Source: Ignavibacteria bacterium
GTDB lineage: Bacteria; Bacteroidota; Ignavibacteria; UBA10030; F1-140-MAGs086
DNA: 42,190 bases
Direction: 5' to 3'
Assembly: GCA_016873775.1 (NCBI GenBank)
Contig: VGWC01000015.1
Span: 1 to 42,190 of the forward strand
Part shown: positions 1 through 42,190 of the stretch, one piece after another
Position numbering within the stretch: position 1 is the first letter of the stretch
Layout: each line of letters opens with the position of its first letter
Made by a program: the position numbers and the translations under genes
The notes under the pieces: model-generated
Seen by the model: the letters and a program-made list of their open reading frames with translations, nothing else
Databases searched by the model: none
Told to the model about the DNA's origin: nothing

Positions 1-26
1 TAGGGGCAATTCATGAATTGCCCCTA
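1..26. repeat. Perfect 26-bp palindrome at the window edge
   Basis: The sequence TAGGGGCAATTCA is followed directly by its exact reverse complement. The GGGGC...GCCCC type with a short AT centre is a common intergenic repeat shape in environmental genomes. It lies downstream of ispG, which is read on the minus strand, so it could act as a transcription end, but no T-run follows. The repeat may extend beyond the window start. Bases 27-145 hold nothing I recognise. Confidence 0.7.
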
Positions 27-145
27 CAATCGCACTAAATTGACGAGCATTGAAACGGGAATTCTCATTCTGCGAATACAGGCTTGTCCCGCCATTATAT
101 TTTGTTGAAATGTAATTCTATCAAATCCTAACATATTTTTCTGCC

Positions 146-1294
146 TCAATTATTTTCCGGCACAAACTTTTCTACTTCTTCCAAAATCGTTGAAACGATT
201 TCTTCTTCTTTTACTTTCTTTATTACTTCTCCTTTGCGATAGAGAATGGCAACACCTTTTCCCGCCGCGATTCCGATATCTGCTTCGCTTGCTTCGCCGG
301 GACCATTGACAACACAGCCAAGAACTGCAATCTTAATCGGCTTTTTTATTCCCGCAAGTTTTTCTTCGAGTTGCGCCATTATTCCGAACAAATCTACTTC
401 CAATCGCCCGCACGTGGGACAAGCAATGAGTTCAATATTCCGCGATGCAAGTCCGAGCGAGCGTAAAATTTCTTTTCCCACTTCAATTTCTTTTACCGGT
501 TCATCCGTCAGCGAAACACGAATCGTATCGCCAATTCCTTCTGCAAGCAACGTTCCGATTCCGACAGCGGATTTTATCGTTCCGATTTTTGTTGTTCCCG
601 CTTCCGTTACGCCGAGATGAAGCGGAATATCAGTTCGCTGCGCTACAAGGCGATACGCTTCAATCATCAATCGCACGTCTGTGGATTTTACGGAAATGAT
701 GATATCGTGAAAATTATTTTCTTCGCAAATTTCCACATGCCGCATTGCGCTTTCGAACAACGCTTCTGCTGTGGGATAACCGTGCTTTTCCAAAATATCT
801 TCTTCAAGCGAACCGGAATTTACACCAATGCGAATCGGAATATGTTTTGCTTTCGCCGCATCGAGCACTTGTTTGATGCGCTCTTTGCTTCCGATGTTTC
901 CGGGATTGAGCCGCACTTTTGCAACATTTGCTTCGATAGATTTCAACGCAAAAATATGATTGAAATGAATATCCGCAACAATCGGAATGGGCGAGCGTTT
1001 TACAATTTCCGACATTGCATCTGCGGCTTCTTTATCGTTCACTGTTACGCGGATAATATCGCAACCGGCATCCGCAGCATCGCAAATTTGTTTTACGGTC
1101 GCATCAACATCGCTCGTTTTTGTTTTCGTCATTGTCTGCACGGAAATCGGATAATTGCCGCCGACTAAAATTCCGCCGACATTTACAACGCGCGTTTTTC
1201 TGCGAATACCAACTTTGTAATTTTGATGTTGTTCGTTGCCGTTTGATGGTTTTGTTTCTGTTTGAAAATTATTGAGAACAGGAAGTTCGAGCAT
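146..1294 (-). CDS. ispG: 4-hydroxy-3-methylbut-2-enyl diphosphate synthase (IspG/GcpE)
   Basis: Penultimate enzyme of the non-mevalonate (MEP) isoprenoid pathway: reductive ring opening of methylerythritol cyclodiphosphate to HMBPP using a [4Fe-4S] cluster, in the cytoplasm. The 382-residue protein is the short bacterial form without the extra domain of plant and some Bacteroidetes enzymes. Visible signatures are ADIHF (about 108-111), RLNPGNIG (128-135), RIGVNSGSLE (155-164), CPTCGR with Cys292 and Cys295, and GCVVNGPGEA with the third cluster ligand Cys327 and the catalytic Glu334. The first ~25 residues are a low-complexity extension compared with E. coli; no internal Met offers an obviously better start. 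It is the last minus-strand gene before the window edge and is separated from the rhomboid gene by a repeat-filled gap, so it is probably transcribed alone. Confidence 0.97.
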   Translation of the reverse strand: MLELPVLNNFQTETKPSNGNEQHQNYKVGIRRKTRVVNVGGILVGGNYPISVQTMTKTKTSDVDATVKQICDAADAGCDIIRVTVNDKEAADAMSEIVKRSPIPIVADIHFNHIFALKSIEANVAKVRLNPGNIGSKERIKQVLDAAKAKHIPIRIGVNSGSLEEDILEKHGYPTAEALFESAMRHVEICEENNFHDIIISVKSTDVRLMIEAYRLVAQRTDIPLHLGVTEAGTTKIGTIKSAVGIGTLLAEGIGDTIRVSLTDEPVKEIEVGKEILRSLGLASRNIELIACPTCGRLEVDLFGIMAQLEEKLAGIKKPIKIAVLGCVVNGPGEASEADIGIAAGKGVAILYRKGEVIKKVKEEEIVSTILEEVEKFVPENN

Positions 1295-1296
1295 TG

Positions 1297-1395
1297 TTGA
1301 TTTTATATTTTACATTTTACATTGAACATTGCCGCTACGAATGACAAATTACCAATGACTGTTATTTGTCATTCGTAATTAGTCATTAGTTAAAA
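1297..1395. repeat. Heptamer-periodic repeat plus 14-bp inverted repeat
   Basis: The stretch after the ispG start begins with repeats of ATTTTAC / ATTGAAC at a 7-base spacing. It continues with a perfect inverted repeat: TACGAATGACAAAT (1336-1349) and ATTTGTCATTCGTA (1364-1377), followed by degenerate GTCATTAG words. The same kind of 7-base periodicity recurs at 8388-8500 and inside cusA. This resembles the short tandemly repeated (STRR) heptamers known from cyanobacteria, although the words differ. Confidence 0.7.
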
Positions 1396-1419
1396 AAGTT
1401 ATTGTGCTATAATATGTTT

Positions 1420-2322
1420 TCAATTCAGTTTCTTACTCGCATCAAAAAGAATTTTCTTTTCTTCATCCGACAGTTGCGCATAACCGTGCTTTGCGATTTT
1501 ATCAAGAATTGTATCAATTTCTTCTTGATTCACATTCTCTGTTTTGTCCGAAGAATATTCTTCTTTTTCAATATGATACGAAGCGCGGTTATTCTTATAC
1601 CAATCATCTCCATTTCCTCGATGCGAAAATTTATCGGCAATGCGATTAAAGATATTTTCTCCGGGAAACCCGTTGGAATCAAATAGTAAAAAAAGAAATC
1701 CCACGGCCGCGCCGCCAAGATGGGCAAAATGTGCAACACCGTCGCGTGTTCCTGTTACTCCAGCATACAGTTCCAACGCCATATACAATCCGACAAGAAA
1801 CTTTGCGGGCATCGGAAGAAAATACATAAACACGATTCTATCAGGAAACATCATTCCGAACGCAAGTAACACTCCATAGACTGCGCCGCTTGCTCCAACC
1901 GTTGGTCCTACTTCTGTAAATAACGGAGCGACAAAAAGATTACACAATCCTGCTCCAATTCCACACACGAAATAATAATACAGAAATTTCCTTGAACCCA
2001 TTTCGTTTTCCAATTCCATTCCGAACATCCACAGCGCAAACATATTGAAAAATATATGACTGAATCCCGCGTGCATAAACATATACGTGAACAATTGCCA
2101 TATTTGAAATCCGGCTCCCAACGGAAACAAATAAAATATTTCGGCGAGAATATAACGTAACGGAATTTCACCAATAAGAAAATTATCGAGAAATCCCGAA
2201 ACGAAAAATATTGCAACATTTGCAAGGAGCAACATTTTTATGACAGGAGGAAAAAATTGAAATCCGCCGAAGAAACTCGGACGGTAGTAATTATTGCTTC
2301 TTGTTGTGCGATACCACGACAT
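1420..2322 (-). CDS. Rhomboid family intramembrane serine protease
   Basis: A 300-residue inner-membrane protease of the rhomboid (S54) family, which cleaves membrane proteins within the bilayer. The motifs are in order: HIFFN (His89, Asn93) in the second membrane segment, GASGAVYG with nucleophile Ser145, and AHFAHLGG with the catalytic His201, which completes the Ser-His dyad. Six hydrophobic segments span roughly residues 27-215. The last ~85 residues are a soluble, charged tail (rich in Asp/Glu/Lys) that ends in a short helical segment resembling the C-terminal cytoplasmic tails of Bacteroidetes rhomboids. The start ATG at 2322 precedes a polar, Tyr/Arg-rich N-terminus (MSWYRTTRSNNYYRP). 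Substrates cannot be predicted. It lies between the kinase fossil and ispG on the same strand, with gaps too large to prove an operon. Confidence 0.93.
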   Translation of the reverse strand: MSWYRTTRSNNYYRPSFFGGFQFFPPVIKMLLLANVAIFFVSGFLDNFLIGEIPLRYILAEIFYLFPLGAGFQIWQLFTYMFMHAGFSHIFFNMFALWMFGMELENEMGSRKFLYYYFVCGIGAGLCNLFVAPLFTEVGPTVGASGAVYGVLLAFGMMFPDRIVFMYFLPMPAKFLVGLYMALELYAGVTGTRDGVAHFAHLGGAAVGFLFLLFDSNGFPGENIFNRIADKFSHRGNGDDWYKNNRASYHIEKEEYSSDKTENVNQEEIDTILDKIAKHGYAQLSDEEKKILFDASKKLN

Positions 2323-2400
2323 CTATTATTTTCGGTTTTCGGGTTTAGAAATTATACGTATGAATTCGGTGAACAAAATACTGAAATGTTTTTCAATTTT

Positions 2401-2868
2401 TTATTTCGCATCCAAAACTCCCCGCACTTGTTTCAACAATTGATGCACTTCGTACGGTTTTTGAATAAACGCTTTCGCTCCTCGTTTCAATAGTTCGCTC
2501 TTTACGGACGGCTCTACTAATCCGCTTGCAAGCATAACTTTTACATTTGCATTGATTTCTTTCAACTTGTAAAATTCTTCTCCGCCACTGAGTCGCGGTA
2601 ATCCCATATATTTTATCACAAGTTGAATTTCATTATTCTTTTGCCCGTACACTTCAACGGCTTCTTCTCCGTTTCGCGCTTCATACACCGTATATCCAAC
2701 ACTTTCCAACATTGTTTTCACAAAATCACGCAGCAATTCTTCATCTTCGACATCCAAAAGCGTTTCCGTTCCTTTTCCTACTTCACTTTCCACGTCAAAA
2801 AAACCATTGTTATTATGCACCATTTTCTCTATTACGCATAAAAATAAAAAGAGAGAGAGGATACTCAT
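2401..2868 (-). pseudogene. Fossil of a hybrid histidine kinase: kinase end fused to a dead receiver domain
   Basis: The 155 residues are not an ordinary response regulator. Residues 15-34 (NGFFDVESEVGKGT) match the final G2 box of a GHKL-type histidine kinase ATPase domain. They run straight into a CheY-like receiver (35-153) at the shared word KGTE. In intact hybrid kinases about 25-35 residues normally separate the two, so a deletion between short direct repeats is likely. The receiver keeps the acidic pair (Glu41/Asp42), Ser115 and Lys137 (QKPY), but its phosphoacceptor Asp is replaced: the usual 'LVILDM' is LVIKYM with Tyr87. The kinase core, dimerisation helices and sensor are absent; upstream DNA is non-coding. 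I conclude a decayed remnant, though a short protein could still be made. Confidence 0.75.
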
Positions 2869-2960
2869 AAAAATATCTTCAAAACTTAAAAACAGTTAAA
2901 ATATAGGTAAAATAGTCAAACGTGCGACTTCACAGTTTAAAAAGAACGGAAGATTTTTCA
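2869..2960. other. Non-coding start of the 2869-3274 gap
   Basis: The 406-base gap between the kinase fossil and pgk begins with about 90 bases of AT-rich sequence in which I see no gene. The rest of the gap is the hairpin-dense element (2961-3206) and the pgk terminator (3207-3245). A 94-codon plus-strand reading frame crosses the gap, but its translation has no recognisable features and it overlaps the hairpins, so I do not call it. Confidence 0.5.
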
Positions 2961-3206
2961 TTGGCAAAAATTTTTGGGAGAGGAAAAATTTTCTTCATAC
3001 ATTTTGCCAGCGATTATTGTTCAGCTTTTCATACAGGCGAAGGAACGTACCTGAGGGTAATGTGGAACAACGTAAAGAGGATATCGCATTACTCTGCCGC
3101 AGTGAAAATTTCACTGCCGCTTTTAACTCTTAGAACCGGGCGAGAGTGTAACGTTCTACCCGGGGAAATTGGATGTGATTTCACATTACTAATTTTCTTG
3201 CTATAA
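2961..3206. ncRNA. Candidate structured RNA or folded DNA element (series of hairpins)
   Basis: Five successive inverted repeats occur in about 235 bases. They are TGGCAAAA (2962-2969) with TTTTGCCA (3002-3009); AGGGTAATG (3054-3062) with CATTACTCT (3087-3095, one G-U); GCAGTGAA (3099-3106) with TTCACTGC (3110-3117), loop AAT; CCGGG (3136-3140) with CCCGG (3159-3163); and ATGTGA (3173-3178) with TCACAT (3181-3186), flanked by AAATT (3166-3170) and AATTT (3191-3195). A 14-bp terminator-like hairpin follows at once. I do not recognise RNase P RNA, tmRNA, SRP RNA or a known riboswitch in either orientation. The series could be a non-coding RNA, a leader, or the folded end of a mobile element. 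The strand is undecided. Confidence 0.4.
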
Positions 3207-3245
3207 ACAATGGCTGTCGTTTAATAAGTTTACGACAGCCATTGT
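3207..3245 (-). terminator. Probable rho-independent terminator of pgk
   Basis: A perfect 14-bp stem (ACAATGGCTGTCGT at 3207-3220 and its reverse complement at 3232-3245) closes an 11-base loop. It lies 30 bases past the pgk stop codon. On the minus strand it is followed by TTTATAG, only a weak T-run, so termination may be partial. A small AAACCTT-G-AAGGTTT palindrome sits between it and the stop. Confidence 0.65.
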
Positions 3246-3274
3246 GTTATACAAACCTTGAAGGTTTATTTTTT

Positions 3275-4468
3275 TTACTTCTCTGTTAACGCCGCAATTC
3301 CCGGAAGAATTTTTCCTTCGAGAAATTCTAACGAAGCGCCACCACCGGTAGAAACGTGCGTAACTTCTTTTTCCAATCCTGCTTTTGCAATTGCCGAAGC
3401 AGAATCGCCGCCGCCGATTATTGTTACCGCGCCGTTCTTTGTTGCTGATGCCAATGCTTTCGCTATTTCCATTGTTCCTTTTGCGAAACGCTCCATTTCA
3501 AAAACTCCCATCGGTCCGTTCCACACAATAGTTTTTGCAGAAAGAACTTCTTTCGAAAATGTTTTTATTGTTTCATCGCCAATATCGAGACCGAGCCAAT
3601 CGTTTTCTATTTGGGAAATGGAAACTGTTTTTGCAGTTGCATTCGCATCCATTTTATCGGCAATAACAACATCCGTCGGCAAAAGGAGTTTTACGTTTTT
3701 CTCTTTTGCTTTTGCAAGAATTGATTTCGCGAGTTCGAGTTTATCATCTTCGACAAGCGATTTGCCAATATTGAATCCTTGCGCTTTGTAAAATGTAAAA
3801 ATCATTGCGCCGCCAACGAGAATACAATCAACTTTGCTCATCAAATTTTCCAGAACATCAATCTTCCCGGAAATTTTTGCTCCGCCAAGAATTGCAACGA
3901 ACGGACGCTTTGGATTTGCCGTTGCTTCTCCGAGATAGTTGAGTTCTTTCTCGATAAGAAATCCTGCGACGCACGGCGAAAGAAAATGCGTAACTCCTTC
4001 CGTTGATGCGTGCGCGCGATGTGCTGTTCCGAATGCATCATTCACAAATACTTCACCAAGTGATGCAAGTTTTTTTGCAAACTCTGGGTCATTTTTTTCT
4101 TCCTCTTTGTGAAAGCGAAGATTTTCTAACAGTAAACATTCGCCGTTTTTCAAATTCATTGCGGCGTTCGTAACTTCATCACCAATGCAATCGGAAACAA
4201 ACTTCACTTCCATTCCCAAAAGAGAAGAAAGTTTTGCAACAACCGGTTTGAGAGAAAATTCCGGCGTTACGCCTTTCGGTCTTCCGAGATGCGAACACAA
4301 AATAAGTTTTCCGCCATCATTGAGAATTTTTGTAATGGAAGGAAGCGATTCACGAATGCGAGTTTCGTCTTCGACGTTTTGCGATTTATCGAGCGGAACG
4401 TTAAAATCCACGCGCATCAAAGCGCGTTTGTTTGTCAATGAAATATCATTCAGTGTAAGTTTTGCCAT
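3275..4468 (-). CDS. pgk: Phosphoglycerate kinase
   Basis: Glycolytic/gluconeogenic enzyme that transfers phosphate between 1,3-bisphosphoglycerate and ADP in the cytoplasm. At 397 residues it has the usual bacterial length. Clear family signatures are the N-terminal [10 protein letters not shown] (17-26) that binds 3-phosphoglycerate, SHLGRPKG (58-65), [14 protein letters not shown] (142-155), the hinge [11 protein letters not shown] (193-203), and the C-terminal nucleotide-binding [11 protein letters not shown] and [14 protein letters not shown] segments. The ATG at 4468 gives the standard start MAKLTLNDI. It stands alone: the next minus-strand gene upstream (cusA) ends about 600 bases away, and a hairpin terminator follows the stop. 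Confidence 0.98.
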
Positions 4469-4541
4469 AAAATAAATCCTTAAAAATTTTAGTTGCTGTT
4501 GAATTGTTATGTAGAAAAAAAATTGCGGAAAAATTTAAGAA

Positions 4542-4679
4542 TTAAAACACTCGTTTCAAAGATTGATATTCTTCTTTTCTAAATTCGATATAACAATCGT
4601 CAGGAAATCTTCCGTTGGTTCGCTTCTCTGCATTCGTTGCAGTTAATTTCTTAAACGCCGAGCAGAAGCAAAAAAGATA
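4542..4679 (-). pseudogene. Possible ORF6N-domain remnant
   Basis: A 45-codon open stretch without a start codon is bounded by stops on both sides. Its translation ends in NAEKRTNGRFPDD, then CYIEFRKEEYQSLKRVF. The pattern 'N-x-RFPxD-x-xF-x-L-x-x-EEy-x-x-L' is typical of the ORF6N domain, a DNA-binding module common in Bacteroidetes accessory genes and phages, where it reads like AVKRNxxRFPEDFMFQLTxEE. The N-terminal part of the domain is missing. The match is short, so this is a tentative call from memory of the family. Confidence 0.3.
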
Positions 4680-4816
4680 TCACCAAAAGTTTTGTAAATT
4701 TAATCCGAAAAAATTGAACGAATGAGAAAGCGCAAAACAAATTTCCGAGAACAGAATGTATATTGATGCAAAAGAATCATTTGATTTAGTTCAACAATAT
4801 TTTAAAGGTTTCACCT

Positions 4817-4927
4817 ATGACAAACCATAAAAAATTAGACGATGTTGATGTTGTTTTTCTCGATAAACCGTGGACAGAAAAAGAGAAAAAAGAATTCAGC
4901 GAGTTTCTGAAGAACCGAAAGAAATGA
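4817..4927 (+). CDS. Very small hypothetical protein (36 aa)
   Basis: The frame from ATG 4817 encodes a charged 36-residue peptide beginning MTNHKKLDDVDVVFLDKPWT and ending in a Lys/Glu-rich helix. An AAAGG box lies 8 bases upstream, better than most starts in this window. Its stop overlaps an ATG (ATGA) that opens a second, 16-codon frame (4924-4974). The acidic-then-helical design is seen in small antitoxin-like and accessory proteins, but no partner gene is present. It may be the surviving half of a decayed pair. I cannot assign a function. Confidence 0.35.
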   Translation: MTNHKKLDDVDVVFLDKPWTEKEKKEFSEFLKNRKK

Positions 4928-4974
4928 GAAGAACATCCACCGTTACCAAACGAACAGAAAAGCAATACGCGTAA

Positions 4975-5024
4975 TGTTCCTTTGCGTTACTTTGCGAAAA
5001 ACTTTGTGTGCTTTGCGGTTATAT
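4975..5024. repeat. CTTTGCG-word repeat between decayed locus and cusA
   Basis: Four CTTTGCG/CTTTGTG words spaced along 50 bases. These are the reverse-complement words of the CGCAAAG repeats at 24048, 40967 and 41792, so it probably belongs to the same broad family. Confidence 0.5.
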
Positions 5025-5075
5025 AATATCAAGTTGAAAATTATCAAAGGATATTTTTTATCAATATTCCCTCCC

Positions 5076-8000
5076 TCACTTCATCCACCCCGCCATTTTT
5101 GATTTGGTAAGTTTTCCTTTTTTCAGCGCATGCATTTTCATATAGTGAAATAAAACGGGCGTAACTACAAGCACGTGAATCGTTGACGTTACCAATCCGC
5201 CAATCATCGGTGCGGCGAGTGGCTGCATTACGTCTGCGCCAACTCCGCTGCTCCACATTATCGGAAGAAGTCCAATCAAACTCGTTCCCACCGTCATAAT
5301 TTTCGGACGCAATCGCAACACCGAACCTTCAATCGTTGCTTCGGTAATATCCCGCTCGGTAATTTTTTCTCGCTCGCCTTTTTCGTACGCGTGAAGTTTT
5401 CTATCGAGCGCTTCGTGTAAATAGACAACCATTACCAAACCGGTTTCCACTGCGAGACCATAGAGCGCAATGAATCCCACCCACACAGCAACAGAAAAAT
5501 TATATCCCAAAAAATAAATGAGATACACGCCGCCAATGAGCGCAAACGGAACGGAAAGCATTACGACAAATGCTTCGGTAAATTCTTTTGTTACAAAATA
5601 CAACATCAGAAAAATTATGAAGAACACGATTGGCATCACCATTTGCATTCGTTCTTTCGCGCGAATTTGATTTTCCCACTGTCCGCTCCACGCAACATAA
5701 TAACCGGCGGGAAGTTTAAGTTGTGCATCGAGTTTTTCTTTTGCTTCAGTTACAAAACTTCCCATATCTCGTCCGCGCACATTGAGAAAAACGATGGAAC
5801 GCAACAAACTATTTTCACTCGAAATCATCGGCGGACCGGAAACTTGTTTTATATCGGCGAGCATTGAAAGAGGAATGAATGTGAATTTTACATTTGACAT
5901 TTTAGATTTTACATTGCTCACATCAGATGATTGGTTGTTGCCGATTGACATTGAATTCATTGACGATTGACTACTGACTACTGGCTTCTGACTACTTTCT
6001 TCTTCATTCATCATTGCCGGAACAGGAATCAAAATTCTTTTCAACGCTTCAACATTATCACGAAAATCTTTTGCGAAGCGAACGCGAATCGGAAATCGTC
6101 TTCGTCCTTCGACTGTTGTAGAAATATTTTCTCCGCCTATTGCTGTTTCGATTACATTTAATACATCGCCGACATTGATTCCATATCGCGCAACTTTTTC
6201 CGGTTGAACATTGATATCGAGAAACTCTCCGCCGATTGTTCGTTCCGCATACAAATCCGCCGCGCCGGGAATAGTTTTCAGTATTTTTTCCGATTCAATT
6301 GCAAGTCGTTCAAGTGTATCGAGATTGTCGCCAAAAACTTTCACGCCCAAATCCGTTCGCACTCCCGTTGAAAGCATATTGATACGATTTATTATCGGTT
6401 GTGTCCATCCGTTACGCACACCGGGAATTTGTAACTTCGCATCGAGTTCGCTTATCAATTTATCTTTCGTCATTCCTTCGCGCCACTTCTCTTTCGGTTT
6501 TAAAAGAATGATGGATTCAATCATACTAATCGGCGCGTTATCCGTTGCTGTTTCTGCGCGTCCGACTTTTCCCAGCACTTGTTCCACTTCGGGAAAATCG
6601 GAAATAATTTTGTCTTGCACTTGCAAAATTCTTTTCGCTTCGGTAATCGAAACATTTGGCAATGTGACCGGCATAAAAAGCAAACTTCCTTCATCGAGTG
6701 GCGGCATAAATTCACTTCCGATGTTCATCATCATTGGAATAGTAATAAGAAGCGCAATGACATTGAGCGCAATCGTTGTTTTCTTCCATTTCAAAACCCA
6801 ATGAATAATCGGCGCGTAGAGCCAATTCAAAAATTTGGTAATCGGGTTTCTATGTTCGCTTCTGAATTTTCCACGCGTCAACATTGTCATCAACATCGGC
6901 ACAAGTGTAATGGCAATGATGGCAGAACCGGCAAGCACAAATGTTTTCGTGAATGCAAGCGGACGAAAAAGTTTTCCTTCCTGTCCTTCGAGCAAGAAAA
7001 CGGGAAGAAATGAAACTACCATAATCGCAACCGAAAAGAAAATTGCGGGACCAACTTGTTTTGCAGATAGAATAGAAATTTCGATGTACTCTTCTTTTGT
7101 CAGTGTTCCTTTTTCTTCCTGCGCGCGAGCAACATTGCGATACGCATTTTCTACCAGCACAATCGAAGAATCAACAATTACACCAATCGCAATTGCAATT
7201 CCCCCGAGCGACATAATGTTGGAAGTGATGCCGAACTCTTTCATAAAAATAAACGCAACGAGAACAGCAACGGGAATTTCGATAATGACGCGCAACACGC
7301 TTCGGGCGTGAAGAAGAAAAATCAGCACCATCAAACTTACAACGATTGCTTCTTCTACAAGCGCATCCTCCAACGTTTTTATGGAATGGTCAATGAGTTC
7401 CGAACGGTCATAAGCGGTTTTTATTGTTACGCCTTTCGGCAAACCTTTTTCAATTTCCTTTATTTTTTCTTTCACACGGACGATAACATCTTTTGCGTTT
7501 TCTTCGTAGCGCATTACTATAATTCCACCCACTACTTCACCTTCACCGTTTTTATCGAGCAAACCGAGACGCAAATCATTTCCCAGTTGAACTGTCGCAA
7601 CATTTTTTATGTAAATCGGAACGCCGTTGTTTCCCGTTCCAACAGCAATGTTTTCAATATCCGAAATGGATTTCACATAACCTTCGCCGCGCACATACAA
7701 TTGAATATTATTTTGTTCGATAATTTTTCCACCGACCTCACGATTGGTATTTTTTATTGCATCAACGAGCGTCATATAACTCATATCGTACGCGGCAAGT
7801 TTATTCGGGTCAATATCAATTTGATATTGTTTGACAAATCCTCCAACGCTCGCAACTTCCGCTACTCCTTTTACAGAATTAAGTTGATAGCGAATGTACC
7901 AATCTTGAATTGCGCGAAGTTCTGCTAAATCATGTTTGCTGCTTTCCACCGTGTACCAAAACACGTGACCAACTCCTGTTCCGTCGGGACCGAGTGTTGG

Positions 8001-8378
8001 AACAACTCCCGCAGGAAGAAATGATGAAGCATAATTGAGTTTTTCGAGCACACGACTTCGCGCCCAATAAATATCAGCGTTGTCTTCAAATATCACGAAC
8101 ACAAACGACATTCCGAACATCGATTGCGCGCGCACATCTTTTACTTTCGGAAGTCCTTGCAAGTTTGTTACGAGCGGATACGTGATTTGGTCTTCGATAA
8201 TTTTCGGCGAGCGTCCCATCCACTGCGTGAACACGATGACTTGATTGTCGGACAAATCGGGAATTGCATCAACGGGCGTATGTTTTAACGACCAAATTCC
8301 CCAGCCGATGATTATAGCGTACGCAAGAATGATGATGAATTTGTTGCGCGCGGAGTAGTCAATTATTTTTTCTATCAT
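5076..8378 (-). CDS. cusA: Cu(I)/Ag(I) efflux RND pump, inner-membrane subunit CusA
   Basis: Proton-driven heavy-metal RND transporter (CusA/CzcA family) that pumps metal ions through the CusB-CusC channel. The 1100 residues start with MIEKIIDYSARNKFIIILAY and show the TM-periplasmic-TM layout twice, with VDSSIVLVENAYRN in the proton-relay helix. The three methionines of the E. coli CusA metal site (573, 623, 672) are all conserved in matching context: LLFMPVTLP (Met569), PISMIESII (Met619), RINMLSTGV (Met668). That favours Cu(I)/Ag(I) over Zn/Co/Ni. Oddity: about 40 residues at ~793-833, Ser/Asn/Gln-rich, are extra between LIPVPA and FIPLSMLADI and are encoded by heptamer-repeat DNA. It is the last gene of the operon cusC-cusB-YtkA-like-cusA. 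Confidence 0.95.
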   Translation of the reverse strand: MIEKIIDYSARNKFIIILAYAIIIGWGIWSLKHTPVDAIPDLSDNQVIVFTQWMGRSPKIIEDQITYPLVTNLQGLPKVKDVRAQSMFGMSFVFVIFEDNADIYWARSRVLEKLNYASSFLPAGVVPTLGPDGTGVGHVFWYTVESSKHDLAELRAIQDWYIRYQLNSVKGVAEVASVGGFVKQYQIDIDPNKLAAYDMSYMTLVDAIKNTNREVGGKIIEQNNIQLYVRGEGYVKSISDIENIAVGTGNNGVPIYIKNVATVQLGNDLRLGLLDKNGEGEVVGGIIVMRYEENAKDVIVRVKEKIKEIEKGLPKGVTIKTAYDRSELIDHSIKTLEDALVEEAIVVSLMVLIFLLHARSVLRVIIEIPVAVLVAFIFMKEFGITSNIMSLGGIAIAIGVIVDSSIVLVENAYRNVARAQEEKGTLTKEEYIEISILSAKQVGPAIFFSVAIMVVSFLPVFLLEGQEGKLFRPLAFTKTFVLAGSAIIAITLVPMLMTMLTRGKFRSEHRNPITKFLNWLYAPIIHWVLKWKKTTIALNVIALLITIPMMMNIGSEFMPPLDEGSLLFMPVTLPNVSITEAKRILQVQDKIISDFPEVEQVLGKVGRAETATDNAPISMIESIILLKPKEKWREGMTKDKLISELDAKLQIPGVRNGWTQPIINRINMLSTGVRTDLGVKVFGDNLDTLERLAIESEKILKTIPGAADLYAERTIGGEFLDINVQPEKVARYGINVGDVLNVIETAIGGENISTTVEGRRRFPIRVRFAKDFRDNVEALKRILIPVPAMMNEEESSQKPVVSSQSSMNSMSIGNNQSSDVSNVKSKMSNVKFTFIPLSMLADIKQVSGPPMISSENSLLRSIVFLNVRGRDMGSFVTEAKEKLDAQLKLPAGYYVAWSGQWENQIRAKERMQMVMPIVFFIIFLMLYFVTKEFTEAFVVMLSVPFALIGGVYLIYFLGYNFSVAVWVGFIALYGLAVETGLVMVVYLHEALDRKLHAYEKGEREKITERDITEATIEGSVLRLRPKIMTVGTSLIGLLPIMWSSGVGADVMQPLAAPMIGGLVTSTIHVLVVTPVLFHYMKMHALKKGKLTKSKMAGWMK
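5881..6000. repeat. In-frame heptamer-repeat block inside cusA
   Basis: On the minus strand this block contains AGTAGTC/AGAAGCC/AGTAGTC/AGTAGTC/AATCGTC units at a 7-base period, then AATGTAAAATCTAAAATG-type words. The same style of DNA fills intergenic gaps here (1297-1395, 8388-8500). It encodes a low-complexity Ser/Asn/Gln/Val stretch absent from E. coli CusA at the matching point, and the reading frame stays open on both sides. Confidence 0.8.
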
Positions 8379-8387
8379 AAGTGAATT

Positions 8388-8500
8388 TTGATTTACGATT
8401 TACGATTTTAATTTTCGATATGCGATATGGGATTTGCGATTTGAGGCAAAATAGTTTTTCTCATTATTACGCACATCTCATATCTCACATCACAAATCAT
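8388..8500. repeat. Heptamer-periodic repeat between the YtkA-like gene and cusA
   Basis: The gap contains GATTTAC-GATTTAC-GATTTTA, GATATGC-GATATGG and GATTTGC-GATTTGA words, and then CATCTCATATCTCACATCACAAAT, all close to a 7-base spacing. It leaves only about 10 bases before the cusA start, so it forms almost the whole cusA leader. Confidence 0.75.
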
Positions 8501-8501
8501 T

Positions 8502-9062
8502 TCAAAAGATTCTCCCCATCATTACAACCATCATTGCAACCATAGCAACTCCTCCAACGTAATACCACAGAGAAGTTTCGTTGTCGCCGGTATTTTTATG
8601 TTTCATTTCTTGCACGGTTTGTTCCGACGAAAGAATGATTGGCATTTTCAAAAGTGATTCATCGAGTTGTTCGACAACAAATGCAATAGTGTACAAACCT
8701 TTTTCGTGAACTGGAAAAGAGTATTCATACTTTCCTTCGTTTGATGGCGAAAGCACTTCATCAATTTCATTTTCTTTTCCTTCCGAAATTTTGATACGCA
8801 CGTGCGCATTTGTCCAAAGTGATTCATTCGGCAAAATAATTTTCAGAGAAAATTTTGTTTCGCTGTGTTGAACCAGTGAAGGAAATTCTGCTACAAGGTG
8901 ATAATCGCCGATGGTTGCATCTTTCACAATCGGTTTAACATTGTCTTCTGCTTGAGTATGGGATGAATGTGATTTTCCCATCATCCCGCCGTGCATCATC
9001 ATACAGCCGTTAAGCTGAATGAGATAGAAGAATAATATTGTTGTGAGAATAAAGTATTTCAT
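8502..9062 (-). CDS. YtkA/FixH-like lipoprotein in the copper operon
   Basis: 186 residues. A signal peptide ends in a lipobox (QLNGC, Cys20), followed by a Met/His/Gly-rich stretch (MMMHGGMMGKSHSSH, 21-35) suited to binding copper. Residues ~50-155 form a beta-sandwich pattern like the YtkA/FixH family (GDYHLVAEFPS, then HVRIKISEG, GKYEYSFPV, KGLYTIAFVVE). A hydrophobic helix near 165-184 (VAMVAMMVVMMG) follows. The domain call rests on pattern resemblance, so the family name is tentative. Its place between cusB and cusA, with gaps of 38 and 123 bases, and the Met/His cluster suggest a periplasmic copper-handling accessory. The lipid anchor plus C-terminal helix is an unusual double membrane attachment. 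Confidence 0.75.
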   Translation of the reverse strand: MKYFILTTILFFYLIQLNGCMMMHGGMMGKSHSSHTQAEDNVKPIVKDATIGDYHLVAEFPSLVQHSETKFSLKIILPNESLWTNAHVRIKISEGKENEIDEVLSPSNEGKYEYSFPVHEKGLYTIAFVVEQLDESLLKMPIILSSEQTVQEMKHKNTGDNETSLWYYVGGVAMVAMMVVMMGRIF

Positions 9063-9070
9063 AGTATTTC

Positions 9071-9120
9071 TTAAAATAATCTGTGATAATCCGTGTAATA
9101 TCAGTGCGATTCGTGGTTAA
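9071..9120. repeat. ACACGGATTATCACAGATT-type repeat that supplies the end of cusB
   Basis: On the minus strand this reads as TTAACCACGAATCGCACTGA and then ATATTACACGGATTATCACAG. The wording is the familiar 'cacgaat...acacggatt...cacagatt' intergenic repeat of many environmental genomes. Unusually, it overlaps the gene: the last codons of cusB (N-H-E-S-H) and its TGA stop lie inside the repeat. Confidence 0.65.
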
Positions 9121-10351
9121 TTATTCCCATTTGCAACTGACTTTCCGAATCAAGTAAATATCCTCCGCTTGTTACAATGTTTTCTCCTTCTTCAATTCCC
9201 GAAAGAATTTGAACATAGTTTTCTGCCTTTGCTCCAAGCGTTACAATGCGCGGTTCAAAAACTTTTTCGCTTTTCTGAACATACACAACAGTGCGATTTC
9301 CCGTTGATATTATTGACGAAAACGGAACGACGATTTCTTCTTGCAAGTTAATTTTTATTTTTGCATTGATATACATTTCCAATTTTAACTTTTCATCTTC
9401 GTTCGAAAATTCAACCCGCATACGAACTGTTCTCGACGTTGCATCAACCGACGGAGAAATAAAAATTATCTTTCCGATAAATTTTTCATTAGGATATACT
9501 TCTGTTGTTGCTTCAACTCCTTGTCCCGTTTTTACGAAATGAAGTTCGTTTTCAAAAACATTGATATAGAGCCACACGGAAGATAAATCCACAACATCAA
9601 AAATCGGTTCGCCAATTGAAGCATAATGCTGTTGACGGAATTCGCTTTTGGTGACTGTTCCTTCAACAGGTGAATACATCGTGAAAATTTCCTGAACTTC
9701 CTTTGTCTTTTCAAGTTCGGAAATTTGTTCTTCGGTTAATCCATAGCGAAATAATTTTTGTTTTGCTTGTTCGAAAAGATTTTGCGCATCAGATAAATCA
9801 ATTCCGATTTGTTGAACCTCTTTATACGAATTAAATGCGAGGAGAAATTCTTTTTGTGCGGAAATTACATCGGGTGAATAAACTTCTGCAACAGGGTCGC
9901 CGACTGCAACTTTTTGTCCCGTACAGCAATTGAGATACACGCGCTCAAGTCTTCCCGGAAAACGCATTGTAATTTGTTTGAAGTTTGGCTCTGCATAGTT
10001 TATTGTTCCGACAGCAGAGATTTCTTTCGTGAGTTTCATTCGTTCTGCTTTTGTCGTTGAAACATTTGCGAGAACTTGTTTCGATGGAGAAAGAGAAACA
10101 TCACCGAGCGTTTTGTGTTCGCTGTGTGTCTCTTCGTTTTCCGTTTCCGTCACTTCTACGAGCGACATATTGCAAACGGGACACGCACCGGGTTTATCGC
10201 TTCGCACCGATGGATGCATTGGGCACGTGTAATACGTTTTTCTTTTTTGTTCTGTGATTTTTTCCGGTTGAGTTTCTTCATTGTGTGAAGAAGTGCAATT
10301 CCAATTTGATATTGAAATTACAACGATGAGTATTGAGAATATTTTTTTCAT
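9101..10351 (-). CDS. cusB: CusB-type periplasmic adaptor with heavy-metal-binding domain
   Basis: Membrane-fusion subunit that links CusA to the outer-membrane channel and passes metal. I start it at ATG 10351 (416 residues), which gives a signal peptide MKKIFSILIVVISISNWNC. A further 36 upstream codons are open, but they translate a dRS3-like intergenic repeat (SFPRKRE...WIPAYAG) and are not real. Cys19 could be a lipid site, although the lipobox is poor. Residues 40-65 carry a heavy-metal-binding domain (YTCPMHP...GACPVCNMSL: Cys43, Cys57, Cys60). Barrel-sandwich, helical hairpin and beta-barrel domains follow (~75-340). The C-terminus (INHESH) is encoded by an intergenic-type repeat. The gene sits between cusC and the YtkA-like gene. 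Confidence 0.93.
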   Translation of the reverse strand: MKKIFSILIVVISISNWNCTSSHNEETQPEKITEQKRKTYYTCPMHPSVRSDKPGACPVCNMSLVEVTETENEETHSEHKTLGDVSLSPSKQVLANVSTTKAERMKLTKEISAVGTINYAEPNFKQITMRFPGRLERVYLNCCTGQKVAVGDPVAEVYSPDVISAQKEFLLAFNSYKEVQQIGIDLSDAQNLFEQAKQKLFRYGLTEEQISELEKTKEVQEIFTMYSPVEGTVTKSEFRQQHYASIGEPIFDVVDLSSVWLYINVFENELHFVKTGQGVEATTEVYPNEKFIGKIIFISPSVDATSRTVRMRVEFSNEDEKLKLEMYINAKIKINLQEEIVVPFSSIISTGNRTVVYVQKSEKVFEPRIVTLGAKAENYVQILSGIEEGENIVTSGGYLLDSESQLQMGIINHESH

Positions 10352-10388
10352 AAAGTTTATTTTTTGTTTTGAATTTGGTGGAGTAATT

Positions 10389-10457
10389 GTCTTTCCTGCG
10401 TAAGCGGGAATCCATTTTCTTTCATCAATTTTAGTTTCCCGCTTTCGCGGGAATGAC
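10389..10457. repeat. dRS3-like inverted repeat pair between cusC and cusB
   Basis: Two units of the form ATTCCC-N8-(G/A)GGAA(A/T) lie 24 bases apart in opposite sense: GCGAAAGC-centred at 10435-10454 and GCTTACGC-centred at 10393-10411. Neisseria dRS3 elements share the ATTCCC-N8-GGGAAT plan, and the same words are widespread elsewhere. The repeat lies in the cusB leader and creates a false N-terminal extension of that gene. Confidence 0.75.
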
Positions 10458-10470
10458 AATATTGCACGGG

Positions 10471-11745
10471 CTATTTCATATTTGCAACATTTTGAAATCC
10501 AACTTCTCTATCAAGTTGAGCGAGCGTTTGTTCAAATTCCATTCGCTTCATATAATAATCGAGCGTCATATCAACCAACATTCTATACGAATCGAGCAAC
10601 ATCAGAAAACTTGTTTTTCCGTTTTGATATTCCGTTAAACTTGCATCGAGCGTTGTACGAAGTTGCGGAAGAATAGACAAACGAAAATTGTCGAGTTGTT
10701 TTTTGTTTGCTTCTGCTTTGAAATATAAATCTCTGATGTTTGCGAAAACCATATTGCGCGTTGCGTTCAAAGTTGCATTTGCTTTGTCGAGAAAAATTTT
10801 TGCTTCTTCAACTTTTGCATCTTGTTTTGCAATTGTCCACGGTGCAAACGGAAGGGAAATTCCTGCAGAAATTGTCCACCCGTTGAAATTTTTTTCGGAA
10901 GAATGGTCGTAACGTAAACCAACGTTGAAATCGGGATAGTATTCTTTTTTCGCCATTGCAATCATTGTATTTCCTTCGTGAATGTCGAGCGAATCGTGTT
11001 TCAGCATTGGACGATGTTGTACAGATAAATTCAACAAAGAATCGAGCGAAACACTGAAAACAACTTCTTCGGAAATTGTAGCAAAGCCAAGCGTATCAGT
11101 TTCTTTGCGATTTAAAATTGAGAGCAACATTGTCTTCGCGCTCAATTCTTTTTGCCGAAAAGAAAAAAGGTCGTTATCGAGTTTTGTAATTTCAATTTGT
11201 GCTTTTAAAACATCTTGTAGCGAAGTTTCTCCAACGCCGAATTTTGTTTGTGCTACAGAAAGAAATTGTTTCATCAATCGCGCGTTTTCTCTGTTCAACA
11301 CCATCGCTTGCTGATTGAACCACAACTCGATGTACGCCATTTTCAATTTAGCAATCACTTCGTTGATTTTTTCCAAGTGGTCGTGATGACTGTGCTCCGA
11401 TTCGATACGCGTAAGTTCAGTTTGTAAATTTATTTTTCCCGGAAAAGGAAACATTTGCATCAACTCAACTCGCGAGTACATTGCATCCCCGAATTTCAAA
11501 CCGGGAATTTCTTCGTGCATCAATTTTAATTCGGGATTTTCGAGCGATTGCGCTTGCGTAATTTTCGCTCGCATCAAATCCCAATCGAAATCTGCGGCTT
11601 GAATTTCAGGATTGTTTTGCAATGCTTCAACAATCAAAAATTGTAAATCAAGCTCTTGCGCTTCGGGAAGAACGAGCGAATCTTGTTGTGCGTTTATTCT
11701 TATTGCAGAGAGCAAAAGAAAAATGAATATGAATTTCTTTTTCAT
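10471..11745 (-). CDS. cusC: CusC/TolC-type outer-membrane efflux protein
   Basis: Outer-membrane channel of the tripartite copper/silver efflux system. I start it at ATG 11745 (424 residues), where a clean signal peptide begins (MKKKFIFIFLLLSAIRINAQ). The frame is open for 44 codons upstream, but those cross a TCTGCGAG/TTTGCGGG repeat. Two outer-membrane-efflux repeats follow: one about residues 30-220 (LQFLIVEALQNNPEIQAADFDWD, then the long helix with YIELWFNQQAMVLNREN) and one about 225-410, which contain the helical coiled coil of the periplasmic tunnel. It is the first pump gene of the operon. The Cys-rich protein lies upstream, with a 160-base repeat-bearing gap between them. Confidence 0.92.
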   Translation of the reverse strand: MKKKFIFIFLLLSAIRINAQQDSLVLPEAQELDLQFLIVEALQNNPEIQAADFDWDLMRAKITQAQSLENPELKLMHEEIPGLKFGDAMYSRVELMQMFPFPGKINLQTELTRIESEHSHHDHLEKINEVIAKLKMAYIELWFNQQAMVLNRENARLMKQFLSVAQTKFGVGETSLQDVLKAQIEITKLDNDLFSFRQKELSAKTMLLSILNRKETDTLGFATISEEVVFSVSLDSLLNLSVQHRPMLKHDSLDIHEGNTMIAMAKKEYYPDFNVGLRYDHSSEKNFNGWTISAGISLPFAPWTIAKQDAKVEEAKIFLDKANATLNATRNMVFANIRDLYFKAEANKKQLDNFRLSILPQLRTTLDASLTEYQNGKTSFLMLLDSYRMLVDMTLDYYMKRMEFEQTLAQLDREVGFQNVANMK

Positions 11746-11779
11746 AGAAAGAGTTAAATGTAATTCGTTAATGGAAATT

Positions 11780-11847
11780 TTCTGCATAAGTCTGCGAGAT
11801 TTGCGGGAGAAAAGTTTCCCGCAGATTGCGCTGATGTTCGCAGATAA
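11780..11847. repeat. TCTGCGAGATTTGCGGG-type inverted repeat upstream of cusC
   Basis: Contains the inverted pair TGCGGGA (11802-11808) and TCCCGCA (11817-11823) flanked by TCTGCGAG, GCAGATTGCGCTGATG and TTCGCAGATAA words. This 'gcagat' repeat style is common in Bacteroidetes gaps. It lies in the cusC leader and could affect expression, but no T-run follows. Confidence 0.7.
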
Positions 11848-11905
11848 AAATAAGATTGAAATGAAATCGATGTTCAATTTCTTATTTCAAAACTAAAAGA
11901 GGATT

Positions 11906-12331
11906 TTAAATCCGAAGGATTGAGGTAAGTACGTACTTCTCCAACGAAGTAATTACGTTTGCAAGTAATTTTGTGGAGAAAGTAAAAAGAGAATTGAGTT
12001 GTGAGAAAACGGAATTGCTGAACGAAACAACAAACGAAGTAATTTCTTTGAGCGACGGAATATGAAACGTATGTTCAACAACCGCTTGCTTTGTCGAAGA
12101 AGAGCCGCCGACAAGTTTTGTTTCCATACACGATGCGCCGTTCGAGTTCAATGAAACAGAATGCGATGTTTTCGTTTTACCACAGGTTTCTGCCGATGTC
12201 ATATTTTCGCAACACGACTTATTCTTCATCAAACAATTCGTGATGAGCATCGTAAATCCGCTGTTGGAAATAAGAAAGAGCGCAAGAACAATACGTCCGA
12301 AAAGAAATAGATGTTTCTGAGAATGTTTCAT
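11906..12331 (-). CDS. Cys-rich secreted small protein at the head of the copper operon
   Basis: 141 residues from ATG 12331; a TTG three codons upstream is also open but gives no better start. An N-terminal hydrophobic segment (LFLFGRIVLALFLISNSGFTMLI) is likely a signal peptide or anchor. A short Cys/Met cluster follows (NCLMKNKSCCENMTSAETCGK) and another Cys at ~67. The C-terminal half is Ser/Thr/Phe-rich and amphipathic (VVSFSNSVFSQLNSLF). I do not recognise the family. The Cys/Met content and its place just upstream of cusC on the same strand suggest a periplasmic metal sensor, scavenger or chaperone. That role is inference from context. The 144-base gap upstream should hold the operon promoter. 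Confidence 0.6.
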   Translation of the reverse strand: MKHSQKHLFLFGRIVLALFLISNSGFTMLITNCLMKNKSCCENMTSAETCGKTKTSHSVSLNSNGASCMETKLVGGSSSTKQAVVEHTFHIPSLKEITSFVVSFSNSVFSQLNSLFTFSTKLLANVITSLEKYVLTSILRI

Positions 12332-12475
12332 ACAATACAAAGCGATTTCTTCAACAACAGTCGAGGATAAAATAGTTCCCGAACAGTACAGAAAATATTT
12401 TAGACACGCAGAGCATTAGTTTTGTCGCCAAATTTTCCAAGAACTTCAAGCGTACGCGAACATTTTTGTTATCCG

Positions 12476-12766
12476 TTAATACCCACGATTTACCAATGTC
12501 CAAATCATCATGGTTATCTTCAAGCATAAAATTCCGTAGAAAAGTTGTTCATCTTCGTTCAACGATATGGCGGTTGTAACGTAAGAAAGCAACGACGTTG
12601 TTTCGTGCAAAATTTCATCGTTCACTGCAAATGCAAGTGCGTACACATCGGCGGGCGAATCCCAAGAAATAAAACTCGTATGATTATCCATTGCTTTTAT
12701 TTCTTTAAAGTGAATATGAACAGCATTGATATTATTCAGCAGAGTGATTGGAGGACGTTTATCCAT
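12476..12766 (-). CDS. Hypothetical protein, possibly second half of a frameshifted gene
   Basis: The frame from ATG 12766 gives 96 residues (MDKRPPITLLNNINAVHIHF...), ending with a hydrophobic segment (LFYGILCLKITMMIWTLV). Its start overlaps the stop of the upstream frame 12759-12968 as ATGGATAA. Either the two are translationally coupled small proteins or they are one gene broken by a frameshift. I recognise no domain and no strong ribosome site. It precedes the copper operon by 144 bases on the same strand. Confidence 0.3.
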   Translation of the reverse strand: MDKRPPITLLNNINAVHIHFKEIKAMDNHTSFISWDSPADVYALAFAVNDEILHETTSLLSYVTTAISLNEDEQLFYGILCLKITMMIWTLVNRGY

Positions 12767-12968
12767 TATGGATATTGAGAAGATAAACGGTCGCCGGTAA
12801 GATAACTTGCAAGAACACGATGAATCTCCATTTTGGACGGAGGAGAACATTGGGCACAAGAAGCATAAACGTATCGAAACAAATAAGTGTAAATAAAAAG
12901 TGTGCAAAAAATAGAAATTTAACGTTACCCTTCAAAATAAAAAGGAAAAAACTTTCTGGCGTTGGCAA
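12759..12968 (-). pseudogene. Short membrane-protein frame without ATG, overlapping the next gene
   Basis: An open stretch of about 70 codons with two strongly hydrophobic segments (VKFLFFAHFLFTLICFDTFMLLV and WRFIVFLQVILPATVYLL), typical of an inner-membrane protein. There is no ATG before the first segment; only a TTG at 12968 is possible. It ends in TAA inside the ATG of the following frame. Missing start plus overlap suggests a decayed or frameshifted small membrane protein rather than a healthy gene. Confidence 0.25.
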
Positions 12969-13038
12969 TGACTGTATCGGACGAATTTATTTTTTTTCGA
13001 ATTGTATTTTCTTGTGTATGTCAACTTCTTTTTTTTTA

Positions 13039-13076
13039 TTGCGCCTCGTTTTATTAACGAATAACTTTCGGCGCAT
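13039..13076 (+). promoter_or_regulatory. Leader hairpin just before the outer-membrane operon
   Basis: GCGCC (13041-13045) pairs with GGCGC (13070-13074), and inside it TCGTT (13046-13050) pairs with AACGA (13056-13060). The structure ends 5-8 bases before the first ATG of the operon, so in mRNA it could cover or expose the start. No T-run follows, so it is not a terminator. Confidence 0.4.
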
Positions 13077-13081
13077 CAATT

Positions 13082-13699
13082 ATGTTTCTTGTTTCTATGT
13101 TTTCTTACAGGAAGTATGGAATTTTTTCCGTTCTTATTTTTTCTTTTCTCTTCTTTGGTTGTGAAGAAAATTTTCGTTCTCCGCAACCGGGGATTCTTGA
13201 GATTCGAGTCAAAGCAATAACATCTCTCTACCGATCATCGCATCCGATTTACCGAAACGGACTCAGTGTGATGCTCAACAATGTCGCTGCCATTCGCAAC
13301 GATGATGCTATTCTTCAGGTTTACAGCGATATTCGTTCGACGAAACGCTACCCTTCGTTGATTGATTTGCTCGATACACTTGCGTTGGATTCTTCGCTGA
13401 TTCTTGGGCAAACATACACTCCTACAGGCGAATATAAACGAGTGAACGTAAATCTTGCACCTATCGGTTTTTCTTTTTTTAACGGTTATCAAAACCAGTT
13501 TATTCCTGTCATAGATATACGGGAAGCGGGACAGGAAGTTTTGTATCTCCTTCAAAATTTCACTGTGAATGAAATGAAAAAAACGGTTGTAACTATTTCC
13601 GTTGATATTGATTCATCGGTGATTCGTTCCGTTGTTGATGGAATGGATGTGTTCCTTTTTCAACCAAAATTTTGGATTTCTTCTGTAAAAGTACAATAA
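13082..13699 (+). CDS. Lipoprotein resembling DUF4382 proteins
   Basis: 205 residues with a signal peptide and lipobox (FLFFGC, Cys27). ATG 13097 is an alternative start that gives a more compact signal. The mature part begins QPGILEIRVKAIT and includes a segment like the DUF4382 fold: IDLLDTLALDSSLILGQTYTPTGEYKRVNVNLAP, the 'choice of length, then GxY' pattern of these beta-sandwich lipoproteins. The family call is by resemblance only. It opens a tightly packed operon; the next gene starts 2 bases after its stop. A surface or periplasmic role in the same machinery as the downstream TonB-dependent receptor and PorV-like barrel is inferred from position. Confidence 0.7.
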   Translation: MFLVSMFSYRKYGIFSVLIFSFLFFGCEENFRSPQPGILEIRVKAITSLYRSSHPIYRNGLSVMLNNVAAIRNDDAILQVYSDIRSTKRYPSLIDLLDTLALDSSLILGQTYTPTGEYKRVNVNLAPIGFSFFNGYQNQFIPVIDIREAGQEVLYLLQNFTVNEMKKTVVTISVDIDSSVIRSVVDGMDVFLFQPKFWISSVKVQ

Positions 13700-13701
13700 C
13701 T

Positions 13702-15531
13702 ATGGCATCAACATTTCATTCGTGTAGAAATTCATACTGGCAATTATTTGTCGTTGTTTTTTTTATTTTTTGTGTTTTTCTTCAGGGATGCTCAAATCCT
13801 AACAGCGAAGGAAAAGTTTATCCTAATAAAATGCCAACAACAAAAATGTCGAACGTGCCTCCGTTGGATAGCATTTATAGTTTCGGAACCGCAAAAGTGC
13901 AATTGGATTGGAACGGCGATGATGAAGATGGTTTTGTGACTGGTTTTCGATTTCGTTGGCTCACATCACAACCGAATTATCCTCCCGACACAACACTGCG
14001 GAGAACGCTTATCAATACTTCATTCAAAGGGTTTATTCATCGGCGAATTGTTCCGGAAGTGAAAGGAATTTCAACTCATCCTACTACCATTCCTAGCATT
14101 TACCATTACCTTTCCATTATTGAAGGAAGCGTTGCTGATAGTATTGTTGCTGTTCTCGATAGTGGGAAATCATTATACTTGTTTGGCGACTCCGTGTTTA
14201 TGGCGGATGCGCGCCAATTTCAAAATCCGAACAGAGGAACGTTTATTTTTGATTCCCGCGACAGTTTAAATATTCATACGTTTGAAGTTGCCGCAATTGA
14301 TAACAAAGGAGCAATTGACCCAACTCCCGCGCGTGTTCAATTCGGAACTCCACGTATTTATCCACCAGATACACGACTTGATAAATTTATTACTGATATT
14401 GATACAGTACTATTTAATGTTCAATTTCTTCCTCCAGGATTAACCGTGATAAGAAAAAATCTCCGTCGGTACAGTCCCATACAAATTTTACTTCCTGAAA
14501 TCACGGAAACCTACAGCGGATTAACAGTGTATTTTACCGGCTCCGATAGTTTAAGCGCAGATTTGGAATATCAATATAAAGTTGATTCACAGGAATGGAA
14601 AACTTCTCCTCCGAATACAGATAAAGTAACTATTACCGCTTTCGATTGCGATTTTGTCAATAACGGATGGCTTGATACAACACGGTATCACCAATTCATT
14701 TTACGAGCAAAAAATCAATTTCAAATTGTGGACGATACTCCCGATACCATGCTCTTTCGTATGCGTATTCCGGAATTTATACTTCCAAGCGTCGCAAGAC
14801 GATATTTGCTTATAGACCATTCGGATACATTACAAAAGAATATGCCGACGAAAGAAAATCCTTCTCCTTCAGAGAGAATGAATTTCTTTCGCACGATTAT
14901 GAACAATGTTATGCAACCGCAGGATATTCTTGACACCGTTCTCATTTCCGTCGGAGGAAGTTTTCCGGAATTGTGGACATTATCAAAATACAACGGCATC
15001 ATTTTAACAAACGAAAAAAAGGTGCGCGGCGGAATTGGAAAAAAATTATTCTTAGTTGAAAATTCTATCAGTTACCTTACACAGTATCTGAATCTCGGCG
15101 GCAATCTTATCGTCAGCAGTTGGGATATGTATAATCGCGCTCATAGTTTGGGAGGACACACACAAAAGAAACAATTCTATTCTTCCGTGCTTCATTTTAT
15201 TACGGATACTTCATCCATTACGAAACAACGCGAATGTATTGGCGCAAACGGATTATTCAATTATCCACCTGTCTATTTTGATACTTCCAAACTCGCTTAC
15301 GGTGGTGCAATGGATTCTATCGTTACTGGAACTTCCTTTGGTTTTGGAGAAGTGATATATCAGTTTATTCCCAAAACCAACACAAGTCCATGGAACGGCG
15401 TTCCGATGGGTTCCAGATACATTGGTCCAACGTATAACGTTATTTATTTTGGTTTTCCATTGTACTATGTTGAACAAACAACAGCAACAGAAGTAATGAG
15501 AAAAGCACTTTTTGACATAAACAATAATTAG
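13702..15531 (+). CDS. Large lipoprotein with Ig-like and GATase-like regions
   Basis: 609 residues from ATG 13702, with lipobox FLQGC (Cys30). The frame is open ten codons further upstream, inside the preceding gene, so the 2-base spacing favours this ATG. Residues ~50-230 hold an extracellular beta-sandwich of the 'DWNGDDEDGFVTGFRFRW' type, repeated less clearly at ~270-360. Residues ~365-510 change character (RRYLLIDHSDTLQ, YNGIILTNEKK, LTQYLNLGGNLIVSSWDMYN), which looks like an alpha/beta, ThuA/GATase1-like fold that has lost its catalytic residues. I do not know the function. Its operon with a TonB-dependent receptor and a PorV-like barrel suggests a surface-exposed, ligand-binding part of one complex. 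Confidence 0.8.
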   Translation: MASTFHSCRNSYWQLFVVVFFIFCVFLQGCSNPNSEGKVYPNKMPTTKMSNVPPLDSIYSFGTAKVQLDWNGDDEDGFVTGFRFRWLTSQPNYPPDTTLRRTLINTSFKGFIHRRIVPEVKGISTHPTTIPSIYHYLSIIEGSVADSIVAVLDSGKSLYLFGDSVFMADARQFQNPNRGTFIFDSRDSLNIHTFEVAAIDNKGAIDPTPARVQFGTPRIYPPDTRLDKFITDIDTVLFNVQFLPPGLTVIRKNLRRYSPIQILLPEITETYSGLTVYFTGSDSLSADLEYQYKVDSQEWKTSPPNTDKVTITAFDCDFVNNGWLDTTRYHQFILRAKNQFQIVDDTPDTMLFRMRIPEFILPSVARRYLLIDHSDTLQKNMPTKENPSPSERMNFFRTIMNNVMQPQDILDTVLISVGGSFPELWTLSKYNGIILTNEKKVRGGIGKKLFLVENSISYLTQYLNLGGNLIVSSWDMYNRAHSLGGHTQKKQFYSSVLHFITDTSSITKQRECIGANGLFNYPPVYFDTSKLAYGGAMDSIVTGTSFGFGEVIYQFIPKTNTSPWNGVPMGSRYIGPTYNVIYFGFPLYYVEQTTATEVMRKALFDINNN

Positions 15532-15544
15532 TTTCAAATATTGT

Positions 15545-18424
15545 ATGAAAAAATTTCAACTACTTTTTTGTTGCTTCTTTTTAATCTTTCCAGCAACGCT
15601 CTTTGCCGCAGTAACAGGTAAAATTAGCGGAAGAATTACAGACGCAAGCACAGGTGAAGCACTCTTAAACGCGAACGTTATTATCGTCGGAACAACACGC
15701 GGAGCAGTAACAGACGTATCTGGCAAATTTACAATTGAAGGCGTTCCCGTTGGAAAGTACACATTGCGTGCAACATTGATTGGTTACGAAATCGCCGAAT
15801 CGAAATCGTTTGAAGTACAAGAAAATGAAACAGTAACGATGAACGTAAAACTGAAACCCAGTTCTGTTCAACTGAAAGAATTTGAAGTATTGGGAGAGGG
15901 GAAAATAGTGAACGTACAAGCAACTTCTTCTACAAAAACATTAAGTTCGCGCTCGATAGAACAAATCCCAAATGTTAAAAGCGTGCAGGATGTAATGGCA
16001 ATACAGCCGGGAGTTGTCAAAATGGGAAACAATGTATTTCTGCGCGGCGGAAGAGCGAACGAAGTGCAATACATTGTTGACGGAATTTCTGTGAACGACG
16101 CATTCGGAAGTTCCAGCGGTACAACGTCGCAAGCAAATGAACAGATTTCACAGTTTAATGCGGGTGTTGCAAACTCTATAAGCGCTTCCGGATTAAATCT
16201 TTCAGCAAATGCAATTCAAACAATGAGTGTTACAACAAGCGGTTTTGACGCGGAGTTTGGCAATGCACAATCGGGAGTCATCAGCATCTCTACAAAATCC
16301 GGTTCCGAAAACTATACGGGTTCTGTTCAAATGCGCAGTGATAGAATAAACGACGAAACGTCCTTCAATGAAAAATATTATTCCTTAACATTTGGAGGAC
16401 CCGAACCGCTGTTCACAACAATATTACCTTCCGTTGGAATTGAACCTACGGGCAATCTCACTTTTTTCATCACATCCGATTTCAGTCAAAACGACGGAGC
16501 ATACAATTATCAAAAGAACGGGTTTTTCAATCCGTTGCGAAGAGAAGTAAAAATGCGCGGATTTTTTGGAGATGTTTTGGGATTCCGCTATTTCGATTAT
16601 CTTTCCAATTCGTTCACATTCAATGGAAAAATTAAATACGATTACAATGGTTCTGACCAAATTTCCTACGCATATCGTGCAAGTTTTGGAACATATCACG
16701 ATTATCGCCACGTATGGCGCGACCTCGCAGATTCTTCGCTGCAAAATGAAAATGGTTCTTCGCAACATACAATTCAATGGACGCATTTTTTAGGAACGAA
16801 TTCGTTCTATCGTCTTCAAGGAAGCGTATTAGATATACAACGAACCGCCTCCGTTGCCGGAAGACCTCCGCCATTTTATTCAACGGTAACAAACAGCGAT
16901 TACTACGACCCAAGTCGCGATGGCTTTTACGACTTTGGTACAAGCCAATCTTGGTCTGATCGGCAAACGCGAACGGCAACAATAAAGTTCGATTTGAATA
17001 CACCATTGCACGAACTCCATTACTTAAAAACAGGTTTTGAAATGAATTGGGAAGCAATTCATTCGACAGAAATCAGTTATCCCAACGGAAAAATCTCGTA
17101 CAACGGAAGAACATATCGCGCACCGTATCCCGATTCTGTTCGCCACGATGATGGTCTTTGGCCCGGATACGGAGTATATCGTTGGAATTTACTGAACTAT
17201 CCGAATACCGGCTCGATGTATGCGCAAGATAACATTCAATTTTTTGGAACAAATTTGCATGTTGGACTTCGCTACGATTATTTTTGGTATGGCGAACAAG
17301 TGCTTCAAACACGATTTGTTCGCGAATGGAGCGAAGCAACGGGACTCTATTCCGAATGGGTAAGAACAGGAGATTCTGCGTTTACCGGAACAACTCCTTC
17401 GATAATGAAAAAAGGAAAAGATTACGGTGGAAGTTCATTCCTTTGGTATTTGTTGCACGGAAAAATTAGTCCGCGTCTTGCAATTAACTTTCCGATTACG
17501 GAACGCATCGGTTTCTTTTTTAACTACGGACATTTTATGCAATATCCGGAACGCACACAATTATTTCGAACTCCCTATATTACTGGAAGTGATATAACCG
17601 TTGGAAATCCGAATCTTCAACCACAACGAACCATTCAATATGAAAGCGGTTTTGAAAACCAACTCAGTGATTATTTTGCCATAAGTCTTCGGGGCTTTTA
17701 CAAAGATATTTTTGACTATGTAACCGTTGTGCCGGCAAAAAAAGTGGCCGTGTATCTCAACAGCGATTATGCAAGTTCGCGCGGGTTTGAAGTATCATTG
17801 AACAAAGCAACTTCATTACATTTTTCCGGGAACATCAGTTACTCGTATCAAATTGCCAAAGGTCGAAAATCCAATCCGTTTCAAAACGCCGATAATCCGA
17901 AATTCCAACTTCCACGCGAAATTCGTTTGGATTGGGACCAACGGCATACCATAAATTTCTTTGGAAGTTATCGTGTAGAAGCAAATGACAACTATGATAT
18001 TTTTGGAATTCCGTTTGTGAATGATTGGGGCGTTTCTATTACTGCTTCGTATGGAAGTGGATTTCCGTACACACCAACAACGGCGCGTGTGAACACGATT
18101 GAAGACGCATACAAACAAAATACCGCAGAGGGACCAAACACAATGAATGTGAATCTTTCGTTCACAAAAGGGTTTTCGTTCGCTCATAAATTGAAACTGA
18201 ACGTGAACCTCGATGTCTTAAATTTATTAGACCGTCAAAACATTACCTCGTTGAGTTCAGAGAGTGGGTTCAACGTTAACTACGGAAGACCGTATCGTTT
18301 CGGCGATTTCGACTATGAAACGCGCGATATGTATCAGTGGTACAAAATGCCCGGAATTTTACCGCCGTACATTTATAGCGCACCAAGACAAATTCTCCTC
18401 GGACTCCGTTTAAATTGGGGATAA
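15545..18424 (+). CDS. TonB-dependent outer-membrane receptor with CarboxypepD_reg-like N-terminus
   Basis: 959 residues. After the signal peptide (1-22) comes a carboxypeptidase-regulatory-like beta domain (~25-105: GKISGRITDASTGEALLNANVIIVGT). The plug (~125-260) includes FLRGGRANEVQYIVDGISVND, and a 22-strand barrel runs to a terminal strand ending LLGLRLNWG. The layout matches SusC-like/carboxypeptidase-fused receptors of Bacteroidetes and Ignavibacteria, but no SusD partner is present. Instead it is flanked by lipoproteins and followed by a PorV-like barrel. Substrate is unknown; it may serve import, or export together with the neighbours. It starts 13 bases after the previous stop, so it is in the same operon. 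Confidence 0.92.
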   Translation: MKKFQLLFCCFFLIFPATLFAAVTGKISGRITDASTGEALLNANVIIVGTTRGAVTDVSGKFTIEGVPVGKYTLRATLIGYEIAESKSFEVQENETVTMNVKLKPSSVQLKEFEVLGEGKIVNVQATSSTKTLSSRSIEQIPNVKSVQDVMAIQPGVVKMGNNVFLRGGRANEVQYIVDGISVNDAFGSSSGTTSQANEQISQFNAGVANSISASGLNLSANAIQTMSVTTSGFDAEFGNAQSGVISISTKSGSENYTGSVQMRSDRINDETSFNEKYYSLTFGGPEPLFTTILPSVGIEPTGNLTFFITSDFSQNDGAYNYQKNGFFNPLRREVKMRGFFGDVLGFRYFDYLSNSFTFNGKIKYDYNGSDQISYAYRASFGTYHDYRHVWRDLADSSLQNENGSSQHTIQWTHFLGTNSFYRLQGSVLDIQRTASVAGRPPPFYSTVTNSDYYDPSRDGFYDFGTSQSWSDRQTRTATIKFDLNTPLHELHYLKTGFEMNWEAIHSTEISYPNGKISYNGRTYRAPYPDSVRHDDGLWPGYGVYRWNLLNYPNTGSMYAQDNIQFFGTNLHVGLRYDYFWYGEQVLQTRFVREWSEATGLYSEWVRTGDSAFTGTTPSIMKKGKDYGGSSFLWYLLHGKISPRLAINFPITERIGFFFNYGHFMQYPERTQLFRTPYITGSDITVGNPNLQPQRTIQYESGFENQLSDYFAISLRGFYKDIFDYVTVVPAKKVAVYLNSDYASSRGFEVSLNKATSLHFSGNISYSYQIAKGRKSNPFQNADNPKFQLPREIRLDWDQRHTINFFGSYRVEANDNYDIFGIPFVNDWGVSITASYGSGFPYTPTTARVNTIEDAYKQNTAEGPNTMNVNLSFTKGFSFAHKLKLNVNLDVLNLLDRQNITSLSSESGFNVNYGRPYRFGDFDYETRDMYQWYKMPGILPPYIYSAPRQILLGLRLNWG

Positions 18425-18458
18425 TTCTAAAGCAAAAATTTCCAGAAGGAAAAATATT

Positions 18459-20438
18459 ATGATACTAAAAAAAATTCTACGCATATTTTTTTTCACTGCA
18501 TTTTTCGTTTCGTTTGCAGGTTCATTTATTCCAAACCGTTTCTACAAGAATGCGAAAAAAAATCAAGAACCTGTAATAACAACTCTTGCCCCCAATTATC
18601 AGCACGCGTATCAGGGAAACAGTGCGCCGTTGCGAATCTTAATGAGTAATTCCAGTACTATCGGAAAATTAGCGTGGACACAAACCGGTTCGAGCGTTCC
18701 CGCAGAAACGTTAGGAATGGAATATCCGAACGGCTCCGGCATTGAACATATATACGGCGGAGGATTATGGATTGCGGGAAAAATTGATACAACAAGCGCA
18801 CAAATTGGTCAATATGTAACCGCAGTAACTACTGGATACGAAGGTAATAGCGCTTTAAAAGAAATGTATCCCGGCTCCAGCACGCTCGACAAAATATGGA
18901 TTGTGCAAGAAGACGTTAAACCGCCGGATTGGGATTCATATTGGGGAAGTCAACTTCCGTTTAAGAAAGTTTCCGACGAGGATTTTTATTGCAGGTATCG
19001 CGATTTCAATTTCGGATTAAATGTTGCCAATCATCTCCCGTTGAATGTTGAAGTTGTGCAAAAATCGTTTTCGTGGATGAATGATTATGCCGGAGCAATT
19101 GTTCCGATTGATTTAACCATTTACAATAAAAGTACGCGACTCATTAAAGATGCATACGTTGGGTACTTCATTGATACGGATATTGGAATTCCAACAGAAA
19201 CAGGATTCTACAATCGCAATTTTTCCGGATATGTCAATAATTTACGATTAGCGTATGCGCATAACCCCATCACGCGCGGAGCAACCCCTATCGGTTGTGT
19301 CTATATCAGTTCTCCGAAAGTCACGAACAATGTTCGTTTTACGTACGAATGGTTTGACTTCAGTAGCGGAACTCCGTATAACGACGATGCATCACGGTAT
19401 AATTTAATGGCGCGGGGAACGCAACGAGGAAATCAATCACCCGAAATCAGTCAATTAAGCGACACGCGGTTTTTGTTTTCCTTTGGACCCTACGATATTC
19501 AACCGGATAGTTCATTGAACATTGTTGTTGCAATTCTTTCAGGCGAAGATTTACAGGAATTAAAAGAAAACGCTGCTCGCGCCGTGGAAATTTACCGTCT
19601 CGGCTACAAACTTCCCTACATTCCCCCTTCACCGAAATTAACATCAGAAATCGGTTTCAAAAAAATTTCTTTGCGTTGGGACAATTCTCCCGAAAAAGCA
19701 TGGGACGATTCGAACCATATTGCTGAACAAGATTCAAACCGTCATCCTTCCGATTCTTCGCATCGCCGCGGAGGATTTGTGTTTGAAGGATATAGAATTT
19801 ACCGAAGTCTTGAACCTTCTGTTTCCAATCCACCGATTGAAAGTTTTTCTCTCCTTCGTCAGGTTGATGTGGACGACCAATTTGAATTTAACACAGGATT
19901 GGAATATTCCTACGAAGATACCAATCTTGTTCGTGGAAATACATATTGGTACGCCGTAACAACATTAGCAATCCCCAATGAGTTTTTACAAATACAACCA
20001 GATTCTGCAGGAAATCTCGACACGTTCGTTGTTTCATCCAAAGCCGCTGAATCTTCTATTCGTGAAAATTGGACACGCGTTGTTCTTCCGTTTGATGTTG
20101 CAAAGAAGAAGAACGAAGTGATGGTTGTTCCAAATCCGTACCGCGTTGACTATGATTATACGTTTGAAAACGGCGGATGGGAAGGAAGAAATAAAGATTG
20201 GTCGGAAGATAGGCGGCTTATTCGTTTCATTCATGTTCCGAAAAAATGCACGATAAAAATTTATACGCTCGCGGGCGATTTGGTGGAAACATTAGAACAC
20301 AATGACCCAATGCGCGGTGAAGTTGACTGGAATTTACTCAGTCGCGGAAACCGTGCAATTGCAAGCGGCATCTACATTTTCTCTGTAGAGTCCGATGAAT
20401 TTGATACTCAAGTTGGTAAATTTGTCATCATTCGTTAA
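18459..20438 (+). CDS. Secreted protein with FlgD/T9SS-like C-terminal domain
   Basis: 659 residues. A signal peptide (MILKKILRIFFFTAFFVSFAGS) is followed by a long beta-rich region (~60-380) with the motif EHIYGGGLWIAGKID and ELPFKKVSDEDFYCRYRD-like blocks that recur in Ignavibacteria surface proteins. A fibronectin-III-like part (~395-540: KLTSEIGFKKISLRWDNSPEKAWDDSN, FEGYRIYRSLE) follows. The final ~85 residues (VPNPYRVDYDY ... CTIKIYTLAGDLVETLEHND ... SGIYIFSVES) form a FlgD-like Ig fold related to T9SS sorting domains, ending GKFVIIR. It is the cargo-like member of the operon, so the PorV-like protein next door could be its carrier. An AAGGA box precedes the ATG. Confidence 0.85.
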   Translation: MILKKILRIFFFTAFFVSFAGSFIPNRFYKNAKKNQEPVITTLAPNYQHAYQGNSAPLRILMSNSSTIGKLAWTQTGSSVPAETLGMEYPNGSGIEHIYGGGLWIAGKIDTTSAQIGQYVTAVTTGYEGNSALKEMYPGSSTLDKIWIVQEDVKPPDWDSYWGSQLPFKKVSDEDFYCRYRDFNFGLNVANHLPLNVEVVQKSFSWMNDYAGAIVPIDLTIYNKSTRLIKDAYVGYFIDTDIGIPTETGFYNRNFSGYVNNLRLAYAHNPITRGATPIGCVYISSPKVTNNVRFTYEWFDFSSGTPYNDDASRYNLMARGTQRGNQSPEISQLSDTRFLFSFGPYDIQPDSSLNIVVAILSGEDLQELKENAARAVEIYRLGYKLPYIPPSPKLTSEIGFKKISLRWDNSPEKAWDDSNHIAEQDSNRHPSDSSHRRGGFVFEGYRIYRSLEPSVSNPPIESFSLLRQVDVDDQFEFNTGLEYSYEDTNLVRGNTYWYAVTTLAIPNEFLQIQPDSAGNLDTFVVSSKAAESSIRENWTRVVLPFDVAKKKNEVMVVPNPYRVDYDYTFENGGWEGRNKDWSEDRRLIRFIHVPKKCTIKIYTLAGDLVETLEHNDPMRGEVDWNLLSRGNRAIASGIYIFSVESDEFDTQVGKFVIIR

Positions 20439-20455
20439 ACACAGAATAATTCCTT

Positions 20456-21397
20456 ATGCTGAAATACACTCCAATTTTTCGAAGCGCTTACGCTCTTGTT
20501 TTTTTCTTTCTTTCTACAAATTCATTGGCAGGAAATCGTTCCGGAACTGTTGCCGAACAATTCTTGAAAATTCCTACTGATGCGCGCATTGTCGGATTAG
20601 GTGGTTCGTTTGCCGCTGTTGCTGAAGGAGTTTCTTCGCTGACACAAAATCCCGGCGGGCTGATGAGTATAGAAAACATAAGCGTTTCTGCAACATACAC
20701 TCCATGGTTTGCCAACATCCAACATTCTTTTGTTGGCGCCGCAATGCGACTTGAAGATTTTGGCGTGTTCGGTGCAGGAATTACTATGCTTGCAACCGAC
20801 GATATGCCCGTTACGACCGTTCATTATCCTGAAGGGAACGGACAATTTTTCCGCGCCGCAGATTATGCAATGCACCTTGCGTATTCAAGAAATATCAGTG
20901 ACAGATTTTCTGTTGGTGTTGCAGGGAAATACATTTACTCTTCGTTGTACAACAGCGTTGTTACTGCAAGTTCGTTTGCATTCGATATCGGAACAATGTA
21001 TGATATGCCGGAAATTCGCACACGCTTAGGAGTTGCGCTTTCAAATCTCGGAGACGATGTTCAATTCTTAAACGAACCGTATTCGTTGCCGACAGCATTG
21101 CGTTTTGGCATCGCACTCACGTTATTTCAGGAAAATGAAACACAACTTCTTTCTACTGTACAAATTGCGCGCCCCAATGATGCGGATGAACAATACAACG
21201 CCGGTTTCGAGTATATACTAAGTGAAATGTTCACACTGCGCGGCGGATACAAATTCGCGTACGAAGTTGAAGATTTTACTGGCGGATTTGGTGTTGGGCT
21301 TCATTCCATCGGATTCAACGGAACATTACAATATGGATATAATAATTTCAAAGTACTTCCGGGAACACACACGGTTACGTTTGAAATGAACTTTTAA
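20456..21397 (+). CDS. PorV/PorQ-family outer-membrane barrel
   Basis: 313 residues with a signal peptide (cleavage near residue 26) and the family's N-terminal box, TDARIVGLGGSFAAVAEGVSSLTQNPGGL (43-69; 'GAR-x-x-G-x-GG...A...NPAGL'). The rest has the alternating pattern of a FadL-like 14-strand barrel with a final Phe. PorV/PorQ proteins of type IX secretion carry sorting-domain cargo from the translocon to the cell-surface attachment complex. In this operon it follows a protein with a sorting-domain-like tail and a TonB-dependent receptor. It is therefore likely a dedicated carrier or partner; the exact role is inferred. Confidence 0.9.
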   Translation: MLKYTPIFRSAYALVFFFLSTNSLAGNRSGTVAEQFLKIPTDARIVGLGGSFAAVAEGVSSLTQNPGGLMSIENISVSATYTPWFANIQHSFVGAAMRLEDFGVFGAGITMLATDDMPVTTVHYPEGNGQFFRAADYAMHLAYSRNISDRFSVGVAGKYIYSSLYNSVVTASSFAFDIGTMYDMPEIRTRLGVALSNLGDDVQFLNEPYSLPTALRFGIALTLFQENETQLLSTVQIARPNDADEQYNAGFEYILSEMFTLRGGYKFAYEVEDFTGGFGVGLHSIGFNGTLQYGYNNFKVLPGTHTVTFEMNF

Positions 21398-21423
21398 GAT
21401 TCAGTTTGAGATTTACTTTTTCT

Positions 21424-22407
21424 ATGAACCAAAATAATTTTTTCACAACAACCAAAGTTGTTGCCATCATTGGAATATTCCTTTCGCTGAATTTTTTCGG
21501 ATGCGAACTTTCGACGGAACTTCCGAAAACCGGTTCTACGCCGAAAGCCAATCATCTTATCATCAACGAAGTATTCGCAATTTCTCCAACACAGCAGAAC
21601 ACCTATTCGTGGATAGAAATTTACAATCCAACGCAGTTGCCTGTGAAACAACTCTCACTGCAATCACTCGGAACAAACGCCGACACAATAAATCCGCGTG
21701 ATACGGTTGCCATAAAAGCGTATTACTTGAAATTCCGTTCCAATGTATTTTTTGAAAACCCATTTACTCCTTTTCAACCGCCAATGAGTGCGGGAACACA
21801 AAATGTCTATATACCGCTTTCCTCGCTGATTGTAAAAGAAATTCTCACGCCAATGGATGAAATTAGTTTTTCCGAAGATAGTATTCTTGCCGCACAAGGT
21901 TTTGCTGTGTACACAAATAATCCTGAACGATTGCTGGAACATACCGATTTGGGAGGAAGCGGACAGCTCTACAAGCCATTCATATTTAATATGGACACAT
22001 TAGTGAACATTGGCGCACTCCTTCAATCCGGCGGCGATTCGATTAATAAATCATTTCAAGTATTTACGCTGTTTCAACTTCCCGCCTCTGGAGAAATATC
22101 ATTAGTTGAACGCACAGATACGATTGCAAGAAAATTACGTACGCTCAACTTTTCCGGCTTTCAAATTCCTTTTATATACATTGATTCAATCTGGGGCACA
22201 AACGAAACGATTCTCGACATTGTTCGTTACGGAAATTTTGTCCCCATAGGAATTATTCAACCGCATAACAAATCCGCAGGATTTATTCCCGAACCTCATT
22301 CTCTCGCTCGATATTCAGGGGGGTATTTTACTGGAAATACGAAAACGGATTTCTACTTTGAGCCACAACCGATTCCAATGTGGCATAGCAAGCAACGTCA
22401 TCCATAA
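21424..22407 (+). CDS. Lipoprotein with lamin-tail-like (LTD) domain
   Basis: 327 residues from ATG 21424; a TTG six codons upstream is open but the ATG fits the signal peptide, which ends in lipobox LNFFGC (Cys27). Residues ~41-150 show the lamin-tail pattern HLIINEVFAISPTQQNTYSWIEIYNPTQLPVKQLSLQSLG, a common domain of extracellular bacterial proteins. A second, partly similar half follows (~200-300). It is the last gene of the six-gene outer-membrane operon, 26 bases after the PorV-like gene. A bidirectional terminator follows. A surface-anchored binding or scaffolding role is likely but unproven. Confidence 0.8.
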   Translation: MNQNNFFTTTKVVAIIGIFLSLNFFGCELSTELPKTGSTPKANHLIINEVFAISPTQQNTYSWIEIYNPTQLPVKQLSLQSLGTNADTINPRDTVAIKAYYLKFRSNVFFENPFTPFQPPMSAGTQNVYIPLSSLIVKEILTPMDEISFSEDSILAAQGFAVYTNNPERLLEHTDLGGSGQLYKPFIFNMDTLVNIGALLQSGGDSINKSFQVFTLFQLPASGEISLVERTDTIARKLRTLNFSGFQIPFIYIDSIWGTNETILDIVRYGNFVPIGIIQPHNKSAGFIPEPHSLARYSGGYFTGNTKTDFYFEPQPIPMWHSKQRHP

Positions 22408-22426
22408 TTTTTTTCTTTCTTGTTTT

Positions 22427-22462
22427 AAAAAAATCCGCATTTTATCGGGACGGATTTTTTTT
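22427..22462. terminator. Bidirectional rho-independent terminator
   Basis: AAAAAATCCG and CGGATTTTTT form a stem with A-run and T-run on opposite sides, and a 13-base loop. It serves the outer-membrane operon on the plus strand and the tRNA-Gln gene on the minus strand. Confidence 0.85.
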
Positions 22463-22463
22463 G

Positions 22464-22536
22464 CTGCCCTGCCAGGATTCGAACCTGGAATACCTTGATC
22501 CAGAGTCAAGTGCGATAGCCATTACGCTACAGGGCA
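22464..22536 (-). tRNA. trnQ: tRNA-Gln (anticodon CTG)
   Basis: Read on the minus strand, it has a 7-bp acceptor stem (TGCCCTG with CAGGGCA), an anticodon stem CTTGA/TCAAG with loop CTCTGGA (anticodon CTG, for codon CAG) and a TTCGAAT T-loop with CCAGG/CCTGG stem. A discriminator G follows, and CCA is not encoded. About 73 bases. The remaining bases of the gap to 22769 show no gene or clear repeat. Confidence 0.95.
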
Positions 22537-22769
22537 AGTTAAAAAAGTGCAGGCAAAAGATACAAATCTCTTGCTATCCGTAAAACCGTTCTTTATTATT
22601 AATCCGAAATTCTAAAAACCAACATCGTATTCTCACGATTTGCAGCACGACTAATGAAGACGTATTGCAAGAGCAAATTCGTTTGTAGTGAAAACAAATG
22701 GAAAATTTTTGTTTTCAGTGTTCTTGTATATATTTTCACATCATTTTACAAATTCCAAACCAAATTATT

Positions 22770-23339
22770 ATGAAGCGTACAATACTTGCCGGTTTTCTTG
22801 GGGGATTAGTTTTTTTTCTTTGGGGATTTATCTCGTGGAGAGTCATTGGATTGCACGATGGTGTAATGCATCCGCTTCCCAACGGAGATTCACTCTCGGT
22901 AACATTGCGGGGAAATATACCTGCGCGTGGCGTTTATGTGTATCCGTTGCACGCAGAAGCAAATACTGATGTTGCACAAAAAGAAGTTGAAGATAAATAT
23001 CGTCGAGGACCTTTGGTGTTTATGGCATTCTCTCCCAACGGAGCGGATCCATTTATGAGAAATGAAATGATTGTCGGGGTGCTCATCACGTTCTTTGTTG
23101 CTTGGCTTGCTTCGTGGATACTATCGCGTAGCACTGCAATTGCGGAACCATATTTTTCACGCGTCGCGTTTGTTGCCGTTCTTGGGCTTCTTGGCACTTC
23201 GTATCACGATTTGATTAATTGGAATTGGTTGGGCTTTCCATTTGATTATACCCTCGTTGCTGTTGCGGATAGTATTTTCACATGGTTTCTTGCTGGACTC
23301 GTTATTGCAAAGATTGTAAAAATAGAAACAGCAAGTTAA
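22770..23339 (+). CDS. Inner-membrane protein, function unknown
   Basis: 189 residues from ATG 22770. The frame is open 24 codons further upstream, but that part is AT-rich and Cys-laden. The protein has an N-terminal membrane helix (ILAGFLGGLVFFLWGFISW), a periplasmic loop of ~75 residues (GVMHPLPNGDSLSVTLRGNIPARGVYVYP ... ADPFMRNEMIVG), then three more helices (~100-185) with a His/Asp pair, YHDLINWNWLGF. The pattern 'GNIPARGVYVYP' resembles a family of conserved bacterial membrane proteins without a known role. It stands alone after the tRNA gene and upstream of an esterase. Confidence 0.75.
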   Translation: MKRTILAGFLGGLVFFLWGFISWRVIGLHDGVMHPLPNGDSLSVTLRGNIPARGVYVYPLHAEANTDVAQKEVEDKYRRGPLVFMAFSPNGADPFMRNEMIVGVLITFFVAWLASWILSRSTAIAEPYFSRVAFVAVLGLLGTSYHDLINWNWLGFPFDYTLVAVADSIFTWFLAGLVIAKIVKIETAS

Positions 23340-23405
23340 TTTCGTGTTTCAAATTTCGTATTGCGGATTTTTTGGTAGTCGGAAATCTATCATTACTATT
23401 TTCGC

Positions 23406-24047
23406 ATGAAATTATTTCATCATGTCATCGTTCCCAAAAATTCAATTGCAGAGAAACATCCGACAATAATTTTTCTGCACGGAAGAGGAGCAGATGAAAA
23501 CGATTTGCTTTCGCTTTCGGAATTTTTTGATGAGAAGTTTTTATTTCTTTCTGTTCGCGCACCGTTTGAATTTCCGTACGGCGGTTATACGTGGTACGAA
23601 ATTCAAGAAGCCGGAAAACCGGACGAAAAAATGTTTCCCGAAAGTTACAATGCGCTTTCGGATTTTTTTGATGAAGCGAAAAAAGAATTTCCGATTGATG
23701 AAAAGAAAATTTTTCTCTTTGGATTTTCGATGGGAACAGTGATGGCGTATGCGCTTGCATTAACTCGCTCAAATGAAATTGCCGGCGTAATTGCAAACAG
23801 CGGCTACATTGCAGAAGGAACATTCTTAAATTACGAATGGGAAAAACTTTCTTTACAAAACTCACCAAAATTTCTCGTAACGCACGGAATATATGACCAG
23901 GTTCTTCCTGTTCAATTTGGAAGACAAGCAAAACGACTTCTCGAAGAACACAATGCAAACGTTGAATACAAAGAATATCCGATGCAGCATCAAATTTCGG
24001 AAGAGAGTTTGAATGATATTGTGGAATGGCTCAAACGGCAAATGTAA
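23406..24047 (+). CDS. Carboxylesterase/phospholipase-family alpha/beta hydrolase
   Basis: 213 residues, cytoplasmic, of the phospholipase/carboxylesterase (EstB, acyl-protein-thioesterase-like) family. The triad is clear: nucleophile Ser108 in GFSMG, Asp164 in HGIYDQVLP and His195 in MQHQISEE. The oxyanion region is FLHGRGADENDL near residue 25. Length matches the family. Substrates are short-chain esters or lysophospholipids in relatives. It starts 66 bases after the membrane-protein gene, so co-transcription is possible. A CGCAAAG repeat begins right after the stop. Confidence 0.88.
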   Translation: MKLFHHVIVPKNSIAEKHPTIIFLHGRGADENDLLSLSEFFDEKFLFLSVRAPFEFPYGGYTWYEIQEAGKPDEKMFPESYNALSDFFDEAKKEFPIDEKKIFLFGFSMGTVMAYALALTRSNEIAGVIANSGYIAEGTFLNYEWEKLSLQNSPKFLVTHGIYDQVLPVQFGRQAKRLLEEHNANVEYKEYPMQHQISEESLNDIVEWLKRQM

Positions 24048-24081
24048 TTTCTCTCGCAAAGACGCTAAGTCGCAAAAGTTT
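24048..24081. repeat. Left half of a CTCTCGCAAAGACGC repeat
   Basis: Starts TTTCTCTCGCAAAGACGC and continues TAAGTCGCAAAA. It matches the left half of the full inverted-repeat copy at 40967-41036, but the right arm is missing here. It begins directly at the esterase stop. Confidence 0.7.
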
Positions 24082-24106
24082 TATTCACTAAACGAAAGAA
24101 ATAATA

Positions 24107-24955
24107 ATGAAGAACATAATTTATTTTTCAATTGCAATCATATTTGCATTTGCTTCATGTAAAAAATCGAGTACGCTCGAAGTAAAGGATTATCCAAATG
24201 AAAATGGAAAAGTTTGGAATTACAATATTGAACATCAATACTACAACTTTCGCCCGTTTCAGTCAGGAACAACATATCATTTAGATACAATGCGCGGGAC
24301 AGGAAAAGTAGAGGCAAAGGGAAATGTTGTTTTACCCAATTCACAACATGCTTCCAAGTTTCATGCTATGGAAGAACATATAATTACATATTTCTCAGAC
24401 ACCTATTATCAAACACGTAACGATACAATGTATAGAGTTGCATACAATTATAATAACGGTAGTTTCCAATTATTACCGAAAAACGATTATCGGTATGAAT
24501 CTGTTTACTACAACCAAAAGTTCTTTTCTCTATTCTCATTGCGCAATTTTATCGAAAACGGCTTTATTGCATCTAAAACCATTTCTGATTCAATCATCAT
24601 TGAACGTGATACGGTAATTTCATTTGTCTTTCCATTAAGAATTGGGAATGAATGGATTGTAAGAAAATATTCCACTCATGATTTTCCTATTTCTAAATTC
24701 ACGAAAAAGGTTATTTCAAAAGAATCTATAAGCATATCTTCAAAAAATTATCCGGTTTATAAAATTCAATGTTATGTTTATTTAAAAAATTCCGGAATTG
24801 ATAAAAACTTAATTATGTTTGAATATGTTGGCGAACATGGTTTATTCAAAAGAGAAATCATTGTTAAAAACATTATAGTCTCTGATGAACACTCTCCCGA
24901 AGGAATTGGTTATGTAGACGGAAAAGAAGAATATATCCTCACTTCATTCCACTAA
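24107..24955 (+). CDS. Hypothetical lipoprotein
   Basis: 282 residues with a signal peptide and lipobox (FAFASC, Cys18). The mature part begins with KKSSTLEVKDYPNENGKVWNYNIEHQYYN, an opening typical of Bacteroidetes/Ignavibacteria lipoproteins whose first strand carries 'GxxWxY'. The remaining residues are beta-rich, with many Tyr and Asn, and no catalytic motif. Its AT content and Lys/Asn/Ile usage are visibly higher than those of its neighbours, which could indicate recent acquisition. I do not know the function. It sits alone between the esterase and the M2 peptidase. Confidence 0.75.
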   Translation: MKNIIYFSIAIIFAFASCKKSSTLEVKDYPNENGKVWNYNIEHQYYNFRPFQSGTTYHLDTMRGTGKVEAKGNVVLPNSQHASKFHAMEEHIITYFSDTYYQTRNDTMYRVAYNYNNGSFQLLPKNDYRYESVYYNQKFFSLFSLRNFIENGFIASKTISDSIIIERDTVISFVFPLRIGNEWIVRKYSTHDFPISKFTKKVISKESISISSKNYPVYKIQCYVYLKNSGIDKNLIMFEYVGEHGLFKREIIVKNIIVSDEHSPEGIGYVDGKEEYILTSFH

Positions 24956-24995
24956 TTTTCTATCATACTTTTTACTAAACTACTCACATACTCCT

Positions 24996-26810
24996 ATGAA
25001 ACTCTTTCTCATTTTTGCTTTACCGCTTTTACTGTTCACGTTTGTATATATCGGATTAACCGGCGTGGATAAAAAAGACGAACAATTCAGACGCAACGTT
25101 GCGGAATTTTTGAATATGTATAACACCACTTATCCGAAACTCTACGCAATTTCTTCCGAAGCGGATTGGAAAGCGTCAACAGATGTTACGGATGAACACA
25201 CGGGACAGCAAGTCGGCGCGAATGGTGTGCTTGCCGCGTTTCAAGGAAGCGAATACGTGATTAACAAATGCAAAGAATTTTTGAAACAGAAAGATAAACT
25301 TGATGCGATGACGCGCAAACAACTCGAAACAATTTTACGCAGCGCGGCACTGTATCCCGGAACAATTCCCGATGTTGTCGCGGCGCGTGTGGAAGCAGAA
25401 TCGAAACAAGGTGCTGTGTTGAACAGTTTTGAATTTCATTACGAGAAAAAAGGCGAACCGGTAAAGATAGTAACCCCAAATCAGCTGGATGATATTCTTT
25501 CTTCTTCAACAGATTTAACAGAACGCAAACACGCGTGGGAAGTTTCCAAACAAACCGGCGCGGCGTTGAAACCGGGATTGCTGCAACTTCAATCCATTCG
25601 CAATCGTGTTGCAACGGAAATGGGATACAATTCGTTTTTCGATTTGCAAGTAAGCGGTTACGAAATGTCTGTTCCCGAAATGATGACGACGATGAAACAA
25701 TTTAACACCGAATTGAAACCGCTCTACGAACAATTGCATTGCTGGACAAAAAATAAACTTGCTGAAAAATTTAAGCAACCCGTTCCGAAAAAAATTCCCG
25801 CGCATTGGTTAGGAAATCGTTGGAGTCAAGCGTGGCCCGGAATTGTTGAGGGAGTTGATTTGAATGCAATGTTCAAGGAGAAAAAGCCGGAATGGTTTAT
25901 TCAGCAAGCGGAAAAATTTTATGTTTCTCTCGGAATGAAACAACTGCCGAAAACATTTTGGGAGAAATCGGATTTGTATGAACTTCCCGCCGATGCAAAG
26001 CGAAAGAAAAACACGCACGCATCTGCTTGGCATATGGATTTGCAAAAGGATGTTCGCTCGCTGATGAGCGTGAAACCCGATTACGATTGGTTTGAAACAA
26101 CACATCACGAACTCGGACATATTTATTATTACATCGCGTATTCTACTCCGGAAGTTCCTATAACATTACGTGAAGGAGCGAACCGCGGATTTCACGAAGC
26201 GATTGGTGATTTGATTGGTATAGCCGCTCGTCAACCGAAATACTTAAAAGAAATCGGCGTGATGGGAAACGATGTAAAGATTGACCAAACACAATATTTA
26301 TTGAACGAAGCGCTCGATAATGCCGTTGTGTTTATTCCGTGGAGCGCGGGAGTGATGACGCATTGGGAACATGATTTCTACGAAGAAAAATTATCTGCAG
26401 ATAAACTCAATGAACGTTGGTGGAAATATGTCGGCGAATTTCAAGGAGTGGAAGCGCCGGAACAACGCGGTGAAAATTTTTGCGATGCCGCGACAAAAAC
26501 ACACATCAATGACGACCCGGCGCAGTATTACGATTATGCGATGGCGTTCATTATTAAATACCAATTGCATATGTACATTGCGAAAAATATTTTACACGAA
26601 GACCCGCACAATTGCAATTACTACGGAAATAAAAAAGTTGGCGATTGGCTGATGAGTATTTTAAAACTCGGAGCAACGAAAGATTGGCGCGAAGTAATCA
26701 AAGAAAAAACCGGCGAACCGATTTCCTCAAAAGCAATGCTCGAATATTTTTCTCCGATTATGGATTATTTGAAAGAGCAGAATAAGGGGAAGAGCGTGAG
26801 TTGGGAGTGA
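24996..26810 (+). CDS. Peptidase M2 family (ACE-like) dipeptidyl carboxypeptidase
   Basis: 604 residues with an N-terminal signal segment (MKLFLIFALPLLLFTFVYIG), so exported. The zinc site is HELGH (His371, Glu372, His375) with the downstream Glu401 in GFHEAIGDLIG, as in angiotensin-converting enzyme. Other family marks are FFDLQVSGYEM, PAHWLGNRWSQAWPGI and RWWKYVGEFQGVEAPEQRGENFCDAATKTHIND. Bacterial relatives remove dipeptides from peptide C-termini. Together with the S9 peptidase at 38739 it points to peptide scavenging in the periplasm. The length matches single-domain M2 enzymes. Confidence 0.93.
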   Translation: MKLFLIFALPLLLFTFVYIGLTGVDKKDEQFRRNVAEFLNMYNTTYPKLYAISSEADWKASTDVTDEHTGQQVGANGVLAAFQGSEYVINKCKEFLKQKDKLDAMTRKQLETILRSAALYPGTIPDVVAARVEAESKQGAVLNSFEFHYEKKGEPVKIVTPNQLDDILSSSTDLTERKHAWEVSKQTGAALKPGLLQLQSIRNRVATEMGYNSFFDLQVSGYEMSVPEMMTTMKQFNTELKPLYEQLHCWTKNKLAEKFKQPVPKKIPAHWLGNRWSQAWPGIVEGVDLNAMFKEKKPEWFIQQAEKFYVSLGMKQLPKTFWEKSDLYELPADAKRKKNTHASAWHMDLQKDVRSLMSVKPDYDWFETTHHELGHIYYYIAYSTPEVPITLREGANRGFHEAIGDLIGIAARQPKYLKEIGVMGNDVKIDQTQYLLNEALDNAVVFIPWSAGVMTHWEHDFYEEKLSADKLNERWWKYVGEFQGVEAPEQRGENFCDAATKTHINDDPAQYYDYAMAFIIKYQLHMYIAKNILHEDPHNCNYYGNKKVGDWLMSILKLGATKDWREVIKEKTGEPISSKAMLEYFSPIMDYLKEQNKGKSVSWE

Positions 26811-26879
26811 AGACAATGCGGAATTACTAATGAGGAATGTAAAGTAAATTCATTTCGTTATCTTGAGCCCGAAATTATT

Positions 26880-27167
26880 GTGCACATAATTACAAGAAAG
26901 CGTTTGAATGAATTCACCGAAATGTACCCCGATTCGAGAAATAGTTTATTGCATTGGTACCGAATAATGAAGACAACAAATTTCAATTCGTTTAACGAGT
27001 TACGTTCGGTTTTTCCTAACACTGACCAAGTTGGAAAATTGACCGTGTTCAATATTGGAGGGAACAAAGTACGACTTATCGCTGCAATGCATTACAACAG
27101 AAAACGAGTTTATATTCGCGCAATTCTGACACATCAAGAATACGATAACAATAAATGGAAAGAATAA
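26880..27167 (+). CDS. higB: HigB-type mRNA-interferase toxin
   Basis: 95 residues from GTG 26880. The order MHIITRKRLNEFTEMYPDSRNSLLHWYRIM, then GGNKVRLIAAMHYNRKRVYIRAILTHQEYD is the HigB_toxin (RelE-fold) pattern; family members cut mRNA on the ribosome. There is no Shine-Dalgarno box. The upstream gap carries degenerate GCGGAATTACTAATGAGG words of the intergenic-repeat type. The antitoxin follows after one base, toxin first, as usual for higBA loci. Confidence 0.88.
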   Translation: MHIITRKRLNEFTEMYPDSRNSLLHWYRIMKTTNFNSFNELRSVFPNTDQVGKLTVFNIGGNKVRLIAAMHYNRKRVYIRAILTHQEYDNNKWKE

Positions 27168-27168
27168 T

Positions 27169-27393
27169 ATGTCGTCACAAGAACTACAACAAATAAAAAA
27201 TGGATGGCAAACAGTTTCTCCTTTTGTGTTTGTTCCTCACAACGAAGAAGAATACAATCGCATTGTTGATTTACTTGATAATCTTATTGACGAAGTTGGA
27301 GAAGACGAGTTCCATCCGTTAACGCCATTGATGGAACTCCTCGGCACGTTGATTGAAAAATATGAAGCCGAAAACGTACCTGAATTAGTTTAA
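27169..27393 (+). CDS. higA: HigA-type antitoxin lacking the helix-turn-helix domain
   Basis: 74 residues. They match the N-terminal part of the HigA (COG5499-type) antitoxin: YNRIVDLLDNLIDEVGEDEFHPLTPLMELLGTLIEKYEAENVPEL. In full-length relatives this region is followed by a helix-turn-helix that binds the operon promoter. Here a stop comes straight after VPELV and nothing downstream resumes the fold. Toxin neutralisation may still work, but autorepression probably cannot. Spacing from higB is one base. Confidence 0.82.
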   Translation: MSSQELQQIKNGWQTVSPFVFVPHNEEEYNRIVDLLDNLIDEVGEDEFHPLTPLMELLGTLIEKYEAENVPELV

Positions 27394-27415
27394 CAGTTTA
27401 ACAACAACTTAATTT

Positions 27416-27934
27416 ATGAAACACACAATCACAATTTTACTCGCAGCACTTTTTATTTTATTCACAACCAAAACTTTTTCAGGAGAGAAAAATGAACCGG
27501 TTAAGGCACCGAACATTGAACTCTCACAATGGATGCAAGGCGAAATAAAAGCTGAGAAAGGAAAAACTTTTTACGATGGCAAAACGCTCGTTCTCGAATT
27601 TTGGGCAACGTGGTGCGGTCCTTGCAGAAGAATCATTCCGCATATGAATGAACTCGTCGAAAAATTCAAAAACGATTCCGTAGTTTTCGTTTCTGTATCC
27701 GATGAAAAAAAAGAAACGGTCGAAGCGTTTATGGCAAAAACCAAAATGAAAGCATCCGTCGCGCTTGATAACAATGGTAAAACATTTTCGGCGTACGGTG
27801 TTTCATCCATTCCACAAATGTTTCTTATCAACACAAAAGGTGAAGTTGTGTGGAGCGGACATCCCGCGATGTTTTCAGAAGAGGCGCTGAACAAATTTCT
27901 TTCCACAGGAAAAATTGATTTGCCGTTAGAATAA
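27416..27934 (+). CDS. TlpA/ResA-like periplasmic thioredoxin
   Basis: 172 residues with a cleavable signal peptide (MKHTITILLAALFILFTTKTFS) and a TlpA-like thioredoxin fold. The active site is WCGPC (Cys67, Cys70), with the cis-Pro loop IPQMFLI. Such proteins reduce disulfides or support cytochrome c maturation and copper-site assembly on the outer face of the inner membrane. It lies 22 bases after higA on the same strand, but the functional link is probably chance. It converges with the 1406-aa T9SS gene at its end. Confidence 0.9.
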   Translation: MKHTITILLAALFILFTTKTFSGEKNEPVKAPNIELSQWMQGEIKAEKGKTFYDGKTLVLEFWATWCGPCRRIIPHMNELVEKFKNDSVVFVSVSDEKKETVEAFMAKTKMKASVALDNNGKTFSAYGVSSIPQMFLINTKGEVVWSGHPAMFSEEALNKFLSTGKIDLPLE

Positions 27935-27963
27935 AAATAAACATCCTTCAAGGTTTTTTCTAC

Positions 27964-30900
27964 CTATTTTATCAGCAATAATTTTTTTGTTTCGCTGTAA
28001 CGCAAGATTGCCGCCCCAGCGGATGAACCATCTTGCGAAATATCTATACGATAGAAATACACGCCGCTGGGTAAACCACTCGCATCAAATTGTATTTTGT
28101 GTTCACCTTCTTCCATTTCTTCGTTACTCAATAACTTCGCTACTTCTCTACCCAACACATCATACACTTTCAACGTTATCATACTATTCACAGATAACGA
28201 ATAACGTATCACGGTCAACGGATTAAACGGATTGGGATAATTCTGCTCCAATACAATTTCCGACGGCTCAGTCTTTACGTTTGAGTAAAAAATCAGCGGA
28301 GCAGAAATTCTGTTCGGTTCTTCGCGTACAATTCCTACCTCAGATGCTGTTTTCACACCTTTTAAATACACGCTGAAATATTTTTGCACTGTAACATAAT
28401 GTATCGAAATGTTGCTTGTATCAATGTGTACAAAAAAACCATCGTTTATTCGTTTCACAATGTTTCTCGCAAACGTATCAAGATTTCTGTACGCTGTTGA
28501 ATTATTTATTCCAAATCGTTCCCAATAGGTCATCAGTGTATCACAATAATTTGCAATTTCCTCAAGAGTACTTCCTTTCAACTGTCTTCCGATAAGCACA
28601 TACGGCGTATCTAAAACCAACGAACCGAATTTTTGAGGAAGTACGGAATCGCGACTCGCAAATAAATTCAACTTGAACACAACACATTGTTCCCACGCAA
28701 CGTTGTTATTTTTTGCTCTCGTCGGTGATATTGCTTTAACAAGTTTTTTATATCGTGAGCCAATACGAGACGAATCTAACGGATAAGAATTTCCCGTATG
28801 AGGTTCTGTATAAAATTTCCCCAAAGAACTCGGCGTCTTATAAGAAATCCACGAATAAATTTTCGCCGAATCTTTTGTTCCCTGTGGAACTCCTAAAAAA
28901 GTTGCTCCGTATTTCCCAATTTTTATAAATTCGTTATCGCGTACGGTTGCAATATTCGGCAATTCTTTGAACGTACCGTCTCCCGTCTTCTTTAGTTTAA
29001 TTGCTTTTTGTGCCAGCAACGTATCCGCGCGAAATGTGCGAAACTTCGTTGTGCCGACAAAATTTCCAAAATCGTTTCCCGAGAAATTACTCCCACTCGT
29101 TACGAAAACCGAATAACTTTCCGACGTAGGAAATGTTTGTTGCCACCCAGTTTGCAATTTTTCGCACACAGAATAATTTCCCGCTTGCAAATGTTCAAAA
29201 ACATAATTTCCGTTTTCGTCCGTTTCAACAGTATCGCTTGCTGGTCCCCCAAGTATAATTTTCCACGTTTGCAATCCCGCCTCCACCGAATCCCGAATTG
29301 CGTTTGCATTCGCATCGAAAAAAATCGTTCCCGAAATTTTTCCCAATTGAAATAATCCGAAATGTATTCCGTTAATATTTATTCCACTCGTCAATGGTAT
29401 TGCCGATGAATTCGTTGTTGTTTGAATCCATCCTTCGTTTATTTGTACGCGAACAAAATACGTTCCCGCAAATAAATCTGTAAATGAATAACCCTCATCC
29501 GTCATTTGCGCCGAATCCACAAGCGAAAGCGTATCGGGAGAAAACAACAATACTTTTATTCCATGCATCGAAATATCGCCTACATTCCGAACGCCATTCC
29601 CATTTTCATCTTCAAACACCATTCCGCTGATGGAACACTGTTGAAAATTTCCGAAGTTCATATTCTCAACAACACTTCCTCCTGCAAGCGAAACGAAATG
29701 CGTACCGTTCATCGGAAATGTTTGAATCCATCCATTGAAAACTCCTTCGCTTACTTCATAATCCGCCGGAAGAAGATTGGAAAATTCATACATTCCTTTT
29801 GCGTTGCTGAGAACGGAATCAACTAGCAAAGAATTTTTTTTCAAACGAATTTTCCACGACGAAAGTTTTGGTTCTCCTTCATCCAATTCGCCATTGCCGT
29901 TACCGTCATTGAATATTATTCCGGAGATTTTCCCGGTTTGCACATTGCCGAAATTTTTCCCTGCAATGCTATCTCCGCTGGAAACCGAAACAGAATATGT
30001 TCCCAAAAAAGGAAACGTTTGCACCCAGTTAACGCGTTGCATTTCGCTCAAGGTGTAAGCGCCCGCACGAACATTGATGAACTGAAATTTTCCATTTCCA
30101 TCTGTTGAAACGGATTCCATTGTCGCTCCCATGAGAAGTATTTTCCAGTTCGGAATTCCATTTTCGTTATCATCGAACACGCCGTTTGCATTGACATCGT
30201 TGAATTTCGTTCCGCTTATTTTTCCGTAACGAAAATTTCCAAAATTATTTCCACTCAAATATGCACCGCTAAAAACATTAACGATATGTGTTCCCGAAAT
30301 CGGATAGGTTTGCAACCATTCGTTGTTCACTTCTTCGCTCAACGTATATGTTCCCGCAAACAAATTGGTGAAAAGAAAATTTCCGTTTGCGTCGGTCGTT
30401 ACTGAATCATTCGTTATTCCGTTTAAAAATATTTCCCAGTGAGAAATTCCGTTTTCGCCCGCATCTTTTATTCCGTTTCCATTCACATCGTGAAATTTTT
30501 GCCCGCCGATTTTTCCGAGTTTAAAATTGCCGAAATGGTTTCCCGTAACAGTATTTCCGGAACTTATGGAAACAGAATATGTTCCTGGCGAAGGCGGAAA
30601 TGTTTGCACGAATCCGTTTTGTAATACTTCACTCAGCGTATAATTTCCATCGGGTAAATTGCCGATAAAATAATTTCCGTTTGCGTCCGATATTGCAGAA
30701 TCATCTTTCGTTCCTGTAATTTTCATTTTCCAATTCACAAGTCCCGTTTCACCATTGTCTTTTATCCCGTCGCCGTCGGAATCGTTGAAAACAATTCCGC
30801 TCACGGAACCAAATTGTTGCGGAATTATTCGAACCTGAAACGTATCAGGCGACGCAGTTGTATTGAATTCGTCTTTCGTAATAATGCGCCACTTGTATTT

Positions 30901-32184
30901 ATTTCCTGCGGAAAGAAATGAAAGCGTGAGCATAACTGTTGAATCATTTGCCAGAAAAATTGTATCAACAGAATTTCCCCAAATATGCAGTTGATAATAG
31001 TGGGGGTCATCAATCATATTCGCCGCGCGATTCCATCGAAATTTAATTTGTGAACCCACAACGATTGAATCATTATCGTTCGGAAATATCGGATGTACAA
31101 CCCGGCGCGGATGTAAATTGTTGTATGTAAAAACATACGTTCCCGTTTGAATATCGGACGAAACAATTTTTCCCGAAGGAAAGTACGGATAAATTGCCCA
31201 CACACCGTTGTACCCTCCGCTCGCTCCCGGATACGAATCGTACCATCCAGAAGTTATCGGGTCTAACGGATCCGTAATGTTCACGACAATTGTTCCTGCA
31301 GTGTACCATGCAACGTATGCATAGTTTCCGCGCACGGTAACGTTATGAACAATATCAGCAGGTGAATACGAATACGTTGCGGAAGGAGAAGTTGGCGCAA
31401 TAGGGAGCGTTGTCATATCCCAAAACTTAAGTTGTAACGGCGTACTTCCGATTTCATCCGTAGAAATTACATAGTTTCCGTTTGTTGTTGTCCACGTGTT
31501 ATGTTTGTAAAAACTTGTTTCGCCGATGTGTGCAATCAGCGACGGAGAAATTTTATTGGAAAGATGAACAATATCAATTCCGTTGTACCCGGCCGCGGCG
31601 TACATTGTATCGTTGCGAATATATGTGTCGTGATAATATCTACCAAAATTTACTACGCCAACAAATTGCGGGGATGTTGGATTTGCAAGAGAAAAAATTA
31701 CTGCGCCTCCCGGAGACCAATTCGCACATCCGTTGAGATACAAAAATCCGTTTGCAATTTCTATCGTATGCGAACGCAAAATATTTTTAGAACCATTCGA
31801 ATAATTATACGACTGCACCAAGGAAACGGAAGAAGGAAGATTTGACAAATCAATTATCTGCATTCCGCCGCCGGCTTCGGTAACGACATAGGCATAATTG
31901 TTATACGTGCGCATTTCTCTCCAAACAGAAGTCGGTCCAGTTACAAACGCAACTTCGTTTGCCGAATCGGTAATATCAATAAACGCCGTTCCCGTTGCTG
32001 TTCCAACAATTCCATACTCGCGCCCATCGGAAGCAGTATAGCCCCAGCATCCGCTGTATGAAACGCCGCTTGTTGTTCCGTGTTTTTTATCGAGATGAGA
32101 AAATAACGTTAAACCGTTTGTTTGTGAATATGCAATGTGCGAAGTGAGAAGAATAAGAGAAAAGACTGTAGCAATATATTTCAT
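27964..32184 (-). CDS. Choice-of-anchor-B/SdrD-repeat surface protein with T9SS sorting domain
   Basis: 1406 residues exported by the Sec and type IX systems. After a signal peptide (1-20) comes an LVIVD-type beta-propeller of the 'choice-of-anchor B' family (~25-355: GTAFIDITDSANEVAFV, GGGMQIIDLSNLPS). An Fn3-like domain follows, then six SdrD-B-like repeats of ~95-100 residues (~455-1060), each opening with a calcium-loop pattern such as NDSDGDGIKDNGE and ending FGNF-x-x-GKISG. A region of unknown fold (~1065-1300) precedes the sorting domain (NYPNPFNPLTVIRYSLS ... VYFYRID ... KKLLLIK). A hairpin insertion adds about 15 residues (SQDGSSAGAAILRYS) inside that domain. Probable cell-surface adhesin or recognition protein. 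Confidence 0.9.
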   Translation of the reverse strand: MKYIATVFSLILLTSHIAYSQTNGLTLFSHLDKKHGTTSGVSYSGCWGYTASDGREYGIVGTATGTAFIDITDSANEVAFVTGPTSVWREMRTYNNYAYVVTEAGGGMQIIDLSNLPSSVSLVQSYNYSNGSKNILRSHTIEIANGFLYLNGCANWSPGGAVIFSLANPTSPQFVGVVNFGRYYHDTYIRNDTMYAAAGYNGIDIVHLSNKISPSLIAHIGETSFYKHNTWTTTNGNYVISTDEIGSTPLQLKFWDMTTLPIAPTSPSATYSYSPADIVHNVTVRGNYAYVAWYTAGTIVVNITDPLDPITSGWYDSYPGASGGYNGVWAIYPYFPSGKIVSSDIQTGTYVFTYNNLHPRRVVHPIFPNDNDSIVVGSQIKFRWNRAANMIDDPHYYQLHIWGNSVDTIFLANDSTVMLTLSFLSAGNKYKWRIITKDEFNTTASPDTFQVRIIPQQFGSVSGIVFNDSDGDGIKDNGETGLVNWKMKITGTKDDSAISDANGNYFIGNLPDGNYTLSEVLQNGFVQTFPPSPGTYSVSISSGNTVTGNHFGNFKLGKIGGQKFHDVNGNGIKDAGENGISHWEIFLNGITNDSVTTDANGNFLFTNLFAGTYTLSEEVNNEWLQTYPISGTHIVNVFSGAYLSGNNFGNFRYGKISGTKFNDVNANGVFDDNENGIPNWKILLMGATMESVSTDGNGKFQFINVRAGAYTLSEMQRVNWVQTFPFLGTYSVSVSSGDSIAGKNFGNVQTGKISGIIFNDGNGNGELDEGEPKLSSWKIRLKKNSLLVDSVLSNAKGMYEFSNLLPADYEVSEGVFNGWIQTFPMNGTHFVSLAGGSVVENMNFGNFQQCSISGMVFEDENGNGVRNVGDISMHGIKVLLFSPDTLSLVDSAQMTDEGYSFTDLFAGTYFVRVQINEGWIQTTTNSSAIPLTSGININGIHFGLFQLGKISGTIFFDANANAIRDSVEAGLQTWKIILGGPASDTVETDENGNYVFEHLQAGNYSVCEKLQTGWQQTFPTSESYSVFVTSGSNFSGNDFGNFVGTTKFRTFRADTLLAQKAIKLKKTGDGTFKELPNIATVRDNEFIKIGKYGATFLGVPQGTKDSAKIYSWISYKTPSSLGKFYTEPHTGNSYPLDSSRIGSRYKKLVKAISPTRAKNNNVAWEQCVVFKLNLFASRDSVLPQKFGSLVLDTPYVLIGRQLKGSTLEEIANYCDTLMTYWERFGINNSTAYRNLDTFARNIVKRINDGFFVHIDTSNISIHYVTVQKYFSVYLKGVKTASEVGIVREEPNRISAPLIFYSNVKTEPSEIVLEQNYPNPFNPLTVIRYSLSVNSMITLKVYDVLGREVAKLLSNEEMEEGEHKIQFDASGLPSGVYFYRIDISQDGSSAGAAILRYSETKKLLLIK
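28001..28036. repeat. Two-tier hairpin inside a T9SS sorting-domain coding sequence
   Basis: CGCAAGAT (28001-28008) and ATCTTGCG (28029-28036) are perfect inverted arms. Inside them CCGC (28011-28014) pairs with GCGG (28019-28022). The sequence is GC-rich compared with its surroundings. It encodes an extra loop between the YFYRID strand and the KKLLLIK end of the sorting domain, where most family members have 5-8 residues. The frame is kept. Confidence 0.7.
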
Positions 32185-32313
32185 AAAATTTTCACGTAAA
32201 GTTGAAAAAAATTTCTTTGTAAAAAAGTACCTATTTCTTTTGAGAAAGAAAAATTGGGTAATGTCTCAGAAGCGTTGATAAAGGGGAAAGAGAGAGTAAA
32301 AAGAGAATTTTTC

Positions 32314-32421
32314 CACGACCATCAGTGGTCGTGCTTCGCGAAAAAACCCCGATAAACCGGGATTAAATCAAAGAATCATTGATGATTCGTTTTTCGTCCA
32401 TCAAGACCGTTTACGGTCTTG
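32314..32421. repeat. Cluster of four short hairpins
   Basis: In 108 bases: CACGACCA/TGGTCGTG (32314-32333, loop TCAG); CCCG/CGGG within CCCCGATAAACCGGG (32347-32361), followed on the minus strand by TTTTTT, so a possible minus-strand terminator; GAATCA/TGATTC (32373-32388); and CAAGACCG/CGGTCTTG (32402-32421, loop TTTA). All have tetraloop-sized centres and different arms. Confidence 0.6.
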
Positions 32422-32567
32422 GTGAAATGCCAACAACTCTTGTGAAACACGACCAAAATTGTATTGAAAAATGTTAAATTTTTTTTTCAATCTCTTTCAT
32501 CTTCCAAAACTTTTTCTATATTGAGCCACGTTTTTTTATGTAGACTATTTTTTAATAACATTTATTT

Positions 32568-32602
32568 AGGAGAAAATTATGTTAATCCCCCCCCCCCAGT
32601 AA
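32568..32602 (+). promoter_or_regulatory. Strong ribosome site, ATG and C11 tract: possible phase-variation switch
   Basis: AGGAG (32568-32572), 6 bases, then ATG (32579-32581) form the best start signal of the window. An uninterrupted run of eleven C (32587-32597) follows. As sequenced the ATG opens a 7-codon frame ending in TAA at 32600-32602. With 12 C (or 9) the same ATG would read through into the 1318-aa gene and add 30 residues before its internal ATG at 32668. A C11 run by chance in such AT-rich DNA is very unlikely. Confidence 0.6.
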
Positions 32603-32667
32603 AACGAACTTTCAAATACGCATCATTTCTTAATCACACACAAACGCGTTTTGCGCGTGTGCTCAAG

Positions 32668-35600
32668 ATGTCGCCGACGAAATTTGTACTCAAAATTGTT
32701 TTGTTGTTTTTTGTTTTTGCTCTAAGCGAAAAACATACACTTATAGCACAAACGCAAAACACGTGGGACTCGTTAGCCGGACCTTCCCGCACGCCGAAAT
32801 CGTTTGACATTACCGTTTCGAAAAATAATATCGCTTACACCGCCGATTTACTTCGTTTGATGAAAACAACGAATGGCGGAAATGATTGGGATACAACAAA
32901 AACACCTATTGACTCTCCTCTTGTGGTTTCTTCTAATCCTGATAGCGGAAATTATGTACTCGTAGGAAAAGAAGGAAAAGTACTCTTTTCTTCTGTTGGC
33001 GGAGGAACTTCTAACAGTAACCTTAATTGGATAAACGTAATTCCTTCACAACCGAATATTTATCCTTCTCGTTTTTCCAGATCGCCGAGTACGTCGAGTA
33101 TTGTTTGGCTTGGTTCAGAGTATACTGAAGGAAATACATCACTACGATTTTCAGAACGTAATGGTAGACTCGGCAGTTGGGTTGATATTAAATACTTCAA
33201 AGATAGCGTCAAGACAAATATAACCGATATAGCAATTCGTTCAGGAAACGATAACGAAGTGTGGGTAACCGGCACATCGGCAGGCAAAGCGAAAGTAAGC
33301 GGGGTGTGGCGTACTTACAATGCAATGTCTACGAATTCGACGTGGAAGTACTTCAAAATAAAACCAACGACGGAAAACCAACCCCGTCAAACGAGCGTTG
33401 CGCTCTTGGGTTCAAAAGTACTTGTGGGAACGGAAAACGGCGACATTTATGCTCTCGACACAATTACTAATGCCACGAATCCCGTCAGAATTTTCAACTT
33501 TTCATCATCTCAATCTATTCTCTCGCTTCGTACTGTAGGAAGTAGAGTTGTTGCCGCAGCTGAACAACAGTTATTTGTTATCAGAAAAACAACGAGTAAC
33601 TGGACTGCGGATACATTGAACAAAAAAGACAATACTCCCGGATCATTGAATGTTCGCGGCTTACCGAAAAAGAAAACGCTTTTTTACAGCATTGCGGTTG
33701 ACCCGCTCGATACAAACAAGTGGTTCGTCAGCACCTCGCGCGGTGTGTACAGAACGACCAACGGCGGCACAATCTGGCTCCCCAGCGGAACCTATACGAT
33801 GACTGTTCCCGCTCAATATGTTGTCGCCAATGAAAGCACGGCGTTTTCCATTTCCAAAGAAGGGAAGAAAGGAAAGAATAAATATCTTGCAGGGGCAGAC
33901 CGTTACGACCGAAGCGCCAACGATTGGGATGCCGTTGATTTTGGAGATAATTCTTATAACTTTGAATGTAAGGGGTTCTATTTTTACTCGCCCGATACAG
34001 TGTTTTCTTTTGGGAGATTGCAAAAAGACAAAAATATACGCGGACAAGAAGACACAGCAATTATTTTTGTTTCGTATGACCGCGGCTCAACGTGGGAACG
34101 AAACTATGTGGGACATCCTAGCAACAATGCCGTTATCAATGGAATGATGTCGTGGACCAATTTGACTACTGATTACAACGGCTTAATTGCTTTTGGGAAA
34201 ATAAGTAAACGAGATACTATTTTGCTTATCCGAAGCAGTAACGGCGGACAATCGTGGCTTCCATTTCCTAAAAAGATATTTGATTATAAGGGAGAAGTTG
34301 TTTCACTTGCTCAAACACCTCGTGGACTTCCTTCTATGAAAGGTTATGCAATTGTGAAATCCCCGGGGAATGACGATGTTTACTATCTAAACGGAACATC
34401 CCAAGGACCATTTTCTTGGCTCAAACTTACCCAACCTCAAAGAAATCCTCATCGTACGAATAACTTTGGAACACTTTATAATTGTGCGATGCACATTGTT
34501 AGAGGTACGGATGCTATACCATTTATAGCGGGTAAGAAAGGGTTGTTTAGAAGTCAAGAACTTATTCTCAGCGGCGAATGCAAACAAGTAGTTTTGCTCA
34601 GCAATCGCATTTTTATTATTCGAGAAGGAAAACCCGATGTCGTTTATACGAATAGACTCGACGTTTCTGGATACCCATCAGAACAATGGAGTAACCTTAC
34701 TTCGCAATTTTCCGCCGAGCACATTTATACGATGTCCATTGTTCCACAATATATCGGCGTTTTAATAGACATTAATAATTTCACACTATACTGTGCGACG
34801 GAAAAAGGTGTGTTTCGCAATAATGTTTCTCTTGGTGCGCCGTCGGCAGGAAAATTTCAAACCACCACCACTCCTCCCCGTCCGAAAAATCTTGTAGTGG
34901 GAGAAGGAGAAGAAATGCATTGTATCGAAGACGTCGTTATTCCCGAAGGTTCATCCTTTATAGTACAAGAAGGAGGTTCTGTGGTGTTCGATGAAGGTAT
35001 GAAAATGCGCATCGAGGGAGCATTGAACGTCTATGGAAGCGATGAACATCCCGTGAAATTCGGAGCCGCTTACGATAACACACGCTGGAAAGGAATTTAT
35101 CTTGCGCCGGGAGCATCGGCATATATCGAAAATGCAGAAATCTCCGATGCCGTCGTTGGTATTTTTGCCGCAAAAGCAGACCTCTCACTCTCGAATGTTA
35201 CCGTCCGCAATTGCAGAATCGGCGCGGGAATGTACGGAATGAATGAAGAGCCGCCGCTCATTGAAGAAAGTAAATTTCTGACGAATGATTGGGGCATCGT
35301 CTTGGTCAATGGCGCCGACGCAACGTTGACGAATAATGTTATCGCAGAAGGGCAAAAAGGAATTCTTATAGACGCCAGCAGTCCGCTTTTTTCTCGGAAC
35401 GAAATTAAAAACCATTCGCAAGTCGGCGTCGTTGTCTATAACAGCGGTTATCCTCGTTTCGGCGAAATAGCAACGAACTCGCAAGGACTGAACATCGTGC
35501 AAGGCAATGCATTAACACAACTTCTGACCGTGCAAGGATATGCGTTTCTCGGATATGTACGCCACGATTGTATAACGCAAGTAGGGGGAGAAAATCTGAT

Positions 35601-36624
35601 TGCGGGGACCGACCCCAACGCCCCGCTTTGTGTTGCCGTAGAAAAATCTGCGATTACTTCGATGATAACCGATTGGGGACTCGCAACGGTTTCGGCGGAA
35701 AACTTTTTGACCGACCCGACGTCAAAAATTATTTTTGAATGTCTTTCGCAAGAGCCCGCCAATGAGGCAGAAAAATTGCTCTGGGAAGCGTTAGAGCGGA
35801 GAAGTCTTGGCGATTATGAGACCACGAAGGAAAAGTTAGAAGAAGCAACATTAGCAGGAACAACAGAACAAGCGCTTCGCGCGTTGGGAGAACTTGCTTT
35901 CACAGTAAAATTAGAAGAAGATGGAACGGGCGCAAGCGTTGCTGCCGAGGAAAATTTCTTCGACTTTCTGAGTTCCGTTGCGGCTTCCCATCCGATTCCC
36001 GAAGTAGAATATGCGGCGGCAAAAATACTCGCTCTCGATGCGGCAAAAAATGAAGATATGTTCACTGCTTACGATAAAATGAGTACACTTTCCGACCTCG
36101 CTCTCGACGACGACACAAAAATATCCACGCTCCTTGCACGTTTGTTCTTCGAGACGTGCGATTTGGAATATGACGACAACGCATTGGAAACAGCCATCAC
36201 ACTGCAAACGCATTTTCCGGACGATGAACGCACGCAATTAGCGGGCATTGTTACGGAATTCATTACCGATAATATTTTACCGCAGCAGTATTCCAAACGT
36301 CGGGCGTTTGACGTTGCGATGCGAAAGTTTCCCGCGCGACTCAAATCTCAAAACGTACCAAAAACATTTGCACTGTACCACAACTACCCGAACCCATTCA
36401 ATCCGACGACGATGTTTACCTACGACGTTCCCAAAGATGCCCACGTGGAAATTATCCTTTATGATTTACTCGGCAGAAAAATTGCAACGCTCGTGAACGA
36501 AATAAAACCGGCAGGGTATTATTCGGTGGGCTGGAATGCAAGCGCAGTTTCCTCCGACGTGTATTTTGTGAAGATGCAAAGCGAGAACTTTTCAAAAATA
36601 CACAAAGTGATGGTAATGAAGTAG
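32668..36624 (+). CDS. Multidomain T9SS surface protein (propeller, beta-helix, helical repeats, sorting domain)
   Basis: 1318 residues from ATG 32668, where a signal peptide begins (MSPTKFVLKIVLLFFVFALS). This ATG has no Shine-Dalgarno box; the strong AGGAG/ATG upstream is out of frame by one C of an 11-C tract. The first ~700 residues have repeated 'TTNGGxxW' and 'SSNGGQSW' Asp-boxes of a sortilin/BNR-type propeller. About 760-1000 is a right-handed parallel beta-helix (VVIPEGSSFIVQEGGSVVFD, then turns ending NxI). About 1010-1190 is alpha-helical and TPR-like. The sorting domain is the last ~85 residues (NYPNPFNPTTMFTYDV ... KVMVMK). Probably displayed on the cell surface. Confidence 0.88.
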   Translation: MSPTKFVLKIVLLFFVFALSEKHTLIAQTQNTWDSLAGPSRTPKSFDITVSKNNIAYTADLLRLMKTTNGGNDWDTTKTPIDSPLVVSSNPDSGNYVLVGKEGKVLFSSVGGGTSNSNLNWINVIPSQPNIYPSRFSRSPSTSSIVWLGSEYTEGNTSLRFSERNGRLGSWVDIKYFKDSVKTNITDIAIRSGNDNEVWVTGTSAGKAKVSGVWRTYNAMSTNSTWKYFKIKPTTENQPRQTSVALLGSKVLVGTENGDIYALDTITNATNPVRIFNFSSSQSILSLRTVGSRVVAAAEQQLFVIRKTTSNWTADTLNKKDNTPGSLNVRGLPKKKTLFYSIAVDPLDTNKWFVSTSRGVYRTTNGGTIWLPSGTYTMTVPAQYVVANESTAFSISKEGKKGKNKYLAGADRYDRSANDWDAVDFGDNSYNFECKGFYFYSPDTVFSFGRLQKDKNIRGQEDTAIIFVSYDRGSTWERNYVGHPSNNAVINGMMSWTNLTTDYNGLIAFGKISKRDTILLIRSSNGGQSWLPFPKKIFDYKGEVVSLAQTPRGLPSMKGYAIVKSPGNDDVYYLNGTSQGPFSWLKLTQPQRNPHRTNNFGTLYNCAMHIVRGTDAIPFIAGKKGLFRSQELILSGECKQVVLLSNRIFIIREGKPDVVYTNRLDVSGYPSEQWSNLTSQFSAEHIYTMSIVPQYIGVLIDINNFTLYCATEKGVFRNNVSLGAPSAGKFQTTTTPPRPKNLVVGEGEEMHCIEDVVIPEGSSFIVQEGGSVVFDEGMKMRIEGALNVYGSDEHPVKFGAAYDNTRWKGIYLAPGASAYIENAEISDAVVGIFAAKADLSLSNVTVRNCRIGAGMYGMNEEPPLIEESKFLTNDWGIVLVNGADATLTNNVIAEGQKGILIDASSPLFSRNEIKNHSQVGVVVYNSGYPRFGEIATNSQGLNIVQGNALTQLLTVQGYAFLGYVRHDCITQVGGENLIAGTDPNAPLCVAVEKSAITSMITDWGLATVSAENFLTDPTSKIIFECLSQEPANEAEKLLWEALERRSLGDYETTKEKLEEATLAGTTEQALRALGELAFTVKLEEDGTGASVAAEENFFDFLSSVAASHPIPEVEYAAAKILALDAAKNEDMFTAYDKMSTLSDLALDDDTKISTLLARLFFETCDLEYDDNALETAITLQTHFPDDERTQLAGIVTEFITDNILPQQYSKRRAFDVAMRKFPARLKSQNVPKTFALYHNYPNPFNPTTMFTYDVPKDAHVEIILYDLLGRKIATLVNEIKPAGYYSVGWNASAVSSDVYFVKMQSENFSKIHKVMVMK

Positions 36625-36635
36625 AATTCTCTCAA

Positions 36636-36675
36636 GACCTAACAGGTTTTAAAAACCTGTTAGGTCGAGTATTTT
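36636..36675 (+). terminator. Perfect 15-bp hairpin terminator of the 1318-aa gene
   Basis: GACCTAACAGGTTTT (36636-36650) and its reverse complement (36652-36666) enclose one base. GAGT and a T7 run follow. The GACCTAACAGG palindrome is also a known intergenic repeat type. The left arm alone recurs at 38372-38386. Confidence 0.8.
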
Positions 36676-36705
36676 TTTATGAACCACTAATTTCCAAAGA
36701 ATGTT

Positions 36706-38346
36706 ATGAAATACACTTTTCTTTTCATCGGGGTCGTAATGCTATTCGCATCGCAAACACAAAGTATTGCGCAACAACTACGCTCGTCGCTGCAAACAAC
36801 TCCATCGCAACCGTTCTTTTTCAATAAGGATGCAGATTGGAAAACGGGTAATACATATACTGCTACTGTTGATTCTAATACCAATTGGGGAATCGAGAAT
36901 TGGGGACCCATTATGCACTTTAACGACTCAGGAGATCTTATCAATAGTAGCGTATGGATTGCAAACGGCTATACGCATTTTACATATACACCATGGGGAA
37001 GATTATTTTATGCGCGTTCGAGCGATGGGGTAAACTTTAAAACACGTGAACTTTTCGACCGGCGGTTCTCGGGTATTGCTGTCGCTTATCTGGCGGTAAC
37101 CGAACAATGCGTTATGATTTATTATTGGGTATTTATGAACGGTTTCGGTCACTCCCCGATTTATCTTATCCGTTCTTTCGATAATGGAGATACGTTTGAT
37201 TCCGCGCGAGCAATTACGCAGGAATCGTTCGACGCATTTCCTGATTGTTATCCTGCCGTGTGGAACGATACGGTCGTTATCACTCTTACGTATTTTAATC
37301 GGAAAAAGATGCCAACTGGCGCATATTTCTATACATCTTACGATAACGGTTCGACGTGGAAAACATGGACTACGAAACTTCCTGTAACAGGATATTCGAG
37401 ACAAATAGCATTAACATCTAGTAAACTTCATATGTTATATTCCAAGCGAAAGAATAACAAGAAGTATCGCGGAGGAGAAACGATGTATCTCTACTCGACA
37501 AACGGGGGAACGAAATGGAGCAAACATAACGACCGCGCGGCCCTTACCAAACTTGATGGCTACACATCGGATGATGCTCGAATAGCATCTTCCTATAAAG
37601 AAAATTTATACGTATGTTGGATAGACGGACAATTGGGAAGTACGGCTTTTGGGTTTACTGGGAGTGTGTTTTTTCGCAAATCAACGAATGCAGGAAAAAC
37701 GTGGACACCGGAAGTCGCTCTCACTCAACGCCCTGATGCGGGAACTTCTTCTCTTGCAGTAGAAAGGAATGAAGGAAAAAACGTTGCGGTAGCATGGGAC
37801 AAGATGCTGCATTTTCTTGACACTAATCAAATAATAGTGTGCATCTCGATGGATGGCGGGACTTTATGGTACCCGGAAGTAAATGTTAATCCAAATTCTT
37901 TCTTGGGAGTGGGCCCATCTGTTGCTGTGGGAACGGATCGTGTTACGGTTGTATGGAGTGAGGTTTCGCCCGTCAGTAGTCCCACGCATCCCTTTCTACG
38001 CTCTGCCGCACTACCTCAACGCAAGCCGTCTCCTCTTCTTCCTCCACAGAATATTGTTTCTCCCAGCACAACACAACTCGTGGGCAACTATCCGAATCCG
38101 TTTAATCCCGTTACGGTTATTCGTTACACGTTATCTGCACGCAGCACGGTAACGCTCAAAGTATATAATACGTTGGGGCAAGAAATAGCAGCGCTTCTTC
38201 TCAACAAAGAACAAAAAGAAGGTGTGTATGAAGAAACGTTCGACGCAAGTAATCTGGCATCGGGAATGTATTTCGCTCATCTCACAGTGGAAACGCTGTG
38301 GGGCGATAACCATCGGGAAGTGAAAAAGTTGGTAGTGGCAAAGTGA
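36706..38346 (+). CDS. BNR/Asp-box propeller protein with T9SS sorting domain
   Basis: 546 residues. The signal peptide is MKYTFLFIGVVMLFASQTQSIA. A six-bladed sialidase-like propeller spans ~30-440, with Asp-box motifs SFDNGDTFD, SYDNGSTWK, STNGGTKWS, STNAGKTWT and SMDGGTLWY. I see no sialidase Arg triad or FRIP motif, so catalysis is doubtful and glycan or surface binding is more likely. A proline-rich linker leads to the sorting domain (NYPNPFNPVTVIRYTLS ... NTLGQEIAALL ... KKLVVAK). The stop codon lies at the edge of a 48-bp block shared with the end of the preceding gene (36603-36650), which is read there in another frame. Confidence 0.88.
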   Translation: MKYTFLFIGVVMLFASQTQSIAQQLRSSLQTTPSQPFFFNKDADWKTGNTYTATVDSNTNWGIENWGPIMHFNDSGDLINSSVWIANGYTHFTYTPWGRLFYARSSDGVNFKTRELFDRRFSGIAVAYLAVTEQCVMIYYWVFMNGFGHSPIYLIRSFDNGDTFDSARAITQESFDAFPDCYPAVWNDTVVITLTYFNRKKMPTGAYFYTSYDNGSTWKTWTTKLPVTGYSRQIALTSSKLHMLYSKRKNNKKYRGGETMYLYSTNGGTKWSKHNDRAALTKLDGYTSDDARIASSYKENLYVCWIDGQLGSTAFGFTGSVFFRKSTNAGKTWTPEVALTQRPDAGTSSLAVERNEGKNVAVAWDKMLHFLDTNQIIVCISMDGGTLWYPEVNVNPNSFLGVGPSVAVGTDRVTVVWSEVSPVSSPTHPFLRSAALPQRKPSPLLPPQNIVSPSTTQLVGNYPNPFNPVTVIRYTLSARSTVTLKVYNTLGQEIAALLLNKEQKEGVYEETFDASNLASGMYFAHLTVETLWGDNHREVKKLVVAK

Positions 38347-38411
38347 TGGTAATGAAGTAGAATTCTCTCAAGACCTAACAGGTTTTCACGTAAAGTTGAA
38401 AAAAATTTCTT
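38339..38411. repeat. Mosaic junction copied from two neighbouring T9SS genes
   Basis: 38339-38386 is identical over 48 bp to 36603-36650 (last codons, stop and left terminator arm of the 1318-aa gene). 38383-38411 is identical over 29 bp to 32189-32217 (leader of the 1406-aa gene). The two blocks overlap by TTTT. The first block cuts the source hairpin at its centre. Confidence 0.9.
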
Positions 38412-38413
38412 GG

Positions 38414-38458
38414 GAAAAAATGCTCAGCAGGTACATTTCTGCTCAGCATTTTTTTTTA
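38414..38458. terminator. Bidirectional terminator
   Basis: ATGCTCAGCAG and CTGCTCAGCAT form a stem with one C-C mismatch, with AAAAAA before it and T9 after it. It can end transcription of the BNR gene (plus) and of the fossil gene (minus). Confidence 0.8.
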
Positions 38459-38476
38459 ACAATAACTCTACGCTTT

Positions 38477-38677
38477 TTATTTTACAAGGAACAATTTTCT
38501 TGTTTCAGAAATTTTTCCATTGACTCTCAAACGATAAAAATATACGCCAGCGGCGTATCCGCCTTTGGAGGACACGCCGCTTGCAAGTTTGCTTCCATCA
38601 AAGAGAATGCAATTTTCTCCTCTTTTTTTCAGAGTTTCGATTTCCTTCGGTTTTGTCTTTTTTATTTTAAACGTATT
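38477..38677 (-). pseudogene. Fossil of a T9SS sorting domain
   Basis: The minus strand encodes the end of a sorting domain: KEIETLKKRGENCILFDGSKL, then ASGV, then YFYRLRVNGKISETRKLFLVK and a TAA stop at 38477-38479. This is the second half of the usual domain ('GREIATL...FDASKLASGVYFYRL...TKKLLLVK'). Upstream the frame closes with a stop at 38678-38680, and no NYPNPFNP half or main protein is left. Ten extra residues (SSKGGYAAGV) from a hairpin sit between ASGV and YFYRL. Codons remain in frame, so decay is recent or the loss was by deletion. The 392-base gap 38347-38738 holds this fossil, the mosaic junction and the terminator; nothing else is seen. Confidence 0.75.
38549..38581. repeat. 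Near-perfect hairpin inside the fossil sorting domain
   Basis: AGCGGCGTATCC (38549-38560) and GGACACGCCGCT (38570-38581) pair with a single A-C mismatch. The centre continues to pair (CC/GG around a TTT loop), so 33 bases fold almost completely. It is GC-rich in AT-rich surroundings and adds in-frame residues at a conserved strand border. Confidence 0.75.
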
Positions 38678-38738
38678 TTACCACTGTTTTTTGCAATTTC
38701 TTATTATCTCATAATCTCAATTTCACAAATACTTCCCT

Positions 38739-40961
38739 ATGAAACACATTATTCTCTTTCTTCACTTCCTTTTCGTTTTCGGAAATCCAACTTCGTTTGC
38801 ACAACAACGCACAAAAGAATACACGGTTGAAGATGTTATTACTTCGCCGTTGTTTCAAGGGAAATTCATTCGCGGAGTGCAATGGATTGAAAACGGAAAA
38901 GCATATTCGTTTCTTGAAACCGATTCGACAACTAAACGCACAAACGTAATGCGCTACGATGTTGAAAGCGGGAAAAAATCTCTGCTCATTGATGCGAACA
39001 AATTGAAAATGAAAGGCGATACAACAGCGTTCGCAATGCAAAATTATTTTTGGTCGAAAGATGAACGCTATATTATTTTTACCGGTTCACTCGTTGCGCG
39101 TTCGCTGAAAACCGGCGGAAATTTTTTCTTGTATGATGTGAAAAACGATGAGTTTATTCAAGTAACACATTCGGAAGAAGAACAAATGGTAATTCAGTTT
39201 TCGCCGGATTCAAAACGGATTGGCTTTGTGCGAGCGAATAATATTTTTGTGTACGACATTGCAACGAAAACCGAATCTCAGCTTACATTTGACGGAAGCG
39301 AGCACGTTCTTAACGGACATTTCGATTGGGTGTACGAAGAAGAATTTTCGATTATCAACGGTTGGCAATTTTCTCCCGATGGAAAATACATTGCGTATTG
39401 GCAACTCGATGAAAACCGTGTTCCCGAATTTCCGATTAACGATTTTCTTCCGACGCATCAGAATGTTTCCAAAATGCGTTATCCGAAAGCGGGAGATAAA
39501 AATTCTATTGTGAAAATCGGCGCAATCGAAATTGCAACAAAGCAAAACAAATGGCTCGATATCGGTGAACCGTTTGATTCAACGCAAGATACATACATTC
39601 CACGCATTCAATGGATTGGAAATGTAGAGACGCAGAATTCAGCATCTCTACTTTCATTTCAAAAATTGAATCGCGCGCAAAACAAAATGGAATTTTATTT
39701 CGCCGATGTTACAACAGGAACATCGAAATTGATTTTGGCGGAAGAATCGAAAACGTGGATTGAATCCGAAAATAGTAATCTAACATTTTTGAAAAATGGA
39801 AAAGGTTTTATTTGGACTTCGGAAAAAGATGGATTCAATCATTTGTATTTGTATGATATGAACGGAAAAGAAGTTCGCCAACTCACGAAAGGAAATTGGG
39901 ATGTGCAAAGCGTTTCTGCGTTTGATGAGAAAAACGAAATGCTGTACTTCACTGCGGGAAATCCAACGCCGATGGAAAAACAATTATTCTCTGTCGAGAC
40001 TGATGGCGGTGAAGTTAAACGCGTTTCGCAAAGCAAAGGAACACACTCGATAAATTTTTCTCCCGACAGAAAATATTTTATTGATAATTATTCCGATGCA
40101 AACACGCCAAACAAAACCGCGCTTTATTCTGCAAAAGGAAAATTAGTACGCATCATAGAAGAAAATAAAATTGCCGCGTTCGATGTGTATCCGTTTTCGC
40201 AAAAAGAATTTTTCTCGTTCAAAACTTCCGACGGAGTTGAATTAAACGGATGGATGCTCAAGCCAACGAACTTCGATGCAACGAAACATTATCCCGTGTT
40301 GATGAATGTGTACGGCGGTCCCGGTTCGCAAACAGTGCTCGATGCGTGGGGCGGAAGAGATATGTGGTGGTATCAAATGCTCGCGCAAAAAGGATATATG
40401 ATTGTCAGCGTGGATAATCGCGGCACGGGATTTCGCGGCAATGCTTTTAAAACCATCACGTATAAAAATTTGGGAAAGTGGGAAGCGAACGACCAAACCG
40501 AAGCAGCGAAATATCTGGCGACGCTTCCGTTCGTGGATAAATCGCGCATCGGCATTTGGGGCTGGAGTTACGGCGGTTATATGACGTTGATGGCATTGGA
40601 AAATGGCGGCGATGTTTTTAAAGCAGGAATTTCCGTTGCGCCCGTTACGCATTGGAAATTTTACGACACGATTTATACCGAGCGATTTATGTCCACGCCG
40701 CAACTCAATCCCGATGGTTACAAAGAAAGCGCGCCATTGGAACACGCGGAGAAAATAAAATCGAAATTGTTGCTCGTTCACGGAACCGGCGACGATAATG
40801 TGCATTGGCAGAACGCCGTTGCAATGGCAGATGAAATGATAAAGAAAAACGTGCAGTTTGAAACAATGTTTTACCCGAACCGTATGCACGGTATTGGCGA
40901 TAGACCGGCGCGTTTGCATTTATACACAATGATGACGAATTTTATTTTGGAGAAGTTGTGA
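38739..40961 (+). CDS. DPP-IV-type S9 prolyl peptidase
   Basis: 740 residues, exported (signal peptide MKHIILFLHFLFVFGNPTSFA). An eight-bladed propeller (~30-480; DWVYEEEF, the DPP-IV Glu motif that holds the substrate N-terminus, near 205-212) precedes the alpha/beta-hydrolase domain. The catalytic triad is Ser610 in GWSYGGYM, Asp685/686 in HGTGDDNVHWQN and His717 in NRMHGIGD. Relatives release X-Pro dipeptides from peptides. Oddity: at about residues 296-305 a palindromic repeat lengthens the blade (NVETQNSASLLSFQ against the usual 'DPNVLSFQ'-like spacing). The end of the gene is duplicated 824 bases downstream. Confidence 0.94.
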   Translation: MKHIILFLHFLFVFGNPTSFAQQRTKEYTVEDVITSPLFQGKFIRGVQWIENGKAYSFLETDSTTKRTNVMRYDVESGKKSLLIDANKLKMKGDTTAFAMQNYFWSKDERYIIFTGSLVARSLKTGGNFFLYDVKNDEFIQVTHSEEEQMVIQFSPDSKRIGFVRANNIFVYDIATKTESQLTFDGSEHVLNGHFDWVYEEEFSIINGWQFSPDGKYIAYWQLDENRVPEFPINDFLPTHQNVSKMRYPKAGDKNSIVKIGAIEIATKQNKWLDIGEPFDSTQDTYIPRIQWIGNVETQNSASLLSFQKLNRAQNKMEFYFADVTTGTSKLILAEESKTWIESENSNLTFLKNGKGFIWTSEKDGFNHLYLYDMNGKEVRQLTKGNWDVQSVSAFDEKNEMLYFTAGNPTPMEKQLFSVETDGGEVKRVSQSKGTHSINFSPDRKYFIDNYSDANTPNKTALYSAKGKLVRIIEENKIAAFDVYPFSQKEFFSFKTSDGVELNGWMLKPTNFDATKHYPVLMNVYGGPGSQTVLDAWGGRDMWWYQMLAQKGYMIVSVDNRGTGFRGNAFKTITYKNLGKWEANDQTEAAKYLATLPFVDKSRIGIWGWSYGGYMTLMALENGGDVFKAGISVAPVTHWKFYDTIYTERFMSTPQLNPDGYKESAPLEHAEKIKSKLLLVHGTGDDNVHWQNAVAMADEMIKKNVQFETMFYPNRMHGIGDRPARLHLYTMMTNFILEKL
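39624..39651. repeat. GTAGAGACGC-type palindrome inside the S9 peptidase gene
   Basis: GTAGAGACGC (39624-39633) and GCATCTCTAC (39642-39651) pair with one mismatch around an 8-base centre. The GTAGAGACG...CGTCTCTAC palindrome is a widespread intergenic repeat. Here it lies in frame and adds about nine residues to a propeller blade. Confidence 0.75.
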
Positions 40962-41036
40962 TTGTGTTTCTCTCGCAAAGACGCTAAGTCGCAAAAAAGT
41001 TTTCTTCTTTGCATCTTGGCGGCTTTGCGAGAGAAA
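40908..41036. repeat. Direct-repeat copy 1: S9 gene end plus CTCTCGCAAAG inverted repeat
   Basis: The first 52 bases (40908-40959) are identical to 41732-41783. Then a repeat with perfect 14-bp arms follows: TTTCTCTCGCAAAG (40967-40980) and CTTTGCGAGAGAAA (41023-41036). Together with copy 2 it brackets the two-gene retropepsin module. Confidence 0.9.
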
Positions 41037-41107
41037 TTAAAATTGGTAAAGGAATACTTTCTTTGTAGATTTTGTCCGCAAGTAAAAATAAACTGGAATA
41101 AAAACCT

Positions 41108-41335
41108 ATGCAAAACATTTTAACATCTCAAGAAATCAACGAACAGTTTCATTCAGAGTGGGTATTACTCGAAAACCCCGAAACAAATGAACAACTCGAA
41201 ATTCTTCGCGGCAAACTTTTATTTCATAGCAAAGATAGAGATGAAGTATATAGAAAATCGCTGGAGATAAAACCTCGGTCATCAGCAATTCTCTTCACGG
41301 GAGAAATTCCCGAAGGCACTGCTGTCATTTTATGA
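41108..41335 (+). CDS. Small partner protein of a retropepsin-like protease
   Basis: 75 residues, cytoplasmic, starting MQNILTSQEINEQFHSEWVL and ending FTGEIPEGTAVIL. It is acidic, with a helical first half and a short beta-rich end. I do not recognise a named domain. Its stop overlaps the start of the protease gene (ATGA), which implies translational coupling and a joint function. An inhibitor, adaptor or substrate-presenting role is possible; the arrangement resembles that of toxin-antitoxin pairs but there is no direct evidence for that. The pair sits between two ~130-bp direct repeats. Confidence 0.65.
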   Translation: MQNILTSQEINEQFHSEWVLLENPETNEQLEILRGKLLFHSKDRDEVYRKSLEIKPRSSAILFTGEIPEGTAVIL

Positions 41336-41721
41336 AATTCACGTTTCGACCGGACAGTCGTCTTATTGTTGTGAATGTACATTTGTTTGGCGAACATAAG
41401 GAAGAAATCGTCGGACGTTTTGCTCTCGATACTGGGGCGACCTATTCTTTGATAAATGTACATCGTGCAGTGCTTCTTGGTTATGACCCTGCGGCAAGCG
41501 AGAAACGTGTTCAAATAACTACAGGAAGCGGTATAGAATTTGCTGCACAAATAACAGTGAAAGAAGTTACTGCGCTTGGGCAAACACGCACAAACTTCCC
41601 GATTCTTTGCCATACGCTTCCGCCAAGCGCATTAGTGGATGGCTTGCTTGGCTTAGATTTTTTTAGAGACACGATTTTGAATATTGATTTTGTGAACGGT
41701 GTAATTACGCTTAACTCATAA
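41332..41721 (+). CDS. Retropepsin-like aspartyl protease (single domain)
   Basis: 129 residues. A retropepsin-like fold is indicated by the catalytic FALDTGATYSLIN (Asp33-Thr34-Gly35), the flap region ITTGSGIEF (62-70) and the second hydrophobic-Gly motif DGLLGLDFF (103-111). Single-domain enzymes of this kind must dimerise to make the active site. No signal peptide or membrane helix is present, unlike many bacterial retropepsins (for example RC1339/APRc or SpoIIGA-type), so it should be cytoplasmic. It overlaps the small partner gene by ATGA. Substrates are unknown. Confidence 0.82.
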   Translation: MKFTFRPDSRLIVVNVHLFGEHKEEIVGRFALDTGATYSLINVHRAVLLGYDPAASEKRVQITTGSGIEFAAQITVKEVTALGQTRTNFPILCHTLPPSALVDGLLGLDFFRDTILNIDFVNGVITLNS

Positions 41722-41731
41722 ACGACTAAGC

Positions 41732-41861
41732 GCGCGTTTGCATTTATACACAATGATGACGAATTTTATTTTGGAGAAGTTGTAGAATGTGTTTCTCACG
41801 CGAAGACGCTAAGTCGCAAAAAAGTTTTCTTTGTTGTCTTTGCGGCTTTGCGAGAGAGATT
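41732..41861. repeat. Direct-repeat copy 2: duplicated S9 gene end plus CTCTCGCAAAG-type repeat
   Basis: Bases 41732-41783 repeat the last 52 bases of the S9 gene region, including the in-frame words for MTNFILEKL, but end in TAG where the gene has TGA. The CGCAAAG repeat follows with a few changes (TTTCTCACGCGAAGACGC; the right arm TTTGCGAGAG is kept). Confidence 0.9.
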
Positions 41862-41901
41862 AATTCAAAATATTTTCAAGAACATTTTAACTAAATACTG
41901 T

Positions 41902-42135
41902 ATGCCTCTCCTCGAATATCGCTGCAACGATTGTGAACAAACGTATGACGTTCTCCATTTAACACGCGAGAAGAAAAACGATATTGTTTGTCCGACGTGC
42001 GGCTCAAAGAAACACAAGAAATTATTTTCTACACCAAGTGTTGCTGTGAGCGAACATTCATCCCATCACGTTTCTCCGCAAAAGAATTTCAGCGGAGGAT
42101 GTTGCGGCGGCGGAATGTGCGGAATGAATAATTAG
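41902..42135 (+). CDS. FmdB-type zinc-ribbon protein
   Basis: 77 residues from ATG 41902; the frame is open 18 codons upstream, but the ATG gives the canonical start MPLLEYRCNDC. The zinc ribbon is C8-x2-C11 ... C30-x2-C33 (RCNDCEQTYDV, IVCPTCGSKK). The tail ends in a Cys/Gly-rich GGCCGGGMCGMNN. FmdB-family proteins were first named near formamidase genes and are mostly of unknown role. The start lies 40 bases after the duplicated repeat. Downstream bases to the window end contain TTGACA (42163-42168), a possible -35 box of the next gene. Confidence 0.85.
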   Translation: MPLLEYRCNDCEQTYDVLHLTREKKNDIVCPTCGSKKHKKLFSTPSVAVSEHSSHHVSPQKNFSGGCCGGGMCGMNN

Positions 42136-42190
42136 TTTCTGTTTCAACGTAGTTTCTTTTTTTTGACAAATTTCTTACACGGACTTTTTC

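Follow-up and report, generated by a model that had tools for sequence, protein, structure and literature searches.

Described phase-variable tracts and the locus under study

Phase variation by homopolymeric tracts has been described mostly for host-adapted pathogens, and in the pilC genes of Neisseria the tract is placed in the signal-peptide region. In pilC1 and pilC2 the frame set by a homopolymeric G/C tract of 9-20 bases within the coding sequence turns a surface-associated protein on or off, and phase-variable G/C tracts have a published minimum length of 9 bases (PMC5953494). In Helicobacter canadensis, where tract length and frameshift are the criteria, poly-G lies either near the start codon or later in the frame (PMC2823697). 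NalP and MspA of Neisseria meningitidis are secreted surface autotransporters switched by homopolymeric tracts of their coding sequences (PMC3723659). The inlA gene of L. monocytogenes has a tract near its 5' end by which a surface protein is reversibly inactivated, and a survey of 5'-end homopolymeric tracts in prokaryotes returned mainly poly-A/T, poly-C/G being generally under-represented (PMC2831843).

The locus considered here lies in the window, that is, the whole stretch of 42,190 nucleotides that was analysed, and consists of eleven uninterrupted cytosines (C11) ahead of a gene for a 1318-residue cargo protein of the T9SS. As in pilC, a G/C tract falls in the reading frame of a surface-type protein and a frame-based on/off control is proposed; unlike pilC, a pathogen's pilus adhesin for which switching is demonstrated, the present gene belongs to an uncultivated bacterium and encodes a T9SS cargo, its tract lies 5' of the signal peptide, and its switching is proposed. 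As in H. canadensis, this tract is near a start codon while another, on contig C14 of the same genome, comes later in the frame. The late tracts of H. canadensis alter few C-terminal residues, whereas on C14 the break costs the protein half of its length and with it the T9SS sorting domain; by analogy it may be likened to the C-terminal variation of that species taken to an extreme. NalP and MspA use type V secretion in place of the T9SS. As in inlA, the tract sits near the 5' end of a gene for a surface protein; unlike the majority of the surveyed tracts, it is poly-C. The mechanism would be a classic one, and for the T9SS cargo class and for the lineage no report was found in a literature search for T9SS or Ignavibacteria phase variation, which covered open-access papers and leaves absence unproven.

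Start signals, leader and reading frame of the cargo gene

Read directly, the AGGAG box, the only perfect match to TTTAGGAGAAAATTATG within the window, is followed after its spacer by ATG (32579-32581), TTA, AT and the C11 tract, the next base being A (Table 1). As assembled, this ATG gives MLIPPPQ* and is out of frame with the cargo gene. With a tract of 12 or 9 C its frame reads MLIPPPPVKRTFKYASFLNHTQTRFARVLK-MSPTKFVLKIV... and joins the 1318-residue protein, 23 codons separating the tract from MSPTKFVLKIVLLFFVFALSEKHTLIAQ and the frame then being open to residue 1318. The earlier note had described the box, the six-base spacer, the ATG and the eleven C, the end of translation after seven codons, and the read-through into the T9SS protein with 12 or 9 C; the letters and the frame arithmetic bear it out on each of these points. 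The tract starts within the third codon from an ATG preceded by a Shine-Dalgarno box, a length of 11 closing the frame and lengths of 9 or 12 opening it, but any effect on expression of such a position near the 5' end of the reading frame depends on initiation at 32579.

Table 1. Coordinates of the features of the locus in the window
Feature	Position	Strand	Remarks
AT-rich promoter / 5' UTR region	32464..32567	+	GC 13-33%; putative role, from composition only
Shine-Dalgarno box AGGAG	32568..32572	+	6 nt 5' of ATG; read directly
Start codon and OFF-state mini-ORF MLIPPPQ*	32579..32602	+	stop 32600-32602; read as assembled
C11 tract, proposed slippage switch	32587..32597	+	longest C/G run of the genome; run-length decay predicts none
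Leader VKRTFKYASFLNHTQTRFARVLK, translated only in the proposed ON state	32598..32667	+	open in the gene's frame; the other two forward frames contain stops
1318-aa T9SS cargo protein	32668..36624	+	propeller-like N-terminal part, beta-helix, helical region, sorting domain
Putative signal peptide MSPTKFVLKIVLLFFVFALSEKHTLIAQ	32668..32751	+	read directly; matches the initial signal peptide of the G007 homologue
Right-handed beta-helix domain	35080..35448	+	PF13229, residues 805-927; Pfam Beta_helix 6.8e-16
T9SS type A C-terminal sorting domain	36385..36615	+	PF18962 and TIGR04183, residues 1240-1316

From the M at 32668 the putative signal peptide has, by eye, a clear n/h/c pattern, and the C-terminus is assigned to the T9SS type A sorting domains by scores of 30.2 for TIGR04183 (curated cut-off 23) and 29.5 for PF18962 (cut-off 27), with Pfam Por_Secre_tail at 9.1e-7. 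The T9SS translocon is represented in the genome by SprA on contig C37 (SprA_N, 2.9e-61). Two further T9SS cargo genes flank the gene, at 27964-32184 on the minus strand and at 36706-38346; the flanking products are a SdrD_B-repeat/choice-of-anchor B protein and a BNR-repeat protein. Elsewhere in the genome two short ORFs resemble parts of the cargo at 42-46%, one (contig C7, 43819-44391) its residues 1129-1318 and the other (contig C45, 15388-15591) its residues 1144-1210; this likeness goes beyond the sorting domain, and the ORFs are possibly fragments of related cargo genes. A scan of the upstream region for sigma-70-type promoters gave no match on the plus strand. Short palindromes lie 5' of the gene, at 32314-32333 and 32399-32424, their core AAGACCGTTTACGGTCTT occurring four times in 1.88 Mb sampled from the genome.

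Were translation to begin at ATG 32668, or at the in-frame GTG 32659, the tract would lie in an untranslated leader, where it would be neutral or where its length would tune translation or the amount of mRNA. The signal peptide of the G007 homologue, which with one in G006 is the best among the distant homologues, begins at the position equivalent to 32668; its 5' end, which was read, opens with the signal peptide and lacks both the tract and the leader, so the leader of the present gene would be lineage-specific. The earlier note had turned the missing Shine-Dalgarno box at 32668 against a start there. This argument is weak because most cargo genes of this genome lack a strong box: it is present at 15 of 74 cargo gene starts, and its absence from about 80% of them is not disqualifying, so that we rejected it as a strong argument; among long ORFs in general, a strong box precedes 7% of first ATGs vs 3% of inner ones. 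Base composition argues better. The 22 nt upstream of ATG 32668 are 59% GC, whereas the 51 other cargo signal-peptide starts have a mean of 26% (sd 7%) and reach 45% at most, and on this GC-rich context ATG 32668 is an unlikely start; the 22 nt upstream of ATG 32579 are 18% GC, as at true starts. The best start signals are those at 32579, and the segment between tract and signal peptide is free of stops in the gene's frame alone among the three forward frames. Neither GTG 32659 nor TTG 32464, up to which the open frame as assembled extends without an ATG or a Shine-Dalgarno box, has good start signals by eye. We consider a start downstream of the tract improbable.

The leader, which in the proposed ON-state translation would include VKRTFKYASFLNHTQTR, is not strongly gene-like in its codons: its score is the best of the six frames but weak, standing at the 6th percentile of coding windows and being matched by 15% of off-frame windows. 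The proposed 30-residue extension before a signal peptide is unusual and counts against phase variation.

Since Pro-Pro-Pro is a known ribosome-stalling motif, which the C11 frame encodes with a downstream ATG on hand, MLIPPPQ* might instead be a regulatory leader peptide, on which ribosomes stall and which controls reinitiation at 32668, no switching by length being involved. Against such a control, RNA structure at the leader is not significant (z 0.12), 65 nt separate the stop from the next ATG, Pro-Pro-Pro does not need a pure C run, and the second tract, on C14, is left unexplained. We regard it as highly improbable.

Long G/C runs in the genome and in the order

The genome, MAG-like in its assembly, comprises 2.54 Mb in 157 contigs, from which a sample of 1.88 Mb (1,879,383 bases), taken as stretches, was used for the run-length distribution. 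Counts of C and G runs drop about sixfold per added base up to length 7, with 218 runs of 5 bases, 33 of 6 and 6 of 7; lengths 8 and 9 are absent, and lengths 10 and 11 occur once each. Extrapolated by our own arithmetic, this decay would leave about 0.04 runs of at least 10 bases in the sample. Within the window, the longest C run other than C11 is of 5. The rest of the genome adds only one more run of at least 8, a G8 lying in frame in ychF, whose product has its nearest matches in Ignavibacteria, Bacteroidetes-labelled and Kapaibacterium MAGs (62-69%). By this distribution C11 is longer than chance, as befits a contingency locus, and it lies above the published G/C length cut-off for such loci.

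The run of 10 is a C10 at 26788-26797 of contig C14 (L002, L070), that is, G10 on the coding strand, inside a second T9SS cargo gene. Upstream of it a 488-codon frame with a signal peptide and an SBBP propeller ends in ...VSSGGG*; downstream, one frame over, a 482-codon frame carries a SdrD_B-like part and a T9SS sorting domain. G002 (48% identity) and G001 (44%) carry the gene as one uninterrupted frame. Phase variation by tract length gains independent support because the genome's one other long G/C tract likewise breaks a cargo gene, one with intact orthologues. Both runs of at least 9 in this genome thus sit in T9SS cargo genes, and neither is in frame; among runs of 6-7 that have well-supported coding to either side, by contrast, almost all keep the frame, the few exceptions being doubtful. 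Cargo ORFs, of which 90 have a sorting domain, occupy 264,120 of the 1,879,383 bases (14% of the sample), and the probability that both long runs fall in cargo by chance is about 2%, a figure resting on two tracts only. Among other microsatellites in cargo genes there is only CATC x4, below the cut-off.

Two explanations without switching would account for the frame break at C11. In the first, the gene is expressed constitutively from a tract whose true length is fixed at 12 (or 9) C, and the break, like that on C14, is an assembly or sequencing error. The assembly is MAG-like, in 157 contigs, both coding sides of this gene and of the C14 gene are intact, as for functional genes, and two contigs of G001 ending in runs of 12-13 suggest that assemblers have trouble at such runs. 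Against this, short-read consensus is usually right for G/C runs of 10-11, and C11 and C10 stay outliers at any exact length, a run that long being slippage-prone anyway; we hold a miscall to be unlikely. In the second, the tract would have drifted and the frameshift would be the ordinary loss of a dispensable cargo gene, one among many, for which no orthologue was found in the genus, the family or the contigs of this genome. Such decay fits poorly with 1318 codons free of stops and with a normal coding signal, nor would it lead one to expect two independent breaks exactly at the two longest G/C runs, and we give it very little credence. The length miscall and the start at 32668 are the main rivals to phase variation, the stalling peptide and decay being less likely.

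The order was surveyed through 98 genomes, 84 of which have a G/C run of at least 9, and about 80 tract contexts were read; these are consensus sequences and have the same length uncertainty as the tract of the window. Cargo genes hold about 8 of these tracts, a share that does not exceed expectation, and an order-wide enrichment of tracts in cargo genes is rejected. Two loci parallel the design of the C11 locus, to judge from their layout of Shine-Dalgarno box, ATG, tract and signal peptide: L192 (G015:C32), with AAGGA, ATG, C10, a short leader and a lipoprotein-type signal, is in frame, and L224 (G027:C41), with AAGGAG, ATG and a G10 within the signal peptide, is out of frame by one base. 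At L194 (G017:C177, about 3197) a C9 directly precedes a T9SS sorting domain and is out of frame after a 1065-codon frame.

Other tracts of the survey concern other kinds of genes. Two genes that by eye are PAS/GAF sensor-kinase-like, L174 (G006:C54) and L186 (G011:C148), are broken mid-gene at a C9 and a G10. The genomes G062-G065 of genus g38 have 88-164 G/C runs of at least 9 each, far more than the rest of the order, for which GC content or a large phasome are candidate causes. The C9 runs in YidC-like proteins of G015 and G030 were discarded as switches, being in frame and read as ordinary proline codons, as were the G001 contigs ending in G12/C13 tracts, which are not clearly coding.

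A proposed model of translational phase variation

The model we propose is that C11 is a contingency locus, subject to translational phase variation by slipped-strand mispairing, to which, on the sequence evidence, we give a probability of roughly 0.58. The gene would start at ATG 32579, with the C tract within its first codons, and slippage during replication would lengthen or shorten the tract by a single base. At 9 or 12 C, lengths divisible by 3, the product would be a precursor of about 1348 residues, in which a 30-residue extension comes before the Sec signal peptide, and the protein of this ON state would be secreted and then sorted to the surface by the T9SS. Other lengths, including 11 with its seven-residue peptide, would give no full-length product and no surface protein, and ON and OFF cells would coexist in the population. 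The G10 locus of C14 would toggle its cargo between the complete protein and one that lacks the sorting domain. We infer the variation of tract lengths in the population, the translation from 32579 and the surface phenotype.

The phase-variable surface protein suggested by the earlier note is, in our analysis, the best reading of the locus: the tract is of at least 9 bases, the frame is shifted, and a tract on C14 likewise breaks a cargo whose orthologues are intact, the note's reasoning from the missing box at 32668 being the part that did not hold. Points against phase variation are the presence of MutS and MutL, the leaderless homologue in G007, the weak codon score of the leader and the lack of order-wide enrichment in cargo genes. 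As the genome encodes both MutS and MutL, slippage should be lower and its rates modest.

More tentatively, and with considerable doubt, the two loci could form a small T9SS phasome in an uncultivated lineage of Ignavibacteria/Kapabacteria type, in which one tract switches a whole cargo and another a sorting domain, that is, surface-sorted against unsorted protein; the C9 of L194 would then be a second case of sorting-domain switching. If phase variation is true of these genes, it would suggest that stochastic surface variation, whether in the face of phages, predators or changing substrates, is spread wider than host-adapted pathogens, and that the T9SS sorting domain itself may be a switched module.
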